Assembly (NCBI RefSeq): GCF_025144465.1 | Contig: NZ_CP083553.1 | Coordinates: 1,920,001-1,984,000, forward strand | Source: Leisingera sp. S132 | GTDB lineage: Bacteria > Pseudomonadota > Alphaproteobacteria > Rhodobacterales > Rhodobacteraceae | Reading direction: 5' to 3' | DNA length: 64,000 nt | Shown here: positions 1-64,000 of the stretch, piece after piece | Position numbering within the stretch: the first letter of the stretch is position 1 | How the letters are laid out: each line of letters starts with the position of its first letter | Notes under the pieces: model-generated | Databases searched by the model: none | Told to the model about the DNA's origin: nothing | Seen by the model: the letters and a program-made list of their open reading frames with translations, nothing else | Made by a program: the position numbers and the translations under genes

Positions 1-326
1 ACGCCTTGGGCGCGCTGAAGCTGGTGGATCAGGGCGCCATCACGCCCGGCACCCTGGGCGCCAAGCACGGCGAATTGGGCCATACACAGTTCCTGCCCGG
101 CAATGCGCTGGAGTACGGCGTCGACTGGGACGGCAACGGGCGTGTCGATTTCTACAACATGGGCGACGCTCTGGCTTCCACTGCCAATTATCTGCGTCAG
201 AAAGGCTGGAAACCCGGCAAAGGCTACCAGGAGGGCGAGCCGAATTACCGCGTTCTGAAGGAATGGAACGCCGCCACCGTATACCAGCAGTCGCTGGCGA
301 TCATGGGCCGCCAGATCGACGGCTGA
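1..326 (+). CDS. Lytic murein transglycosylase, C-terminal part (MltB/SLT_2 type)
   Basis: The gene enters from the left edge and only its last 108 or so residues are visible. The segment contains the SLT_2 pattern seen in MltB-like enzymes: a Gly-Gln/Leu-Gly-His-Thr-Gln-Phe-Leu-Pro stretch, then a calcium-loop-like VDWDGNGRVDFYNMGDALAS and the motif ANYLRQKGWKPG. These enzymes cleave the MurNAc-GlcNAc bond of peptidoglycan in the periplasm to give 1,6-anhydro ends. The catalytic Glu and any signal peptide lie outside the window, so activity cannot be judged. A clean hairpin terminator follows 36 bases after the stop, so the gene ends its transcript here. Confidence 0.85.
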   Translation, partial: ALGALKLVDQGAITPGTLGAKHGELGHTQFLPGNALEYGVDWDGNGRVDFYNMGDALASTANYLRQKGWKPGKGYQEGEPNYRVLKEWNAATVYQQSLAIMGRQIDG

Positions 327-665
327 AGGCGTTTGGCCGCAAATCTGAAAACTGGGAATCGCGCCCGCCGTTTGGCGGGCGTTTTGCGTTGCAGGCGAGC
401 CAACCGAACAGTGCGCGCGATTCCGGCGCTATTGTAGGCCTTGGGGCATCAATGTGACCGGCTACCGTCACAGTTGAGCCGCATTCCTGGCAACTGCTTC
501 TGAAAAATTTACGCAAATTTGTTTAAATTCAAAGCCTTGCAGGCCGCCTCAATTCAACCCGCGGACCCGGCCTCTTCTGCTTGAATTCAGCCCTCAGTGC
601 CCCACTTTCAACTACTTCAAATTTTAGAGTTTCTCTGTCGGCACCCAGAATGGAGGATCCGGACA
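327..665. other. Intergenic stretch of 339 bases
   Basis: It holds the transglycosylase terminator (362-385) and then no supportable gene. An AT-rich run around 505-535 is the likeliest promoter area for the gene that starts at 666, but I cannot assign -35 and -10 boxes with confidence. A ribosome-binding GGAGG sits at 652-656. Confidence 0.5.
362..385 (+). terminator. Rho-independent terminator of the transglycosylase gene
   Basis: Perfect 8-bp stem CGCCCGCC / GGCGGGCG with a GTTT loop, followed by TTTT. It stands 36 bases beyond the stop codon at 326. Confidence 0.85.
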
Positions 666-1520
666 GTGGCAGAGAACGTGCAATATACAGGCCGGCTCGG
701 GCTGGAATGCCGCGACGGCAATACTCTTTCGGCTGCGGTTACCGCAGTTGTGGACACGCTGGATGATTTTGGCCATCCGGCGGAGATGATCACGGCACGT
801 GCGGAAAACACCGCCCAATTGCAATGCGATCATTACCTGGTCTCCGTGCGCCTGCGCCGGGTTCCCCTGCGCCGCGCCAGCAAGCTGCCCGGCAGCGTGA
901 TGCAGCCTTCGGCCCTGCTGGATCTGTCGCTGGCCCCGGCCTTTCCCGGCTATTGCGATCAAGAAATCTCGGAACTGCTTTTGGCTGAGATTCTGCGCCG
1001 CCTGCTGGACACGGTTGAGGCAACGTTTGTTGAATGGCTCGACACCGGTATCGCGCTGACCTGCGAACAGTTCCTGAGCGCGTTTGAACCCGAAGCAGGC
1101 TCCAGCAGCCAACCTGTTGCTGCCGCTGCGGCTGCCGCAGCCCGCCCGCCCGAAACGGTCGGGAAGGTCCGGCCAAGGCCCCGCGGCAAAGACTGTTTTA
1201 CGCCGGTGGATCAAACCGCGCTGGTTCTGGACGCGCATTGCGACCGCGCCTTTCAGGAGACCGAAATCCGCAAGGCGGAGAGCATGACCGCGCAGGCCTC
1301 CGGCAGGTCTTGGAGCGGGTTGCGCGTCTCCGCCTTTCTCCCGGTTCTGCGGGCGAAATGGAGCCGGCAGGTGCAGTCGTCTGCGCTGGCCGCAATGACG
1401 CTGACGCTGACGCGCCCGCGGCGGCTGCGGCTCATCAGCCATCTGCTGTTTTTGACCGCGCTGCTCCTTTACCTCGAAAGCGCAGGCATGGTTCAGGCCG
1501 CCCGTCCGCTTCTGCCGTAA
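666..1520 (+). CDS. Unknown protein with C-terminal membrane segment
   Basis: 284 residues from a GTG start at 666, chosen because GGAGG at 652-656 stands 9 bases upstream; an in-frame ATG further upstream at 597 has no such site. I do not recognise a family. Residues 1-130 look like a folded soluble domain, followed by a low-complexity Ala-rich linker (PVAAAAAAAARPP), a Lys/Arg-rich section and a short hydrophobic segment near the C terminus (LISHLLFLTALLLYL) that could be a single membrane anchor. High-GC codon use matches the neighbours. No operon partner is evident: the next gene, dddP, starts 151 bases later with its own ribosome-binding site. Confidence 0.6.
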   Translation: MAENVQYTGRLGLECRDGNTLSAAVTAVVDTLDDFGHPAEMITARAENTAQLQCDHYLVSVRLRRVPLRRASKLPGSVMQPSALLDLSLAPAFPGYCDQEISELLLAEILRRLLDTVEATFVEWLDTGIALTCEQFLSAFEPEAGSSSQPVAAAAAAAARPPETVGKVRPRPRGKDCFTPVDQTALVLDAHCDRAFQETEIRKAESMTAQASGRSWSGLRVSAFLPVLRAKWSRQVQSSALAAMTLTLTRPRRLRLISHLLFLTALLLYLESAGMVQAARPLLP

Positions 1521-1671
1521 TGCCAGGCACATGGCAGGGGGGGCATGGCTCCCCTGCCGCTGCATCGCTGCCGCAGGTCAGAAACGACGGTAAAATCCGT
1601 CGCTTTCAGCAGCGAATCCGCCGGCACCCTTGCTGCAGACTGTACAGGACTGTGCAGCAAGGACTCCCGGC

Positions 1672-3015
1672 ATGAACGAGCATTACCGCGACATCCGAAA
1701 GATTGATCCCACCCGCGGCGCCAAACTGGGCGACAATACCCCCAACGACAACGACCGGGTCGAAATCGGCCCGACGCAGCTGGCCTTTGGTGAATGGGCC
1801 GAGGCCGGGCTGCAGCTGCCCGATCTGCAGGCGCTGCGCAAGTTCCGCTGGGAACGGCTGACGCGCTTCATAAACGACCGCGGCTATGGCGGCCTCCTGG
1901 TGTTCGATCCGCTGAACATCCGCTATGCCACCGACAGCACAAACATGCAGCTGTGGAACACCCACAACCCGTTCCGTGCGCTGCTGATCTGCGCCGACGG
2001 CTATATGGTGCTGTGGGATTACAAGCAGTCACCGTTCCTCAGCGAGTTCAACCCGCTGGTGCGCGAACAGCGCGCAGGCGCCGACCTGTTCTATTTCGAC
2101 CGCGGCGACAAGATCGATGTGGCCGCCGACAAGTTCTCCAACGAGGTGCGCATCCTGCTGGAGGAACACAGCGGCAGCAACAAACGGCTGGCGGTGGACA
2201 AGGTCATGCTGCACGGGCTGCGCGCACTTGAGGCGCAGGGTCTGGAGATTTTCCCCGGCGAGGAGCTGACCGAGAAATGCCGCGCAGTGAAAGGCCCGGA
2301 TGAGATCCTGGCGATGCGCTGCGCCCACCACGCCTGCGAAACAGCCGTGGCAGCGATGGAGAAATTTGCCCGCGAGCAGATCCCAGGCGGCAATATCTCC
2401 GAGGATGACGTCTGGGCGGTGCTGCACGCGGAAAACATCCGCCGCGGCGGCGAATGGATCGAAACCCGGCTCTTGGCCTCAGGTCCGCGCACCAACCCGT
2501 GGTTTCAGGAATGCGGCCCCCGCATCATCCAGAACAACGAAATGATCAGCTTTGACACTGATCTGGTCGGCTCCTACGGGATCTGCATCGACATTTCCCG
2601 CAGCTGGTGGATCGGCGATCAGAAGCCGCGGCCTGACATGATCTATGCCATGCAGCACGGGCTGGAGCACATCCGCCACAACATGGAGATGCTGAAACCG
2701 GGCGTGAACATTCAGGAATTGTCACGCGGCTGCCACCCTCTGGACGCTCAGTTTCAGAAGCAGAAATACGGCTGCATGATGCACGGCGTCGGCCTGTGTG
2801 ATGAATGGCCGCTGGTGGCCTATCCGGATCAGATGGTCGAAGGCGCCTTCGACTATGAGCTGGAGCCGGGCATGGTGCTGTGCGTCGAGGCGCTGGTTTC
2901 GCCTGAGGGCGGCGACTTCTCGATCAAGCTGGAGGATCAGGTGCTGATCACTGAGAACGGGTATGAGAACCTGACCAGCTATCCCTTTGACAAGGCGCTG
3001 CTGGGCGAGGCCTGA
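1672..3015 (+). CDS. dddP: DMSP lyase DddP (M24 metallopeptidase fold)
   Basis: DddP cleaves dimethylsulfoniopropionate, the algal osmolyte, into dimethyl sulfide and acrylate in the cytoplasm. The 447-residue protein matches roseobacter DddP almost throughout, from MNEHYRDIRKIDPTRG to the C terminus. The residues known to hold the iron pair in Ruegeria lacuscaerulensis DddP fall at the same numbers here: Asp295, Asp297, Asp307, His371, Glu406 and Glu421, and the catalytic Asp377 is present in GLCDEW. The family keeps the creatinase/aminopeptidase P fold but is not a peptidase. ATG 1672 is chosen because AAGGA at 1659-1663 fits it; a TTG 42 bases upstream does not. The gene stands alone: no dddL, dmdA or acrylate-utilisation genes are next to it. 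Confidence 0.95.
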   Translation: MNEHYRDIRKIDPTRGAKLGDNTPNDNDRVEIGPTQLAFGEWAEAGLQLPDLQALRKFRWERLTRFINDRGYGGLLVFDPLNIRYATDSTNMQLWNTHNPFRALLICADGYMVLWDYKQSPFLSEFNPLVREQRAGADLFYFDRGDKIDVAADKFSNEVRILLEEHSGSNKRLAVDKVMLHGLRALEAQGLEIFPGEELTEKCRAVKGPDEILAMRCAHHACETAVAAMEKFAREQIPGGNISEDDVWAVLHAENIRRGGEWIETRLLASGPRTNPWFQECGPRIIQNNEMISFDTDLVGSYGICIDISRSWWIGDQKPRPDMIYAMQHGLEHIRHNMEMLKPGVNIQELSRGCHPLDAQFQKQKYGCMMHGVGLCDEWPLVAYPDQMVEGAFDYELEPGMVLCVEALVSPEGGDFSIKLEDQVLITENGYENLTSYPFDKALLGEA

Positions 3016-3025
3016 TCCCGAACAG

Positions 3026-3052
3026 CCGGTCCCTCCCGCAAGGAGGGGCCGG
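3026..3052. terminator. Hairpin between convergent dddP and NUDIX genes
   Basis: An 11-bp stem with one G-T type mismatch (CCGGTCCCTCC / GGAGGGGCCGG) and a short loop starts 10 bases after the dddP stop. It lacks a T-run, so it is a weak intrinsic terminator candidate or a protective 3' stem. Confidence 0.4.
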
Positions 3053-3083
3053 GACAGCCTGCGGCGCCGTCAGGCGCCTCCGT

Positions 3084-3632
3084 TTAGCAATGCGACGTCA
3101 GGAACGGTTCCAGCTTGCCGCGCAGCACCAGAACGCCGGGCGAGTCGGTGACTTCCTCCAGCTGTGTCAGCGGAACCCAGGCCAGGGCGTGGGATTCATC
3201 GCTGGGGATGATCTCCCCTGCCTCAGCCCGAAACAGGTAGCGCACGTCATAGTGCAGATGCGCGCAGTCACGGGCATTGGCCGGGATTTCGTGGATATCG
3301 ACATCGAATATCTGCGCCGACAGCGGCCTGATCCGGTTGAGGCCGCTTTCCTCGTAAGCTTCCTTCAGCGCCACAAACGGCACATCGGCAATTCCGTCGC
3401 AATGGCCGCCCAGCTGAAACCAGCGCCCCAGCTTCTTGTGATGGGTCAGCAGCACGCATTGCATGTCCGGTGACAGCACAAAGGCGGATCCGGTCACGTG
3501 GCCGGTTTCCGGATGGCGGCCAAACGCCTGCGGCTCGCTGGCGCAAAATTCTGACAGCCGCTGCCACATCTCCCGGTCCCGCGCGGTTTGCGGGCTGTAA
3601 CATCCGATGCCTTGAATGGCGCTGCTGCTCAT
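3084..3632 (-). CDS. NUDIX hydrolase
   Basis: 182 residues. NUDIX proteins hydrolyse nucleoside diphosphates linked to another moiety, using Mg2+ held by the Nudix box. The box is readable as G-HCDGIADVPFVALKE-AYEESGL: the metal-binding K-E-A-Y-E-E-S-G core is intact, while the box's first Glu is replaced by Ala, a variation I associate with the subgroup whose box begins GGHxDG. ATG 3632 is preceded by GGGAAGGTGAAG. The gene is convergent with dddP and divergent from the hydrolase-OsmC gene. The substrate cannot be predicted from sequence alone. Confidence 0.85.
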   Translation of the reverse strand: MSSSAIQGIGCYSPQTARDREMWQRLSEFCASEPQAFGRHPETGHVTGSAFVLSPDMQCVLLTHHKKLGRWFQLGGHCDGIADVPFVALKEAYEESGLNRIRPLSAQIFDVDIHEIPANARDCAHLHYDVRYLFRAEAGEIIPSDESHALAWVPLTQLEEVTDSPGVLVLRGKLEPFLTSHC

Positions 3633-3727
3633 CTCGCTTCACCTTCCCGTGACGTTCCGGCCCGCTGCCTTGTTCCGGACCAAATGAGCGCTCAATCTAT
3701 GCGGAACACCCAACAAAGGCCACGCCC

Positions 3728-4960
3728 ATGCCCACGGAACGGATCACCTTCACCGGCCACGCCGGAAACACCCTTGCTGCCCGACTCGACCTGCCGGAGG
3801 GGCCGGTGCTGGCCACCGCACTGTTTGCCCATTGCTTCACCTGCTCCAAGGACATTCCCGCTGCGCGGCGGATTGCCGGGCGGCTGGCGGCAATGGGAAT
3901 TGCGGTCCTGCGGTTCGATTTCACCGGGCTGGGCCATTCGGAAGGCGAGTTTGAAAACACCACCTTCAGCTCCAATGTGGCGGACCTGATCAAGGCGGCG
4001 CAGTACCTGGCAGCGCGCAACATGGCGCCGGCGCTGCTGATCGGCCATTCGCTCGGCGGTGCTGCGGTGCTGCGCGCGCGCGCGGGCATCCCGTCGGTCA
4101 AGGGGGTGGTTACGCTCGGGGCGCCGTTTGATCCGGGCCATGTCTCGCACCACTTCGATGCCGCCCTGCCGGAGATCGAAGCCAAGGGCCGGGCCGAGGT
4201 TTGCCTGGGCGGGCGGCCCTTTGTCATCGGCAAGGAGTTTGTCGACGATATCCACGCCGAGGCGCTGGCACCAGCGATTGCGGAGCTGAAGGCGGCGCTG
4301 CTGGTGCTGCATGCGCCCCGGGATGAGACCGTAAGCATCGACAATGCCGCCTCGATCTTCACCGCCGCCAAACACCCAAAGAGCTTTGTCACCCTGGATG
4401 ACGCCGACCACCTGATTTCCCGCGCGGCGGATGCCGAATACGCGGCAGAAGTCATCGCCGCATGGGCCGGGCGCTATGTCAGAATGACCCCGCCCGCGCC
4501 GCCGCCCGGTGCGCCTGAAGGCATCCTGCGGGTGACGGAGGCGGACCCGGAGGGTTTCCTGCAGGATGTGCAATCCGGCCCCTACCACCATGCTTTCGCC
4601 GATGAGCCCCTGGCCTATGGCGGCACCAACCGAGGCATGTCTCCTTATGGCTTCGTCGCCGCGGGCCTGGGCGCCTGCACCTCGATGACGCTCAGGATGT
4701 ATGCGCGCCGCAAGGGCTGGCCGCTGGAGGGGATCAGCGTCGATGTCAGCCACGATAAGGTGCATGCCCAGGACGCGCTGCCCTCGGGGCCTGCCAAGAT
4801 CGACCAGTTCACCCGGGTGGTGCGCCTTTGCGGCCCCCTGAGCGGCGAGCAGCGCGCGCGGCTGCTGGAAATCGCCGACAAATGCCCGGTCCACCGGACG
4901 CTGGAAAGCGGCGCCAAGGTGGTGACCCGGCTGGAGGCCACGCAGCAGCCCGCGATCTGA
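3728..4960 (+). CDS. Bifunctional alpha/beta hydrolase - OsmC family protein
   Basis: 410 residues in two domains. Residues 1 to about 255 are an alpha/beta hydrolase: oxyanion region FAHCFTCSKD, nucleophile elbow GHSLGG, late Asp in HAPRDETV and a catalytic-His context in DDADHL. Residues about 270-405 are an OsmC/Ohr-type peroxiredoxin-like domain with the two expected reactive cysteines, in LGACTSMTLR and in CPVHRTL. OsmC proteins reduce organic hydroperoxides through a Cys pair. The fusion is known in proteobacteria; one inference is hydrolysis of oxidised lipids or thioesters coupled with peroxide reduction. It is monocistronic; the downstream 240 bases hold a structured repeat rather than a gene. 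Confidence 0.9.
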   Translation: MPTERITFTGHAGNTLAARLDLPEGPVLATALFAHCFTCSKDIPAARRIAGRLAAMGIAVLRFDFTGLGHSEGEFENTTFSSNVADLIKAAQYLAARNMAPALLIGHSLGGAAVLRARAGIPSVKGVVTLGAPFDPGHVSHHFDAALPEIEAKGRAEVCLGGRPFVIGKEFVDDIHAEALAPAIAELKAALLVLHAPRDETVSIDNAASIFTAAKHPKSFVTLDDADHLISRAADAEYAAEVIAAWAGRYVRMTPPAPPPGAPEGILRVTEADPEGFLQDVQSGPYHHAFADEPLAYGGTNRGMSPYGFVAAGLGACTSMTLRMYARRKGWPLEGISVDVSHDKVHAQDALPSGPAKIDQFTRVVRLCGPLSGEQRARLLEIADKCPVHRTLESGAKVVTRLEATQQPAI

Positions 4961-5027
4961 CACACCGGACCTCCGGCAGTGCTCCCGCGCCTGGAGGGTC
5001 CAGGAGACCTGCACCATCAGCAGCCTT

Positions 5028-5122
5028 GGGCCCGGCGCCGCGCCATGCGCGGCGCCGGGCCCAACTGCGGCAGGTCTTCGCAAGAAGGCCGCAGCGCAGG
5101 CGGGAGAGCCTGACTGCTGCGG
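5028..5122 (+). repeat. Structured dispersed repeat, copy 1
   Basis: It opens with a perfect 16-bp inverted repeat (5028-5043 with 5047-5062, three-base loop), followed by about 60 bases that resemble 27434-27489. The block GGCGCCGGGCCCAAC is identical in both copies, and both end in a smaller hairpin around GGCGGGAGA-CCTG. Stem sequences differ between copies while pairing is kept. It lies in the gap after the OsmC fusion gene. Confidence 0.7.
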
Positions 5123-5206
5123 AATTTGCGCCACATCAAAGTGCCGGACCGCGGTCCCGTTCATGCTGTGTCCACCCCGGCGGCGGCCGGGCTTAGGAGG
5201 AGACAC

Positions 5207-5464
5207 ATGGGACTTTTTGCAAAACTCGGGCGCAGCAGCGATCTGGTGCAGGGCATGGCCAGCCGTCTGGGCATCGATTATGGCGAAATGGTTACAGGCG
5301 ATCCGCAAGGTCAGGGCCAGAAGTACATGCGCGCGGTCCTGCGCTGCAGCACCTGCCGCAATCAGGATGGCTGCAGTGACTTGCAGCGGGAGACAACAAA
5401 GCTGGCTGAGGCACCGTCCTACTGCCGCAACGCGCAGCTCCTGGCGCACTTACGCGGCAGCTAA
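5207..5464 (+). CDS. DUF6455 family small protein
   Basis: 85 residues starting at ATG 5207 with an excellent GGAGGAG six bases upstream. The family is common in Rhodobacteraceae and has no assigned role. The protein begins MGLFAKLGRSSDLVQGMA and carries a cysteine cluster CSTCRNQDGC with a further Cys in SYCRN, which suggests metal or redox chemistry. No signal peptide is seen. It is followed by a convergent gene 70 bases away. Confidence 0.75.
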   Translation: MGLFAKLGRSSDLVQGMASRLGIDYGEMVTGDPQGQGQKYMRAVLRCSTCRNQDGCSDLQRETTKLAEAPSYCRNAQLLAHLRGS

Positions 5465-5534
5465 CCCGGCTTGGACGGTTGCTCGCGTCTGCTGTGAACA
5501 CTCCGGTTTTCAGCGTAAGGGTCTTCGCGCCGCC

Positions 5535-5882
5535 TCACTCCGCGGTTTCAGCGTACCGGCCGGTGGTGATCTCACCGCCTTCGCCGACAAACCGTACCGA
5601 AAGGCCGTCACTTTCCAGCGCATAACAGGCCCATAGATCCGACGGCGGCCAGGTGGAACAGTATTTGCCGTCCCGCACGCCCCAGTAGCCCCAGCTGTCA
5701 TGGCCTGCGTTATAAAGCGTCCGGCCTGAGGTGCGGAACTCCTGCCAGGCGCCGCTGCCGTAAACCAGCTTGCGCCCTTCCAGCGCCGCCTGCACTTCCT
5801 CACCGTTCAATACCCGCCATTCGCCGGCCCAAACCGGCGAAACCGCAGATGATAACGCAATCATCAGGGCAAACTGCCTCAT
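5535..5882 (-). CDS. Secreted small protein, unknown
   Basis: 115 residues. The N terminus MRQFALMIALSSAVSPVWAG is a signal peptide with a likely cut after VWA, so the mature protein of about 96 residues is periplasmic or exported. It contains EWRVLNGEEVQAALEGRKLVY and a Trp/Gly/Tyr-rich core with two Cys (KYCSTWPPSDLWAC) that could form a disulfide. The ...LNGEEIxAAL-tag start of the mature part is shared by many short roseobacter exported proteins of unknown role. An ATG at 6005 would extend it into the divergent purB and gives no signal peptide at the N terminus, so I reject it. Confidence 0.7.
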   Translation of the reverse strand: MRQFALMIALSSAVSPVWAGEWRVLNGEEVQAALEGRKLVYGSGAWQEFRTSGRTLYNAGHDSWGYWGVRDGKYCSTWPPSDLWACYALESDGLSVRFVGEGGEITTGRYAETAE

Positions 5883-5968
5883 GGCCCTCTCCCAGCCTTG
5901 CTGTCCTGTCGCTGCTGATCTAAGAGGCCGGGCATCTGCTGCGCAATCACATAAAGGTGCCTTCGCCC

Positions 5969-7273
5969 ATGATCCCCCGCTATTCCCGCCCCGAGATGGT
6001 CGCAATCTGGTCGCCCGAGACCAAATTCAAGATCTGGTACGAGATCGAGGCGCATGCCTGCGAAGCCATGGCCAACCTCGGCGTGATCCCGCGCGAGAAC
6101 GCTGACGCTGTGTGGAAAGCCAAGGACGTGGAATTCGACGTCGCCCGCATCGACGAGATCGAGGCCGTCACCAAGCATGACGTGATCGCCTTCCTCACCC
6201 ATCTGGCGGAGCATGTCGGCTCTGAGGAAGCGCGCTTCGTGCACCAGGGCATGACCTCGTCGGACGTGCTGGACACCTGCCTGAACGTGCAGCTGGTGCG
6301 CGCCGCCGACATCCTGCTCGATGGGATGGACAAGGTTCTGGCCGCGCTGAAGAAACGCGCGCTGGAGCACAAGAACACCGTGCGCGTCGGCCGCTCCCAC
6401 GGCATCCACGCCGAACCCACCACCATGGGCCTGACCTTTGCCCGTTTCTATGCGGAAATGGACCGCAACAAGAACCGCCTGGAAAAGGCCCGCTGGGAAG
6501 TCGCCACCGGCGCGATCTCCGGCGCGGTCGGCACCTTCGCCAACATCGACCCGGCGGTCGAAGAGCACGTCTGCGAACAGCTGGGCCTGCGCCCCGAGCC
6601 GATCTCCACCCAGGTGATCCCGCGCGACCGCCACGCGATGTTCTTTGCCACCCTGGGCGTCATCGCGTCTTCGATCGAAAACGTTGCGGTGGAAATCCGC
6701 CACATGCAGCGCACCGAGGTGCTGGAAGGCGCGGAGTTTTTCTCGATGGGCCAGAAGGGCTCCTCGGCGATGCCGCACAAGAAAAACCCGGTTCTGACCG
6801 AAAACCTGACCGGCCTTGCGCGCCTGGTGCGCATGGCGGTGATCCCCGCGATGGAGAACGTGGCGCTGTGGCATGAGCGCGACATCTCGCACTCCTCCGT
6901 CGAGCGCGGCATCGGCCCGGATGCGACCATCACCCTGGATTTCGCCCTGCACCGCCTGGCCGGTGTTGTCGACAAGATGCTGGTGTTCCCGGAAAACATG
7001 CTGGACAACATGAACAAATTCCCGGGCTTGGTGATGTCGCAGCGGGTGCTGCTGGCGCTGACCCAAGCGGGCGTCAGCCGCGAGGACGCTTATTCCATGG
7101 TGCAGCGCAACGCCCTGAAAGTTTGGGAAGAGCGCGTCGATTTTCGCGAGCTGCTGCTGGCGGATGCCGATGTGGTTGCTGCCCTTGGCGAAGAGGCGAT
7201 CAACGAGAAATTCGACATGGGCTACCACACCAAACATGTCGACACGATCTTCAAGCGCGTTTTCGGCGAGTAA
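5969..7273 (+). CDS. purB: Adenylosuccinate lyase
   Basis: 434 residues, the usual length of the shorter PurB class. It splits adenylosuccinate to AMP and fumarate and also performs the SAICAR-to-AICAR step, so it serves purine synthesis twice. The fumarase/aspartase superfamily signature is present as SMGQKGSSAMPHKKNP, and the conserved His-bearing segments GMTSSDVLDT and VGRSHGIHAEPTT are intact. ATG 5969 is preferred because AAAGGTG at 5954-5960 fits it; a GTG at 5957 lies inside that site. A strong terminator follows directly. Confidence 0.97.
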   Translation: MIPRYSRPEMVAIWSPETKFKIWYEIEAHACEAMANLGVIPRENADAVWKAKDVEFDVARIDEIEAVTKHDVIAFLTHLAEHVGSEEARFVHQGMTSSDVLDTCLNVQLVRAADILLDGMDKVLAALKKRALEHKNTVRVGRSHGIHAEPTTMGLTFARFYAEMDRNKNRLEKARWEVATGAISGAVGTFANIDPAVEEHVCEQLGLRPEPISTQVIPRDRHAMFFATLGVIASSIENVAVEIRHMQRTEVLEGAEFFSMGQKGSSAMPHKKNPVLTENLTGLARLVRMAVIPAMENVALWHERDISHSSVERGIGPDATITLDFALHRLAGVVDKMLVFPENMLDNMNKFPGLVMSQRVLLALTQAGVSREDAYSMVQRNALKVWEERVDFRELLLADADVVAALGEEAINEKFDMGYHTKHVDTIFKRVFGE

Positions 7274-7299
7274 GCCCGCCCGCAGCATTGGATCTTCAG

Positions 7300-7330
7300 C
7301 GCCCCGTCAGCCTGACGGGGCGTTTTTTTT
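7300..7330 (+). terminator. Rho-independent terminator of purB
   Basis: Perfect 10-bp stem CGCCCCGTCA / TGACGGGGCG with a three-base loop, followed by eight T. Confidence 0.95.
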
Positions 7331-7398
7331 AACCCAAATTTTCCTACTCGTGGTAAGGCACCAAGGACCCAAGGCGCATATTGGACATTGCTTGGACG

Positions 7399-8376
7399 AT
7401 GCTTGCTTTTGCTGATTTTGACGAAAATCTTGTTCGTTCCTGCGTAGATGAATTCGCGGAAGCAACCGGAACAAATGACGAATTCTTCATTTCCTGCCTG
7501 TACCGGTCTGCGGATTTCGGCAATGAGCGCATGGTTTTTACTCTTGTGCGGCCGTCAGGCACTCCGTTGGTCCTAAAACTGGATACTGCTGAAAATGCCA
7601 CGCGGTTGATCAAGGAATTCCGTGTTCTCAAGGAGCTTGGCCCACACTTTGCGAAGGAACCGCGGGTTTCTCTCGTCCAGCCGGTCTATCTTTCTGAACG
7701 CGGGCACTTTCATGTCACCGGATTTCTCGAAGGCAAAACCGCCAAAGCGAAAATTTACTCAGGCTGCGATGACCTTCAGGCCGGTCAGGTCTATCGCCGC
7801 TGCGGCGAGTGGCTGAACCATTTGCACGCTTGCAAGCCGCCGCAACGCCGAAAGGTGCACCTCAACTGGATGCTGGAGGAAATTGAAACCCTTGCCCAAG
7901 CCGGTTCCACACAGGCGAGTCCTGCAAGGGTGTCTGCCTATCTGGAAAAACTGAGGCAGGACATTCAGGCCCTTGCTGAATCTTTCTGTAGAGAGGTCTT
8001 CAGCCATGGAGATTTCCATGGCGGCAACCTGATTTTGGGGCAAGGCACAAGCCATGGTCTAGACTTTACCGAAGCCTGCACCAAACTGGCGGTTTACGAC
8101 ATCGTGGACATGCTGAAGATGGATATCTTCCATCCTGCAAACCATGAGGATGTCGGGCCTGATGGTATCCGCCGGCAGTCCCGGGACATGTTCTTCAGAA
8201 AATACAATATGGAGATAATCTCGCCGTTGCTGACCTGCTGCATGCGCGGCCGCCTGCTGATTGATTACGTGAAAATAACAGATGAGGCCTTCGGGCGCAG
8301 CTCATTCTTGCGCAAAAAATCCGGTCTGCTGGAAACACGGCTCTCGCGGGCCTTTTCCCAGCCTCTTGACGGGTGA
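7399..8376 (+). CDS. Aminoglycoside-phosphotransferase-fold kinase (APH/choline kinase-like)
   Basis: 325 residues from ATG 7399; an in-frame TTG at 7381 with AAGGCG just upstream is an alternative start. The catalytic loop is HGDFHGGNLIL (Brenner motif) and the metal-binding segment is GLDFTEA, so a kinase-competent core is present; VLKLD near residue 60 is the probable nucleotide-binding lysine. The fold phosphorylates small hydroxylated molecules (sugars, choline, antibiotics), and the natural substrate here cannot be named. The gene looks slightly less GC-rich than purB and has no operon partner. Nothing in the context points to antibiotic resistance. Confidence 0.75.
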   Translation: MLAFADFDENLVRSCVDEFAEATGTNDEFFISCLYRSADFGNERMVFTLVRPSGTPLVLKLDTAENATRLIKEFRVLKELGPHFAKEPRVSLVQPVYLSERGHFHVTGFLEGKTAKAKIYSGCDDLQAGQVYRRCGEWLNHLHACKPPQRRKVHLNWMLEEIETLAQAGSTQASPARVSAYLEKLRQDIQALAESFCREVFSHGDFHGGNLILGQGTSHGLDFTEACTKLAVYDIVDMLKMDIFHPANHEDVGPDGIRRQSRDMFFRKYNMEIISPLLTCCMRGRLLIDYVKITDEAFGRSSFLRKKSGLLETRLSRAFSQPLDG

Positions 8377-8475
8377 TCCTGCCACCGGGGCAAACGCCTT
8401 TGTGAACAAAAATACAGATCCAAGCCGTGATTCAGAGGATAGTATAAGCAAGACATTGCATTTGGAGTGCTTGAG

Positions 8476-9009
8476 ATGCGCATTTTCGCCCTGGCCGCCG
8501 CCTTGATCCTGCCTGTTGCTGCCCTTGCTGCCAGCGGCAACGACTGGAACCCGCCGAAACCCTCCGAGACCACCAAGACTTGCAAAGGCAAGCGGGTGTG
8601 GGACGAGGAAAAGAAACGCTGCGTGCGGCCGCGGAAATCCTCGCTGAATCAGGAAGGGCTGCTGGATGCGGTCCGGGAACTGGCCTATGCCGGACGCCAG
8701 GAGGACGCCCAGGCGGTGCTGAGCGCATTGGCTGACCAGAACGACAGCATGGTGCTGACCTATTGGGGCTTCACCCACCGCAAGCTGGGCAATCAGGACC
8801 TGGCGCAGGCCTATTATGATCAGGCGCTGGCGCAAGACCCTGACAACATCCTGGCGCGCTCCTACATGGGCCAAGGCTTTGTTGAACAGGGAAATTACGG
8901 CGCAGCGCTTGCTCAATGGAAGGAAATCCGCGCCCGTGGCGGCGACGGCAGCTGGGCCGAGGCCTCGTTGCGCAGCGCGCTGGAGACGGGCACCTCCTAC
9001 AGCTACTAG
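8476..9009 (+). CDS. Secreted tetratricopeptide-repeat protein
   Basis: 177 residues beginning at ATG 8476 (GGAGTG upstream). Residues 1-20 are a signal peptide (MRIFALAAALILPVAALA, cut near AAS). A Cys-containing short linker TCKGKRVWDEEKKRC follows, then about three TPR units from residue 60 onward (LAYAGRQEDAQAVL, YWGFTHRKLGNQDLAQAYYDQAL, ARSYMGQGFVEQGNYGAALAQW). TPR units mediate protein contacts, so it is probably a periplasmic scaffold. The partner is unknown. It lies 76 bases upstream of the FliG-domain gene, with no evidence that they share a role. Confidence 0.8.
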   Translation: MRIFALAAALILPVAALAASGNDWNPPKPSETTKTCKGKRVWDEEKKRCVRPRKSSLNQEGLLDAVRELAYAGRQEDAQAVLSALADQNDSMVLTYWGFTHRKLGNQDLAQAYYDQALAQDPDNILARSYMGQGFVEQGNYGAALAQWKEIRARGGDGSWAEASLRSALETGTSYSY

Positions 9010-9085
9010 GCTTCAGCCTTTCTTTACGGCTTGCGGCCTATCCTGCCCCTGAATGATTGAGAAGAATCTTTTCTAGGGTGCGAGA

Positions 9086-10276
9086 ATGCCTCAAGACGAT
9101 ATGCTGGCGCTTCCGATGGATCTGGGCGGGGGCGACATGGGCGGAATGGGCGGTATGGACATGGGCGATTTCGCCGCTCCGGCGCCTCTGGGCGGCTTGG
9201 ACGCAGGCGGCTTCGGCGGAGGTATGGGCGGCGGTGCGCTGGCCAATCCCGCAGCAGCCTCTGGCCTCAGCGGCAAGGCGAAGGCCGCCATCATCGTCCG
9301 GCTGCTGCTGAACGAAGGCGCTGAAATCCCGCTGGAGGAACTGCCCGACGACCTGCAGCTGGAACTGACCCAGCAGATGGGCCGGATGCGGATTGTCGAC
9401 CGGGATACGCTGAATTCCGTCGCAGGTGAATTTGCTGATTTGCTCGACAATGTCGGCCTGCATTTTCCCAACGGGCTGGCAGGCGCCCTCAGCGCGATGG
9501 AAGGCAAGATCAGCCGCCACACCCATACCCGCCTGCGCCGCGAGGCCGGGGTGCGCCAGTTCGGCGACCCCTGGGAGCGGCTGAAGCAGCTGCCGCCTGA
9601 GGATCTGGCTGAACTGGCCCAGGCCGAAAGCACAGAGGTTGCCGCCGTGCTGTTATCCAAGCTGGATACCGCAAAGGCGGCCCAGATGCTGATCCATCTG
9701 CCTGGGCCGGTGGCGCGCCGCATCACCTATGCTGTCAGCCAGACCGCCAATGTGACGCCGGACACGGTGGACCGCATCGGCCTGTCTCTCGCTGCCCAGG
9801 TGGAGGCGCGGCCTGATCTTGCCTTTGACCAGACACCAGGCCAGCGCCTGGGCGCCGTCCTGACCGAGGCTGCCGCAGCCAAGCGCGATGAGGTGCTGAC
9901 AGCACTGGACGAGGAGGACGAGGAATTCGCCGTTTCCGTGCGCAAGGCAATCTTCACGTATGCGCTGGTCTCCGAACGGATGAAACCGCTGGACGTGCCC
10001 AAGCTGATCCGGGTTCTGTCCCAGCCGGATCTGGTGACCGCCATCGCCTTTGCCACCGACGAGGAAGATGTCGCCACCTCCGAGTTTCTGCTCAAGAACA
10101 TGTCGAGCCGGATGGCCGACAACATCCGCGAGGAAGTGGCCGAGCGCGGCAAGGTCAAACGCAGCGATGGCGAGGCAGCCTACAGCCTGATTATCAGCGC
10201 CATGCGCGATCTGGTTGCCACCGGCGAAATTGAACTCAAGTCTCTGGAGGAAGACGAAGAGCAAGGCAGCGGCTGA
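9086..10276 (+). CDS. FliG-domain protein (flagellar motor switch FliG homologue)
   Basis: 396 residues. Residues 1-60 are an unusual Gly/Met/Asp-rich low-complexity leader (GGGDMGGMGGMDMGDF). From about 65 onward the protein is all helical and the C-terminal third matches FliG_C: PKLIRVLSQPDLVTAIAFA, then FLLKNMSSRMADNIREEV, then AYSLIISAMRDLVATGEI. FliG couples the rotor to the MotA/B stator. No other flagellar gene is visible here, so this is either the organism's FliG kept outside the main flagellar cluster or a paralogue. The charged rotor residues expected near the stator interface cannot be judged by eye. Confidence 0.7.
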   Translation: MPQDDMLALPMDLGGGDMGGMGGMDMGDFAAPAPLGGLDAGGFGGGMGGGALANPAAASGLSGKAKAAIIVRLLLNEGAEIPLEELPDDLQLELTQQMGRMRIVDRDTLNSVAGEFADLLDNVGLHFPNGLAGALSAMEGKISRHTHTRLRREAGVRQFGDPWERLKQLPPEDLAELAQAESTEVAAVLLSKLDTAKAAQMLIHLPGPVARRITYAVSQTANVTPDTVDRIGLSLAAQVEARPDLAFDQTPGQRLGAVLTEAAAAKRDEVLTALDEEDEEFAVSVRKAIFTYALVSERMKPLDVPKLIRVLSQPDLVTAIAFATDEEDVATSEFLLKNMSSRMADNIREEVAERGKVKRSDGEAAYSLIISAMRDLVATGEIELKSLEEDEEQGSG

Positions 10277-10434
10277 CATCCAGCAAGCGTGATTGCCGCA
10301 AAGCGTTGAACCAGGAGCCGGATTCGAGTCGCCGCCGAGCCGCACCACCTTTGCGAGCTGCTTGTACCCGCCGCCGCCGCTGCGTATGATGCAAGCTTCC
10401 GGGCGCAGTTCCGCGCCGCAGATATCCAGACGCC

Positions 10435-11367
10435 ATGCCCGCAGATCCTTCCGAGCTCTCCACCTGGAGCCATGTCAAATACTTTGGCAGCAACCTGTTC
10501 CTGCGCGGCCTACTGCTGGGCGCCGGACTGATACCCTATCGCTTGCGGGTGCCTATGATGGGCCGCCTGGTCACTGCCATGGGCCGGCTGGCGCGGTTTG
10601 ACAAGCGGGTGCGCGACAACCTGAACCTTGTCAGCCCGGAACTGTCGGACCTGGACCCGGCTGACCTGTACCGCGATGTCAGCGACAACGCCGGCCGGAT
10701 GATTGCGGAAATTTACGCTGGCAAGCCCTTTCACGAACGGGCCAAGTCCGCGCCGATCACCGGTCCCGGCCTGATAGCGCTGGAAACCGCCCGGGCTGAC
10801 GGCCGGCCCGTGCTTCTGGCGACCGCCCATTTCGGCAACTACGATGCGGCCCGCGCCGCGCTTGTGGCCCGCGGCCACGAAATGGGCGCCCTGTACCGCC
10901 GGATGGCCAACCCGTATTTCAACGAACATTATGTTGACGCCATCAAAAAGAACGGCGAGCCGATGTTCGAACAGGGCAAGCGCGGCATGGTGGAACTGGT
11001 GCGCCACCTGAAGAAAGGCGGCATCGCTGCTATTGTCACGGATCTGCATGCCCAGGGCGGCCAGCTGGTGGATTTTTTCGGCAAGCCGGCCGTCACATCC
11101 ACCGTGCCTGCAGAACTGGCGTTGAAATTCGGCGCTGCGCTGATTCCGGTTTACGCCGTGCGGCAGGAAAACGGTCTGGATTTCGAGATCGTCATGAACG
11201 CCGAGGTTCCGCCGTCGGATCCGTTGACCATGACCAAGGCTCTGAGCGCAGATCTGGAAGCGATTGTCCGCGAACACACCGGGCAGTGGTTCTGGATTCA
11301 CCGCCGCTGGAAACCTTATGTGCCGGTCGGCAAGGCGGCCCGGCAGTCAGATAGCCCGGTAGACTGA
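10435..11367 (+). CDS. LpxL/HtrB-family lipid A acyltransferase
   Basis: 310 residues. The family transfers secondary acyl chains to lipid A precursors at the inner membrane. The motif ATAHFGNYD is the HX4D-type catalytic site expected of these enzymes (His and Asp near residues 127-131), and LVRHLKKGGIAAIVTDLHAQGG and WFWIHRRWKP match the later conserved blocks, including the C-terminal HRRWK signature. An N-terminal hydrophobic stretch (LFLRGLLLGAGLIPY) would anchor it. The gene is monocistronic and convergent with the DUF1223 gene, only 9 bases away. A lysophospholipid or ornithine-lipid acyltransferase role is the main alternative. Confidence 0.85.
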   Translation: MPADPSELSTWSHVKYFGSNLFLRGLLLGAGLIPYRLRVPMMGRLVTAMGRLARFDKRVRDNLNLVSPELSDLDPADLYRDVSDNAGRMIAEIYAGKPFHERAKSAPITGPGLIALETARADGRPVLLATAHFGNYDAARAALVARGHEMGALYRRMANPYFNEHYVDAIKKNGEPMFEQGKRGMVELVRHLKKGGIAAIVTDLHAQGGQLVDFFGKPAVTSTVPAELALKFGAALIPVYAVRQENGLDFEIVMNAEVPPSDPLTMTKALSADLEAIVREHTGQWFWIHRRWKPYVPVGKAARQSDSPVD

Positions 11368-11376
11368 AGCAGGTCT

Positions 11377-12078
11377 TCAGTCGGCCCGTGCCGCTGCGAT
11401 GATTTTGCCGAACGGCGCAGCCTGGACCAGAACCGCGGCGGGATTGCTGCCGGGGACGGGAACAGAGATCTCCAGACTGCCGGCACCGTCCCAGTTTGCG
11501 GCGACCTGCCAGTCCTCCACCACATTGGCGTAAGTGAAGGATTTGCCCGCCAGCTCGCCGCGGGTGATGCTGACCTTGCGCTCTGGCGTAAACCGTACCA
11601 GCTGCACCAGAAAGGGACCGGGCGCCATCTGCGCCCGCGGCTCCAGCCGGATCACCAGATCCCCGCCAGACCGGCTGACACTGAGCGATACAGGGCGCGG
11701 CGCCCTCTGGTGCCGGGCAATCGCCGTATCAACCGCCAGCGTATCAGCGCCGACCACGTCATCCTGCCCCATTATGATCATCTGCGGGGTATAGATCATC
11801 CGCCGCCCGCCTGCCTGGGCATACCCCTTTTGACGTTTCGTGTGGGACGGGTCGGCGAACTTGTCCTTCCAGCCGATGTAGTCCCAGTAATCCACGTGCA
11901 GCGCCAGCGGCAGAACATCCTGCCGCGCCGCAAGCTCATGAAGCAGCGCATCAGCGGGCGGACAGGACGAGCAGCCCTGCGAGGTATAGAGTTCAACCAC
12001 AACAGGCTCATCTGCGGATTGGCCGTAAACCGGCATGGCAAGGCCCAGCATGGCCGCGATCGGGAGCAGGAATTTCAT
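11377..12078 (-). CDS. DUF1223 thioredoxin-like secreted protein
   Basis: 233 residues from ATG 12078, preceded by AGAAGG. The N terminus MKFLLPIAAMLGLAMPVYG is a signal peptide. The mature protein starts with a thioredoxin-like beta-alpha-beta unit holding CSSCPPAD, a CXXC pair followed by Pro-Pro, which is diagnostic of DUF1223. The C-terminal half is beta-rich. Function is not established; a periplasmic thiol-oxidoreductase role is a reasonable guess. In related genomes the gene often sits beside acnA, as here, with the two divergent. Confidence 0.85.
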   Translation of the reverse strand: MKFLLPIAAMLGLAMPVYGQSADEPVVVELYTSQGCSSCPPADALLHELAARQDVLPLALHVDYWDYIGWKDKFADPSHTKRQKGYAQAGGRRMIYTPQMIIMGQDDVVGADTLAVDTAIARHQRAPRPVSLSVSRSGGDLVIRLEPRAQMAPGPFLVQLVRFTPERKVSITRGELAGKSFTYANVVEDWQVAANWDGAGSLEISVPVPGSNPAAVLVQAAPFGKIIAAARAD

Positions 12079-12183
12079 GAATCGCCTTCTCTGTGTGTCA
12101 GGCATCAGGTCTAAAGGCTTGCCCGCAAACTGGCCAATCAATCATTTTTGAGGGCAGCCTGAGGCATTGCTCCGCAAAAAATG

Positions 12184-12199
12184 TGTACAATCGCATACA
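12184..12199. promoter_or_regulatory. Weak dyad upstream of acnA
   Basis: TGTACAATCGCATACA contains TGTA-N8-TACA and lies in the acnA / DUF1223 divergent gap, 103 bases upstream of the acnA start. It may be an operator, but such a short dyad could be chance. Confidence 0.25.
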
Positions 12200-12301
12200 A
12201 AAGTGCCGCCTGCGGCGTTTGGGCTATTGAATGCTTCATCTTCCTCATGCATTTAGCAGGCAGCGAATTCCCGGATTTCAAATTCTTGAGGGAGGCCAAC
12301 C

Positions 12302-14989
<2,688 letters not shown>

Positions 14990-15014
14990 GGCCTGCCAGT
15001 TCCAAGCTTTTGAG

Positions 15015-15041
15015 CATGCACCCCGTGGGGTGCATGTTTTT
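15015..15041 (+). terminator. Rho-independent terminator of acnA
   Basis: Stem CATGCACCCC / GGGGTGCATG (the innermost pairs likely open into a four-base loop), followed by TTTTT and a T-rich tail. Confidence 0.95.
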
Positions 15042-15106
15042 CTTCTGTCTGTCAAAAATTGCCCGCGGCCTGCATCGGGCAAGCCAGCAAGATATCGTAA
15101 AAAGAA

Positions 15107-15123
15107 GTGTATCCTGTATACAC
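15107..15123. promoter_or_regulatory. Palindromic operator candidate upstream of the 15.2 kb operon
   Basis: GTGTATCCTGTATACAC is a perfect GTGTAT-N5-ATACAC dyad, 118 bases upstream of the first gene of a three-gene operon and beyond the acnA terminator. The shape fits a helix-turn-helix dimer such as a GntR-family regulator. No regulator gene is adjacent. Confidence 0.5.
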
Positions 15124-15241
15124 CCATTAGGTGAATCGCCGGAGCCTTTTACCGGCTGTACCGTTCAGTTTACCTGTGCAAATGTCTATTCAAAATACAG
15201 GTTAAGAACCCGAGCGGTTCGCTGAAAGGCTGGACGCCCAT

Positions 15242-15526
15242 ATGAAAGAGGCTGCTTTTGCAATTGTTTACCCGGACATTGATACTTTCGATGATCATGC
15301 AGAGGCCGTTCTGAAAATGCTTCCGGACACCCTGGCCTTCCCCGGCTGCCTGGAAGCGCACGTCGGTGTGAACCACGACCGTTTCGAGATTGCTGTCTTT
15401 CATTTGTGGGAGTCACCGGAACATTTGGAGCAATACCTGAACTGGCGGGCCGATCGCGGTGATCTGGACGCGCGGAGCGCCACCATGCGCAAAGAACAGG
15501 ATTTCCGCACCTATACCGTCCCCTGA
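15242..15526 (+). CDS. Antibiotic biosynthesis monooxygenase (ABM)-fold protein
   Basis: 94 residues with the ferredoxin-like dimeric alpha/beta-barrel pattern of ABM/YgiN quinol monooxygenases: beta strand AAFAIVYP, helix EAVLKMLPDTLAFPGCLEAHVGVN, strand FEIAVFHLWESPEHLEQYLNWR. Members oxidise quinols or polyketide intermediates without cofactors, or act as haem-degrading enzymes; the substrate here is not predictable. It is the first gene of an operon with a DOPA-dioxygenase-like protein and a second ABM protein 72 bases and 400 bases downstream. The pairing suggests breakdown or modification of a phenolic or catechol compound. Confidence 0.75.
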   Translation: MKEAAFAIVYPDIDTFDDHAEAVLKMLPDTLAFPGCLEAHVGVNHDRFEIAVFHLWESPEHLEQYLNWRADRGDLDARSATMRKEQDFRTYTVP

Positions 15527-15597
15527 CAGGCGGCTGCACAGGACCTGTTCGGATCTGCTGCCTTGCCTGCGGCTTTCTGTATTGGGAGACTGCAACC

Positions 15598-15936
15598 ATG
15601 AAATACACAGACAGCATCAGCGGCTATCACGCCCATATCTATTTCAACTCCGCGACAGCGGAACAGGCCCGCAATCTTTGCCAGCAGGCTGCCGAACATT
15701 TCGGCGTCGGGATGGGCCGCGTGCACGAAAAGAACGTCGGCCCGCACCCCATGTGGTCTTGCCAGCTCGCCGCAACGCCGGAACAGTTCACCGCGCTTCT
15801 TCCGTGGCTCGCGCTGAACCGGAACGGTCTGATTGTCTTTGCCCATCCCGAAACCGGAGAGGATCTGGCTGATCACCGGGACCACGGAATCTGGCTGGGC
15901 ACCGGTCTGGAACTGGACCTGAGTATTTTCAAATGA
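15598..15936 (+). CDS. DOPA 4,5-dioxygenase family protein
   Basis: 112 residues, the normal size. It shows the family hallmarks GYHAHIYFNSATAEQA (metal-ligand His pair), GPHPMWSCQ and a C-terminal DHRDHGIWLG. Characterised fungal and bacterial members are ring-opening extradiol dioxygenases acting on L-DOPA or other catechols with Fe(II). The stop overlaps the start of the next gene by four bases (ATGA), so the two are translationally coupled. The small-molecule substrate in this bacterium is unknown. Confidence 0.85.
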   Translation: MKYTDSISGYHAHIYFNSATAEQARNLCQQAAEHFGVGMGRVHEKNVGPHPMWSCQLAATPEQFTALLPWLALNRNGLIVFAHPETGEDLADHRDHGIWLGTGLELDLSIFK

Positions 15937-16325
15937 ACGCCATCGCAAATTTACCGGAAATTTCCGGGTTGCTGGAAAACTACCGGCACTCACAAGATCC
16001 GGAGGCTTCGATGGCGGAAGCTGTAGTTATTGGAATGCACCCCCGGCCCGGGAAGTTCGAAGAGCTGGCAAAGCTTATTAAACAGATGGTGGAAGAGGTC
16101 CGGAAACACGCCGGATGCCTGCAGGCAGAAGCCATGCTGGCGCCGGACCGGAACGAAATCGCCGTGTTTCAACGGTGGGAAACCACAGAGGCCTTCAGCG
16201 AGTATCTGATCTGGCGGTCCAAGCAGGACCACCTGGAACGGGTTTATGAACTGTCGGCCGATGAACCGGAATTCAGCAGCTTCACGCTGATTACCCCGCC
16301 GGCGGCTTCGCCCACCGATTACTGA
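15933..16325 (+). CDS. Second ABM-fold monooxygenase-like protein
   Basis: 130 residues; the start overlaps the dioxygenase stop by four bases. The ABM pattern runs from about residue 28: EAVVIGMHPRPGKFEELAKLIKQMVEEVRKHAGCLQAEAMLAP, then NEIAVFQRWETTEAFSEYLIWR. It resembles the first gene of the operon in architecture (PGCLEAHV versus AGCLQAEA, and YLNWR versus YLIWR), so the pair probably arose by duplication. It has a 27-residue N-terminal extension that the first copy lacks. The 3' end overlaps the convergent ccmG by 7 bases. Confidence 0.75.
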   Translation: MNAIANLPEISGLLENYRHSQDPEASMAEAVVIGMHPRPGKFEELAKLIKQMVEEVRKHAGCLQAEAMLAPDRNEIAVFQRWETTEAFSEYLIWRSKQDHLERVYELSADEPEFSSFTLITPPAASPTDY

Positions 16326-16858
16326 GCTGCGGCCTTTTCCATCGCCGGGCGCAAGGTGCTGTCAATCACCCGCTGCGTGATTGGCCCGGCAAACCGCAGC
16401 ACAATCTTGCCGTTGCCGTCCACCACATAGGTTTCGGGAACGCCGTAAAGACCCCAGTCGATAGCCATCCGGCCTTTCTCGTCCCGGCCTATCGCGGAAT
16501 AAGGGTCGCCCAGCTCGTTCAGGAATGACTCGGCATTGGCGAGCTGATCCTTGTAGTTGACTCCGTAGATCGGGATGCCCTCCTGCGACAGAGCTTCAAG
16601 GTTCGGATGCTCGGCGCGGCAAGGGGCGCACCAGCTGGCCCAGTAATTCACCAGCTTTACCGTGCCGTCGCGCAGCGTGGCATCGCTGAACATCTCCTTG
16701 CCCGGAAATTCATCCAGAACCACCGGCGGCGCTGGCTGGCCTTCGCGGGCAGACGGCAGGCTGTTGGGATCCTCACGGAACATACCCACCAGCGCCAGAC
16801 CGACAAATCCTGCAAACACGACGCCAGGAACCGCCATCAGCGGAGAAATCTTAGCCAT
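16319..16858 (-). CDS. ccmG: Thiol:disulfide interchange protein CcmG (DsbE)
   Basis: 179 residues. CcmG is a membrane-anchored periplasmic thioredoxin-like protein that keeps the apocytochrome CXXCH cysteines reduced for haem attachment. Residues 8-28 form the anchor (AVPGVVFAGFVGLALVGMF), and the redox site is WCAPC in LVNYWASWCAPCRAEHPNL, followed by the family cis-Pro in GVPETYVVD. The start overlaps the ccmD stop by 8 bases. It is the last gene of the leftward ccm group. Confidence 0.95.
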   Translation of the reverse strand: MAKISPLMAVPGVVFAGFVGLALVGMFREDPNSLPSAREGQPAPPVVLDEFPGKEMFSDATLRDGTVKLVNYWASWCAPCRAEHPNLEALSQEGIPIYGVNYKDQLANAESFLNELGDPYSAIGRDEKGRMAIDWGLYGVPETYVVDGNGKIVLRFAGPITQRVIDSTLRPAMEKAAAQ

Positions 16859-17006
16859 TGCGCTTCATCCGGGTTTCAAGGGTTTCCATCTCCCGGCGCA
16901 CCTTGCGGCCGCGCAGGATCGTCAGCACCACCAGTGCCGCCAGCAGCAGCAGCGAGGCTCCATAGGCCGACAGCACCGTATCGGCGTATTTTCCTAGATC
17001 GGGCAT
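16851..17006 (-). CDS. ccmD: Haem exporter protein CcmD
   Basis: A 51-residue gene read directly from the minus strand. It has one membrane segment (SLLLLAALVVLTIL, preceded by YADTVLSAYGA) and a basic C-terminal tail RGRKVRREMETLETRMKRNG, the standard CcmD layout. CcmD helps release haem-loaded CcmE from the CcmABC complex. Its ATG shares ATGA with the ccmC stop, and its stop overlaps the ccmG start by 8 bases, so all three are coupled. Confidence 0.92.
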   Translation of the reverse strand: MPDLGKYADTVLSAYGASLLLLAALVVLTILRGRKVRREMETLETRMKRNG

Positions 17007-17737
17007 CAGGCCTCCAGCCGTTCGCGCGCCATCAAAGCCTTGATGCGGCGGGCGCGGATTTCAGTTCCGGTGCGGTAAAGCACCAAGGCAAGGAACAACA
17101 GCACAAACCCTGCCATGCAGACGTAGAGCGGCGAAGAGAAAGCATCGTGCACGTTCTCCTTCTCATCCAGTGACAGCGACGCCCCCTGATGCAGCCCCTG
17201 GTTCCAGAAGTTCACTGCATAGCGGCTGAGGACGGCAAAGACCGATCCCACCAGGCAGAGGATCGACGTGAGGTCGGCCGCGGTATCCGGGTTGTCGATT
17301 GCTTCCCACAGGGCGATATAGCCAAGGTAGAACAGGAACAGCACCAGAAAGGACGTCAGCCGCGGATCCCAGGCCCACCAGGTGCCCCACATCGGCTGGC
17401 CCCAGATCGCGCCGGTAATCAGGGCAATCACGGTCATGATCACGCCGACTGGTGCAGCGGCGCGGGCCGCCAGCGCGCTGACATGATGGCGGCGGATCAC
17501 CCAGACCAGCGAGGCGACCAGCATCATGAACCACGCATTGATCGCCATCAGCGCCGAGGGCACATGCAGGAAGATGATCTTGACGGTGGAGCCCTGCCGG
17601 TAGTCATCCGGCGTAAAGAAGAACCCCCAGACAAGGCCAACGGTGATCAGCACCGCAGAGCTGATCCAGAGGGCCGGCATCACCTTTTCGGAGGTGGCCA
17701 GAAACTTCTTCGGGTTGGCGTATTCCCAGATCGACAT
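17006..17737 (-). CDS. ccmC: Haem exporter subunit CcmC
   Basis: 243 residues, six membrane segments. CcmC binds haem and delivers it to CcmE. The family tryptophan-rich periplasmic motif is present as WGTWWAWDPRLTSFL, with the flanking ligand-type His in FLHVPSA and RRHHV. It lies 56 bases downstream of ccmB and overlaps ccmD by one ATGA unit. Confidence 0.97.
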   Translation of the reverse strand: MSIWEYANPKKFLATSEKVMPALWISSAVLITVGLVWGFFFTPDDYRQGSTVKIIFLHVPSALMAINAWFMMLVASLVWVIRRHHVSALAARAAAPVGVIMTVIALITGAIWGQPMWGTWWAWDPRLTSFLVLFLFYLGYIALWEAIDNPDTAADLTSILCLVGSVFAVLSRYAVNFWNQGLHQGASLSLDEKENVHDAFSSPLYVCMAGFVLLFLALVLYRTGTEIRARRIKALMARERLEA

Positions 17738-17793
17738 GGTGGCTATTTAGCTCTTGTTCTCGGGTTTCTCAATTCACGGGTCCGGCAATTTTC

Positions 17794-18450
17794 CTAGCGC
17801 AAATTGACGCGCAGGACGGCGGCGCTGGCAAAGGGCAGCAAAGCGATGGAGGCGGCAGAGATGCCAGCCAGCAGCAACAACGGAGTCTGCACCGCCATGC
17901 CTTCGGCACCACGGCGGGCGACCTCGGAGCCGAAGATCAGCGTCGGCACATAGAGCGGCATCACCAAGAGCGACATCAAGAGGCCGCCGCGTTTCAGGCC
18001 TACGGTGAGGGCCGCGCCGAAGGTGCCGATGACGGACAGCGCAGGCGTGCCCAGCAGCAGGGAGATCACCAGCCATAGAAAGCCCTGCAGCGGCAGGTTC
18101 AGCAGCACCCCCAGCACAGGTGCTGCAAGAACCAGCGGCAGGCCGGTGGTGATCCAATGCGCCAGCGCCTTGATCGTGACGGTGCTTTCCAGCGGCAGCG
18201 GCGCAGTGGCCAGGAGGTCGAGCGAGCCGTCCTCCCAGTCCAGCGCCAGCAGACGGTCAAGCGACAGCAGGCACGCAAGCAGCGCCCCCAGCCACAGCAC
18301 GCCCGGGGCGATGCGGGCCAGCAGTTCGGACTGCGGGCCGACGGAGAACGGCACCATCACGGTCACGATCAGAAAGAACGCAAGACCGAGGCCAAATCCG
18401 CCGCCCGCGCGGAAAGCCAGTTTCAGATCCCGCAGAAGAAGCGCAATCAC
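17794..18450 (-). CDS. ccmB: Haem exporter subunit CcmB
   Basis: 218 residues with six predicted membrane segments, beginning [20 protein letters not shown], the typical CcmB start. It forms the ABC-type CcmAB module whose ATP use releases holo-CcmE from CcmC. The start overlaps the ccmA stop by four bases. The internal segment [20 protein letters not shown] matches the conserved cytoplasmic loop of CcmB. Confidence 0.96.
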
Positions 18451-19061
18451 AGGAAGCCTCCGTCAAAATCGTCGATCTCCGGCGGCTTGGCCTTGTAGGG
18501 GCCGGCATCCAGAACCTCAGCCTCCAGCCCCAGATCAATATGGGTGGCAATCAGGGCAGAGCCGCCCTGCCCCAGATGCGCCCGCACGGCATCCGCGAAC
18601 ATGGCAACGGAGTTCACATCAAGGCTCACTGTCGGCTCATCCATGATCCAGATGGGGCGGCCTGTCACCAGCATCCGGCTAAGGCCAAGACGGCGTTTCT
18701 GGCCGGCGGACAATGCGCCCGCCTGCCGGTCGCGCAAGCTTTGCAGATCGAACCCGTCCAGCGCCTGTTCAATACCGCCCCGGCCAAAGACGCTGGCCCA
18801 AAAGGTCAGGTTTTCTGCCACTGTCAGCGTCGGCTTCAGCCCGTCGGAATGCGCGGCGTAGGCAATCTGGTCCTCTGCGCCCTCAACCCGGCCCTTCAGC
18901 GGCGGCTGCAGGCCTGCAACGGTGCGCAAGAGCGTGGTCTTACCGATGCCATTGGGGCCGCGCAGGATCAGCGCCGTGCCGGGCTCCAGCGCAAAGCTCA
19001 GGCCCTCCAGCACCGGGATGCCGCCGCGGGCCACGCCCAAATCCGTCACAGTCAATGTCAT
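18447..19061 (-). CDS. ccmA: Cytochrome c biogenesis ATP-binding protein CcmA
   Basis: 204 residues, the size of CcmA. It has Walker A GPNGIGKT at residues 35-42, the ABC signature [13 protein letters not shown] and Walker [14 protein letters not shown], with the switch His in IATHIDL. It powers the CcmABCD complex at the inner membrane. It is the first ccm gene in the leftward train, 91 bases after the Mth938-like gene, so it may have its own promoter or read through from the sec genes. Confidence 0.96.
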
Positions 19062-19152
19062 GAGGTTCGCTTATCCCATTGCTCCGGCGCATGAAAAGAC
19101 CATTCAGCAGATGCCCGCTTTGCGGCAGGTCAAATACATCAGAAATTCATCT

Positions 19153-19506
19153 TCAGACCGGCAAGGCGGCCAAAGCAATCCTGCGTCCTTCGGACAACAA
19201 CACATTGTAAGTGCGGCAGGCAGCAGGTGAATTCATTGCCTCGACGCCCAGCCCCGCGTCCTCCAGCGCTATACGCAACTCCGCAGGAATATGGGCGATC
19301 TCAGGCCCGGTGCCGATGAACAGCACGTCCACCTCTCCGGCCAGCGCCAGCAGCGGCGCGGCGTCGGCCATGCCGTCCCAGGCCGCCGTGCCCGCAGCTG
19401 ACGTCAGCACGCCGCCCTGATGCACCTGACCGCCGATGCGGAAGAACCCCTCGCCATAGCCGTCTATGGGCTGCGCATCGGAATAGATCACTTCGTTCAG
19501 GCGCAT
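19153..19506 (-). CDS. Mth938-like domain protein (DUF498)
   Basis: 117 residues matching the Mth938/NDUFAF3-like domain: DGYGEGFFRIGGQVHQGGVL, then LFIGTGPEIAHIPAELRIALEDAGLGVEAMNSPAACRTYNVLLSEGRRIALAALPV. Eukaryotic relatives assist respiratory complex I assembly. In alphaproteobacteria the gene is commonly found next to secF and the ccm genes, as here, pointing to a membrane-protein biogenesis role. It begins 11 bases after the stop of the TauE-like gene. Confidence 0.85.
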   Translation of the reverse strand: MRLNEVIYSDAQPIDGYGEGFFRIGGQVHQGGVLTSAAGTAAWDGMADAAPLLALAGEVDVLFIGTGPEIAHIPAELRIALEDAGLGVEAMNSPAACRTYNVLLSEGRRIALAALPV

Positions 19507-19517
19507 GGGCGGTCCTT

Positions 19518-20270
19518 TCAGTCAAATACCGGGAGGCTGGATAACACGGCCAGCGCAATCACGAAATAGGAGGCAAAGCGGTAGATCTTCTCGAGCTTGG
19601 GATCAAACAGCGCCTTGCCGGTGAGCGTGGTAATTATGTAGGGGATGCCCAAAAGACAGGCCAGTAATACTGCCTTGAGGCTGGCCATGCCGCCGAAGAT
19701 CAGATTGGCCGCGATCACCACGTCCAGCGCCGCCAGGAACACGATCGTGTTGGCCCGCACCCGCGCCACGTCGCGCACGTTGGCGAGGTAGAAAACGATG
19801 ATCACCGGACCGGTAAGGCCTGTCATGCCGCCAACAACGCCTGCTGCTCCACCGATGGCGAACCGCCCGTGCCAGCCAAGCTTGCCCTGCCAGCGCCAGC
19901 CGGAGACCACCGCGGCCAAGGTGATACCGATCACCCCGGCGGCAACCCACCGCAAGGTCAGCGGATCCATCTTCGACATGATCCACAAACCCGCAGGCAC
20001 GGTGACCGCAGCGGCCATCGACAAGGCGCCAACCTCCGCCCTGTCCGCTTTGCTCCAGGCCTGCGGGAACAGGGTAATGGTGGAAAACACCCCCATCAGC
20101 ACCATCAGGAACACCACATCCGCCGAGGGCAGGAACTGGGCGCCAACGGGCACAAAGATCATCGCGGTGCCAAAACCAGTGAAGCCGCGGACAAGACCCG
20201 CGGCTCCAATGGTTGTCAGCAGCCAGAACAGCCCCGGCGTCTGCAGGGCTGCCTGAAAGGCCTCAGGCAT
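19518..20270 (-). CDS. Sulfite exporter TauE/SafE family permease
   Basis: 250 residues, about eight hydrophobic segments with the duplicated Gly-rich TauE/SafE motif (GAAGLVRGFTGFGTAMIFVP and GAAGVVGGMTGLTGPVIIVF). The family moves sulfite, sulfoacetate or related anions. Its start overlaps the secF stop by 8 bases, so it is coupled to the Sec genes although the function is unrelated. A second, distinct family member lies at 53388-54242. Confidence 0.88.
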   Translation of the reverse strand: MPEAFQAALQTPGLFWLLTTIGAAGLVRGFTGFGTAMIFVPVGAQFLPSADVVFLMVLMGVFSTITLFPQAWSKADRAEVGALSMAAAVTVPAGLWIMSKMDPLTLRWVAAGVIGITLAAVVSGWRWQGKLGWHGRFAIGGAAGVVGGMTGLTGPVIIVFYLANVRDVARVRANTIVFLAALDVVIAANLIFGGMASLKAVLLACLLGIPYIITTLTGKALFDPKLEKIYRFASYFVIALAVLSSLPVFD

Positions 20271-21435
20271 CGATGTTGCCGAACTGGTTGCCGGTGGTGT
20301 TTGCCTGTTTCGACCAGTCGCGCTTCACCCCCAGCTTCAAGAGGATGGTGGAAGCGACGAAGACCGACGAGTAGGTCCCGACAATAACGCCCCAGATCAT
20401 CGCAAAGACGAAACCGCGGATCACGTCGCCGCCCAGCACATAAAGCGAGATCAGCGCCAGCAGCGTGGTGACGGAGGTCATCATGGTCCGGCTAAGCGTT
20501 TCGTTGATCGAGATGTTCAGAACCTCGGCCAGATCCTTTTTCTTGTAGCGGCGCAGGTTCTCGCGCACCCGGTCGAACACAACCACGGTATCGTTCAACG
20601 AATAGCCGACGATGGTCAGCAGCGCCGCAATGATGGCCAGGTCAAACTTGATCTGCAGCTCCGAGAACACCCCGATGGTCAGCACCACGTCATGCACCAG
20701 CGCAGCCACCGCGCCGAGCGCGAACTGCCATTCAAACCGCAGCCAGATGTAGACCAGCACCGCCGCAATCGCGAGCACAACCGCAATCACCGCAGTCTGG
20801 ATCAGCTCACCCGAGACCTTGGGGCCAACGGATTCGACCGAGACGATTTTAAAGTTCGAATATTCGAAGCCAACTTTTGAAATTGCTGCGTTTTGAGTTG
20901 CGATACTCTTGATTTTCTCCCGCAGGTCAAAGGCACTTCCTGCTGGGAACTCAAAGACCATCTCCGCATCCAAAGAATTTTTACCTCCAATGGGACTTAG
21001 AGCATCAGCAAGGATGCCGGCACTCTCAACATCGCCTTCAAAGACTGCCACTAGATCGCTTCCAGTTGCATTGCCTAGAGAATGTGCCACGTTTTCAATT
21101 AGCTCGCCGGAGATGGCCTCGCCTTCGTCCTGCGCCTGGATACGGATCATGGCAACATGCTGATCCTCCTCGAAGGCCGGATCGAACACCTCTGTGATCG
21201 ACACATCACCCAGCCCGTGCGTCGCCAGCGCATCACGGTAGGCGCCCACATCCACGGCCTCAACCGCCTCGGTCCGGATGGTCGTGCCGCCCCGGAAGTC
21301 GATGCCGAAGTTCAACCCCTGCAGCAGGAAGGAGGCAAAGCCCACCACCATCATCAGAGCAGAAATGCCCAGCCACAGCTTGGCGCGTTTGAAGAAATCG
21401 AAGGAGGTTTCCTCGGGAACAAGTCTCAGCCGCAT
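20263..21435 (-). CDS. secF: Protein translocase subunit SecF
   Basis: 390 residues, longer than the about 310 of enterobacterial SecF because of a larger periplasmic domain. SecF with SecD uses the proton gradient to pull substrates through SecYEG. Family blocks seen: GLNFGIDFRGGTTIR after the first membrane segment, GYSLNDTVVVFDRVREN and LSRTMMTSVTTLLALISLY. ATG 21435 lies one base after the secD stop. Bases roughly 20840-21130, coding part of the periplasmic domain, are clearly AT-richer with different codon choice than the flanks, as if replaced by recombination. Confidence 0.96.
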   Translation of the reverse strand: MRLRLVPEETSFDFFKRAKLWLGISALMMVVGFASFLLQGLNFGIDFRGGTTIRTEAVEAVDVGAYRDALATHGLGDVSITEVFDPAFEEDQHVAMIRIQAQDEGEAISGELIENVAHSLGNATGSDLVAVFEGDVESAGILADALSPIGGKNSLDAEMVFEFPAGSAFDLREKIKSIATQNAAISKVGFEYSNFKIVSVESVGPKVSGELIQTAVIAVVLAIAAVLVYIWLRFEWQFALGAVAALVHDVVLTIGVFSELQIKFDLAIIAALLTIVGYSLNDTVVVFDRVRENLRRYKKKDLAEVLNISINETLSRTMMTSVTTLLALISLYVLGGDVIRGFVFAMIWGVIVGTYSSVFVASTILLKLGVKRDWSKQANTTGNQFGNIDA

Positions 21436-21436
21436 A

Positions 21437-23098
21437 TCACACCTCAATCGTTTTCGGACGGCGCCGTTCAAACCACATGACGATCATCAGGCGGGTCACA
21501 AAGATCGCGGTGAACACCGAGGTCAGAATGCCCAAGCCCAGGGTGATCGCAAAGCCGCGCACCGGGCCGGAGCCCATGGCGAACAGGATCACCGCGGTGA
21601 TGAAGGTGGTGATGTTGGCGTCGAGAATGGCGCTGAGCGCCTTGGAGTAGCCTTCGTCGATGGCCTTGGCCGGGCCGCGGCCCGCCTTCAGCTCCTCGCG
21701 GATGCGTTCAAAGATCAGCACGTTGGCGTCCACCGCCATGCCGACGGTCAGAACGATACCTGCAATGCCCGGCAGCGTCAGGGTGCCGCCAATCAGGCTG
21801 AGCATGCCAAAGATCAGCGCGATGTTCAGGATCAGCGCCACGTTGGCGAAGAGACCGAACAGGCCATAGCTGAGGCCCATGAACACCAGCACCGCAACAA
21901 AGGCCACGATGGTCGCGATCTTGCCCGCGTCGATGCTGTCCTGGCCCAGTTCCGGGCCGATGGTCCGCTCTTCCAGGAAGTCCAGACCTGCAGGCAGCGC
22001 GCCAGCACGCAGCAGGATTGCCAGGTTGGTGCTTTCCTCAACGGTGAAGTTGCCAGTGATGATGCCGGAACCGCCCGGAATGTGCGACTGGATCACCGGA
22101 GCGGAGACCACCTCGTCATCCAGCACGATGGCGAAGGGAAAGCCGATGTTCTCGGCGGTGTAGTCGCCGAACCGGCGCGCACCGGAGGTGTTGAAGCGGA
22201 AGGTCACCGCAGGGCGGCCATTCTGATCAAACGACGGCTGCGCATCCACAAGGTCCTCGCCGGTGACAACTGCGGCGGCCTCGATAGTGTAGTAGAATCC
22301 CTCTTCGTCCAGCGAAGGAACAACCTTGTTGCCGATACCCGGCACTGCGTCCGCGTCACTACCGCGGCCCACAACCGGGTTGAAGGTCAGTTGTGCGGTC
22401 GTGCCGATAATCGCCTTCAGTTCAGAAGCGGAACCGATGCCCGGAACCTGGATCAGGATGCGGTCGGCGCCCTGGCGCTGGATGGTCGGCTCGCGTGTTC
22501 CGACCTCGTCGATCCGGCGGCGGATGATCTCCAGCGACTGACGCACGGTCCGGTCGTCGGAGGCAAGTTTTTCTGCCTCACTGAGCTGAACAACCAGAAT
22601 GTCGCCCTCAGCCGAAACTTCGATGTCATTGGCGCCTACTCCGGTCAACGTAGTAATCGGATTGGCCAGGCCGCGCACCACTTCCAGCGCGCGGGCCATA
22701 CCGTCGGGTTTGGAGATTTTCAGGCGAATCTGGTCCGCAGGGCCCGGCTGACGGCGGAAGGTGCCGACGGTATCACGCTCTGGCCGCAGTGCATCGCGCA
22801 CCTCCGGCCACAGCGCGTCCATCCGCGCTTCATAGACATCTTCGACCTGAACTTCGGCCAGCAGATGCGCGCCGCCGCGCAGGTCAAGGCCGAGGTTCAC
22901 CAGGCCCGACGGCAGGAAAGACGGCCACTGGCCAGCAATTTCCAGCCGTTCCGGTGTTTCACCCTTGGCGATAATATCGGCGGCCGCGTCGTTGGCCTGT
23001 TCGACGCGGGTATAAAACCCGTTTGGCAGGGCAAGCATGATACCAGCTGCGCATACCAGCCAGATCAGCACCCTCTTCCAGAGATCAATTTGCAGCAT
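21437..23098 (-). CDS. secD: Protein translocase subunit SecD
   Basis: 553 residues, six membrane segments and a large periplasmic domain. Landmarks: LGLDLRGGAHLLAEV (D1 start), the PATVGFRFN-like VTFRFNTSGARRFG, LGQDSIDAGKIATIVAFVAVLVFMGLSY (TM2) and AVDANVLIFERIREE plus DANITTFITAVILFAMGSGPVRGFA near the C terminus. It follows yajC by 33 bases and is joined to secF by a one-base gap. The operon yajC-secDF supports export across the inner membrane. Confidence 0.97.
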   Translation of the reverse strand: MLQIDLWKRVLIWLVCAAGIMLALPNGFYTRVEQANDAAADIIAKGETPERLEIAGQWPSFLPSGLVNLGLDLRGGAHLLAEVQVEDVYEARMDALWPEVRDALRPERDTVGTFRRQPGPADQIRLKISKPDGMARALEVVRGLANPITTLTGVGANDIEVSAEGDILVVQLSEAEKLASDDRTVRQSLEIIRRRIDEVGTREPTIQRQGADRILIQVPGIGSASELKAIIGTTAQLTFNPVVGRGSDADAVPGIGNKVVPSLDEEGFYYTIEAAAVVTGEDLVDAQPSFDQNGRPAVTFRFNTSGARRFGDYTAENIGFPFAIVLDDEVVSAPVIQSHIPGGSGIITGNFTVEESTNLAILLRAGALPAGLDFLEERTIGPELGQDSIDAGKIATIVAFVAVLVFMGLSYGLFGLFANVALILNIALIFGMLSLIGGTLTLPGIAGIVLTVGMAVDANVLIFERIREELKAGRGPAKAIDEGYSKALSAILDANITTFITAVILFAMGSGPVRGFAITLGLGILTSVFTAIFVTRLMIVMWFERRRPKTIEV

Positions 23099-23131
23099 TG
23101 CCCTGCCTTTTCAGATGGTTGTTAAGGGCGC

Positions 23132-23416
23132 TCAGGCTGCCGGCTCGGTCTTGCTCAGAACCTGGGCAATGGTCGCCTTGACCACGCGCACCTTGACGCC
23201 ATCCGCGATCTCGACCTCGATCTCGCCGTCTTCCTTGACCTTGGCCACCTTGCCGATCACACCGCCCTGTGTGACCACCTGGTCACCGCGGCGCAGGCCG
23301 TCCACCATCGCCTGATGCTGTTTCATCTTCTTCTGCTGCGGGCGGATCAGCAGGAAGTACATGATCGCGAAGATCAGGATAAGCGGGAGAAATTGGCCGA
23401 TTGCGCCAGCGTCCAT
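23132..23416 (-). CDS. yajC: Preprotein translocase subunit YajC
   Basis: 94 residues. One membrane segment (FLPLILIFAIMYFLLIRPQQKKMKQH) followed by a small cytoplasmic domain with GDQVVTQGGVIGKVAKV, the usual YajC pattern. It is an accessory of the SecDF complex and the head gene of the leftward sec operon. Its leader contains a hairpin (23438-23456). Confidence 0.96.
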   Translation of the reverse strand: MDAGAIGQFLPLILIFAIMYFLLIRPQQKKMKQHQAMVDGLRRGDQVVTQGGVIGKVAKVKEDGEIEVEIADGVKVRVVKATIAQVLSKTEPAA

Positions 23417-23726
23417 GGGATATTCCTTCTGTCAAAGCGGCATGGTTTTCATGCCGGAAATTTGCAGCGGAACCTATGCGCTGGACAGGGGGTTTGCAAG
23501 GGAACCCTGCCGTCCCGGAGGGGCGGATTTGAGGCCGCAGCCAGTTGCCTGGCAGCCAGAGGCCAAGGAAAGTTCAAACACGACCTGCAGGCGTGCGGAA
23601 ACTGATTGCAAAACAGTGCGATTCGGCGCTTTGCTTTACCTTGCGCAAGCCGCCAGGCGCGGGGCTTTGCCCCCTCTTTCCGGTCCGGATGGCGGCCCGG
23701 CCATTCCTGAAAGAAGGAACAGGCGC
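23417..23726. other. Divergent intergenic gap of 310 bases
   Basis: It separates yajC (leftward) from the SET-domain gene (rightward). Apart from the hairpin at 23438-23456 and a short GGGGC-TTT-GCCCC stem around 23659-23672, I see no gene. Promoters for both sides presumably lie here but are not clear enough to place. Confidence 0.45.
23438..23456 (-). promoter_or_regulatory. Hairpin in the yajC leader
   Basis: CGGCATG-GTTTT-CATGCCG (7-bp perfect stem, five-base loop) lies 22 bases upstream of the yajC ATG on the minus strand. It could affect translation or mRNA stability; no T-run of length follows on either strand. Confidence 0.35.
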
Positions 23727-24143
23727 ATGATGATGGTGCGCTGCTATCTCGCCCCCTCCGCCATCGAAGGGCTGGGCGTTTTTTGCCATGACAACATCAC
23801 CAAGGGCGACATTGTCTGGCGCTATGACAGGATGCTCGACACCACCTTCCCGGAGAGCAAACTGGACAATGTCGAACCCCATATGAAGGAGTTTCTGGAA
23901 CGCTACTGCTTCCCGGATCCCTGCCGCCCGGGCTACATGATCCTGCAATGCGACGAAGGGCGGTTCCTGAACCACTCCATGTACCCGAACCTCGATTTTT
24001 CCGACGGGGTTTGGGGCCGTGCGCTGGCCAGTATTCCGGCCGGCACGGAACTCACCTTCGACTATGCGGACTTCCTGACCGGAGAGATCCGGATGCAGCC
24101 GCCCCGGCATCACGTGCACATGCTGCCGATGGCCGCGGAATAA
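23727..24143 (+). CDS. Stand-alone SET-domain methyltransferase-like protein
   Basis: 138 residues starting at the first of three consecutive ATG codons (AAGGA eight bases upstream). SET proteins transfer methyl groups from SAM to protein lysines. Motifs: GLGVF near the start, RFLNHSMYPNLDF (the RFINHxxxPN-type SAM/pseudoknot motif) and AGTELTFDYADF (ELxxDY motif). It lacks the pre-SET and post-SET cysteine clusters, as many bacterial small SET proteins do. The methylated target is unknown. It is followed by its own terminator. Confidence 0.82.
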   Translation: MMMVRCYLAPSAIEGLGVFCHDNITKGDIVWRYDRMLDTTFPESKLDNVEPHMKEFLERYCFPDPCRPGYMILQCDEGRFLNHSMYPNLDFSDGVWGRALASIPAGTELTFDYADFLTGEIRMQPPRHHVHMLPMAAE

Positions 24144-24152
24144 GAAACTTCA

Positions 24153-24182
24153 GGCCGGGTCCAGCACCCGGCCCTTTCTTTT
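24153..24182 (+). terminator. Rho-independent terminator of the SET gene
   Basis: Perfect 8-bp stem GGCCGGGT / ACCCGGCC, five-base loop, followed by CTTTCTTTT. Confidence 0.85.
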
Positions 24183-24315
24183 CCCGCACCCTGCGGGCTG
24201 CGCCCGGCAACCCAGCCTGCACATAGACCCTCTGCCCCTCTTCCCCTTTGTTCACCCTTGCGTCATAGGATGGGCCTACTGATTCAAACACCATTCAACG
24301 CTAGGAGAGACTCTC

Positions 24316-25608
24316 ATGCATGACATCCGCGCTATCCGCGAAAATCCTGCCGCATTCGACGCCGCTGTGGCGCGGCGCGGGGATGCGGGCGTGTCATCCG
24401 AGATCCTGGCGCTGGATGAGGCGCGCCGGGCCAAGATCCTGGCCGCGGAGACCGCGCAGGCCGAGCAGAACAAGGCCTCCAAGGAAGTCGGCGCTGCCAA
24501 GGGCCGCGGCGATGAGGCCGAGTTTGAGCGCCTGCGCGCACTGGTGGCCGAAAAGAAGGCCGAAGTGGCTGCGATGAATACCGAGGCCAAGGAACTGGAC
24601 CAGCAGTTGACCGATATGCTGATGACCATCCCGAACCTGGCATTTGACGATGTGCCGGATGGCGCGGATGAGGACGACAACGTCGAGATCCGCCGCTGGG
24701 GCGAGCCGATAGAGTTGAACTTCGAGGCCAAGGAGCATTTCGAGATCGAAGGCGTGAAGCCCGGCATGGATTTCGAGGTTGCGGCCAAACTCTCGGGCAG
24801 CCGTTTCGTGGTGCTGTCCGGCGCGGTTGCCCGCATCCACCGTGCCCTGGCCCAGTTCATGATCAACACCCATGTGGATGAGAACGGCCTGACGGAAACC
24901 TGGACCCCAGTGCTGGTGCGCGAAGAGATGATGTATGGCACCGGCCAGCTGCCCAAATTCGGCGAGGACAGCTACAAGACCACCAACGGCTGGTGGCTGG
25001 TGCCGACGGCGGAAGTGACGCTGACCAACATCGTGAACGGCCTGACGGTCGAGGAAGGCTACCTGCCGCGCCGCTATGTTGCGCACACCCAGTGCTTCCG
25101 GTCTGAGGCCGGCAGCGCGGGCAAGGACACGGCAGGCATGCTGCGCCAGCACCAGTTCGAAAAGGTCGAGATGGTCTCTGTCACCCATCCGGACAAGAGC
25201 ATCGAGGAGCACGAGCGCATGACCCGCTGCGCCGAGGACATTCTGGAGCGTCTGGGCCTGCCCTACCGCACCATCGTGCTCTGCACCGGCGACATGGGGT
25301 TCGGCGCCCGCAAGACCCACGACATCGAGGTCTGGGTGCCCGGTCAGAAAACCTACCGCGAGATTTCCTCGGTCTCGGTCTGCGGCGATTTCCAGGCCCG
25401 CCGGATGAACGCGCGGTTCAAGCCTGCCGACGGCGGCAAGCCGCAGTTCGTGCACACGCTGAACGGCTCCGGCCTGGCTGTCGGGCGCTGCCTGATCGCG
25501 GTGCTGGAGAACGGCCAGCAGGCGGATGGCTCTGTCAAGCTCCCTGAGGTGCTGGCGCCCTATCTGGGCGGCAAGCTGACCCTGACAGCAGAGGGTAAAC
25601 TGGTCTGA
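24316..25608 (+). CDS. serS: Seryl-tRNA synthetase
   Basis: 430 residues. It charges tRNA-Ser (and tRNA-Sec) with serine. Residues about 30-100 form the long antiparallel coiled coil that reads the tRNA variable arm (rich in Ala/Glu/Lys). Class II motif 2 is present in [20 protein letters not shown] and motif 3 in [21 protein letters not shown] 24316 follows AGGAGAGA. Monocistronic with a strong terminator. Confidence 0.98.
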
Positions 25609-25633
25609 TCCAATACCTCACCCCCAAACAGAG

Positions 25634-25662
25634 ACCGGCGCCACTGGCGCCGGTTTTCTTTT
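25634..25662 (+). terminator. Rho-independent terminator of serS
   Basis: Perfect 9-bp stem ACCGGCGCC / GGCGCCGGT with ACT loop, then TTTCTTTTT. Confidence 0.95.
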
Positions 25663-25679
25663 TAAGCAATGGGTTGAAG

Positions 25680-26147
25680 CTATTTCTTCGGCTTCTTCTT
25701 TTTCTTCTCGGAGCCGTTGCCTTCCAGAATAGCCTTGGCCTTGGCCTTTTCCTTCTCGATGGCTTTCTTGGCCTTGGCCTTGACTTTCTTGGCCTTCTTC
25801 TTGGCCTTCACCTTGGCCTCGGCAAATTCTTCCATTAACTGAGCGGCTTGGCGTTTGGCCTTCTTTGCCTTGGCCTGTGCCTTGGCGGCTGTCTCCTCCG
25901 CCGCCTGAAGCGCAGCTTCCGCAGCAGCAAGCCGGGCGCTCAAATCCTCGCTGGCCGCCTCAGCCGAACCATTATGCGCACGTGCGGCATCCAGCAGCAG
26001 CCCGGCGCGGCTGGAGCCGATCCCGGGAATGCTGCGCAGCTGCGGTTCTTCCATTCCGGCCAAGGCTTCGACGGATTGCACGCCGTTTTCATTGAGGATG
26101 CGGGACAGTGCCGGCCCGACCCCCTTGAGTTCTGATATTTCGGTCAT
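25680..26147 (-). CDS. Helix-hairpin-helix protein with lysine/alanine-rich tail
   Basis: 155 residues. Residues 1-55 form a helix-hairpin-helix / 50S L21-type DNA-binding unit (LKGVGPALSRILNENGVQSVEALAGM, then LRSIPGIGSSRAGLLLDAAR). From about residue 65 to the end the chain is an Ala/Glu/Lys helix that becomes a histone-H1-like KAKKKAKKVKAKAKKA tail ending KKKKKPKK. Such tails bind DNA or RNA nonspecifically, so a nucleoid-associated role is plausible. ATG 26147 has GGGGGAGG upstream. I do not know a characterised member. Confidence 0.72.
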   Translation of the reverse strand: MTEISELKGVGPALSRILNENGVQSVEALAGMEEPQLRSIPGIGSSRAGLLLDAARAHNGSAEAASEDLSARLAAAEAALQAAEETAAKAQAKAKKAKRQAAQLMEEFAEAKVKAKKKAKKVKAKAKKAIEKEKAKAKAILEGNGSEKKKKKPKK

Positions 26148-26210
26148 TCTGCGGTGAGCCTCCCCCTTAGCCCTAAAAGCTGTTTGCCCGTCATTCTTTA
26201 CAAGAAACGC

Positions 26211-27164
26211 CTAGGCCGGAAAGGGTACCAGGCATTTTTTCTCCTCATCCCATAGCTTTAATGCCAGGGCCCGCACCGCCTCCGGAAATTTGATCCGCCG
26301 CAGTCCCAGTTCCGGCGGCAGGGCATAGTGGCACTGACGCAGCCTGTAGGATGGAATGCGGGCGTTGTAATGGTGGATGTCATGCAGGGTGATGTTGGCC
26401 ACCGCCATGTCGAAAAACCAGCCGAAGTCCAAACAGGACGATCCCTGCAGCGCCGCCACCTGCGGGTTCAGATCAGGGCGGCGGTCCCAGTAGGTGTCTT
26501 CGAAATTGTGCTGTAAATAAACCAGGAACACCCCGATCATGCCGCCGAGGAAGGAGAACGCCAGCCAGATCCAGATGCCGGTCATCCCCGCTGCCCAGTA
26601 CAGCAGGCCCAGCAAGGCAACGATCACCAGATTATGCAGGACAACCCCGGCAACGCCGAACCGCGTCGTGTTCTTGGGCCAGCGGTAGCGGATGAAATAG
26701 GTGAAGGCCGAGCCCAGCGGCACCAGCACAAACGGGTTGCGGTAAAGACGGTAGCCCAACCGCTCCCAGAACCCGGCAGCCTTCCATTCCCGCAGCGTCA
26801 TGGTGTGGATTTCGCCGGTCTCGCGGTGTTCCAGATTGCCGATGTTGGAATGGTGCAGGTTATGGTTCTGCTTCATCACCTCAAATGGCGCAAAGGTGAA
26901 GGGCGACAGCACGTGGCCCGCGATCTCGTTCTGCAGGCGGGTCTCGAATAGCGAGTGGTGGCCGGTGTCATGCTGCAGCACGTAAAGGCGCACCGCGGCA
27001 AAGGCGAAGACCACGCCAGCGGGCAGCATCACATACCAGCGCTCCGCAAAAGCGATTGCCAGATAGAGTGACAGGAAATAGACCGCAAATGTCCCGAAAT
27101 AGCTGAGCGATGCCAGCCGGTTGTCCTTTTGCGTGTACTTTCGCGTATGAGCCCTCAGATCCAT
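26211..27164 (-). CDS. Membrane fatty acid desaturase
   Basis: 317 residues from ATG 27164, which has GGAAG five bases upstream; an ATG four codons earlier (27176) lacks a site. The three histidine boxes that hold the di-iron centre are clear: HDTGHH, HNLHHSN and HDIHHYN. Hydrophobic segments lie between them, giving the usual four-helix membrane layout. It introduces a double bond into an acyl chain, or hydroxylates a related lipid; the position cannot be deduced. Monocistronic, upstream gap contains a structured repeat. Confidence 0.88.
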   Translation of the reverse strand: MDLRAHTRKYTQKDNRLASLSYFGTFAVYFLSLYLAIAFAERWYVMLPAGVVFAFAAVRLYVLQHDTGHHSLFETRLQNEIAGHVLSPFTFAPFEVMKQNHNLHHSNIGNLEHRETGEIHTMTLREWKAAGFWERLGYRLYRNPFVLVPLGSAFTYFIRYRWPKNTTRFGVAGVVLHNLVIVALLGLLYWAAGMTGIWIWLAFSFLGGMIGVFLVYLQHNFEDTYWDRRPDLNPQVAALQGSSCLDFGWFFDMAVANITLHDIHHYNARIPSYRLRQCHYALPPELGLRRIKFPEAVRALALKLWDEEKKCLVPFPA

Positions 27165-27397
27165 GAATTCTTCCATAAATGCGCGATGTGACAGGCATGC
27201 GAAATGGGCGCAGCCCGCCCAAGATAGTCCTCAGATAATTCTGGCGTGGCCAAAGACAAGGAGTCTGAGGCAAAGCATCTCAACTATAGGGTTATCGCCT
27301 CGCCTCATAGGAGTGAACAGCCAGCTTGCGGACGGCGCGATGCTGCGGATGCCCGCCGAAACCAGCCGCCGGAGCCTGCCAAGAGGGGCGCAACATC

Positions 27398-27422
27398 AAA
27401 AACGCCGCCCCTTGGGGCGGCG
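27398..27422 (-). terminator. Rho-independent terminator of the bamB-der operon
   Basis: On the minus strand a 9-bp stem CGCCGCCCC / GGGGCGGCG is followed by TTTTT (27402 to 27398). It is the first hairpin of repeat copy 2. Confidence 0.8.
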
Positions 27423-27489
27423 CCGGGCCCAACGGGCCAAGGTATTCTGTGAATGCCGCGAGCCGGGCGGGAGAACCTGCCGCTGCCGC
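27403..27489 (+). repeat. Structured dispersed repeat, copy 2
   Basis: A GC hairpin (27403-27422), then GGCGCCGGGCCCAAC at 27419-27433 identical to 5051-5065, then a section matching copy 1 in about three quarters of positions and ending in a hairpin around GGCGGGAGAACCTGCC. The same + orientation as copy 1. It abuts the der stop codon. Confidence 0.7.
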
Positions 27490-28953
27490 TCAGCCGCCGC
27501 GTTTCTTCAGGTGCTTTTCCAGCGCGCCGGCGTTTTTCGCCCGCTTGCCCTTGTAGGGGTTCTTGTCGCCCTGTCCGCGCATATACAGGCGGATCGGGGT
27601 GCCGGGCATGTTGAAGTCCTCTCGCAGCCCGTTGACCAGATAGCGTGTGTAGCTTTCCGGCAGCTTGTCGGGGTGCGAGCACATTACCACGAACCCCGGC
27701 GGGCGGCTCTTGGCCTGGGTCATGTAGCGCAGTTTGATCCGTTTGCCCTGCGGCGCGGGCGGCGGGTGCTGCTCCAGCATGCCAACCAGCCAGCGGTTCA
27801 GCGCCGCGGTGGGGACCCGGCGGTTCCAGGTGCCATAGGCACGCATGATCGCATCATGCAGCCGGTCCAGGCCCTTGCCGGTCTTGGCGGACACTGTCAC
27901 CAGCGGCGCCCCGCGCAACTGCGGCAGCAGGCGGCCGAAGGCCTCTTTCAGGTCTTTGAGCTTTTCCTGCTTGTGCTCTTCGGCGTCCCATTTGTTGACC
28001 GCCACCACAACCGCGCGCCCCTCGCGCTCGGCCAAGTCGGCAATCCGCAGGTCCTGCTGCTCAAACGGGATGCTGGCGTCCAGCAGCACCACCACAACCT
28101 CGGCAAACTTGACCGCACGCAGACCATCGGAGACAGAGAGCTTTTCCAGCTTCTCCTGCACCTTGGCCTTCTTGCGCATGCCGGCGGTGTCAAACACCCG
28201 CATCGGCGTGTCTTTCCAGTTGATCCTGAGCGAGATCGCATCGCGGGTAATCCCGGCTTCCGGCCCGGTCAGCAGACGGTCCTCCCCCAGGATCTTGTTG
28301 ATCAGGGTGGATTTACCGGCATTCGGGCGGCCCACGACGGCCACCTGCAAGGGCTTGGCATCGGTCGGAACAGGGATGATCTCTTCCTCGTCCTCGCCGA
28401 TCTCTTCATAGACCTCGACATCGGTGACCGGCGCATGCTCTTCGGCTGCGGCTTCGAATTTCTCCGCCAGAGGCTGCAGGATACCATACAGGTCGGGCAT
28501 CCCCTCGCCATGCTCTCCGGACAGCCGCAGCGGCTCGCCCAAGCCGAGGCCGTAGGCTTCCAGCACGCCGGCTTCGGCGGCATTGCCCTCGGCCTTGTTG
28601 GCGGCAAGGATCACATGCGCGGACCTGCGGCGCAGGATGTCGGCAAAGATCTCGTCGGTCGGGGTGACGCCGGTGCGGGCATCGATCATGAACAGGCAGA
28701 TGTCGGCCATATCCACCGCCCGCTCTGTCAGGCGGCGCATGCGGCCCTCAAGCGAGTTGTCGGTGGCGTCCTCCAGGCCCGCGGTGTCAATCACCGTGAA
28801 GCGCAGATCGCCGAGCCGCGCCGCGCCTTCGCGCAGGTCGCGCGTCACGCCCGGCTGGTCGTCGACCAGGGCCAGCTTCTTGCCCACAAGGCGGTTGAAC
28901 AGGGTGGACTTGCCCACATTGGGACGGCCCACGATGGCGAGGGTAAAGGACAT
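27490..28953 (-). CDS. der: GTPase Der (EngA)
   Basis: 487 residues with two tandem GTPase domains and a C-terminal KH-like domain. Walker A motifs: GRPNVGKST at residues 8-16 and GRPNAGKST in the second domain; DTAGL and DTAGM switch motifs; NKWD in domain 2 (domain 1 has NKAE, as is usual for Der). Der acts in late 50S ribosome assembly. It is the last gene of a leftward operon with bamB and a YfgM-like gene, an order also known in other proteobacteria. Confidence 0.98.
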
Positions 28954-29024
28954 CAGACCAGCTTTCTGCGATTCAGACGCGGCTCATAGCGCATCCGCGC
29001 GGCTTGTGCCACCCGGAAACACCG

Positions 29025-30347
29025 TCACCGGTATGCCAGCAAATCGCCCTTGGTGGAAACCACATAGAGCGTGCGCCCCGCAATAACCGGTGCCGTGGTT
29101 GCGCCGCCGGGCACCTCCACCGTGCGGGCCAGGCTGCCGTCGACAGGGTTGAAGAAGCGCAGCAGCCCGTCATTGGACGCGACGACCACCTGACCGCCCG
29201 CCACGACGGGACCATGGTGCACATGAATCTGGCCGCGCTTACGGGGCTTGTCCTTCAGGTAGCCCGGCAGGTCCACGGCCCAGATTATCTCACCGTTGCC
29301 GGCATCAAGGCGCAGGAGCTGGTTGAGGTCGCTAACCTGAAACAGGCTTCCGCCCGCCGGCCAGGCCGGGCCGGCTGCGCCTTCGCGCGCGGTCCACAGG
29401 CGGTCGCCGGTTTCAAGATCGATCGCCACAGTCCTGCCGGAATTGTTGCCGGCATACAGGCGATTGCCCGAGACCACCGGGGCCCCGGTCACATCGCTGA
29501 TCCGCGACAGGGTCTGGCCGGTACGCTGACCCGCAACAGAGGCGCTCCAGCGCCGCAGGCCGCCGCGGCGGAACGTGGCGATCAAATCGCCGGATCCAAA
29601 GGCAAAGACCGCGAGATCGCTTGTCACGACCGGGGCTGGTGCGCCCAGAACATTGGCCGGCGATGGCGTAGCATCAATTTGCCAGGCAATGCGGCCATCC
29701 TTGGCGTTCACGGCCCAGCCGGTATCGTCGCCCGCGACCAAGTAAACCAGCCCTCCGCTGACCCGCGGCTGGCCGGAGCCGGTCGCGTCCAGTTCCTGCC
29801 GCCAGACCAAACTACCATCCGCCGCGTTCAGCGCCGTCAGCACGCCGAAACCGGAAGATACATAAAGCACGCCATCTGCATAAGCCAATCCGCCGCCAGT
29901 GGCCTGGCCTTCGTCATCCTCTGCAGGAACAAGCTCGCTCTGCCACAAGATCTGGCCCTGCGGTGAAACCGCCGAAACCCGTGCGGCGCTGTCCAGCGTG
30001 TAGATACGCCCGCCACCCACGACGGGAGTAGCGGTGATCCGCTGGCGGCGGCTGTCGCCGGAGCCGATGGACGCAGACCAGAGGCGCTGGGGCGCAGCAG
30101 CCAGCGCCGGATGCGCGGTCCGCCCGGCTTCGGCACCGTGGCCCTGTTCCCAGCTTGCGTTCGCGGATTGCTGCGGCAGGGAAATGGCGCGGGACTGGTT
30201 GACGATTTCAACCGCTGCATCAGGCCGGATGTCCTCGCGCTCGCCGCGCAGGATGACCTCCTTCTCTGCGCAGGCTGCCAGAATGGCCGCAGCTGCGGTT
30301 GTGCAAAGAAGAACCCGTGCCCGGGAGAAAGTTCTGATTATTGTCAT
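29025..30347 (-). CDS. bamB: Outer-membrane assembly lipoprotein BamB (PQQ-type beta-propeller)
   Basis: 440 residues. The signal peptide ends in the lipobox ILAAC, making Cys26 the lipidated residue. The rest is an eight-bladed beta-propeller with repeated segments such as GGRIYTLDSAARVSAVSPQGQILW, GVLYVSSGFGVLTALNAADGSLVWRQEL and GQVVVASNDGLLRFFNPVDGSL. BamB supports BamA in inserting outer-membrane beta-barrels. The stop is 71 bases from der, and the YfgM-like gene is 53 bases upstream. This trio is conserved in many proteobacteria and supports the bamB assignment over a generic PQQ protein. Confidence 0.9.
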   Translation of the reverse strand: MTIIRTFSRARVLLCTTAAAAILAACAEKEVILRGEREDIRPDAAVEIVNQSRAISLPQQSANASWEQGHGAEAGRTAHPALAAAPQRLWSASIGSGDSRRQRITATPVVGGGRIYTLDSAARVSAVSPQGQILWQSELVPAEDDEGQATGGGLAYADGVLYVSSGFGVLTALNAADGSLVWRQELDATGSGQPRVSGGLVYLVAGDDTGWAVNAKDGRIAWQIDATPSPANVLGAPAPVVTSDLAVFAFGSGDLIATFRRGGLRRWSASVAGQRTGQTLSRISDVTGAPVVSGNRLYAGNNSGRTVAIDLETGDRLWTAREGAAGPAWPAGGSLFQVSDLNQLLRLDAGNGEIIWAVDLPGYLKDKPRKRGQIHVHHGPVVAGGQVVVASNDGLLRFFNPVDGSLARTVEVPGGATTAPVIAGRTLYVVSTKGDLLAYR

Positions 30348-30400
30348 TGCCCTGCCCTGTCTGCCCTACTTGTTCCGCAAGTTCCCATCTGCGGATCGCC

Positions 30401-31072
30401 TTACCCCTCAGGCGCGGCGTTCCCGTTGACCGAGCCGCCAAGCGCCACAATCACCTGAGACGCGCGGTCTTTCAAGTCTGCAGTGACCGTTGCATCCGCA
30501 ACGATTTCGCGCAGACGGCTGATGGCAGCCTCTGTATTGCCTTCTTCAACATCCAGCAGCGCCAGTTGTTCCGAGGCAAGCAGCGCCAGAGGCGCGCCTG
30601 GCTGGGCCAGCGCCTCATATTGAACACGGCGGTCCGCAGCGCTCAGGCTGCCGGCCTGCAGCGCCAGCGCCTTGAAGCTGGCGACATGGCGGTAGATCAG
30701 CGGCAGCCCGCCATCAACGGCAACCGCCTCCAGCTGTGCCACCGCCTCAGCAGTCTTGCCGGCTTCCGCCAGCGCGCCCGCTTCCAGCATGTTCAGAATG
30801 GCCGCCCCGCCTGCGCTTTCAGCTGCAACAGAATTCAAAGCTTCGGCCTGCTCCGCGCTGCCGTCTATCTTAAGTGCAGCGGTAATGCCGTCCCCAAGCT
30901 TTTCAGCCGCGTCTTGATCCTTGGCTTTATTGTATTCCCGGAATGCGGCGCCGCCAACGATCAGCACGACCGCTGCGCCGCCTATCCAGCCATAGCGTTT
31001 CAGCATCAGGAAAAGCCGGTCACGGCGGACCTCTTCGGTCACTTCGTCGATAAAGCTGTCGGTATCGCTCAT
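30401..31072 (-). CDS. YfgM-like TPR membrane protein
   Basis: 223 residues. A short cytoplasmic N terminus (MSDTDSFIDEVTEEVRRDR) leads to one membrane segment at about 26-44 (YGWIGGAAVVLIVGGAAF), and the remainder is periplasmic and helical with TPR-like repeats. YfgM is an ancillary SecYEG and PpiD partner that hands exported proteins to periplasmic chaperones. Position directly upstream of bamB and der is the classic context. It is the head gene of the operon. Confidence 0.85.
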   Translation of the reverse strand: MSDTDSFIDEVTEEVRRDRLFLMLKRYGWIGGAAVVLIVGGAAFREYNKAKDQDAAEKLGDGITAALKIDGSAEQAEALNSVAAESAGGAAILNMLEAGALAEAGKTAEAVAQLEAVAVDGGLPLIYRHVASFKALALQAGSLSAADRRVQYEALAQPGAPLALLASEQLALLDVEEGNTEAAISRLREIVADATVTADLKDRASQVIVALGGSVNGNAAPEG

Positions 31073-31219
31073 GAAAAGCCCCTGATATGCGCGTCCCGGG
31101 CTCCCGCCCGAACCGGTATTGAATGCGTCGCGCCCCTCTTACCCCGGCTCAAAGGCCAAGCCAAGTGGCCCGTTTGCACCAGAAACTTCGCCATTTGCCC
31201 CAGAAAAGCAAGAAATGTG

Positions 31220-31236
31220 AACTAAACCACTTAGTT
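31220..31236. promoter_or_regulatory. TetR-type operator candidate upstream of RND genes
   Basis: AACTAAACCACTTAGTT is a perfect AACTAA-N5-TTAGTT dyad in the divergent gap, 125 bases upstream of the RND adaptor gene. Its size and AT-rich arms resemble operators of TetR-family repressors that control efflux pumps. No repressor gene is in the neighbourhood. Confidence 0.5.
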
Positions 31237-31361
31237 TAGAATGGACATCTCCTATATCAGCCCTATCACATACGCGCGACTCCGCTGTGAACAGGCTCGC
31301 CCGCCCGACGGACAAGGGCCGTTCGCACGTGGAACAAGACAGAGAACAGGAAAGGCCCGAC

Positions 31362-32477
31362 ATGCGCATTGTACCGATACTGACCGCAGTGGCGGTAACA
31401 GCCAGCCTTTACATGCTGGTTATCGAGCGTGACGATCTGATGGCCTTTGCCCGTGGAGAGGACGCACCTGCGGCCGCAGAGGACGAAACCGGCTCTGCCG
31501 AAGGCCAGCAGCTGGCTGAGGCCGGAGAATCGCGCGTTGGTGTCGTAGCGCTGCAAAGCAAGGCACGCACCATCGGCAACGCTGTAATCCTGCGCGGCCA
31601 GACCAGGGCAATCCGGCAGGTGGAGGTGCGGGCAGAAACGACTTCAACCGTGATTTCCGAGCCGCTGCGCAAGGGGGCGCACGTCAAGAAGGGCGACCTG
31701 CTGTGCGAGCTGGATCCCGGCACCCGCCAGGCGTCGCTGCTTCAGGCACAGGCGCAGCTGAAGGAAGCCAGGATCAACCTGACCGCTGCGTCCAAACTGT
31801 CGGAGGGCGGTTATGCATCGGAAACCCGACTGGCCTCGGCTGAAGCCGCCGAAAGTTCCGCGCAGGCCGCGGTGGCTGCAGCCGAACGGGAAATCGGGCA
31901 CCTGACCATCACTGCGCCTTTTGACGGCCTCTTGGAAAGCGACACCGCCGAATTGGGCAGCCTGCTGCAACCCGGCAGCCTGTGCAGCACGGTGATTCAG
32001 CTCGATACCATCAAGCTGGTCGGCTATGTGCCCGAGGCAGAGGTCAACAAGGTGGAATTGGGCGCCATTGCGGGCGCTGAACTCTCCACCGGACAGCAGG
32101 TCCAGGGCGAGGTCACCTTCCTCAGCCGCTCTGCGGATCCCACCACCCGCACTTTCGAAGTGGAAATCACCGTCCCGAACCCGGACCTCAGCATCCGCGA
32201 CGGCCAGACCGCAGACATCGCGATTTCCTCGGCCGGCTCCCTGGCACACAAACTGCCGCAATCCGCACTGACGCTGAACAACGAGGGCCAGCTGGGCGTG
32301 CGCGTTGTCGGATCCGACAGCACCGTGGTATTCTACCCCGTGCAGCTTCTGCGGGATGAGGCGGATGGCGTCTGGCTGGGCGGTCTGCCTGAGAACGCGG
32401 ATGTGATCGTGGTGGGACAGGATTTTGTAACCGAAGGCGTCGCCGTGGCGGCCACCTACCGGGAGACTGAACAGTGA
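31362..32477 (+). CDS. RND efflux periplasmic adaptor subunit (MFP)
   Basis: 371 residues from ATG 31362 (AGGAAAGG upstream; an upstream in-frame ATG at 31287 lacks a site). An N-terminal membrane anchor (IVPILTAVAVTASLYMLVI) precedes an acidic linker, a biotinyl-lipoyl domain (VEVRAETTSTVISEPLRKGAHVKKGDLLCELD), a coiled-coil hairpin rich in Ala/Glu, and the beta-barrel and membrane-proximal domains. It bridges the inner-membrane pump to an outer-membrane channel. The stop overlaps the pump's GTG start by four bases. Confidence 0.9.
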   Translation: MRIVPILTAVAVTASLYMLVIERDDLMAFARGEDAPAAAEDETGSAEGQQLAEAGESRVGVVALQSKARTIGNAVILRGQTRAIRQVEVRAETTSTVISEPLRKGAHVKKGDLLCELDPGTRQASLLQAQAQLKEARINLTAASKLSEGGYASETRLASAEAAESSAQAAVAAAEREIGHLTITAPFDGLLESDTAELGSLLQPGSLCSTVIQLDTIKLVGYVPEAEVNKVELGAIAGAELSTGQQVQGEVTFLSRSADPTTRTFEVEITVPNPDLSIRDGQTADIAISSAGSLAHKLPQSALTLNNEGQLGVRVVGSDSTVVFYPVQLLRDEADGVWLGGLPENADVIVVGQDFVTEGVAVAATYRETEQ

Positions 32478-35400
32478 TTGGCATCGTCGATTGGGCCGCC
32501 GGCCGCGCCCGGATGGTCCTTGCGTTCATCGCAATCTCGCTGCTTGTCGGCGGCTTCGCCTATTCGATGCTGCCCAAGGAGGGCGAGCCGGACATTGAAA
32601 TCCCGGCCCTGTTCATCTCGGTCCCGTTCCCCGGCATTTCTGCCGAGGACGCCGAATCCCTGATGGTCAAGGTGATGGAGACCGAGCTTGCCGACCTGGA
32701 CGGGCTCGACAAGATGACCTCCACCGCCGCCGAGGGCTATGCCGGGGTGGCGCTGGAGTTCGAATTCGGCTGGGATAAGACCGCCATCATGGCCGACGTG
32801 CGCGACGCCATGGACAAAGCCGAGGCCGAATTCCCGGAAGGCGCCGAGAAATACTCGATCACCGAGATCAACTTCTCTGAATTCCCGATTGTCATCGTGA
32901 ACCTGACCGGCGCCGTGCCGGAGCGGACAATGGCACGTATCGCCAAAGACTTGCAGGACGACCTTGAGGCGCTGGATGCGGTGCTTGAGGCCGGTATCGC
33001 CGGCAACCGCGACGAGATGGTCGAGGTGCTGATCGACCCCTTGCGGCTGGAAGCCTACAACGTCACGGCGCTGGAGCTGATCAATGTTGTCCAGAACAAC
33101 AACCAGCTGATTGCCGCCGGTGAGGTGGAAACCAGCCAGGGCGCGTTCTCGGTCAAGATCCCCTCCTCCTTTGACGATGTGAAGGACATCTACCAGCTGC
33201 CGGTCAAGACCAATGGCGACCGGGTGGTCAAGCTGGGCGAGCTGGCACAGATCAACTTCACCTTCGAGGACCGAGAGGGCACCGCCCGCTTCAACGGCGA
33301 GGACACGGTTGCCCTGCAGGTGGTCAAGCGCAAGGGCTACAACCTGATCGACACCGTGAACCTGGTAAAGGCGACCCTGGAAGAGTCCAAATCCAAATGG
33401 CCGCCGGAATTGCAGGCCGCCGTTGAGGTCGGGACCTCCAACGACCAAAGCCGGGTTGTTGGATCGATGGTCAGCCAGCTGGAAGGCTCGGTTCTGACCG
33501 CCATCGCGCTGGTGATGATCGTGGTGCTGTCGGCGCTCGGCAGCCGGGCGGCGCTGCTGGTGGGTTTTGCGATCCCGACGTCGTTCCTTCTGTGTTTCGC
33601 GCTGCTGGCGCTGATGGGCATCTCGATTTCGAACATCGTGATGTTTGGTCTCATTCTCGCCGTGGGGATGCTGGTCGATGGCGCCATTGTGGTGGTGGAA
33701 TACGCCGACAAGCGGATCAAGGAAGGCACCGGCCCGATGCACGCCTACGTCGAGGCGGCGCAGCGGATGTTCTGGCCGATCGTGTCGTCAACTGCGACCA
33801 CCCTTTGCGCCTTTCTGCCGATGCTGTTCTGGCCCGGTGTGCCGGGTGAGTTCATGGGCATGCTGCCCGTGACCCTGATCTTCGTTCTCTCCGCTTCGCT
33901 GGTGGTGGCGCTGATCTACCTGCCCGTCATGGGCGGCGTCACCGGCCGCATCAGCCGCACCTTTGAGGGCGCCTCGCGCGCGCTGAGGATGATTGCGCCC
34001 TGGTGGCTCCGCGCCGTGCTGGTGCCGGTGGCCATGTGGGGCATGTTCGCGGGCGCCATGCAGATGCTGAACCCCACCTACCTGCTGGGAGAGGGCACCG
34101 CCCCGATGGCGGGCGTCCTGTTTGGCGGGCTGGTGTTCACTGTGGCGTCCTTTGCGGCCTCGATCACTCTCAGCTCTGTCAAGGTGGAACGCGAAGAACA
34201 GGAGGTTGCCCCCGGCTACCACCACACCCCGTTCGGCCATGTGATCAAGTTCATCGCGGGCAACCCGGTAATGCCGGTGGTGACCATCGCCGCCGTGGGT
34301 TTTGCCATCATGACCGTTTTCTCGATGTTCAGCGAAAACAACTATGGCGTTGAATTCTTCGTCGACTCGGAGCCGGAACAGGCCACCGCCTATGTCCGCG
34401 CCCGCGGCAACATCTCCCTGCAGGAAAAGGACGAAATGGTGCGCGCGGCTGAGGAGGTCATCCTGCAGCACCACGCGGTGATCAACGTTTTCTCCTTTGC
34501 CGGCGACGGCGGCCTCAACACCGACAGCTCCGGCGCGCAGCTGCCGCCGGACACCATCGGCCAGGTCCAGTTCGAAATCATCCCCTGGGAAGAGCGCCCT
34601 ACCGAGAGCGAGCCGCTGGACGGCTGGTTCGGCGGGCTGCTGAGCAAATACCTGGGCTTCGAGAAAAAGGTGATCGCCGAGGAATATGACGGCAACACTG
34701 TGATCGACGAGCTGAACGCGATGCTGGGCAAGCTGCCTGGATTCGAGATCGAGGTCCGCGCCCTGGCGCAAGGCCCCGCCTCCGGCAAGCCGGTGCACCT
34801 GCGCCTGCGCGGCGACGGCTGGGAGGACCTGACCGCAGCAACCCTGGCCGCACGGGAGAAGTTCGTAAACACCCCCGGCCTGATCCTGATCGAAGACAGC
34901 CTGCCCCTGCCCGGCATCGACTGGCAGATCAACGTGGACGTCGAGAAGGCCGGCCGCTACGGCGCCGATGTGGCGACGGTGGGGGCGATGGTTCAGCTGG
35001 TCACCCGCGGCATCCTCCTGGACACCATGCGAGTCGACAGCTCCGACGAGGAGATTGAGATCCGTGTCCGCCTGCCGGAACAGGACCGGGTCCTTTCGAC
35101 GCTCGACAACCTCAAGGTCCGCACCTCGGACGGGCTGGTGCCGCTGTCAAACTTCGTGACCCGCCAGCCGGTGCCGAAGCTCGCCCAGATCAACCGCATC
35201 GGCCAGGAGCGTTTTTATGACGTCAAGGCGGATGTGGAGCCGGGCCTGAATAAGGTTGTGATCGAGGATGCCGAAAGCGGTGAAATGACCCGCCTGGCGG
35301 TTTTGAAGGAGGTTCCGGAAGGAACCACCGCTACCGGCCAATCCCTTACCGCGCCAAATGGCAAGACAATGCAGCTGGTGCAACTGACTGGCGCCGGCAG

Positions 35401-36310
35401 CTTTGACGCCGTGCTGGCGGCGCTGGACGACGGCGCCAAGATTACCCCGATGAACGCAAACGAACGGATTGCTGTCCTCACCGAATGGCTGGAGACCGAC
35501 CCGCTGCCGCGCAGCATCGGCTGGGAATGGACCGGCGACCAGGAGGAGCAGGAGGAATCCGGTGCCTTCCTGTCCAAGGCCTTCGCCGGCGCGCTGGCAC
35601 TGATGTTCGTGATCCTGCTGGCGCAGTTCAACAGTTTCTACAACTCGGTGCTGGTTCTGCTGGCGGTGGTGCTGTCCACCACCGGCGTGCTGATCGGCAT
35701 GATGGTGATGCAGCAGCCGTTCTCGATCATCATGACCGGTACCGGCATCGTGGCGCTGGCGGGCATCGTGGTGAACAACAACATCGTTCTGATCGACACC
35801 TATCAGGAGTTCAGCCAGCAGATGCCGCGGATCGAGGCGATCATCCGCACAGCCGAAGCGCGCATCCGTCCGGTGCTCTTGACCACCATCACCACGATGG
35901 CTGGCCTTACTCCGATGATGTTCGGCGTCAGCCTGGACTTCATCAATGGCGGCTATTCGATCGACAGCCCCACCGCGCTGTGGTGGAAACAGCTGGCAAC
36001 CGCCGTGGTCTTCGGCCTGGGCATCGCCACCGTGCTGACCCTGGTGGTTACGCCCTCGCTCCTGTCGATCCGGGTGTGGTTCTCCACCTACATGCGTGCC
36101 CTGGGGCGGATGCTGTCGCGGATCACCCGCGGCCGCTCCAGCCGCATCGCGCAGGATTCGAAGCTTTTCAAAAAGGCGCGCCAGCTGCCAACCACTGAAA
36201 TCCAGTGGGTGGAAGACGCAGCGCCTGAGACAAGCGAAGGGGATTCTGTCTCCGAGGAAGACGAACCGCAACCGCCAGCCCCGAGCGGCCGCTTGCGGGC
36301 AGCGGAATAA
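32474..36310 (+). CDS. RND family efflux permease, unusually long
   Basis: 1278 residues starting at GTG 32474 (coupled to the adaptor), against about 1040 in AcrB-type pumps. N-terminal MIGIVDWAAGRARMVLAFIAISLLVGGFAY is TM1; GLILAVGMLVDGAIVVVEYADKRIKEG is the TM4 region and GIVALAGIVVNNNIVLIDTYQEF the TM10-11 region, typical of the family. Extra length comes from an additional hydrophobic section around residues 500-560 (APWWLRAVLVPVAMWGMFAGAMQ) and an acidic, proline-rich C-terminal tail (ETSEGDSVSEEDEPQPPAPSG). Substrate is unknown; the outer-membrane partner is not encoded nearby. Confidence 0.92.
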   Translation: MIGIVDWAAGRARMVLAFIAISLLVGGFAYSMLPKEGEPDIEIPALFISVPFPGISAEDAESLMVKVMETELADLDGLDKMTSTAAEGYAGVALEFEFGWDKTAIMADVRDAMDKAEAEFPEGAEKYSITEINFSEFPIVIVNLTGAVPERTMARIAKDLQDDLEALDAVLEAGIAGNRDEMVEVLIDPLRLEAYNVTALELINVVQNNNQLIAAGEVETSQGAFSVKIPSSFDDVKDIYQLPVKTNGDRVVKLGELAQINFTFEDREGTARFNGEDTVALQVVKRKGYNLIDTVNLVKATLEESKSKWPPELQAAVEVGTSNDQSRVVGSMVSQLEGSVLTAIALVMIVVLSALGSRAALLVGFAIPTSFLLCFALLALMGISISNIVMFGLILAVGMLVDGAIVVVEYADKRIKEGTGPMHAYVEAAQRMFWPIVSSTATTLCAFLPMLFWPGVPGEFMGMLPVTLIFVLSASLVVALIYLPVMGGVTGRISRTFEGASRALRMIAPWWLRAVLVPVAMWGMFAGAMQMLNPTYLLGEGTAPMAGVLFGGLVFTVASFAASITLSSVKVEREEQEVAPGYHHTPFGHVIKFIAGNPVMPVVTIAAVGFAIMTVFSMFSENNYGVEFFVDSEPEQATAYVRARGNISLQEKDEMVRAAEEVILQHHAVINVFSFAGDGGLNTDSSGAQLPPDTIGQVQFEIIPWEERPTESEPLDGWFGGLLSKYLGFEKKVIAEEYDGNTVIDELNAMLGKLPGFEIEVRALAQGPASGKPVHLRLRGDGWEDLTAATLAAREKFVNTPGLILIEDSLPLPGIDWQINVDVEKAGRYGADVATVGAMVQLVTRGILLDTMRVDSSDEEIEIRVRLPEQDRVLSTLDNLKVRTSDGLVPLSNFVTRQPVPKLAQINRIGQERFYDVKADVEPGLNKVVIEDAESGEMTRLAVLKEVPEGTTATGQSLTAPNGKTMQLVQLTGAGSFDAVLAALDDGAKITPMNANERIAVLTEWLETDPLPRSIGWEWTGDQEEQEESGAFLSKAFAGALALMFVILLAQFNSFYNSVLVLLAVVLSTTGVLIGMMVMQQPFSIIMTGTGIVALAGIVVNNNIVLIDTYQEFSQQMPRIEAIIRTAEARIRPVLLTTITTMAGLTPMMFGVSLDFINGGYSIDSPTALWWKQLATAVVFGLGIATVLTLVVTPSLLSIRVWFSTYMRALGRMLSRITRGRSSRIAQDSKLFKKARQLPTTEIQWVEDAAPETSEGDSVSEEDEPQPPAPSGRLRAAE

Positions 36311-36321
36311 CCAGACAAACA

Positions 36322-36348
36322 AAAAGCCCCGCTCCGGCGGGGCTTTTC
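36322..36348 (+). terminator. Rho-independent terminator, usable on both strands
   Basis: AAAAGCCCCGC-TCCG-GCGGGGCTTTT: seven GC pairs flanked by A/T arms that form T-runs on each strand. It separates the RND operon from the convergent 36.4 kb gene. Confidence 0.9.
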
Positions 36349-36385
36349 CTTTCTGCACGCCGCCGTTTCCGGCGCACGGCAAAGA

Positions 36386-36712
36386 TCAGTCGGTGAAGGT
36401 GTATTCACCCAGATCGCACAGATCGAGACCATAGTCCTCTGCTTCGGAGCCATCAGCGAAACTGCCGCGGATGTCATAGACGCAGGTGGTTGCGCCGTCA
36501 GCAATCAGAACATCAATCTCATAACCCGGTGCAAGGTATCCGCCCTCCATCAGGTTGCCTTCCCAATTGTCCGAAGACGCCGGCGAAACGTTAAACTCGA
36601 CCAGATCTGCGCTGCTGTCATTCACCAGCAGGAATTCAAGATCTTCGGCCTGGGCGGGCGCATGAGAGGCCAGCAGCGCAGCGGCGGAGGCGGCAATCAG
36701 TAGGGTCTTCAT
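36386..36712 (-). CDS. Small secreted protein, unknown
   Basis: 108 residues from ATG 36712, preferred because AAGGA stands seven bases upstream; an ATG two codons earlier sits only one base from it. MKTLLIAASAAALLASHAPAQA is a signal peptide. The mature part is acidic (LEFLLVNDSSADLVEFNVSPASSDNWEGNLM) with two Cys (TTCVYDIRG and LDLCDLGEY) that could pair. The pattern of a short beta-sandwich protein with ...F..N.S......F..SP.....W..nll....l.PG...... occurs widely in proteobacteria; no function is established. Confidence 0.75.
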   Translation of the reverse strand: MKTLLIAASAAALLASHAPAQAEDLEFLLVNDSSADLVEFNVSPASSDNWEGNLMEGGYLAPGYEIDVLIADGATTCVYDIRGSFADGSEAEDYGLDLCDLGEYTFTD

Positions 36713-36849
36713 ACACATGTCCTTGTTTTCGGGCCGGCAGTCTGAATTGCCGCCGCAACCCGCAATGCGCGCACACTAAAGCTGAAAGGGGCGCGGTCAA
36801 TCGGAAAGCAAAAGATGGTTTCGCCACTCAAGCACCCGGGCAAACCCCG

Positions 36850-38679
36850 TCAGGCTGCGTCCTGGTCCGCTTGCTGGCGCTGCCACAACCGGGCATAGCG
36901 GCCGTCGCTGGCCAGCAGCTCCTCATGAGTGCCGGTCTCGGCGATCTCACCCTGCTCCAGCACCACGATCCGGTCGGCCTCAGCTATGGTCGACAGCCGG
37001 TGGGCGATGGTGATCACCGTGCGTCCCTGCCCGGCCCGTGCCAGCGCTTCCTTGATCTCCTGCTCGGTATCAGTGTCCAGCGCCGAGGTCGCTTCGTCCA
37101 GCAGCAGCACCGGCGGGTTCTTCAAAAGCGTCCGGGCAATCCCCACCCGCTGCTTCTCTCCGCCCGACAGTTTCAGCCCGCGTTCGCCGACCTGGGTGTC
37201 ATAGCCTTCTGGCAGCGCCATGATGAAATCGTGGATCTGCGCGTCCCGCGCCGCCTGCTCCACATCCTCCTGGGAGGCCCCGTCGCGGCCATAGGCAATG
37301 TTGTAACGGATGGTGTCGTTGAACAGCACGGTATCCTGCGGTACCACGCCTATGGCGTGATGCAGGCTTTGCTGGGTGACGTCGCGCACGTCCTGGCCGT
37401 CGATCCTGAGCGCTCCGCCTGTTACGTCATAAAAGCGGAACAGCAGCCGCCCGATGGTCGACTTGCCGGACCCGGTGGAGCCAACAATAGCCACCGTCTG
37501 GCCCGGCTCCGCCTCCAGCGAGATGCCCTTCAGAATCTCACGGCCCGCATCGTATGAAAACCGCACATTCTCCAGCGTGATCCGCCCCCCGTTTACCTGC
37601 AGCTTTCCTGCACCGGGCTGGTCGCTCACATCGGCGGGCTGTTCCAGCAGGTCGAACATCTCGCCCATATCCACCAGGCTCTGACGGATTTCGCGGTAGA
37701 CGGTCCCAAGAAAGTTCAGCGGCACGGTGATCTGGATCATGTAGGCGTTGACCATGACAAAGTCGCCGACGGTCAGGTTGCCCTGCTCCACCCCGATGGC
37801 GGCCATCACCATCACCCCGACCAGACCCGCGGTGATGATCACGCTCTGGCCGAAGTTGAGCGCAGCCAATGAATATGCTGTCTTGAGCGCGGCCTGCGCA
37901 TAGCCCCGCATGGCACCATCGTAACGTTCCGCCTCGCGCTCTTCGGCAACGAAATATTTCACGGTTTCAAAGTTCAGCAGGCTGTCGATGGCCTTCTGGT
38001 TGGCATCGGTATCCTGCTTGTTCATCTCTCGGCGCAGCTTCACCCGCCATTCAGTGACGGCAAAGGTGAACCAGACATACAACCCGATGGTGACCCCCAC
38101 GACAACCAGGTACCAGGCGTCGAACAGCGCCGTCAGGATCACTGCGACCAGCGTCAGCTCCAGGATCAGCGGCCCGATAGAGAACAGCATGAAGCGCAAG
38201 AGGAACTCGACGCCCTTCACCCCGCGCTCGATGATCCGGCTGAGGCCGCCTGTCTTGCGGGTGATGTGATAGCGCATCGACAGGCGATGGATATGGGTAA
38301 AGGTCTCCAGCGCCAACCGCCGCAGCGCCCGCTGCCCGACAGGGGCAAAGACCGCATCGCGCAGCTGCTGGAACCCCGAGGTCAGGATCCTCGCCATGCC
38401 GTAGGCCACCGTCAGGCCAACAGCGCCAAGCGCCAGGGCGGGCACGCCTTCGTCCGCCAGACTGTCGACCGCGCCTTTGTAAAGCATCGGCGTATAGACG
38501 GCGATCAGCTTGGCCAGCACCAGCACCGCCAGCGCAAGCACCACGCGGACCTTTACGGCCCGGTTGCCGTCCGGCCACAAATACGGCCCCACCTTGCGCA
38601 GGGTGCGCTGGCCGGAGCGGCGTTCGTCCATGGCAATGTCTGCTTGGTTCGGCTCGGCGGCCTGATCTGTCTGGGTCAT
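36850..38679 (-). CDS. Atm1-type ABC exporter (half transporter)
   Basis: 609 residues: a six-helix transmembrane domain (residues about 40-330) and an ATPase domain (about 360-600). Walker A IVGSTGSGKST, signature LSGGEKQRVGIAR, Walker B VLLLDEATSALD, switch region IAHRLSTI. The TM region NKQDTDANQKAIDSLLNFETVKYFVAEEREAERYD is the hallmark of the Atm1/ABCB7/HMT1 subgroup, whose members export glutathione-linked or sulfur-containing compounds and help Fe-S homeostasis or heavy-metal tolerance. It works as a homodimer. Monocistronic. Confidence 0.92.
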   Translation of the reverse strand: MTQTDQAAEPNQADIAMDERRSGQRTLRKVGPYLWPDGNRAVKVRVVLALAVLVLAKLIAVYTPMLYKGAVDSLADEGVPALALGAVGLTVAYGMARILTSGFQQLRDAVFAPVGQRALRRLALETFTHIHRLSMRYHITRKTGGLSRIIERGVKGVEFLLRFMLFSIGPLILELTLVAVILTALFDAWYLVVVGVTIGLYVWFTFAVTEWRVKLRREMNKQDTDANQKAIDSLLNFETVKYFVAEEREAERYDGAMRGYAQAALKTAYSLAALNFGQSVIITAGLVGVMVMAAIGVEQGNLTVGDFVMVNAYMIQITVPLNFLGTVYREIRQSLVDMGEMFDLLEQPADVSDQPGAGKLQVNGGRITLENVRFSYDAGREILKGISLEAEPGQTVAIVGSTGSGKSTIGRLLFRFYDVTGGALRIDGQDVRDVTQQSLHHAIGVVPQDTVLFNDTIRYNIAYGRDGASQEDVEQAARDAQIHDFIMALPEGYDTQVGERGLKLSGGEKQRVGIARTLLKNPPVLLLDEATSALDTDTEQEIKEALARAGQGRTVITIAHRLSTIAEADRIVVLEQGEIAETGTHEELLASDGRYARLWQRQQADQDAA

Positions 38680-38742
38680 GGCTGTTCCTGGCTAGACACT
38701 TCCAGATATTCACCTGTTCACGGTTTTGCGAGGGGCAGACAG

Positions 38743-38769
38743 AAAAAACGCGCCGCAAGGGCGCGTTTT
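38743..38769 (-). terminator. Rho-independent terminator of the LysM gene
   Basis: On the minus strand a stem ACGCGCC / GGCGCGT with a short loop is followed by TTTTTT (38748 to 38743). It lies just after the stop at 38776. Confidence 0.88.
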
Positions 38770-38775
38770 CCTGGG

Positions 38776-40458
38776 TCATTCGGGGATGGTGAAGACCTGT
38801 CCCGGATAGATCAGATCCGGATTGCGGATTGCCCCCTTGTTGGCCTCGAACAGCCGCACATACAAAAAGCCGCTGCCGTATTTCTCTTGTGAGATGGCCC
38901 AAAGCGTATCGCCCTTCTGAACTGTCACCGCCCTGACAAGCGGCACCGGTTGCTCTGGATCTGTCTCGCGTTCAGGCTGCGGCAGCGCCTCTGGCGCTTC
39001 CCGCTTAAACGGCGTTTCCAGTCGGCTCACGACCTTGCCAGTTGCAGCTTCGATCTCATCCAGGCGCAGGGTGTAGACGCCAGGTGCCACATCCTCCAGC
39101 CGCCCATTCCACTGACCGTTATCAGCAGCATCCAATTCCGCGACCGCCTGATTGTCCACATAGACACGCACGCGGGACTTGGGACGCGCCCTGCCCGTCA
39201 GCTCTACCCCGCCAGTGCCATTGTAGCTGATTGCGTCAAGCGCGATTTCCTTCCTGAGCTCCGGATCGGCGGGGACAGCAGGCTGTACCACTTCAACCCC
39301 GTCCTGATCCGCGCGCAGGATTGCAACGGCCTGGCCCTGGGGCTGAGCTGCATCAGGCTCCTCCACCACCTCCTGGCGGTCCTGCGCTGCTTCGGCAGTT
39401 TCGGACTCAGCGGTATCCTGCTCGTTGCCTGCGACCGCTGCAGCCTCCTCAGTGGCTTGTGCCTGAGCGGCGGCTTCGGTTGTGCTCCCCTCTTGACCCT
39501 CAGCGTCAGTCTCCTCCGCCAAGCCTGCCGCACTTGTCTGCTCAGTGTCTCCCCCTGCGGCCCCAGGCTCCTCAACCTGCGCATTCTGCTCCAAGGCAGC
39601 AACTTGCGCCGCCCCCTGTTCGTCCGTCTCCTCTGACGCAACAGCGTCAACCGGGCTGACAGGCGCCAGGATGAAGCTCGCACCCGAAACCGCTTGCTCC
39701 CCCTCATGCTCGGCGCGCAGAGACACCACCCGCGCAGCGCCGCTGGGTGCAATGGCGGCAAGCGAAACGAACTCGCCTCCGGCGGGCACCTCCAGCTGAT
39801 CCAGTACTTCACCGTCCAGCAGCACCGAGACCTGCACGCCTTCTTGCGCCCGTCCGGCAATCACCGCGGCGCCGTCACTGTCCACCCGCACCAGATCCAA
39901 TTCCGGAGCCTGCAGAACGAACACACCGTCGTTGCTGGGACCGGCGTCCGGTTCCTGCTGGCTTCCCGCACTTGCATCCGCAGGCTCTGCCAAGGCTGCA
40001 ATTTCGGTCCCCTGATCTGACACGTCCACTTCGGCGCCGGCTGCGCCTGGCTCTTCCGGCACACTTCCTTCATCGGAGATTTCTGTTTCCGTCAGGCTAG
40101 TTAAAGTTCCAGGCTGATCCTGAACCTGCGGCTGCTGACTTGCGTTTTCCTCAGAAGCCGTATCCTGCGGCAACTGGCTGACGTCTGTTTCTTCAATCGC
40201 TTCAACCTGATTGCCCGCAGCTTCCTGCACAGCCCGGTTCTGCAGCGGCTGGCCGGATTGCCCGCCTTCGCCGGAAAACTCCTCATTGCTGTTCGCGGCC
40301 TGGCTTGTTTCCGGCGTGCGCGCCGCCTCGCCATCAGGCGCAACGGTGCCAAACATGCCCAGCTGATACAGCACGACGCCGCCCACAACCACGACCGCCC
40401 CGGCAATACCGCCAAGTGTGAGGGCCCCAAGACCCCCGCTTCCAGATGCATCCGCCAT
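38776..40458 (-). CDS. LysM-domain protein with long acidic low-complexity region
   Basis: 560 residues from ATG 40458 (GAAGGGA upstream). A membrane segment at about residues 12-33 (LGALTLGGIAGAVVVVGGVVLYQLGMFG) anchors it. Residues 40-160 and 280-380 are Glu/Gln/Ala-rich and disordered, and at about 175-260 and 415-490 there are Ig-like beta modules (VQVSVLLDGEVLDQLEVPAGGEFVSL and SRVRVYVDNQAVAELDAADNGQWNG). It ends in a LysM domain at about 507-556 (TVQKGDTLWAISQEKYGSGFLYVRLFEAN). LysM binds peptidoglycan, so this protein likely links the membrane to the wall. Confidence 0.88.
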   Translation of the reverse strand: MADASGSGGLGALTLGGIAGAVVVVGGVVLYQLGMFGTVAPDGEAARTPETSQAANSNEEFSGEGGQSGQPLQNRAVQEAAGNQVEAIEETDVSQLPQDTASEENASQQPQVQDQPGTLTSLTETEISDEGSVPEEPGAAGAEVDVSDQGTEIAALAEPADASAGSQQEPDAGPSNDGVFVLQAPELDLVRVDSDGAAVIAGRAQEGVQVSVLLDGEVLDQLEVPAGGEFVSLAAIAPSGAARVVSLRAEHEGEQAVSGASFILAPVSPVDAVASEETDEQGAAQVAALEQNAQVEEPGAAGGDTEQTSAAGLAEETDAEGQEGSTTEAAAQAQATEEAAAVAGNEQDTAESETAEAAQDRQEVVEEPDAAQPQGQAVAILRADQDGVEVVQPAVPADPELRKEIALDAISYNGTGGVELTGRARPKSRVRVYVDNQAVAELDAADNGQWNGRLEDVAPGVYTLRLDEIEAATGKVVSRLETPFKREAPEALPQPERETDPEQPVPLVRAVTVQKGDTLWAISQEKYGSGFLYVRLFEANKGAIRNPDLIYPGQVFTIPE

Positions 40459-40582
40459 GTCTTTCCCTTCGGCAATTGCGGAATGTGACCTTCCGCTTAG
40501 TTGAGGGAATCTAACAACCCCGCTATCACGGGTCAAAACACCAATTGGTTTTCACCTTGATATTCCACGAAAAGGCTGGCCG

Positions 40583-41134
40583 ATGAGCATCAAATCTGTC
40601 TGCGTCTACTGCGGATCCCGCGCCGGGATGCTGCCTGCCTATGCCGAAGCGGCCCGCGCCTTCGGCACCGCGCTGGCGGAAAACGGGATGCGGCTGGTCT
40701 ATGGCGCCGGCGATGTCGGCCTGATGGGCAAGGTCGCCCGCGCTGCGCAGAAGGCCGGAGGAGAGACCTTCGGCGTGATCCCCGGCCATCTGGAACGGCG
40801 CGAAGTCGGGAAATCTGACCTCACCACCTATGTGGTGACGGAGACCATGCACGAACGAAAGAAGGTGATGCTGTGGAACGCCGATGCAGTGGTTGTACTG
40901 CCCGGCGGTGCCGGTTCACTGGATGAACTGTTCGAGGCGCTGACCTGGCGTCAGCTCGGCCTGCACTCCAAACCGATTGTGATCCTGAACACCGAAGGCT
41001 ACTGGGACAAACTGCGCGATCTGCTGGACCAAGTGGTGAGCCAGGGTTTTGCCAGCCAGGAGACCGCCGATTACCTGATCTGGGCCGACACCCCTGTGGC
41101 CGCCATCGCCGCCCTGCGCGATGCCCGCTCCTGA
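40583..41134 (+). CDS. LOG family protein (cytokinin riboside-monophosphate phosphoribohydrolase type)
   Basis: 183 residues, full length. The family signature PGGxGTxxE is present as PGGAGSLDELFEALTWRQLGLH with Thr replaced by Ser, and the second element is YCGSRAGMLPAYAEAAR. Members hydrolyse nucleoside monophosphates such as AMP or cytokinin riboside phosphate. The physiological role in bacteria is unclear. Its 3' end overlaps the convergent RarD gene by 64 bases, so the last 20 codons of each are read from both strands. Confidence 0.9.
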   Translation: MSIKSVCVYCGSRAGMLPAYAEAARAFGTALAENGMRLVYGAGDVGLMGKVARAAQKAGGETFGVIPGHLERREVGKSDLTTYVVTETMHERKKVMLWNADAVVVLPGGAGSLDELFEALTWRQLGLHSKPIVILNTEGYWDKLRDLLDQVVSQGFASQETADYLIWADTPVAAIAALRDARS

Positions 41135-41982
41135 CGCAGCGCCGAGACCGAAAACACCGCAACAGCGCTCCAGATCAACGCAAAAGCGGTGCCGTGCCAG
41201 GGTGTGAAGGGTTCGGCAAAGACCAGCACCGCCACCAGGAACTGCAGTGTCGGGTTCAGGTATTGCAGCACGCCCACGGTGCCCAGCCGCACCCTGCGGG
41301 CAGCGTAGGCGAACAGGATCAGCGGCAGGCCCGTCAGAATGCCGGAAAACATCAGCATCAGCGCATCGCCAGCGCCGCCCAGGAAACCGGCGCCGCCGGT
41401 CATCCAGATGATCGTCATCGCAACCGGCAACAGCAGCGCAACCTCGGCTGTGACGGAAACCACCGGCCCCAGCGGTAAATGTTTCTTAACAACGCCATAC
41501 AGGGCAAAGCTGAAGCTTAGTGCCAATGGGATCCAGGGCGCAGCCCCAAGCCCGAACGACAGTACCGCCACGGCAAGGCCCGCCAGGCAGACCGCCACGC
41601 CCTGCGCCGGTGTCAGCCGTTCGCCAAAGGCGAGCCGCCCCAGCAGCACGCTCAGCAGCGGAAAGACGTAGTAGCCAAGGCTTGCCTCAGTCGCATAGCC
41701 CAGCTGAACAGCCGAAATGAAGATGAACCAGTTGAGCGAAATCATCGCCGAGGCGAACGCCAGCAAGAGCGCGCTGCGGCGGGTGGACAGCGCCGCCCCC
41801 AGCTCGGCAAGGCGGCCCTGGCACAGCAGAACGATAGCAAAAAACACAAAGGACCACAGCGCCCTGTGCGACAGCACCTGTTCCGGCGGCACATGCGAGA
41901 GCGCCTTGTAATAAATGCCCGAAAGCCCCCAAACGGTGCAGGAGGCACAAAGTGCCAGAACGCCCTTTTGTGCCTCACCCAT
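41071..41982 (-). CDS. rarD: EamA-family transporter RarD
   Basis: 303 residues from ATG 41982. About ten hydrophobic segments; two EamA repeats, and RarD-specific motifs such as ASCTVWGLSGIYYKALSHVPPEQVLSHRALWS near the N terminus and GVLQYLNPTLQFLVAVLVFAEPF late in the protein. RarD-type carriers are drug/metabolite exporters with unknown natural substrates. The last 20 codons overlap the LOG gene on the other strand. Confidence 0.9.
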   Translation of the reverse strand: MGEAQKGVLALCASCTVWGLSGIYYKALSHVPPEQVLSHRALWSFVFFAIVLLCQGRLAELGAALSTRRSALLLAFASAMISLNWFIFISAVQLGYATEASLGYYVFPLLSVLLGRLAFGERLTPAQGVAVCLAGLAVAVLSFGLGAAPWIPLALSFSFALYGVVKKHLPLGPVVSVTAEVALLLPVAMTIIWMTGGAGFLGGAGDALMLMFSGILTGLPLILFAYAARRVRLGTVGVLQYLNPTLQFLVAVLVFAEPFTPWHGTAFALIWSAVAVFSVSALRQERASRRAAMAATGVSAQIR

Positions 41983-42043
41983 GAACTGCTCCTGCCCGGC
42001 CTTCGTCTCACAGACACCGGGCAGAAGCACAGGTCAACCCCGG

Positions 42044-42499
42044 TCAGCCGTGACGCAGCGCGTCTTTGACCAATTCCTCGATCCTGGTGATTTCGTGACC
42101 GGTCAGGTTCTTGCTGATCTCCCCGATCACGCGGTCAGAAACTTCTTTGTGGAGGGTCTTGCGCAATTCCCCCAGGACCTCCGGAGCCGCCACGAGAACC
42201 AGCTTCTCGAATTCGCCGCGGTGGGCCATTTCATACAGTTTGTCCGACAGGTCCTTGGCAAACCGCTCCTTGGCCAGTTGGTGCCAGTCGGTGTCGTCAA
42301 CAGCGGATCGGTGCACGCTGGGGCCGTCGTTGAAGCGGCCCGGGCGGTTGGCAGACTGCTCCCGGTCCGGCGGGTTCTCCTGCTCATCCTTGCGGCGCAC
42401 CTGCAGATACGGGTTGTCACCGTCGACGGTGTTCTCCAGAAACAGCGCCTTTTCGCTGTCAGCCACCAGGACATAAGCACCGTGCGATAACCGGGCCAT
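42044..42499 (-). CDS. Host-attachment-type protein (baeRF family)
   Basis: 151 residues from ATG 42499. The start shares TGATG with the stop of the small upstream gene, and GAAGGAGGAG is just upstream. The domain is the one annotated as host attachment protein (ARLSHGAYVLVADSEKALFLEN, then FEKLVLVAAPEVLGELRKTLHKEVSDRVIGEISKNLTGHEITRIEELV). It is related to bacterial release-factor-like eRF1 domains; the attachment label comes from the Agrobacterium attachment region and may not describe the biochemistry. No secretion signal is seen. Confidence 0.85.
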   Translation of the reverse strand: MARLSHGAYVLVADSEKALFLENTVDGDNPYLQVRRKDEQENPPDREQSANRPGRFNDGPSVHRSAVDDTDWHQLAKERFAKDLSDKLYEMAHRGEFEKLVLVAAPEVLGELRKTLHKEVSDRVIGEISKNLTGHEITRIEELVKDALRHG

Positions 42500-42699
42500 C
42501 ACTTCTCCTCCTTCTCATTGGATTTTCGAACCCGGGTGGCACCAGCCGGGCGTTCCTTGGCGCGCTTTTCCTCGTCCTCGCTGCCAATCTCCCGCGCCAG
42601 CCTGCCGCCGGTGCGCCCGCCGTGCGCGACGCTGCCCTCCTCGCCCAGAATGTCCTTGGTTTCGCGGTGTCCGTCCGTCGACCTTTTGCGTTCAGCCAT
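42499..42699 (-). CDS. Small highly charged protein
   Basis: 66 residues beginning at ATG 42699 with a strong AAAGGAGG. The sequence is Glu/Arg/Lys-rich and hydrophilic (MAERKRSTDGHRETKDILGEEGSVAHGGRTGGRLAREIGSEDEEKRAKERP) and has no hydrophobic core, so it is likely disordered. Its stop overlaps the start of the host-attachment-type gene, so the two are translationally coupled. I do not recognise a family; the pairing may be stress related. Confidence 0.7.
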   Translation of the reverse strand: MAERKRSTDGHRETKDILGEEGSVAHGGRTGGRLAREIGSEDEEKRAKERPAGATRVRKSNEKEEK

Positions 42700-42788
42700 G
42701 GTGGTCCTCCTTTTCTATATGAAACCAACGCAAACAGACCGCCCGGCGTTCCGTGCAAAACACGGCAGAACGGCATTCATACCGCACG

Positions 42789-42816
42789 AAAAAACCCGCC
42801 GGAAATCTCCGGCGGG
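42789..42816 (-). terminator. Rho-independent terminator of sodB
   Basis: On the minus strand CCCGCCGGA-type stem (nine pairs, 42795-42803 with 42808-42816) followed by a T-run (42794 to 42789). It lies 31 bases after the sodB stop. Confidence 0.92.
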
Positions 42817-42846
42817 CTCTTCTAAACCAGTATGCGGTCTCTCGCT

Positions 42847-43446
42847 TTACATGCGCGATGCGACGTTTTCCCAGTTCACCAGGCTGTCGAGGAAGTTCGA
42901 CAGGTAGGCCGGGCGCTTGTTGCGAAAATCGATGTAGTAGGAGTGCTCCCACACGTCGCAGCCCAAGAGAGCGGTCTGGTTGAAGCACAGCGGGTTGACG
43001 CCGTTTTCGGTCTTGGTCACGGCCAGGGAGCCGTCGGCGTTCTTGACCAGCCACGCCCAGCCGGAGCCGAACTGGCCCGCGCCTGCAGCCGAGAACTGCG
43101 ATTTGAACTCATCGACCGAGCCAAAGGATTCAACCAGAGCCTTCTCCAGCTCGCCCGGCATCTTGCTTTCGCCCGGGCCCATCATTTCCCAGAACTGGTT
43201 GTGGTTCCACAGCTGGGAAATGTTGTTGAAGATGCCGTTCTGGGCAACTGCACCGGCGTCGTAGGTGCCAACAATGATCTCTTCCAGCGACTTGCCGTCC
43301 CACTCGGTGCCAGCAATCAGCTTGTTGCCGTTGTCGACATAGGCCTTGTGGTGCAGGTCGTGGTGGTATTCCAGGGTTTCAGCCGACATGCCTTTGCCGG
43401 CCAGCGCGTCATGTGCATAAGGAAGATCGGGAAGTTCAAAAGCCAT
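42847..43446 (-). CDS. sodB: Iron superoxide dismutase
   Basis: 199 residues from ATG 43446. It dismutates superoxide to oxygen and peroxide in the cytoplasm. Metal ligands: His in YHHDLHHKAYVDN, His in QLWNHNQFW, and Asp and His in DVWEHSYY. The Gln in NNISQLWNHNQFW (where Mn enzymes have Gly) supports the Fe type. The reading frame can be extended 51 codons upstream but the extension has no family match. Confidence 0.97.
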   Translation of the reverse strand: MAFELPDLPYAHDALAGKGMSAETLEYHHDLHHKAYVDNGNKLIAGTEWDGKSLEEIIVGTYDAGAVAQNGIFNNISQLWNHNQFWEMMGPGESKMPGELEKALVESFGSVDEFKSQFSAAGAGQFGSGWAWLVKNADGSLAVTKTENGVNPLCFNQTALLGCDVWEHSYYIDFRNKRPAYLSNFLDSLVNWENVASRM

Positions 43447-43667
43447 CTGGGCCCCCTGTGAAATAAGTTTGCGTTCCTGCGCAGATACATGCGGTGTGCG
43501 CGCTATCAGGTCAAGGGGCCGCCGCCGCATTTCCGCGCAAACCCTATGTGCAAAAGCGCCGTGTTCAAGACGCGCGTCATGACGTTGCCGAAATCTCAAT
43601 AACCGGTTTTTGACAGCGGAAACTTTGCAGAGTTTTGCAACAGGCGGGTGGAACAGGCCACTGCTGC

Positions 43668-44102
43668 TCAGCCTTCACTGTGCGCCAGCAGCGACAGGCC
43701 CTGATCCACTTGGCATTGACCGCTTCCGCGCGGCAGCACTCCGTCCTTGTCTTTCCTGACAGCCTGAATGCTTATCTTCAGGTTGGAGGTATTCAGGACA
43801 GCCCGGAACCGAGGTCCGGGCTGTCCCGCATGTCCAGCCACGGCCAGCCGCGGCAATGCCCAGTTCAAAGCCAAGGATATCTCGCTGTGGCGCTCGACCC
43901 TGGCCATGACCGGCACGCCAAAGGCCAGATCTGAAATCTCGGCCGTTTTGAAATCATCGGAGAAATGAAAGCTCACGTCGCGGGGAATCCACGCGGTGCC
44001 TGATATCGGCGTCAAGCTGCACTGAAACCGCGGCCCCGCCATGACACCCGCCCCTGCAAGCGTAAAAACCAGAAAAAAGACACTGCATTTCAGCAGATCC
44101 AT
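43668..44102 (-). CDS. Secreted protein, unknown
   Basis: 144 residues. The N terminus MDLLKCSVFFLVFTLAGAGVMAG is a signal peptide. The mature part is beta-rich (RFQCSLTPISGTAWIPRDVSFHFSDDFKTAEISD) with a lone Cys early on and another in the C-terminal GSGQCQVDQG; these may form a disulfide. I do not recognise a family. It is monocistronic, downstream of soxG by 186 bases but on the same strand, with the sox terminator between. Confidence 0.6.
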   Translation of the reverse strand: MDLLKCSVFFLVFTLAGAGVMAGPRFQCSLTPISGTAWIPRDVSFHFSDDFKTAEISDLAFGVPVMARVERHSEISLALNWALPRLAVAGHAGQPGPRFRAVLNTSNLKISIQAVRKDKDGVLPRGSGQCQVDQGLSLLAHSEG

Positions 44103-44207
44103 GGGGCGCTCCCGGAAACATCGTCACTCCGCCGCCCCCCCCTTGGAAACGGCTATAATTCAACCGCTTGCAAAATCTGCAAAGGAAACCATCCTGGACT
44201 TGCAACC

Positions 44208-44243
44208 AAAAAAACGGCGCCCCGGAAGGTCTCCAGGGCACCG
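44208..44243 (-). terminator. Rho-independent terminator of the sox operon
   Basis: On the minus strand a stem of about 13 pairs (ACGGTGCCCTGGA with TCCGGGGCGCCGT, two G-T wobbles) followed by seven T. It lies 46 bases after the soxG stop. Confidence 0.92.
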
Positions 44244-44288
44244 TAAATGACGCGCAAAGGCGTCACAAGCAGAAAGCGAGTGAGAATT

Positions 44289-44855
44289 TTAGTAAACACC
44301 CACTTTACTTTGCGGATGGGCCGCCGCGCTCAGCAGTTTGAACACATACTCACCAACCGAGCGGAAGCAGACAATGCAGAAGCTGCCATCCTCGTTCAAC
44401 CAGAAGGCGCCAGCCACCTGTGCCAGCCGCGAGCGGCGGAACTGACTGGGCTTGAAGGCCGCGGCGTCGAAATCCACCGGGCTCACCTTGCCGAGCACCT
44501 CGCGCGCACCCTCGCCGGACAGGCGGAAGAAGGCACGGGCGTCGGAGACATTCACTGCCAGCGCGTGCTCGCCCTTCAGCGCCTCAGACACCTCTGCGGT
44601 TTTGGCAACTGCGTCCTCATAGGGAACCAGCAGCAGCAGCTCGTCCGGGGACATCCAGGCAGCTGCGCCGTTTTCGGCAACCGAGATGGAGCCCTGTGCC
44701 GGAACCGCGGCGCCGGTGGCGGCTTTGACAGCCGCCTTCAGCGCTTTGGACCCCAGATCGCCGCGCAGGGTGATCATCCCCTGCAGACCGGCATCCTCGA
44801 CGGTGGCCAGACCCGAGAAACGGGCGCCGTTCAGTACGGAAACAGCCTTAGACAT
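44289..44855 (-). CDS. soxG: Sarcosine oxidase subunit gamma
   Basis: 188 residues from ATG 44855. The subunit belongs to the folate-binding GcvT-like group and caps the alpha/beta heterodimer. Family blocks: MITLRGDLGSKALKAAVKAATG and WMSPDELLLLVPYEDA, then ARAFFRLSGEGAREVLGKVSPVDFDAAAFKPSQFRRSRLAQVAGAFW. The start overlaps the soxA stop by 8 bases. It is the last gene of the operon. Confidence 0.94.
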   Translation of the reverse strand: MSKAVSVLNGARFSGLATVEDAGLQGMITLRGDLGSKALKAAVKAATGAAVPAQGSISVAENGAAAWMSPDELLLLVPYEDAVAKTAEVSEALKGEHALAVNVSDARAFFRLSGEGAREVLGKVSPVDFDAAAFKPSQFRRSRLAQVAGAFWLNEDGSFCIVCFRSVGEYVFKLLSAAAHPQSKVGVY

Positions 44856-47800
44856 TCTGCTTCTCTCCATCCTTATCGTAGAAGACCGGGTCAACGATCT
44901 TGGCTTTATAGGTCTTGCCGTCTGTCCCCGGGAACTCGATCACTTCACCCATGCGCTTGGGGCCGTGCTTGACCAGGCCCATGGCGATGCCGCGGCCCAG
45001 GGTTGCCGAGTGGTAGGTCGAGGTCACCCGGCCGATCATGTTGCGCTGGCCGTTGGCGTTGACGCCTTCACCCACCGCATAGGCACCGTCCGGCAGCACG
45101 GAACCGTCGACGGTTTCCAGGCCGACCAGCTGCCAGCGGTCCGGATCGACCATGTGGGAGCGCTGTTGCGCACGTTTGCCCAGATAGTCTTCCTTCTTCT
45201 TCGACAGCGCCCAGTGCAGCCCCAGATCCTGCGGGATCACGGTGCCGTCGGTCTCGTCGCCGATCATGATGAAGCCTTTTTCGGCCCGCAGGATGTGCAG
45301 GGTCTCGGTGCCGTAAGGCATGACGCCGAATTCCTTGCCTGCGTCCATCAGCGCATCCCAGAACGCCTGGCCTTCTGAGGCCGCAACCGCGATCTCATAG
45401 GACAACTCGCCCGAGAAGGAGATCCGGTAAGCCCGGGCGTCAAACTCGCCGATCTTTCCGTCACGCCATTCCATGAAGGGCAGCGCCTCTTTCGAGACAT
45501 CCATGCCGCCGCCGGCCGCCGCGTTCAGCTTTTCCAGCACCTTGCGGGCGTTGGGGCCGACAACGGCGATCTGGGCATACTGCTCAGTCACGTTGGCAAC
45601 GTAGACCTTCATGTCCCACCACTCGGTCTGCAGCCACTCTTCCATGTGCCCATGGATACGCTCGGCGCCGCCGGTGGTGGTGTGGCACAGGAAGGTGTCC
45701 TCGTCGATGCGCGCAACCACGCCGTCGTCCATCAGGAAACCGTTCTCGGTGCACATCAGGCCATAGCGGCATTTGCCGACCTTCAGCGTGGACATCATGT
45801 TGGTATAGAGCATGTCCAGGAACTTGCCAGCGTCGGGGCCTTTGACCACCAGCTTGCCCAGGGTCGAGGCGTCCAGCAGGCCAAGGTTCTCGCGGGTGTT
45901 CTTCACCTCGCGGTTCACCGCGGCATGACGGTCTTCACCGGGTTTGGTGATCGCAAACGGACGGCGCCACTGACCAACCGGTTCCCAATCCGCGCCGTTC
46001 TTGTCGAACCAGTCGTAGATCGGCGTCTTGCGCACCGGCTGGAAGATCTCGGCCCGTGCCTCGCCAGCGATCGCGCCCAGCGAGATCGGGTGGTACGGCG
46101 GACGGAAGGTGGTGGTGCCCACCTGCGGGATTTCCGAGTTCAGGCTGTCGGCCAGAATGGCCAGGCCGTTGATGTTCGAAAGCTTGCCCTGGTCGGTCGC
46201 CATACCCAGCGTGGTGTAACGCTTGGTGTGCTCGACGCTCTCATAGCCTTCGCGCGCAGCCAGCTGCACGTCCGACACTTTCACGTCGTTCTGGTAGTCC
46301 AGCCAGGACTTCATGCGCAGCTTGATGTCCGCCTTGGCCGGCATCAGCCAGACCGCTTCCATCTGCGCTTCCGCTTCGGTCTCGCCCTTGGCAGCCGCAA
46401 CGGATTTCGCCGGGAAGCCAGCCGCTTCAGCTGCCTTGGCACCAGCAGCTGCTGCATCTTCCAGCAGCGCGCCCAGGCCAAACTCGCCGTTTGCGGCACC
46501 TGCCGGAACCACAAAGCCGTTACCGTCGTGGCCCAGCGGCGGACGGGAGGCGTCGGGGCGGAAGTTAGCGTTCTGCTCGTCCCAGATCAGCTTGCCGCCG
46601 CAGTGGGACCACAGGTGCACCACCGGCGACCAGCCGCCGGACATGGCAACTGCATCGGCCTGCACAGTCTCACGCGCGCCGCCTTCGCCGTTCTGGGCGC
46701 AGATGGCGACCTCGGTCACGCATTTGCCGTCCTTCACCTTGGCGATGGCGCGGCCCAGCTCAACGCGGATGCCCTTTTCGCGGACCGCTTCCATCAGCGC
46801 GCCGCCGCCGGTTTCGCGGGTGTCGACCACGCGCACCACTTCGACGCCAGCCTCATGCAGCACCAGCGCTGTGCGGTAGGCATCGTCGTTGTTGGTGGCA
46901 ACCACGACCTTCTGGCCCGGGTTGATGCCCCAGTTCACCACATAGTCGCGCATCGAAGCCGCCAGCATCACGCCGGGAACATCGTTGCCTGCAAAGGACA
47001 GCGGGCGTTCGATTGCACCGGTTGCGGTGACGATCTGGGAGGCACGGATCCGCCATAGACGGTGGCGCGGGCCGCCCTGGCCCGGCGCGTGGTCGGTCAG
47101 GCGCTCATAGCCCAGTGCATAGCCGTGGTCATAGACGCCGGAGCCCATGCAGCGGTCACGGAGCGTAACGTTGTCCATGCCGCGCAGTTCGGCCAGGGTC
47201 TTTTCGATCCAGACCTCGGGCGCTTCACCGTCGATGGTGCCGCCGTCGACCGGCGCGCGGCCGCCCCAGTAGTTGTTCTGCTCCAACACCAGAACCTTGG
47301 CGCCCGAGCTGGCTGCCGCCTTGGCCGCTTGCAGACCGGCAACACCGCCGCCGATGACCAGCACATCTGCAAAGAAGTAGAAGTGCTCGTAGGTGTCGGC
47401 GTCCTTCAGTTCCTTGTCGGGCGCAGCGCCCAGACCTGCGGACTTCCGGATGATCGGCTCATAGACGTGTTTCCACAGCGGGCGCGGGTGGATGAACATC
47501 TTGTAGTAGAAGCCGGCAGTCAGGAAGCGGCTGAGCTTGTTGTTGATCGACAGAACGTCGAACTCCAGGCTCGGCCAGTGGTTCTGCGACTGCGCGGTCA
47601 GGCCCGAGAACAGCTCGGTGGTGGTGGCGCGCTGGTTCGGCTCATACCGGTCGCCCACACCCAGCTGCATCAGCGCATTGGGCTCTTCCGAGCCGGATGC
47701 GACAACGCCGCGCGGGCGGTGGTATTTGAAAGAGCGGCCCATCATCACCTGGCCATTGGCCAGCAGAGCGGATGCGAGCGTATCGCCGGCATAACCCTGC

Positions 47801-47880
47801 ATGGATTTGCCGTTGAAGGTGAAGGCGATCTGTTTGGAGCGGTCGATCAGCCGGCCGTGTTTGGCAAGACGCGTGCTCAT
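44848..47880 (-). CDS. soxA: Sarcosine oxidase subunit alpha
   Basis: 1010 residues. It oxidises sarcosine to glycine with methylene transfer to tetrahydrofolate together with SoxB. Order of domains: a 2Fe-2S-like N-terminal fold (KQIAFTFNGKSMQGYAGDTLASALLANG), an NAD-binding disulfide-oxidoreductase domain (DVLVIGGGVAGLQAAKAAASSG), and a C-terminal GcvT-like folate domain from about residue 620 (GLLDASTLGKLVVKGPDAGKFLDML). Operon order B-D-A-G is the standard one. It follows soxD by 49 bases. Confidence 0.97.
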   Translation of the reverse strand: MSTRLAKHGRLIDRSKQIAFTFNGKSMQGYAGDTLASALLANGQVMMGRSFKYHRPRGVVASGSEEPNALMQLGVGDRYEPNQRATTTELFSGLTAQSQNHWPSLEFDVLSINNKLSRFLTAGFYYKMFIHPRPLWKHVYEPIIRKSAGLGAAPDKELKDADTYEHFYFFADVLVIGGGVAGLQAAKAAASSGAKVLVLEQNNYWGGRAPVDGGTIDGEAPEVWIEKTLAELRGMDNVTLRDRCMGSGVYDHGYALGYERLTDHAPGQGGPRHRLWRIRASQIVTATGAIERPLSFAGNDVPGVMLAASMRDYVVNWGINPGQKVVVATNNDDAYRTALVLHEAGVEVVRVVDTRETGGGALMEAVREKGIRVELGRAIAKVKDGKCVTEVAICAQNGEGGARETVQADAVAMSGGWSPVVHLWSHCGGKLIWDEQNANFRPDASRPPLGHDGNGFVVPAGAANGEFGLGALLEDAAAAGAKAAEAAGFPAKSVAAAKGETEAEAQMEAVWLMPAKADIKLRMKSWLDYQNDVKVSDVQLAAREGYESVEHTKRYTTLGMATDQGKLSNINGLAILADSLNSEIPQVGTTTFRPPYHPISLGAIAGEARAEIFQPVRKTPIYDWFDKNGADWEPVGQWRRPFAITKPGEDRHAAVNREVKNTRENLGLLDASTLGKLVVKGPDAGKFLDMLYTNMMSTLKVGKCRYGLMCTENGFLMDDGVVARIDEDTFLCHTTTGGAERIHGHMEEWLQTEWWDMKVYVANVTEQYAQIAVVGPNARKVLEKLNAAAGGGMDVSKEALPFMEWRDGKIGEFDARAYRISFSGELSYEIAVAASEGQAFWDALMDAGKEFGVMPYGTETLHILRAEKGFIMIGDETDGTVIPQDLGLHWALSKKKEDYLGKRAQQRSHMVDPDRWQLVGLETVDGSVLPDGAYAVGEGVNANGQRNMIGRVTSTYHSATLGRGIAMGLVKHGPKRMGEVIEFPGTDGKTYKAKIVDPVFYDKDGEKQNV

Positions 47881-47929
47881 GGGCGCAGACCTTTCAAGAG
47901 AAAAGCGGGTGTTTCAATCAGGCGGCGGT

Positions 47930-48271
47930 TCATTTCTTGCCGTCCGCAAATTCACGCCAGGTCCAGCCCGGGCGTTTGGCAGCGATCTTGTCCAGGATCT
48001 CCTGCGTCGGCACAGAGGTCTGCGCGGTGTAGGTGCCAAAGACCTCCAGTGTCATGGTGCAGCGGGCGGCGTGGAACCACTTGCCGCAGCCGTTGGCGTG
48101 GCGCCAGCGTTCAAAGTGAACGCCTTTGGGGTTTTCGCGCATGAACAGGTAGTCATGGAACTCTTCATCCGAGGAGCCGGGGCCAAAGCGCTTCAGATGC
48201 GCTTCGCCGCCCGCGGCCAGTTCGGTTTCTTCGGCTTTGACGCCGCAATAGGGGCATTCAAGGATCAGCAT
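47930..48271 (-). CDS. soxD: Sarcosine oxidase subunit delta
   Basis: 113 residues, small zinc-binding subunit. Zinc ligands expected near the N terminus are visible in LECPYCGVKAEETE and in RHANGCGKWFHAARC. It stabilises the SoxABG complex. It lies between soxB (33 bases upstream) and soxA. Confidence 0.95.
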   Translation of the reverse strand: MLILECPYCGVKAEETELAAGGEAHLKRFGPGSSDEEFHDYLFMRENPKGVHFERWRHANGCGKWFHAARCTMTLEVFGTYTAQTSVPTQEILDKIAAKRPGWTWREFADGKK

Positions 48272-48304
48272 GGTGCTTGCTCCGTAAAATTGAATTCTGC
48301 AGCG

Positions 48305-49549
48305 TTAGTGCGCCACACCGGCGGCGACGCTCTCGTCGATGAACTTGCCTTCCTTGAAGCGCATCATCGAGAACTCCTCGGTCAGCGGCGAATGGCCGGT
48401 GGCCATCAGTTCCGCCATCGCCCAGCCGGAGCCCGGGATCGCCTTGAAGCCGCCGGTGCCCCAGCCTGCGTTGATAAAGCAGTTCTGGACCGGGGTCTTG
48501 GAGATCAGCGGCGAACGGTCGCCGGTCACATCCACGATGCCGCCCCACTGGCGCAGCATCTTCAGGCGGCTGACCATCGGGAAGGTTTCGACCAGGGCGC
48601 GCACGGTTTCCTCGATATGGTGGAACGAACCGCGCTGGGTGTAGTTGTTGAACCCGTCGGTGCCGCCGCCGATGACCATCTCGCCCTTGTCGGACTGGGA
48701 CATGTAGCCGTGCACGGTGTTGGCCATCACAACCACGTCCATACAGGGTTTGATCGGCTCGGACACCATCGCCTGCAGGGCAACGGATTCCATCGGCAGA
48801 CGGAAGCCCGCCATTTCCGACAGCACCGAGGCGTTGCCGGCCACGATCATGCCCAGCTTGTCGCAGTCGATCGGGCCTTTGGAGGTGTCGACACCCACGG
48901 TGCGGCCGTTCTCGGTGCGCACGCCGGTGACTTCGCACTTCTGGATGATGTCCATGCCCATGTCGGAACATGCACGCGCATAGCCCCAGGCCACTGCATC
49001 GTGGCGGGCAGTGCCGCCGCGTTCCTGGTAAAGGCCGCCCAGCACCGGGTAACGCGGGCCGTGCAGGTTGATGATCGGCACGATCTCCTTGACGCGCTCC
49101 GGAGTGATCCACTCGGTCTGCACACCCTGCTGCTGGTTGGCATGCGCGGTACGCTTGTAGCCGCGGATCTCATGCTCGGTCTGGGCCAGCATGATCACGC
49201 CGCGCGGGCTGAACATCACGTTGTAGTTCAGGTCCTGCGACATGGTCTCATACAGGCTGCGCGCCTTCTCATAGATCGCAGCCGAGGGATCCTGCAGGTA
49301 GTTCGAGCGGATGATGGTGGTGTTCCGGCCCGTATTGCCGCCACCCAGCCAGCCTTTCTCGATAATTGCGACATTGGTAATGCCGAAGTTCTTACCCAGG
49401 TAGTAGGCAGTGGCGAGGCCATGCCCGCCCGCACCCACGATGACGACATCGTAGTGGCGTTTGGGTTCCGGCGAGCGCCAGGCGCGCTCCCATCCGGTGT
49501 GATAGCGCAGGGCTTCCCGCGCGACAGCAAAGACTGAATAGCGTTTCAT
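48305..49549 (-). CDS. soxB: Sarcosine oxidase subunit beta
   Basis: 414 residues, an FAD-dependent D-amino-acid-oxidase-fold subunit. Nucleotide-binding motif DVVIVGAGGHGLATAYYLGKN, then GGGNTGRNTTIIRSNY; the expected substrate-side motifs occur in FINAGWGTGGFKAIPGSGWAMAELM. It holds FAD and covalent FMN at the alpha-beta interface. It is the first gene of the leftward operon soxBDAG. Sarcosine arises from glycine betaine, which fits a DMSP/betaine-using marine bacterium. Confidence 0.97.
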   Translation of the reverse strand: MKRYSVFAVAREALRYHTGWERAWRSPEPKRHYDVVIVGAGGHGLATAYYLGKNFGITNVAIIEKGWLGGGNTGRNTTIIRSNYLQDPSAAIYEKARSLYETMSQDLNYNVMFSPRGVIMLAQTEHEIRGYKRTAHANQQQGVQTEWITPERVKEIVPIINLHGPRYPVLGGLYQERGGTARHDAVAWGYARACSDMGMDIIQKCEVTGVRTENGRTVGVDTSKGPIDCDKLGMIVAGNASVLSEMAGFRLPMESVALQAMVSEPIKPCMDVVVMANTVHGYMSQSDKGEMVIGGGTDGFNNYTQRGSFHHIEETVRALVETFPMVSRLKMLRQWGGIVDVTGDRSPLISKTPVQNCFINAGWGTGGFKAIPGSGWAMAELMATGHSPLTEEFSMMRFKEGKFIDESVAAGVAH

Positions 49550-49737
49550 GAGCGAATCCGATGGTTCGTGTCTGATAGCGGGTATGCCCGAAACGCATGG
49601 CTGACCAGTGCCGTTTATCGCCCTGTTTCTGCGTTATTGCGACATATCCAGATGGCGCATTGCGGCATCCCGCGGCAGATTGGCTCTTTTGTTCGCCCCG
49701 CCCCGCATATAGATGAAAACCAAACTTCGGAGACGGC

Positions 49738-50976
49738 ATGATTTTCTGGACAGTCACCGCCCTCATCGCCTTTGCGGCCGCGCTGCTGCTGGCAATGATC
49801 ATCATTCGCGCCCGTGAGCAAGGCGAACCTGCCGCGGCCTACGACCTGCGGGTCTACCGCCAGCAACTGCGCGAGGTTGACAAGGATCTGGCCCGCGGCG
49901 TCATCGCCGAAGCCGACGCGGACCGCATCCGCACTGAGATCTCGCGCCGCATCCTGGCCGCCGACGCGCAGCTGCAGAAGCGCAAGTCCGGCCCCGCCCA
50001 GCCCCGCGCCCTGTCGCTGGGCTTTGCCATTGCCACTGCGCTGCTGATCACCGGCGGCACCCTGGGCCTCTACTGGCAGCTGGGTGCGCCGGGCTATGGC
50101 GATCTGGGCCTGCAGGACCGTATCCGGCTGGCGGGCGAGCGCGCCGAAAACCGCCCCTCGCAGGCTGAGGCCGAGGCAGAAATACCGGAAATCCAGCGGC
50201 CCGAGGTGGAAGAGGGCTACATCAAACTGGTCGAACAGCTGCGCAAAACCGCAGGCGAGCGCGAAGATGACGCCCGCGGCCAGGCCCTGCTGGCCCAGCA
50301 CGAGGCCAACCTTGGAAACTTCAAGGCCGCTTATGAAGCCAAGGCAAACTACATCCGCCTGGCCGACGGCAAGGTGAACGCCCGCGACTTCACTGAACTG
50401 GCCGAGCTCAAGATCATGGCGGCCGGCGGCTATGTCTCGCCCGAGGCGCAGACCGACCTGCAAAAAGCCCGCGCCATTGACCCGAGCCACGGGCCTGCCC
50501 GTTATTACTGGGGCCTGATGCTGGGCCAGATCGGCCGCCCGGACCTCGCCTACCGCGAATGGGCCGCAACCCTGCGCGACGGCCCTGCAGACGCCCTGTG
50601 GGTCAAGGGCATTCAGGGTCAGATCGAGGAAATGGCCTTCCGCGCCGGTGTCGAATACCGCCCGATCACGCCCGGCGGCGGCACTGCCCCCGCCCTGCCC
50701 GGCCCCAGTGCTGAAGACATGGCCGGCGCAAGCGAACTCAGCCCTGAAGAGCAGCAGGAGATGATCCGCGGCATGGTCACCCGCCTGTCGGACCGGCTGG
50801 CAACCGAGGGCGGAAGTGCCGAGGAATGGGCCCGCCTGATCGGCGCCCTGTCGGTGCTTGGCGAAACCGAGCGGGCCCGCACCGTTTATGACGAGGCCCG
50901 CGGCGCCTTTGAGGCCGACGCAGAGGCCCTGGCGCTCCTGGAAACTATCGCTGCACAGGCAGGACTGACAGAATGA
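49738..50976 (+). CDS. ccmI: Cytochrome c-type biogenesis protein CcmI
   Basis: 412 residues. The first two hydrophobic segments (IFWTVTALIAFAAALLLAMIIIRA and a second near residues 95-118, ALSLGFAIATALLITGGTLGLY) and the intervening leucine-zipper-like loop YDLRVYRQQLREVDKDLARGVI define CcmI. The periplasmic C-terminal part contains TPR repeats that hold apocytochromes for haem attachment. It stands apart from the ccmABCDG genes at 16-19 kb. Coupled to ruvX by an ATGA overlap. Confidence 0.93.
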   Translation: MIFWTVTALIAFAAALLLAMIIIRAREQGEPAAAYDLRVYRQQLREVDKDLARGVIAEADADRIRTEISRRILAADAQLQKRKSGPAQPRALSLGFAIATALLITGGTLGLYWQLGAPGYGDLGLQDRIRLAGERAENRPSQAEAEAEIPEIQRPEVEEGYIKLVEQLRKTAGEREDDARGQALLAQHEANLGNFKAAYEAKANYIRLADGKVNARDFTELAELKIMAAGGYVSPEAQTDLQKARAIDPSHGPARYYWGLMLGQIGRPDLAYREWAATLRDGPADALWVKGIQGQIEEMAFRAGVEYRPITPGGGTAPALPGPSAEDMAGASELSPEEQQEMIRGMVTRLSDRLATEGGSAEEWARLIGALSVLGETERARTVYDEARGAFEADAEALALLETIAAQAGLTE

Positions 50977-51446
50977 TCCACGACGCCTTTGAAGATTTCG
51001 CCGCTGCCCTTCCGCCGATGCAAGCACTGATGGGGCTGGACCTGGGCACCAAGACCATTGGCGTTGCCGTCTCGGACCGCATTGGCGCGGTGGCGACGCC
51101 GCTGGAAACCGTGAAGCGCAAGAAGTTCTCGGCAGACGCTGCACGCCTCCTGGAAATCATCCAAACCCGCGACATCAGCGGCATCATCCTCGGCCTGCCC
51201 CGCAACATGGACGGGTCTGAGGGCCCGCGCTGCCAGTCCACCCGCGCCTTTGCCCGCAATCTGGGCCAGCTCACCGATCTGCCGATCAGCTTCTGGGACG
51301 AGCGCCTCAGCACCGTGGCGGCAGAAAAAGCGCTTCTTGAGGCAGATACGACACGCAAACGCCGCGCAGAGGTTATCGACCACGTCGCGGCCTCCTATAT
51401 TCTCCAAGGCGCATTGGACCGGATGCGGCATTTGAAGAACGGGTAA
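50973..51446 (+). CDS. ruvX: Putative Holliday-junction resolvase-like endonuclease RuvX (YqgF)
   Basis: 157 residues. The RNase H-like fold motifs are present: LMGLDLGTKTIGVAVSD (first catalytic Asp), GIILGLPRNMDGSEGPRC, ISFWDERLSTVAAEK (Glu/Asp) and VIDHVAASYILQ (last Asp). RuvX processes the 16S rRNA 5' end in Escherichia coli. It is coupled to ccmI by four bases and followed immediately by the DUF1289 gene. Confidence 0.93.
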   Translation: MIHDAFEDFAAALPPMQALMGLDLGTKTIGVAVSDRIGAVATPLETVKRKKFSADAARLLEIIQTRDISGIILGLPRNMDGSEGPRCQSTRAFARNLGQLTDLPISFWDERLSTVAAEKALLEADTTRKRRAEVIDHVAASYILQGALDRMRHLKNG

Positions 51447-51683
51447 ATGATGACTGACGACGTTTGGAAACGGGACGAGATCCAGTCCCCCTGCATCAAG
51501 ATCTGCGTCGTCCACCCCGAGGCCCGCATCTGCACCGGTTGCTACCGCTCCATCGACGAAATCCGCGACTGGTCGAAAATGACCAACGAGGAGCGCACAG
51601 GCATCATGAACGACCTCCCCGACCGCGCCGGCAAACTGGTCAAGCGCCGCGGCGGCCGTGGCGCGAGGTTAAAGCGCAGCTAA
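51447..51683 (+). CDS. DUF1289 domain protein
   Basis: 78 residues, starting at ATG 51447 right after the ruvX stop (a second ATG follows at 51450). The family core is intact: SPCIKICVVHPEARICTGCYRSIDEIRDWSKM with four conserved cysteines (C16/C20-type and C29/C32-type), followed by a basic tail LVKRRGGRGARLKRS. The cysteines suggest a small metal-binding protein. Function unknown. It is the last gene of the ccmI-ruvX operon. Confidence 0.88.
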   Translation: MMTDDVWKRDEIQSPCIKICVVHPEARICTGCYRSIDEIRDWSKMTNEERTGIMNDLPDRAGKLVKRRGGRGARLKRS

Positions 51684-51737
51684 CGCGGCGCACTGCGGGG
51701 TAAGTCTCTGTCAATCATGCGGAATAAGTACTGACCC

Positions 51738-51759
51738 AATGTTTCGCGCGCGAAACATT
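51738..51759. repeat. Perfect 22-bp palindrome
   Basis: Each half reads AATGTTTCGCG and the second half is its exact reverse complement, with no spacer. It lies in a 283-base gap between DUF1289 and the SUFU gene. No T-run follows, so it is not an obvious terminator. It could be a protein-binding site or a cruciform-forming sequence. Confidence 0.6.
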
Positions 51760-51966
51760 TAGGCAGAACTGCTGACCTATTTGGCCAGTGTGTCAATCTG
51801 CCTTCGTGGTCGCCAAAACCTTTTGATTCTTGTGGGGACTCACTCCTCATTTTCTTTTTACATGCTAAGACTGAAGCGGTTGCAAACCGGAATTTCCCCG
51901 GGATCCGCAACCGGAAACCAATCAGGATTCTGGCCAGGCAAATGGTCACCCAGATGGAAGAAACAC

Positions 51967-52506
51967 GTGTCAGAGATTTTTGAATATTATCAGTCATTGC
52001 TTGGGACACCGGCTCGGCATGCTGAGTTCAAAACCGCTGAGGGGTGTATCGTTCAAGTTCTGAAGTGGGAGCAAGGGCAAACTGATGAGGGTGTTACAAT
52101 GTATGCAACGATTGGAGGCAACAGTAACCTAAAGAATGCCGAGCAAGGTTGCGAGTTTTTTATCGGGCTTACACCTAAGGTGGACGACATCGCCGAAACA
52201 CTTGCGGAGGCGGCACTTCACGGATGCGGTACATCAGCCATACCAAGCAGTGGGAGCACGATTACCCTCACCCAAGCGCTTTGGTCCGGGACTACTGCTA
52301 AGACTCTTATGTTCTCAGATGGTTGTGAAATCATTCCCCCGATGAACAGGTCTGATGGAACACAGGTAATTTTTCTACAGCTAGTCCCGCTTTTCCCAGC
52401 AGAACTTGCATATAAATCCGCAAATGGCGAAGAGGCGCTGTGGCAACGGTTTGAGGCGCTTGATGTCCCTTATTGGGATTCTCAAAGGGCCTGCGCATTT
52501 TCATAA
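51967..52506 (+). CDS. Suppressor-of-fused (SUFU) domain protein
   Basis: 179 residues from GTG 51967 with GGAAGAAA just upstream; longer readings from 51781 have no family match at the N terminus. The SUFU pattern includes CEFFIGLTPKVDDIAETLAEAA, then STITLTQALW and CEIIPPMNRSDGTQVIFLQLVPLFPAELAYK. Bacterial SUFU domains often occur as immunity or accessory proteins beside toxins; no toxin is visible here. Base composition is distinctly more AT-rich than all adjacent genes, which suggests horizontal acquisition. It has no operon partner. Confidence 0.72.
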   Translation: MSEIFEYYQSLLGTPARHAEFKTAEGCIVQVLKWEQGQTDEGVTMYATIGGNSNLKNAEQGCEFFIGLTPKVDDIAETLAEAALHGCGTSAIPSSGSTITLTQALWSGTTAKTLMFSDGCEIIPPMNRSDGTQVIFLQLVPLFPAELAYKSANGEEALWQRFEALDVPYWDSQRACAFS

Positions 52507-52585
52507 ACAGGCGTGGATTTGAAACCGCGCCAGCCAGTTCACAACGACAATCATAGGTCAAAAACTGCTTGTCGTTACGGGCTTC

Positions 52586-53383
52586 CTACTCCTCCGCCAG
52601 CCACTCCTTGGTCCAATCCCCCAGCTCCGGGCGGAAATAGGCAATCATACGCCCCTCCTCCGGCGCCGATGCCCCCTCGCCCCAGGGCGCAACCCCGTGC
52701 AGACAGAGGCGGTGCATCAGATAGCTCTCACCGGGCTTCGCGTGCACGGTGATCCGCGGGCAGGTCTCGAACACCTCGGCGCGGGCCGCCGTATAGGCAT
52801 CGGTCACATCCACCTCCGCCCAGTCCGAATGCGGCACGCCCTCGAATGCATCAGCAAAGGCGCGGCGCATGATCCTGTGACTGCCCTCCCAGATCACCAG
52901 CGGCGAGGCATCGGGACTGCTTTCATTCAGCGGAATGCCCAGCACCCAGGCATGCGGCTCCTCCACCTTGCGGCGGCGGTGCTCACCGTACATTTTAACC
53001 CCGTCCACATGCGCCGCATCACGTTTGACGCGGTAGCGGAAGGCGGCCTCGCCCTCACCCGGGCGCGGGCGCGGATAGCCGGGAAAGACCGAGGACACCT
53101 GCGCCCGGTGCAGCTCGGGGATCGGGCCGAGGTGCTGCGTGATGAAGTCCACCGGCGCCCCAGACAGCGGCGGCCCATCCGGCAACCGCCCGGTGGCATC
53201 ATTCGGCAGCGCATCAACGCCGATGAACCAGGTCCGCTCGCATTGGAACCATTCGGCACAGGCTGGATCGTCCAGCGCCCGCACCCCATGCTGCAGCGCA
53301 TCCGCTGCCCAGGCTGCGATCTGCGCATCGTGGACAAAGCGCACCCAGCCCTTGTCCTGGAATTGTTCGAACTGCTTGGTCAT
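52586..53383 (-). CDS. Phytanoyl-CoA dioxygenase (PhyH) family protein
   Basis: 265 residues, an Fe(II)/2-oxoglutarate dioxygenase fold. The iron ligands are the HxD in AAHVDGVKMYG and a distal His in YLMHRLCLHGVAPW; an Arg for 2-oxoglutarate is in RMIAYFRPEL. The family includes ectoine and halogenated-compound hydroxylases as well as phytanoyl-CoA hydroxylase; the substrate is not predictable. Starts 5 bases before the next gene's stop (53388), so it forms a leftward pair with the TauE/SafE gene. Confidence 0.82.
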   Translation of the reverse strand: MTKQFEQFQDKGWVRFVHDAQIAAWAADALQHGVRALDDPACAEWFQCERTWFIGVDALPNDATGRLPDGPPLSGAPVDFITQHLGPIPELHRAQVSSVFPGYPRPRPGEGEAAFRYRVKRDAAHVDGVKMYGEHRRRKVEEPHAWVLGIPLNESSPDASPLVIWEGSHRIMRRAFADAFEGVPHSDWAEVDVTDAYTAARAEVFETCPRITVHAKPGESYLMHRLCLHGVAPWGEGASAPEEGRMIAYFRPELGDWTKEWLAEE

Positions 53384-53387
53384 GCTC

Positions 53388-54242
53388 TTAGTATCCGAAA
53401 GCTTTGCGCAGCATATTGAGTGCCACCAGCACCAGAAACGCGCCGAACACCCGTTTCAGCGGTTTGGGGTCCATCGCATGGGCCAGCTTCACTCCCCAAG
53501 GCGCTGTAATCAGCGTCATGGCGATCACGATAAAGAACGCCACCAGATTGACCGCGCCGATGGTGAAGGGCGGCCGCGCAGCCGGGCCTATCTCCAGCAG
53601 CAGAAAGCCCGCAACAGACGGAACCGCAATGATCACGCCAAACCCCGCGGCGGTCGCCACCGCGCGGTGCACCGCCACCCCGTGCAAGGTCATCAGCGGC
53701 ACCCCAAAGCTGCCGCCGCCAATCCCCATCAGCACCGACAGGAATCCGACGGCCGGCGACAGCGCCATCCGTCTAGCCCCCTTGGGCATTTCTTCTGCCA
53801 GCCGCCACTCGGACCGGCCCAGCCCCAGATAACAGCCAATCACCAGCGCCAGACCGCCAAAGACGCCTTGCAGCACGGTGGAGCGCAGGGCAGAGGCCGC
53901 CAGCACGCCGACAACAGCCCCCAGCGCAATGCCAATCCCCCAGCTGCGCAGGATCTCCCAGTCCACCGCGCCCTTCTTGTTGTGGCTCATGACCGAGCGC
54001 AGTGAGGTCACGATGATTGTCGCCAGCGAGGTCGCAAGGCAGATCTGCATCAGCTGATCGCCGCCATAGCCCAGGGTCTGGAAGGCATAGAAAAAGGCAG
54101 GCACCAGCACGATGCCGCCGCCCACGCCCAGAAGTCCCGCCAGAACGCCTGCAAAGGCGCCGATCACCACCAGCAGGCCTGCCATCTGCATCAGCAATGC
54201 CGGCTCCGGCCACAGAACAGAAGTCAAGGCTGGATCAGTCAT
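53388..54242 (-). CDS. Sulfite exporter TauE/SafE family permease (second copy)
   Basis: 284 residues from ATG 54242. The two Gly-rich repeats are LAGLLGVGGGIVLVPAFFYAF and LSVLMGIGGGSFGVPLMTLHG, separated by hydrophobic segments. It differs in length and sequence from the copy at 19518. It probably exports a small sulfonate or organic acid. The upstream gap to dusA is 87 bases. Confidence 0.9.
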   Translation of the reverse strand: MTDPALTSVLWPEPALLMQMAGLLVVIGAFAGVLAGLLGVGGGIVLVPAFFYAFQTLGYGGDQLMQICLATSLATIIVTSLRSVMSHNKKGAVDWEILRSWGIGIALGAVVGVLAASALRSTVLQGVFGGLALVIGCYLGLGRSEWRLAEEMPKGARRMALSPAVGFLSVLMGIGGGSFGVPLMTLHGVAVHRAVATAAGFGVIIAVPSVAGFLLLEIGPAARPPFTIGAVNLVAFFIVIAMTLITAPWGVKLAHAMDPKPLKRVFGAFLVLVALNMLRKAFGY

Positions 54243-54329
54243 GCGGGGCACCTCGGGGTCTTGCGTCTTTGGCAAAGGGTTAGCCGCCGTGCGCAGCCAG
54301 CACAAGGCACTAGCCTGTGAGGCATCCGG

Positions 54330-55352
<1,023 letters not shown>

Positions 55353-55399
55353 GCCATCTGCCCATTCTCAGTCTGTTTTTGCTTGTTTTTGCCCATTTT

Positions 55400-55450
55400 G
55401 TCGGATTAGAACAACAAAAGTTGTCCCGTTTTCAAAAAAGTTGTTCCGAC
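55400..55450. promoter_or_regulatory. Inverted-repeat cluster upstream of the integrase
   Basis: ACAAC-AAAA-GTTGT at 55411-55424 and a further arm GTTGTTCCGAC at 55440-55450, the reverse complement of which (GTCGGAACAAC) is nearly matched by GTCGGA at 55400-55405 and AACAAC at 55410-55415. This nested dyad sits directly before the integrase ATG and could be its operator or an integrase arm site. Confidence 0.4.
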
Positions 55451-56542
55451 ATGGCCCATATTATCGAGCGCAAGCGCAAAGACGGTTCCTCCGCCTATCT
55501 CGCACAGATTGCCATCAAAAGAAAAGGTCAATGGGCACACCGCGAATCCCGAACATTCGACAAGAAGTCCGCCGCAAACGCTTGGCTGAGGAAGCGTATG
55601 AAGGAAATCGAAGCAGCGGGCGATGACCTTCGGAAGATCAAAGCCAAGGGGAAAACCCTACGAGACGCGCTAGACAAATACCTTGACACCGCAGGCGACA
55701 AGATAGGCGCCACAAAGACCCAGGTGCTTCGCACCATCAGGGATGAATATGATCTTTCCGACAAAGAGGCAGACGAGATCCAAAGCAGCGACATTGTGCA
55801 GTTTGCCCAAGAGATCGCTGCACGTCCGGGCGTAGCCTCTGCCGCCACGGTGCAAAACTACCTCTCCCACCTATCGGCCGTTTTCCGCATTTCGCGCTCC
55901 GCCTGGAGCATCCCCCTAGACTACCTAGCCATGCAGGAGGCGATGCACGCCTGCAAGCGCCTGCAGATCACTGCTAAGTCAAGATCAAGGGACCGTCGAC
56001 CAACCTTGGGCGAATTGGAGGCCCTGCTGGCCCACTTCATGGAAGCCACGGCAGCGAACCCGCGCACGATGCCCATGCATAAGGTGACACTGTTCGCCCT
56101 TTTCTCAAGCCGCCGCGAATCCGAAATCACGCGCGCAAGATGGGACGGGCTGGATAAAGAGCATTCCCGGGTGTTCGTGAAGGACATGAAGCATCCAGGA
56201 CAAAAGGTCGGGAACGACGTGTGGTGCGATCTGCCGGAGCAAGCCCTAAAAATTGCAAAGTCCATGCCCCGGAAGGATGAACGGGTTTTCCCCTTCAACC
56301 CCGATACCATCTGCACACGGTTCACCCGCGCTTGCAAACTTCTGCAGATAGAAGACCTGCGATTTCATGATCTACGGCACGAAGGCATTTCCCGGCTCTT
56401 TGAGATGGGCAATTCAATTCCGCAGGTTGCTGCAGTCTCCGGCCACCGCTCATGGGCCTCACTGCAGCGGTACACCCACCTCCGCCAAACAGGGGATAAG
56501 TACGAGGGCTGGGAATGGATTGACAGAGTGTGCCAAGCATGA
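55451..56542 (+). CDS. Tyrosine integrase (dusA-type)
   Basis: 363 residues from ATG 55451. It carries an N-terminal DNA-binding part (MAHIIERKRKDGSSAYLAQI), a SAM-like core-binding domain and the catalytic domain. Catalytic residues are visible: Arg in FSSRRESEITRARW, His-x-x-Arg in FHDLRHEGISRLFE, His in VSGHRSWASLQRY and the nucleophile Tyr in QRYTHL. Expected role is site-specific integration and excision of the element at dusA. The stop overlaps the start of the next small gene by four bases. Confidence 0.92.
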   Translation: MAHIIERKRKDGSSAYLAQIAIKRKGQWAHRESRTFDKKSAANAWLRKRMKEIEAAGDDLRKIKAKGKTLRDALDKYLDTAGDKIGATKTQVLRTIRDEYDLSDKEADEIQSSDIVQFAQEIAARPGVASAATVQNYLSHLSAVFRISRSAWSIPLDYLAMQEAMHACKRLQITAKSRSRDRRPTLGELEALLAHFMEATAANPRTMPMHKVTLFALFSSRRESEITRARWDGLDKEHSRVFVKDMKHPGQKVGNDVWCDLPEQALKIAKSMPRKDERVFPFNPDTICTRFTRACKLLQIEDLRFHDLRHEGISRLFEMGNSIPQVAAVSGHRSWASLQRYTHLRQTGDKYEGWEWIDRVCQA

Positions 56543-56784
56543 AGGCCAAAGACTATCCGCTGCCGATGGTCGAAATAGCCTGCGATTTCTGCGGGCGACA
56601 TGGCAAATACAGAAAGAGCAGGTTCATTGAATTGGTCGGCGAGAACACCGAACTGCCGCAAGCGCTTTCTATCATCGCTGCCGACTGCTCAGAGGATCGA
56701 GTTACCCCCGACAACATGCGCGGGCGCTGCCGCCCCTTCTATGCGCAAAACTGGTGGGGCGCTGCCAGCAAGGAACCGAGCTGA
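56539..56784 (+). CDS. Small zinc-ribbon-like phage protein
   Basis: 81 residues, coupled to the integrase stop by ATGA. A CDFCGRHGKYRK motif near residue 15 gives a CxxC pair and a basic stretch, and later Cys residues occur in ADCSED and RGRCRPFYAQNWWG, so a zinc-binding or DNA-binding fold is plausible. Proteins of this type (Cx2C near the N terminus, W-rich C terminus) recur in rhodobacteral prophages; the role is unknown. Reading direction is the same as the integrase. Confidence 0.65.
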   Translation: MKAKDYPLPMVEIACDFCGRHGKYRKSRFIELVGENTELPQALSIIAADCSEDRVTPDNMRGRCRPFYAQNWWGAASKEPS

Positions 56785-56846
56785 CCCCGCCCCCCTTTTT
56801 TCTGGATTTGCATAGGCTCTTCCTCAAGGCGCCCTGAAAGCAATTG

Positions 56847-57659
56847 CTAGGCTTGCGGGCTGATCCAATCATCCAACTCTTCGAAGCGTTGAAAGTTCGT
56901 GATAACTGTCTCCACAAGATGAACCATATCTGAAAGAAACTTAACTATGGGCAAGCGCAAGGGGTCCATCGTCGCAACCGCTTCAATTTGATCAGCCCCC
57001 TGGACAGAATCAACCGGGAACTCAGCCTCAATCACCTTAAAAACACCACCTCTCCGCACACCTTCGAGAAAAAACGTCACCTTAGGCATGTGAGCCTCCT
57101 CCTCAGAAAAAAACTTAAGTGCCATGTTGGTATCGAGCTGAGAAGGAACTCTAAATGAAACAGAAAGTTGCCTGTGTTTATCTCTGTTGCTGATGAGCGA
57201 CAAATGTTGGAATGGGTTCCCTTCGTATCCGTCCCAACCCACATTCTTCCTAAATGGTTGCAAGTGCAAGAAAAGCTGAAAATATTTTTTGTGGCAGCTC
57301 TGCTGTATCAGCTTAACACCCCTATTACGGTTCCATCGTTCCTCGCTTTCGAATGCTGGAAAAAACAGTTTTCGCTTCTCTTCTGCGGTGAGATTGGGGT
57401 TTGCAGATGTAACAATCTGGTAGGTCAAATTATCCAAAACCGACCGCAAGTGATGTACTGCGGTTGACACCTCCAGGGAAACAGTCGTCCAATCATCATC
57501 ATTCTCCGACTTGAGCGACTGGGTTATTGTCTTTCTATCTTCAGAAAAAACAGTTTCAATTTTCATTTTGGACAACCCGTCCAAACGGAGCTGAATGGCT
57601 TCAATCACCGACTTGCAGTAATCCAACCGCTTGAACAGCACGGGAAAATCAACGTTCAA
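56847..57659 (-). CDS. Helical cargo protein with DKHR motif
   Basis: 270 residues from a TTG start at 57659, chosen because AAAGGAGG lies eight bases upstream. The sequence is helical with the pattern HHLRSVLDNLTYQIV, then LFFPAF, LQPF and NRDKHRQLSVSF. This R-x-x-LD..LQPF..DKHR arrangement belongs to a recurring family of uncharacterised bacterial proteins that I think of as HEPN-like. No catalytic assignment is made. It is the last gene of the leftward six-gene cassette; composition is more AT-rich than the chromosome around it. A nuclease or regulator role is possible but unproven. Confidence 0.6.
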   Translation of the reverse strand: MNVDFPVLFKRLDYCKSVIEAIQLRLDGLSKMKIETVFSEDRKTITQSLKSENDDDWTTVSLEVSTAVHHLRSVLDNLTYQIVTSANPNLTAEEKRKLFFPAFESEERWNRNRGVKLIQQSCHKKYFQLFLHLQPFRKNVGWDGYEGNPFQHLSLISNRDKHRQLSVSFRVPSQLDTNMALKFFSEEEAHMPKVTFFLEGVRRGGVFKVIEAEFPVDSVQGADQIEAVATMDPLRLPIVKFLSDMVHLVETVITNFQRFEELDDWISPQA

Positions 57660-57688
57660 ATCAAACTCCTCCTTTGTTGGACTAAGCC

Positions 57689-58210
57689 CTACAATCTCTC
57701 TGGGAGTTTGAGATACGGGTTGAATATCTCGGTCAAACTATTGCTCGTGAACCTCGCGAATATTTTATCTTCAATATCAATTTGTTGCTCAAACAGTTCC
57801 GCACGTCTTTTCTCTTGCTCAGGCTTAATGACACCGCGCCGCAAGAGATCATCGAGACGCTCTATCCTTGCCTCCGCGCGCACGTAACTGAAAGACGCAT
57901 CAATTAGCCACTTTACTTCCCGATCGATGTCGCCCCCAAAGATGAAGGGAACCTTCCTAGCAACACCCAGCACTTTTGCCGTCGCCTCGCGGCCAGGCCG
58001 CCCGTGAATTGCAGCATCTTCCAAGAATTCCTTTAGCGCGAAGTAGACTTTCAACCTCTTCTCATGCAGAGCGAACTTGTAGTTCGCGTCGGCGACCTGC
58101 TTCTCGTGTTTGTGCTGATTAAATTGAAGCACGAACATTCCAAAAGTCAGGCAAGCGACAGCAAGTGTGGCACAGGTTGAAACACCAATAAAAATGAGCT
58201 CTGTTGACAA
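57689..58210 (-). CDS. Single-pass membrane protein, unknown
   Basis: 173 residues from a TTG start at 58210 with AAAGGAGAGG upstream. Residues 5-28 form a membrane segment (LIFIGVSTCATLAVACLTFGMFVLQF), followed by a His/Lys-rich helix (NQHKHEKQVADANYKFALHEKRLKVYFALKEFLED) and a coiled-coil C-terminal half. It would place a cytoplasmic helical domain at the inner membrane. No family recognised. It sits 29 bases upstream of the DKHR-motif gene and 36 bases downstream of the DUF2971 gene, in the same cassette. Confidence 0.65.
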   Translation of the reverse strand: MSTELIFIGVSTCATLAVACLTFGMFVLQFNQHKHEKQVADANYKFALHEKRLKVYFALKEFLEDAAIHGRPGREATAKVLGVARKVPFIFGGDIDREVKWLIDASFSYVRAEARIERLDDLLRRGVIKPEQEKRRAELFEQQIDIEDKIFARFTSNSLTEIFNPYLKLPERL

Positions 58211-58246
58211 CTCCAGCCTCTCCTTTCTTGGTTTCTCAAATACCGA

Positions 58247-59071
58247 TCAGATGAATGGTATCTGAGATTTTTGAACTCGGGGGCAATCTACCCGCTCCAG
58301 CCGAAAATAGTTTTCAAGAAAACGCTCGACTTTACCGTGGTTCGTCTTAGGGCCGGTCATGATAGAATCGATGGCCAAAGGCCTTGAAAGCCCCTCAAAC
58401 ACTTCACAATCAGGTAGAACCAAGGGTAACTCCCTTCGGTACTCCCCGCCAATCAGCTTAAACTGTGAGCCCCCAATCGCGCTTACAGTACCGCTGCATG
58501 TCATTCGGTATTCCGCCTCAACCTCGAAATGCGGGCTCTTAATGAGCTTCGTAAACTCCATCAAAAAACGCGAAAGCTCCAGGTGCCTTTGTGCACTATC
58601 TTCATACAATACGTGAGGTAATTCCCCCAAGAAGGAGGCACCCGGCGTGTATTCGCACCGACTAGGTCCTTGAAATTGGTAAGCCCCTCCGAGCTCAGCC
58701 AAGTCTACGCTTGAAAATCCGATCGCAACAGACTGCCCGCCGTGAGCGAGACTGCTGTACCCTCGCCACATAGATAGGTCGTCTGCGGCCGCAGAAAAAC
58801 ACAAAACTTGCCCGTTCAACCTCTCCTCGACGTCCATCAGAGCCGTTTCAATTTCCTGGTCCGTAGTCCCAAAAATGGTCGAGAACCTACCGCCCCAATC
58901 AACGAGAAAATCCCTGATAGACTGCAATCCCACCTTAAATTCTTGCGAGTCATTTAGGGCGCGAAAATCGGACGCCAGAAGCGACTTGGTCTCTAGGATC
59001 TTTTCGAGAACCTCGAAAGTCGTGTAGTGCCATAAGGTTGTTGGCACATTCGGCTTGCCTCCTGTTATCAC
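58247..59071 (-). CDS. DUF2971 family protein
   Basis: 274 residues from GTG 59071 (AAAGGAGAG upstream). The family's marks are present: LWHYTTFEVLEKILETKSLLASDFRALNDSQEF at the N terminus, VLCFSAAADDLSMWRGYS in the middle (the FCFS...d..MW..Y block) and FEVEAEYRM toward the C terminus. DUF2971 proteins recur in mobile elements and are of unknown activity; the W-x-Y-T...NDxxEF start is the usual one. The central gene of the cargo operon. Confidence 0.82.
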   Translation of the reverse strand: MITGGKPNVPTTLWHYTTFEVLEKILETKSLLASDFRALNDSQEFKVGLQSIRDFLVDWGGRFSTIFGTTDQEIETALMDVEERLNGQVLCFSAAADDLSMWRGYSSLAHGGQSVAIGFSSVDLAELGGAYQFQGPSRCEYTPGASFLGELPHVLYEDSAQRHLELSRFLMEFTKLIKSPHFEVEAEYRMTCSGTVSAIGGSQFKLIGGEYRRELPLVLPDCEVFEGLSRPLAIDSIMTGPKTNHGKVERFLENYFRLERVDCPRVQKSQIPFI

Positions 59072-59096
59072 TATCCCATCTCTCCTTTGTTGGATT

Positions 59097-59366
59097 TTAG
59101 AACCACCGAACTATCGACGCGATCATCACGACCAGAACGATGATTGTAACCGCAGCCCCTAAGGGGTTCCTGTAAACGACCCGCCTATTCTGAATAGGTC
59201 GGTAACCCGGTCGACCAGCCTCAACATCTTTAACCAAGTTCAAGTCCCAAAGCAGATGGCGCACCCCAACATACATCGCAAAAATTACAAGGATGAGGAA
59301 GTTGCCGACAAACAGAACCGGCGAAAGGACCAAAGCCAAAATCGATTTGAAAAGATCGCGTATCAT
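59097..59366 (-). CDS. Small membrane protein, two segments
   Basis: 89 residues from ATG 59366 (AAAAGGAG upstream). Hydrophobic segments at about residues 9-35 (ILALVLSPVLFVGNFLILVIFAMYV) and 70-87 (AAVTIIVLVVMIASIVRWF) flank a short basic loop DVEAGRPGYRPIQNRRVVYR. It would span the inner membrane twice. No family recognised. Between DUF2971 and the thermonuclease gene, with 25-base and 23-base gaps. Confidence 0.6.
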   Translation of the reverse strand: MIRDLFKSILALVLSPVLFVGNFLILVIFAMYVGVRHLLWDLNLVKDVEAGRPGYRPIQNRRVVYRNPLGAAVTIIVLVVMIASIVRWF

Positions 59367-59389
59367 CTTCCGCCACTCCTTTTGTGAAC

Positions 59390-59788
59390 TTACCGGCAGT
59401 AACGCGCCCGTCGCAGCCGCGATTTCGCGGCAGGTGTCTCATAGCGCCGATACCGGCCGCCCGAGTACCGCTGACAGTCCAGGGCGTGACCGGCGGCTAT
59501 GACAGCGGCGCCGATGTCAACCCCGTCCGCATAGCAAACACCGACGTGCCGGTCATGTGTCCGCTCACCACTCAAACGGCACTCAACCGATTTGCCAACG
59601 AGATAGTTGACCATCCAGCGGCGGGCGTCTTTACCGGCGCCGGTGTCCAGCTCTGGCGCGTCCACCCCTTGCAATCGAACCGGCGTCCCGCTCACGACGA
59701 TAGTGTCAGCATCGCGCACCCTCAACCCACCAGCCCAAAGGGGCGGCGCAAGAACCGCGAATACCAGCAAGATCAATGAAAGCCGCAC
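59390..59788 (-). CDS. Secreted thermonuclease-like protein (SNase fold)
   Basis: 132 residues from GTG 59788. A signal peptide (MRLSLILLVFAVLAPPLWA) precedes the nuclease core. The catalytic residues known from Staphylococcus nuclease line up: Arg and Glu in VRLQGVDAPEL (R35 and E43 spacing of eight) and Arg in HDRHVGVCYADG at the R87 place. The family cleaves DNA or RNA with Ca2+. Two extra cysteines may form a disulfide. Its position in a phage cargo operon is notable; the protein is exported to periplasm. Confidence 0.82.
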   Translation of the reverse strand: MRLSLILLVFAVLAPPLWAGGLRVRDADTIVVSGTPVRLQGVDAPELDTGAGKDARRWMVNYLVGKSVECRLSGERTHDRHVGVCYADGVDIGAAVIAAGHALDCQRYSGGRYRRYETPAAKSRLRRARYCR

Positions 59789-59798
59789 ACCTTGCTCC

Positions 59799-60389
59799 TT
59801 AGTTGGCCCCTATCCGAACTGCGCCAGTTTTCCCTTGACCAGGGAGAGCTATAGAACAGGCCCAAATTGTCTGATCAGGCAAGGTTATGTAGTGGCACTG
59901 CAGATGTAGCCAAATCTTTTCAATAGCCTCTGCAATCAATCTGAGGTCAGCCTGCCCGTACTTTCGACCTTGTTCGATTTTACGTAGCGTCAGGGCATGG
60001 AGGTAGTCCCCGCACTTGCCATGCACAGATTTGACGTACTCAGGCGATATCTCAGGTGTCAGGTCGATGAGATGAAGCCCTGAAACTTCCCTAACCAGCC
60101 TTGAGCGTCGGGGAAAGAAATCGCCATTAAGGGTACTAAGTGTCGCCGCCAAGTCCTTTGGGAAAAACTTCCGAGACAACGCATTGTACTCATCGACACC
60201 CTCCAAATGCGGGATCGCAAGGGCCACAGAAAGCCCTTCACAAATCAATCGCAAGTTTAGGTAGCAGCTTTCCGTTGCAAAGCTCAAATTGTCCGGAGGG
60301 AATGTCTCGCCCTTGAGGGTCCTTTTCACAAAAAAAACCCGGTCTCTGATGTTATCCATCATACCCGGATAGTAACTCTCAAAATTCAC
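59799..60389 (-). CDS. Helical cargo protein, first gene of the cassette
   Basis: 196 residues from GTG 60389 with GGGAGCTGGAGA just upstream. Mostly helical, with SFATESCYLNLRLICEGLSVALAI, RKFFPKDLAATLSTLNGDFFPRRSRLV and HGKCGDYLHALTLRKIEQGRKYG. The Cys-Gly-x-x-x-HA pattern recurs in other uncharacterised bacterial proteins. No catalytic motif assigned. It opens the leftward operon; its stop is 10 bases from the thermonuclease start. The 140 bases upstream should hold the operon promoter. Confidence 0.55.
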   Translation of the reverse strand: MNFESYYPGMMDNIRDRVFFVKRTLKGETFPPDNLSFATESCYLNLRLICEGLSVALAIPHLEGVDEYNALSRKFFPKDLAATLSTLNGDFFPRRSRLVREVSGLHLIDLTPEISPEYVKSVHGKCGDYLHALTLRKIEQGRKYGQADLRLIAEAIEKIWLHLQCHYITLPDQTIWACSIALPGQGKTGAVRIGAN

Positions 60390-60529
60390 TCTCCAGCTCC
60401 CTGAGTGCTCATTTCATACACTTTCTTTGCCCTCTGAAGGCGTGCTCCTTTTTCAGGTCGCGGGGGAAGGGCCTTGCATCCCCGCCCCCCGCTCAATCCC
60501 CAGCGCAAGGTTCGCGCCGAGGCGTCTCC

Positions 60530-61018
60530 TTACTTGGATTTCTGTTTCCGGTGGGCGCTCTGGTGCTTGGCATTCGCCATCAGCTTCACACCCTCATAGA
60601 ATTCCGTCATGTCGTCGCCCTTCTGGTACAGCGCCGGGCCATTGTCTTTGACCGAATGTACGTAGACCACCAGGCCCGCATCAAACAGCGCCTCAACTGT
60701 GCTGCGCGCGTGCTTTTCAGAGAACCCGACGCACAGCGAATTTGCAAAGAAAACCTGATCCCCGACGTGCTGCATACGGTTCACCTTGTCCAGAAACACG
60801 CCGCGCTCTATCAGCTTAGCCGGCCAATTGGTGGTGCGCTTGACGTGGCGCACATCATCGACAAAAAGGGCTGACACATCTTCCGCGCCAAGGGTGCTTT
60901 CATCCACCCCCCAGGCGCGCGAACGGGCGATCTGCTCAGACCGAGACGGCAACCACGGATGCACGGTCACAATCGACCACTTGCCAGAAAACCTGCCTGC
61001 TTTCTTATCGTCCGACAC
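60530..61018 (-). CDS. Unknown phage protein, possible resolvase-like fold
   Basis: 162 residues. The order of elements (KWSIVTVHPWLPSRSEQIARSRAWG, LFVDDVRHVKR, LIERGVFLDKVNRMQHVGDQVFFANSLCVGF, then TVEALFDAGLVVYVHSVKD) loosely follows the catalytic fold of serine resolvases (GD-x-V ... S ... L-x-x-G), but the catalytic Ser/Arg pattern is not clear, so this is a weak hint only. It starts in the divergent gap with the repeats at 61043-61106. It could be a regulator or recombination factor. Basic C terminus KHQSAHRKQKSK. Confidence 0.45.
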   Translation of the reverse strand: MSDDKKAGRFSGKWSIVTVHPWLPSRSEQIARSRAWGVDESTLGAEDVSALFVDDVRHVKRTTNWPAKLIERGVFLDKVNRMQHVGDQVFFANSLCVGFSEKHARSTVEALFDAGLVVYVHSVKDNGPALYQKGDDMTEFYEGVKLMANAKHQSAHRKQKSK

Positions 61019-61042
61019 GGCGCTGCCTTTTCTTACTCTTTT

Positions 61043-61106
61043 CTTATTTCGTAGGGAAAAGGCTTGCTCGCGTCAACTGTACACATTATCTTACATCGTA
61101 GAGAAA
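61043..61106. promoter_or_regulatory. Paired 17-bp direct repeats in divergent gap
   Basis: CTTATTTCGTAGGGAAA at 61043-61059 and CTTACATCGTAGAGAAA at 61090-61106, identical at 14 of 17 positions and about 47 bases apart. They lie between two divergent genes (start 61018 leftward, 61134 rightward), the usual place for phage repressor or activator sites. Confidence 0.55.
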
Positions 61107-61133
61107 GTTTCCAGAAACCGCCCGGAGGCCGAA

Positions 61134-61487
61134 ATGGCGACGCTTTTTCCTGCCAAGCACGACAAGCAGCCGCACTGCCGCTACTGCGGCGCGAAGCTGC
61201 GCAAGTGGATTGAGTGGGTCGAGTTCGGCCCGAAGGCGGAAGATCAACCGCGGACGAAAGAAGAAGCCAATCGCCGGACTAACCGTAAGATCGTCCATTA
61301 CACATGGGGCGGCCCCGAAGGCGACAGGCGCATAGTTCGCGTGTCGACCTGGGACGGCGAGAGATACCAGGGCGGCTACTTCTGCAAGATCCAGTGCGCC
61401 GTAGATTTCGCTTTCCTCTTTGCCGAGCAAGGCCGCGAGACCGTCACTCACCAAAAAGCCATCGCGTATCAGCGCGAAAATCCATAA
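61134..61487 (+). CDS. Small cysteine-rich phage protein
   Basis: 117 residues from ATG 61134 (GGAGG at 61124-61128). A Cx2C pair (HCRYCGAKLRKW) near residue 16 and a second (GYFCKIQCAVDF) near residue 84 could hold one zinc. Between them is a charged stretch. Unknown family. It is first of three rightward genes. Confidence 0.55.
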   Translation: MATLFPAKHDKQPHCRYCGAKLRKWIEWVEFGPKAEDQPRTKEEANRRTNRKIVHYTWGGPEGDRRIVRVSTWDGERYQGGYFCKIQCAVDFAFLFAEQGRETVTHQKAIAYQRENP

Positions 61488-61504
61488 ACCGCCGGGAGAC
61501 TGAC

Positions 61505-61840
61505 ATGGCATGCATCCTGAAGAAATATGAGGTGACCGTGCAGGGATACGGCGCTGGCCAGTTCTATGCCAAGAACAAGAACCAGGCGCGCGTTCGAGCA
61601 TTCCGCTCACTGCAGAACGTGAATGACCGGATCACTTTCAAAAGCTTCCTGAAGATCGTCGGCAACATCGCGCTGCAGGAAGCCCCAGACGGTTTCGGTG
61701 CGCCCATTTTGGTCAACGGGAAGCCCGCGCATTTCCTTGAGCATGCTGGCGGAAATTCAATCCGCTTTTGCTACCCGGACAGCGACACGATGCTGATCGT
61801 CCATGAACTGGACGTGTCTGAAGCCGAAACCATCCAGTAA
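61505..61840 (+). CDS. Small phage protein
   Basis: 111 residues from ATG 61505 with GGGAGA upstream. Sequence MACILKKYEVTVQGYGAGQFYAKNKNQARVRAFRSL has a beta-strand plus helix start and the C terminus ends in acidic DVSEAETIQ. No family recognised. It lies 17 bases after the previous gene, probably in one operon. Confidence 0.5.
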   Translation: MACILKKYEVTVQGYGAGQFYAKNKNQARVRAFRSLQNVNDRITFKSFLKIVGNIALQEAPDGFGAPILVNGKPAHFLEHAGGNSIRFCYPDSDTMLIVHELDVSEAETIQ

Positions 61841-61854
61841 ACGCCGGAGACAAC

Positions 61855-62121
61855 ATGCCACAGCACGTTAAAATCAATGATCGCTACGAACACATCCCGG
61901 ATACCGGAACTCACTGGCGCATCCTTGATACCGATAATGAGTGGGATGAGGTTCGGATCCCGAAACGGTTCGCGCCGCTGCCTGAGGTCGCGGTGGAGCT
62001 ACTGGAGTACGTCGCGGAAAGGCAGGAGGTGGCCATGAGGGCGGGCTTCGAAAGTGGTCGCCGCTCATTGCAATATGACCTGCGCAAGTTGTTGGGCGCA
62101 GCGCCTAACCCTCAATCCTAA
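61855..62121 (+). CDS. Small phage protein
   Basis: 88 residues from ATG 61855 (GCCGGAGACAAC upstream). Acidic first half (YEHIPDTGTHWRILDTDNEWDEVRIPKRF) then a helix-rich second half ending RRSLQYDLRKLLGAAP. No family recognised. Third gene of the rightward group; a bidirectional terminator follows. Confidence 0.5.
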   Translation: MPQHVKINDRYEHIPDTGTHWRILDTDNEWDEVRIPKRFAPLPEVAVELLEYVAERQEVAMRAGFESGRRSLQYDLRKLLGAAPNPQS

Positions 62122-62143
62122 AACCGCCGCCCCCGAAACGACA

Positions 62144-62175
62144 AAAGCCCCGGCGCAAACCGGGGCTTTCCTTTT
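62144..62175. terminator. Bidirectional terminator between convergent phage genes
   Basis: AAAGCCCCGG-CGCAAA-CCGGGGCTTT (10-bp stem) followed by CCTTTT on the + strand and an A-run turned T-run on the minus strand. It separates the rightward small genes from the leftward late module. Confidence 0.88.
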
Positions 62176-62191
62176 GTCCTGCAGTGCGGCT

Positions 62192-62566
62192 TTAGGCGTC
62201 AGGCTCGATCCGCTGCAGCCCATGCGCTGCAATCAGCGTGTCGAACTGCTCAGCCGGGTCTGTGCTGCTGGCCGGGCCGGTCACCACAACCAGGTGATCC
62301 GCAACGGCCTGCCAGTCGCCCGGAGCCAAGCCGTCTGGCCACGCCATTCCGGGCGGCAGGCCAGGGGCAAAAGACAGCACATGCAGAAACGCGTCAGTTT
62401 CCTTGGTTGAAGCCCCCTTGTGCGTGGCCTCCCCGGCCCCGTCGGGTGATAGCTCAACAATAAAGTTCTGCCCGCTGCGGCCAAGTGCATTTGCAGCCCG
62501 GTTGCAGGCCTCCGCGTGCTCAATTGGCGCCAGGAAGGCGATGCGGTTGGTGTACAGGGTGGTCAT
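62192..62566 (-). CDS. Phage late-module protein, unknown
   Basis: 124 residues. Overlaps the upstream gene by four bases (ATGA). Begins MTTLYTNRIAFLAPIEHAEACNRAANALGRSGQNFIVEL, with alternating strand and helix character and a Gly/Pro-rich middle (FAPGLPPGMAWPDGLAPGDW). Last gene before the terminator. Similar short genes follow phage spike genes in related genomes; role unknown. Confidence 0.6.
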   Translation of the reverse strand: MTTLYTNRIAFLAPIEHAEACNRAANALGRSGQNFIVELSPDGAGEATHKGASTKETDAFLHVLSFAPGLPPGMAWPDGLAPGDWQAVADHLVVVTGPASSTDPAEQFDTLIAAHGLQRIEPDA

Positions 62567-63384
62567 ACCGTTACCCCGAAGTATGCGGCCACCTGCTGCT
62601 GCTGCGTTGCCGTAAGGGGGGCGGAAACGATCACGGCACCAACCATGTTGTTGCGCAGCACATCATAGTTGTCAGCCATTACCACGCCTTCATCCGCGAT
62701 CAGCGCGCCATCCGCAGCGATGTAGGCGGAAAATGTTCCGGTCAGCGGTGCAATCAGGGAGTCGTCGCCATCGTCGGCCAGCGTCCTGTCGGCTTGGTAT
62801 GTCGCGCGGGCAGCATCTGCGGGAGCAAGGCAGTGTTTACCCGCGACGGTGCGCAAAGAAAGGCCGCTCACTGTTCCGGTAAAGCTTGTCTTGTTCAGAT
62901 TGAAAAGTTGCGGGCGGGCTGACCCTGACGCCTTGAAGATAGCCCTATGGCTCCCGTCCCCAGTGAAGCTGCCCAAGAAGTTATTGTCCCCATCGAACAA
63001 ATTCAGGCTATCCGCGCCTGACCCTGCAATGGTCAACTGAAGTTCCCCGAATTCCCCAGCAGATAGCCCCATGACGTTAAGGGTGCCGTTCAAGCCTTGG
63101 GCCGTGAAAGAGCCATCGCCGTTGTCTGTCCAGTTCACGGCAGTAACGGGGTTTTCTTCGAAGAAGTTGACGCCTCGGGCCAAGCCCCGCGATTTGTCCA
63201 GACCAAGCTTCACAAGGTCGCCAGAGGGGGCAGACGGCAGTATGCCCGCCGCGTCCTGAAACAACGTCGAGGTGTCGCGCCAGTCCAGAAACAGACCCTG
63301 CGCACCACCGGCGAACAGATCCACTGGCGTGAAGGGACGGCGGCACACCGCCGCCGTCATTACCGAAAGCCCATTGCCGAGCAT
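62563..63384 (-). CDS. Phage spike / tail-associated protein
   Basis: 273 residues from ATG 63384, whose TGATG overlap with the upstream stop supports this start; a GTG at 63393 is the alternative. The beginning LDWRDTSTLFQDAAGILPSAPSGDLVKLGLDKSRG belongs to a recurring phage structural pattern (..W.D.S....FQD.AG..P....g..v....DkS.g). The rest is Gly/Asp/Ser-rich beta structure (GDGSFTAQGLNGTLNVMGLSAGEFGELQLTI), with a C-terminal TATQQQQVAAYFGV. It is probably a tail or head spike protein. Confidence 0.65.
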   Translation of the reverse strand: MLGNGLSVMTAAVCRRPFTPVDLFAGGAQGLFLDWRDTSTLFQDAAGILPSAPSGDLVKLGLDKSRGLARGVNFFEENPVTAVNWTDNGDGSFTAQGLNGTLNVMGLSAGEFGELQLTIAGSGADSLNLFDGDNNFLGSFTGDGSHRAIFKASGSARPQLFNLNKTSFTGTVSGLSLRTVAGKHCLAPADAARATYQADRTLADDGDDSLIAPLTGTFSAYIAADGALIADEGVVMADNYDVLRNNMVGAVIVSAPLTATQQQQVAAYFGVTV

Positions 63385-63647
63385 CAGTACCACCCAACTA
63401 CGGTTGCCGTGGTGCCGGTTGCCTCCACCCCGACCGCAGAGAACCCGATGGTTTCGCCCGCCAGAACAGGGTAGACGATGACGGTCCCCCCCTCGTCACG
63501 CAAGGCAAGGTCGCCCGCGGTGAGAACACGCAGGACTCGCGGCCTGGGCGACAGGTCGGCACCGTCTTGCGGGGCGATTGAGAAATGATGCGTCGCCGGG
63601 CTTTCCAAGCCGCGCATCCAACCGTCAAAGGGGTCGCTTTGAGGCAT
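63384..63647 (-). CDS. Spike base protein, RCAP_Rcc01079 family
   Basis: 87 residues. The sequence matches the base protein of head spikes found in the Rhodobacter gene transfer agent and in related phages: DPFDGWMRGLESPATHHFSIAPQDGADLSPRPRVLRVLTAGDLALRDEGG, then AGETIGFSAVGVEATGTTATVVGWY. Its stop shares TGATG with the next gene. It anchors spikes to the capsid in the model GTA. A clear pointer to a rhodobacteral phage. Confidence 0.8.
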   Translation of the reverse strand: MPQSDPFDGWMRGLESPATHHFSIAPQDGADLSPRPRVLRVLTAGDLALRDEGGTVIVYPVLAGETIGFSAVGVEATGTTATVVGWY

Positions 63648-63679
63648 TTTCGTTCCTTTCTTTGTTAAATTCGGAGGAA

Positions 63680-63928
63680 TTACTGCGGGCCTGCCGCGCT
63701 GAGAATTTCAGCAATTGCGGCAAGCTTGGCGTTGGCACAGGCCCGCCCCCGGGCCTCTGCTATCAGCGCGTCGGAATGGTGGCCCTCATTTTGCGGGAGA
63801 GGGCCAGTATAGCCAGCACAGAACTCCAGCAAATCGGCCGGCACAGGTGGCGGCTGTTTTGCAGGTTCAGGGTTGAACCAGGTACAGCCGCTCAGAAGTA
63901 GCGCGCAGCAAAGGTGACAAAGGCGCAT
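63680..63928 (-). CDS. Outer-membrane spanin Rz1 (lipoprotein)
   Basis: 82 residues from ATG 63928. The first 17 residues MRLCHLCCALLLSGCTW form a lipoprotein signal with lipobox LLSGC, followed by a Pro-rich stretch PEPAKQPPPVPADL typical of Rz1. Its first 20 codons lie inside the last codons of the upstream Rz gene in a different frame, the classic Rz/Rz1 nesting. Rz1 and Rz bridge the membranes and fuse them at lysis. Confidence 0.8.
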   Translation of the reverse strand: MRLCHLCCALLLSGCTWFNPEPAKQPPPVPADLLEFCAGYTGPLPQNEGHHSDALIAEARGRACANAKLAAIAEILSAAGPQ

Positions 63929-64000
63929 CGCGGCCCTCCATGGATTGCAAGTCACGGGAAAGCGCGTCCCAGCGGCGGTATTCCTCCGCCGCGCGCGCCA
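63867..64000 (-). CDS. Inner-membrane spanin Rz, C-terminal part
   Basis: The frame enters from the right edge and stops at 63867. The visible end reads ARAAEEYRRWDALSRDLQSMEGRDAPLSPLLRATSERLYLVQP. The charged helix and the RDAPLSPLLR ending match phage Rz proteins. It overlaps the Rz1 gene in a different frame by 62 bases. The membrane anchor lies outside the window. Confidence 0.72.
   Translation of the reverse strand, partial: ARAAEEYRRWDALSRDLQSMEGRDAPLSPLLRATSERLYLVQP

Follow-up and report, generated by a model that had tools for sequence, protein, structure and literature searches.

A dusA prophage slot that probably holds a single-gene cassette array, with exchange at a ribosome-binding-site joint and a putative ADP-ribosyltransferase among its cargo

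Introduction

The accessory genes of temperate phages change, but, to our knowledge, the entry and exit of single genes in these phages without harm to their neighbours is mostly unexplained. This question is raised in a concrete form by a run of six leftward genes beside a dusA integrase in the 64-kb stretch of DNA analysed here (the window): do these genes form one cooperating unit, as an earlier note on this DNA had proposed, or did they arrive separately? Comparison of related sequences favours the second reading, in which cassettes with a common joint sequence were acquired separately. Below we consider the prophage that carries them, the joint and its use in relatives, the recombinase found at the head of many related arrays, and the predicted activity of one of the cassettes.

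Results

The six genes sit inside an approximately 38-kb dusA-integrated prophage that extends past the window (Table 1). Its integrase abuts the 5′ end of dusA, and a 95% identical protein lies beside dusA in G014; part of the attL region is present as a second copy in G013 and G014. The recurrence of TCCATCATCGG at 93723, with a partly matching flank in common with attL at 55273, marks the probable attR, and the TRAP-type gene to its right adjoins dusA in G001 and G013 (97%). Other single 11-mer matches occur as well. Genes for the terminase, head protease/capsid, tape measure, tail fibre and endolysin lie beyond the window, and the six genes fill the variable slot that separates the integrase from the late genes. 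The 84-aa ORF that borders the slot on the integrase side is kept in five elements (two in G004, those in G014 and G001, all at 82–90%, and that in G011 at 71%), and in L100, a phage-bearing contig, a 44% relative of the 162-aa head gene is followed directly by a DUF2971 gene. The earlier reading of the six genes as accessory cargo beside a dusA integrase is correct.

All six ORFs lie on the minus strand, opposite to the plus-strand integrase, with intergenic gaps of 10–36 nt, which agrees with the arrangement first described. Minus-strand ORFs of at least 85 aa number six and cover 3402 nt, as against a mean of 339 and a maximum of 1419 nt in 200 base shuffles. The claim that the genes are AT-richer than their surroundings holds for five of them, with GC fractions of 0.455 (270-aa gene), 0.487 (173-aa), 0.508 (DUF2971), 0.485 (89-aa) and 0.494 (196-aa), but not for the SNase gene, since its GC is 0.637 compared with 0.622 for window positions 1–51000 and 0.608 for the phage backbone. 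The predicted products also stand: the thermonuclease described as secreted has a Pfam SNase domain (24.8 bits, cut-off 21) and one leader-like hydrophobic segment, the two-segment and single-pass membrane proteins have two hydrophobic segments (89-aa) and one (173-aa), respectively, and the DKHR motif is located in the 270-aa protein. The last has no Pfam family above cut-off, and its AlphaFold2 model, made without an alignment on the question of a HEPN fold, has a pLDDT of only 37.6. Promoter and terminator scans yielded site numbers not above those of shuffles, and the three Rfam sRNA matches in 55300–62300 all fall under the cut-off.

Table 1. Features of the prophage slot and its flanks in window coordinates
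Feature	Position	Strand	Remarks
dusA	54330..55352	-	5′ end prophage-supplied, holding attL
attL	near 55266-55309		11-mer TCCATCATCGG at 55273-55283, again at 93723 (window numbering)
dusA-type tyrosine integrase	55379..56542	+	Pfam Phage_integrase E 2.3e-16
84-aa ORF	56530..56784	+	integrase-side edge of variable slot
Terminal joint copy	56791..56807	-	degenerate; DNA homology to G014/G004 stops at 56799/56800
Cassette 6	56847..57659	-	270-aa protein, HLRS and SNxDKHR stretches
Joint	57669..57682	-	GTCCAACAAAGGAG; 9 nt upstream of 270-aa start
Cassette 5	57689..58210	-	173-aa single-pass membrane protein; weak relative beside integrase in G100
Joint	58220..58233	-	AACCAAGAAAGGAG
Cassette 4	58247..59071	-	DUF2971, 274 aa, predicted DarT/Tpt1-like ADP-ribosyltransferase fold
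Joint	59082..59095	-	ATCCAACAAAGGAG
Cassette 3	59097..59366	-	89-aa protein, two hydrophobic segments
Joint	59376..59389	-	GTTCACAAAAGGAG; end of homology block with G004
Cassette 2	59390..59788	-	SNase-domain protein, 132 aa, leader-like N-terminus; G004 copy 92% identical
Joint	59795..59808	-	GGCCAACTAAGGAG; start of homology block with G004
Cassette 1	59799..60389	-	196-aa protein; leader of 136 nt between joint and gene
Joint	60526..60539	-	ATCCAAGTAAGGAG; overlaps stop codon of 162-aa head gene
Head gene	60530..61018	-	162 aa; no Pfam match
Leftward late phage genes begin	62192..63955	-	spanin-like at 63680-63955

None of the 98 loci compared with all six proteins has two of the six. Across 101 genomes the 196-aa protein turned up in its own genome and nowhere else, as did the 270-aa protein across 295; for the 173-aa protein, 337 genomes gave its own genome and one further match at 26%. 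The other five proteins are absent from ten DUF2971 loci in other organisms, and the relatives of the SNase have other neighbour genes. Scans of viral contigs for close relatives of the 196-, 274-, 270- and 173-aa proteins gave no match. An initial search of genomes with the DUF2971 protein was equally negative, as were a search of viral sequences with a profile built from three sequences of the 270-aa family, a search of a phage collection with the DUF2971 and 196-aa proteins, and one of plasmids with the 173-aa protein. The viral-contig scan with the SNase found one relative (69%), with no joints nearby. The earlier note had made its unit depend on co-occurrence of the genes as a set in other elements; as no co-occurrence emerged in the searches made, the idea of a cooperating six-gene unit fails by that note's own criterion. 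A pairing of the DUF2971 protein with a single-pass membrane protein, in the window and in L100, was likewise set aside, the two membrane proteins not aligning with each other.

What the six genes have in common is the DNA between them; neither the repeat present there nor the prophage had been remarked on in the earlier note. A 14-bp sequence, GTCCANNAAAGGAG, is present at up to two mismatches in six copies within 2.9 kb at the gene junctions, and five of the six lie 6–10 nt ahead of a start codon and provide its Shine-Dalgarno; the 196-aa gene has no joint directly ahead of its start. With seven such matches in the entire 64 kb, of which these are six (binomial 5e-8), the joint is unusual in the window only by its clustering, because the total is in the range of shuffles (mean 4.2, with 14 of 100 reaching seven). 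The window joints are partly degenerate.

In related prophages the same site divides unrelated genes, nearly always in one orientation. A copy with at most two mismatches stands before 17 of 34 cargo ORFs, leaving half of them without one, versus 0 of 172 other ORFs, and at up to three mismatches 23 of 34 versus 12 of 172 (arrays G011, G020, G015 C13, L200 and L204 having been selected for holding the joint). Forward sites reach 1.8 per kb in seven array regions, compared with 0.13 per kb on both strands of non-array DNA. Of 27 cargo anchors, 16 have TCC at the expected offset, versus 1 of 32 controls; with similar genes removed, the counts are 10 of 21 versus 1 of 30. The joint is not enriched family-wide, with 38 matches of GTCCARNWAAGGAG in 31 of 295 genomes and about 100 of the reversed pattern; within the genus, 13 of 21 genomes contain a total of 37 matches of GTCCANNAAAGGAG, and the reversed control has 16. 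The exact 14-mer occurs in at least 120 IMG/VR stretches, and among the matches listed two have three or more start-associated copies; most occur singly and are probably due to chance. GTCCAGGAAAGGAG and GTCCATCAAAGGAG, each before one gene (insertion-sequence-like and aldehyde-dehydrogenase-like, respectively), were counted as background. Joint spacing varies, being 13 nt in L328, L330–L332, G014 and G011.

Between related prophages, homology blocks of up to 99.8% identity start and stop in the joint. Of 224 block ends, 62 are no more than 5 bp away from a joint (random mean 6.1, maximum 15 in 500), a test that cannot separate site-specific exchange from whole-gene selection because joints sit at gene boundaries. 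In individual comparisons, G011 and the IMG/VR prophage L326 differ in a single place by a 154-bp unit exactly between two joints, two 99.8% blocks occur in opposite order in G011 and L204, and the SNase unit is common to the window and G004 from joint to joint. Units of 154–217 bp with little or no ORF keep the same joint boundaries. Pairs that have the same left but a different right unit agree at 14 of 14 positions in 13 of 13 cases, whereas the 10 pairs with the same right but a different left unit agree at position 6 in three, at position 7 in four and at positions 8–14 in nine or ten (pairs drawn from four left and five right groups). Thus, no informative pair separates the variable positions 6–7 from the upstream unit, which places the crossovers within AAAGGAG. 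In the G004b array a run of N lies next to a duplicated stretch.

Many related arrays are headed by a gene of one serine-recombinase subfamily, and the stop codon of this gene falls within the first joint or abuts it; the head gene of G014 has the Resolvase catalytic domain (PF00239, E 5.7e-41). Thirteen loci were chosen by the recombinase alone (G018 C57, G018 C1, L328–L335, G478, G030 and G497), and in 12 of the 12 with DNA beyond the stop codon, at which L333 ends, a joint is present there, a count that comes to 10 of 11 distinct elements as L329 duplicates G018 C57 and L335 duplicates G478. L326 and L327, from the same recombinase scan, were excluded as contigs already found by the joint. 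In these 12 the first base of the joint lies between 10 nt ahead of and 2 nt past the end of the stop codon; G018 C1 fits the strict pattern only, and L328, L330–L332 and G030 fit only the relaxed one, which was fixed after three loci had been viewed; the clean forward test comprises three loci, one repeating the L335 element. The joint at the recombinase stop codon was predicted correctly in other genera. Among six array loci found otherwise, four have the relaxed match at the stop, G004b has the strict one (two mismatches) and G004 has neither. Distant recombinases have the relaxed pattern at the stop in 0 of 15 cases, and in the 6 kb past them relaxed start-associated matches occur forward at two and reverse at two, and strict ones (at most one mismatch) forward at none and reverse at two. 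The window genome holds no relative of this recombinase at E 1e-20, and the subfamily was likewise not found in three genomes that have parts of the system, G001, G015 and G020. Since the window genome is without the enzyme, its catalysis of the exchange is something that we infer. The 14 conserved bp are short for a small serine recombinase.

Among the cargo, the DUF2971 protein scores above the Pfam gathering cut-off for PF11185 (23.7 bits, cut-off 22). Its model (mean pLDDT 76) retrieves DarT at Foldseek ranks 1–6 (TM-scores 0.37–0.51) and, by VIA, DarT (Z 9.0) followed by Tpt1, and a profile search of PDB sequences gave a DarT as its single match (E 0.75). His15, Glu185 and Glu187 are invariant in eight rows, and only the His (WHYT) stretch is aligned to DarT in that E 0.75 match. 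The protein also matches three PADLOC models of PDC-S31 (best E 7.5e-6), weakly and in part, and this is a candidate system whose name was not found in the literature searched. In a viral structure library the top matches of the model are all unnamed or uncharacterised proteins, and Pfam detects no DarG-like macrodomain among the cargo proteins and the 162-aa protein. The modelled fold suggests that the DUF2971 cassette is probably an ADP-ribosyltransferase with a DarT/Tpt1-like fold, related to anti-phage toxins, and an anti-phage role for this one cassette is plausible.

Discussion

We consider it probable that the slot holds a cassette array whose units are exchanged at the ribosome-binding joint, with a recombinase as the likely catalyst and a putative ADP-ribosyltransferase among the cargo. 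The array would consist of six single-gene cassettes in one orientation, each unit starting with AAAGGAG and ending with GTCCANN, so that two abutting units would form the joint. As the right half of the joint is the Shine-Dalgarno of the next gene, an incoming unit would be translated at once. In relatives, sequence comparison shows units being acquired, lost and reordered, one at a time or a few together, through crossovers in AAAGGAG, and the serine recombinase at the head may catalyse this exchange. The missing recombinase in the window genome and the partly degenerate joints of the window suggest that its array is probably either fixed or else rearranged in trans. The cargo would then be independent accessory genes, the DUF2971 protein most likely acting as an ADP-ribosyltransferase in phage–host conflict.

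In its fullest form, which we regard as quite possible, this proposal makes the array a serine-recombinase counterpart of the integron in the tailed prophages of the family, with an enzyme that captures, excises and reorders cassettes, so that a gene would be captured and expressed in a single event, and a window array that has settled, with its probable ADP-ribosyltransferase and further accessory genes. Ordinary phage mosaicism is a possible, though less likely, account: here the joint would be a conserved strong translation start, homologous or annealing recombination would act at such short linkers, in the way that the linker model proposes for lambdoid phages, and the recombinase would be otherwise employed. 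The right half of the joint is indeed a plain Shine-Dalgarno, the window's own genome has the array and no recombinase, selection of whole genes predicts blocks that end at gene boundaries, and the start-associated sequences of cluster K mycobacteriophages carry no stated recombination role in the accessible text on them (PMC3203893). However, GTCCA adds five conserved bases beyond what a Shine-Dalgarno requires, as the TCC counts indicate; 0 informative pairs place the crossover in the left half; the short units with little or no ORF keep the same boundaries; and in other genera a gene of the recombinase subfamily predicts that a joint will lie at its stop codon, whereas distant recombinases do not.

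That the joint is a regulatory site coupling the expression of accessory genes, with no special part in recombination, seems unlikely. Its near-uniform orientation and its distance from the starts in the window would suit such a site, and for the mycobacteriophage sequences the text accessible to us names, as one possibility, that a host or phage product binds them (PMC3203893); however, regulation leaves unexplained why positions 6–7 follow the upstream unit and why an insertion falls exactly between joints. That the six genes work together as one defence or surface system is very improbable: the tight spacing, single strand, like ribosome sites, two membrane proteins and probably exported nuclease would favour it, but the genes do not co-occur in the searches made, the SNase and DUF2971 are found elsewhere with other neighbours, and the cassettes differ in GC.

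Integrons build gene-cassette arrays by means of the tyrosine recombinase IntI and its attI/attC sites. The favoured cassette reading parallels them in its single genes of one orientation, its short recurring site, its units gained and reordered and the recombinase heading many relatives. In contrast to integrons, the enzyme is a serine (Pfam Resolvase) recombinase, the site of about 14 bp doubles as a ribosome-binding site within a tailed prophage, and the window array is headed not by an IntI-type gene but by the 162-aa gene, with the tyrosine integrase at the other end by the dusA att site. The cluster K start-associated sequences are likewise short asymmetric motifs with a ribosome-binding core that precede starts mostly in one direction; their consensus, GGGATAGGAGCCC, differs from GTCCANNAAAGGAG, their hosts are other ones, and the accessible text does not mention cassette exchange or a linked recombinase (PMC3203893). 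Among dusA-associated islands, 48 of 94 are given as prophages, and the likeness extends to the integrase at the dusA 5′ end, imperfect att repeats, a new dusA 5′ end and mosaic cargo, whereas cassette joints and a serine recombinase are not mentioned in the accessible part of that account (PMC4482086). Such arrays are undescribed among the literature matches listed, which comprise titles and abstract openings with subscription journals mostly outside, and a paper on Rhodobacteraceae prophages has none of six sought terms (PMC8224337). If the proposal holds, a joint that is both recombination site and ribosome-binding site solves insertion and expression in one step, and joint and recombinase together offer a sequence handle for listing the accessory genes of prophages, likely with defence and counter-defence genes among them.

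The DUF2971 protein resembles DarT of DarTG and Tpt1/KptA in its predicted ADP-ribosyltransferase fold, these being its best structural matches, and in the WHYT stretch aligned to DarT. It differs from DarTG in its sequence family and in that Pfam detects no macrodomain partner beside it, and its likeness to PDC-S31 lies in the three matched models of that candidate system. In the literature searched, DUF2971 is named in one paper, a Halomonas reannotation. With the predicted fold, the family acquires a first activity that can be put to the test.

The six cargo genes as probable separate cassettes

The earlier note had taken the six leftward genes beside the dusA integrase for one operon, with an exported nuclease and two membrane proteins that could cooperate. 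The genes themselves are as it described, but single-gene searches and comparisons of loci give no co-occurrence, and there is no evidence for one six-gene system. The 196-aa protein occurs in one of 101 genomes (its own), the 270-aa protein in one of 295 and the 173-aa protein in two of 337, the second match at 26%. Of 244 genomes in the order, 38 carry DUF2971 proteins; beside ten relatives from named organisms, within the DNA compared, none of the other five genes was found, the 162-aa head gene appearing at a single locus (L100). The SNase is 92% identical in another genome (G004) and has different neighbours there. On sequence, a phage cassette array is the better account, its units meeting at joints that double as ribosome-binding sites.

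Coordinates of the features discussed (window numbering, continued beyond 64,000, unless a locus prefixes the coordinates)
Feature	Coordinates	Strand
dusA	54330-55352	
Integrase	55379-56542	
Six cargo genes	56847-60389	-
Cluster of six joint matches	57669-60539	
162-aa head gene	60530-61018	-
Two ORFs near prophage right end (L004)	89328-90578	+
dusA-5'-end-like repeat	near 93723	
Gene right of the repeat	93866-95269	
TrlF-family ATPase and methyltransferase (G001)	L050:5149-7998 and 8753-10084	
Region of ~500-bp repeat (second G004 element)	L057:9994-11231	
N run in that region	L057:10500-10599	
819-aa protein (G004)	L049:4511-6970	

The prophage and its variable slot

The integrase adjoins the 5' end of dusA, the same placement as in the dusA-associated integrase family, as set out in its description (PMC4482086). 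The window stops within the prophage, and the genome beyond it supplies the late genes: spanin-like, endolysin, tail fibre, tape measure, head protease/capsid protein and both terminase subunits. Because a dusA-5'-end-like stretch with TCCATCATCGG in common recurs downstream, and the gene to its right has a counterpart adjoining dusA in two other genomes (G001 and G013, 97%), the element is put at about 38 kb. Near its right end are two ORFs that, by eye, we take to be LuxR-type regulator-like and autoinducer synthase-like.

The six genes occupy the slot from the integrase block to the late genes. A further genome, G014, has the same integrase (95%) in dusA, and its DNA homology to the window ends at 56799. 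In G001 the slot is occupied by genes for a TrlF-family ATPase and for a cytosine-5 DNA methyltransferase, oriented opposite to cargo elsewhere and with no joints before them; the slot therefore also takes known defence-type genes, without the joint.

The joint and the units that it bounds

Junctions before the cargo genes, compared by reading, have in common GTCCANNAAAGGAG, a 14-bp joint with a left half GTCCANN and a right half AAAGGAG, the Shine-Dalgarno of the next gene. With up to 2 mismatches the 64-kb window holds seven matches against a mean of 4.2 in shuffles, so there is no overall excess, and six of the seven cluster at the cargo (binomial 5e-8). Five of these sit 6-10 nt ahead of a cargo start codon (270-, 173-, 274-, 89- and 132-aa genes), and the remaining one overlaps the head gene's stop codon. 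Across the window, G014 and both G004 elements, loci where the motif was discovered and whose counts are thus more description than test, a joint within 2 mismatches precedes 17/34 cargo ORFs versus 0/172 others; anchored on AAGGAG before the start alone, TCC stands at the set distance at 16/27 cargo anchors versus 1/32 controls (10/21 versus 1/30 with similar genes counted once). A survey of 295 genomes gave no general joint excess in the family; at genus level an excess was seen, with 37 matches versus 16 for the reversed control.

Ten array regions, five of them (G011, G020, G015 C13, L200 and L204) chosen because the joint was present, carry 4 to 13 forward joints and 0 to 2 reversed ones each. 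Ends of homology blocks fall within 5 bp of a joint in 62 of 224 cases, where 6.1 were expected and 15 was the maximum in 500 random placements, a null that leaves in the effect of joints sitting at gene ends. Between G011 and an IMG/VR prophage (L200/L326), with flanking blocks common at 99.7-99.8%, G011 has an extra 154-bp unit bounded exactly joint to joint and, farther along, another of 198 bp. Two 99.8% blocks are arranged oppositely in G011 compared with a second viral contig, L204, which also has one unit duplicated (second copy 97.8%). The window and G004 have the SNase unit in common from one joint to the next, and DUF2971, the fourth unit in the window, directly follows the head gene in L100 via a degenerate joint.

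Where neighbouring units differ, the position of the break can be read from 81 joints, the informative pairs representing a small number of groups, 4 left and 5 right. With the same left and a different right unit, all 14 positions are identical in 13 of 13 pairs. Ten pairs have the same right and a different left unit; in these, position 6 is identical in 3 and position 7 in 4, the level of unrelated joints (0.37 and 0.33), and each of positions 8 to 14 is identical in 9 or 10. GTCCANN therefore goes with the unit on its left, and the crossover lies within AAAGGAG.

Two observations concern the arrays themselves. In that of G011 (L258), where unit lengths of 154, 198 and 217 bp occur, some units are too short for a clear gene and may specify very small proteins or RNAs. 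The second G004 element has two copies of a ~500-bp stretch (99.8% identical); given the N run there, this may reflect misassembly instead of a true duplication.

A serine recombinase at the array head

Six array elements are headed by a serine recombinase (G014, G004 twice, G011, L200/L326 and L204/L327), that of G014 with a Resolvase domain (E 5.7e-41). Picked by the recombinase alone were two loci in G018, eight viral contigs (L326 and L327 left out) and three genomes from 390 of the order, one of which repeats the L335 element. The strict site gives three joints in G018 C57, one in G018 C1 and, forward with at most 1 mismatch, at least one match in 3/8 viral contigs. A relaxed pattern, its spacing one base shorter, was allowed after three contigs had been inspected and then fixed; it lies at the recombinase stop in all three genomes of the order, with five copies packed into 0.9 kb in one of them. 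The first joint starts no more than 10 nt ahead of, or 2 nt past, the end of the stop codon in 12/12 recombinase-picked loci with DNA beyond the gene (10 of 11 distinct elements; the thirteenth contig ends at the stop).

Four of the six array elements found otherwise match the relaxed pattern at the recombinase stop; of the two G004 elements, the second fits the strict pattern (2 mismatches) and the first fits neither; at the stops of distant recombinases the relaxed pattern scored 0/15. In other genera, such a recombinase gene ends in this same joint. No recombinase of this kind was found in the window's genome; the enzyme heading the other arrays may be what moves the cassettes.

Products of the cassettes

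The DUF2971 protein was modelled with AlphaFold2 from an alignment of eight sequences (mean pLDDT 76, pTM 0.77). Foldseek against the PDB places DarT at ranks 1-6 (E 7e-4 to 4e-3), then Tpt1 (E 0.4 and above); in VIA, DarT scores Z 9.0 (149 residues, 4.3 A) and yeast Tpt1 Z 7.8 (112 residues, 3.2 A), the first 20 rows being all of the ART class, TreTu counted among them. Among 177,635 PDB sequences, a profile search with an E limit of 10 had a DarT as its sole match (E 0.75, WHYT stretch aligned), and PADLOC matched the protein to a candidate system (E 7.5e-6). No macrodomain was found among the scanned DUF2971 neighbours.

No relatives were identified for either the 89- or the 196-aa protein. 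The SNase protein combines a leader-like segment with its SNase domain; the single distant relative found for the 173-aa protein adjoins an integrase-like ORF in G100; and distant relatives of the 270-aa protein, with HLR and NxDKHR conserved, are encoded on a Streptomyces and a Rhodococcus plasmid. The G004 array has at its integrase-side end a gene for an 819-aa protein, whose matches of calcium-binding-repeat type stay under curated cut-offs.
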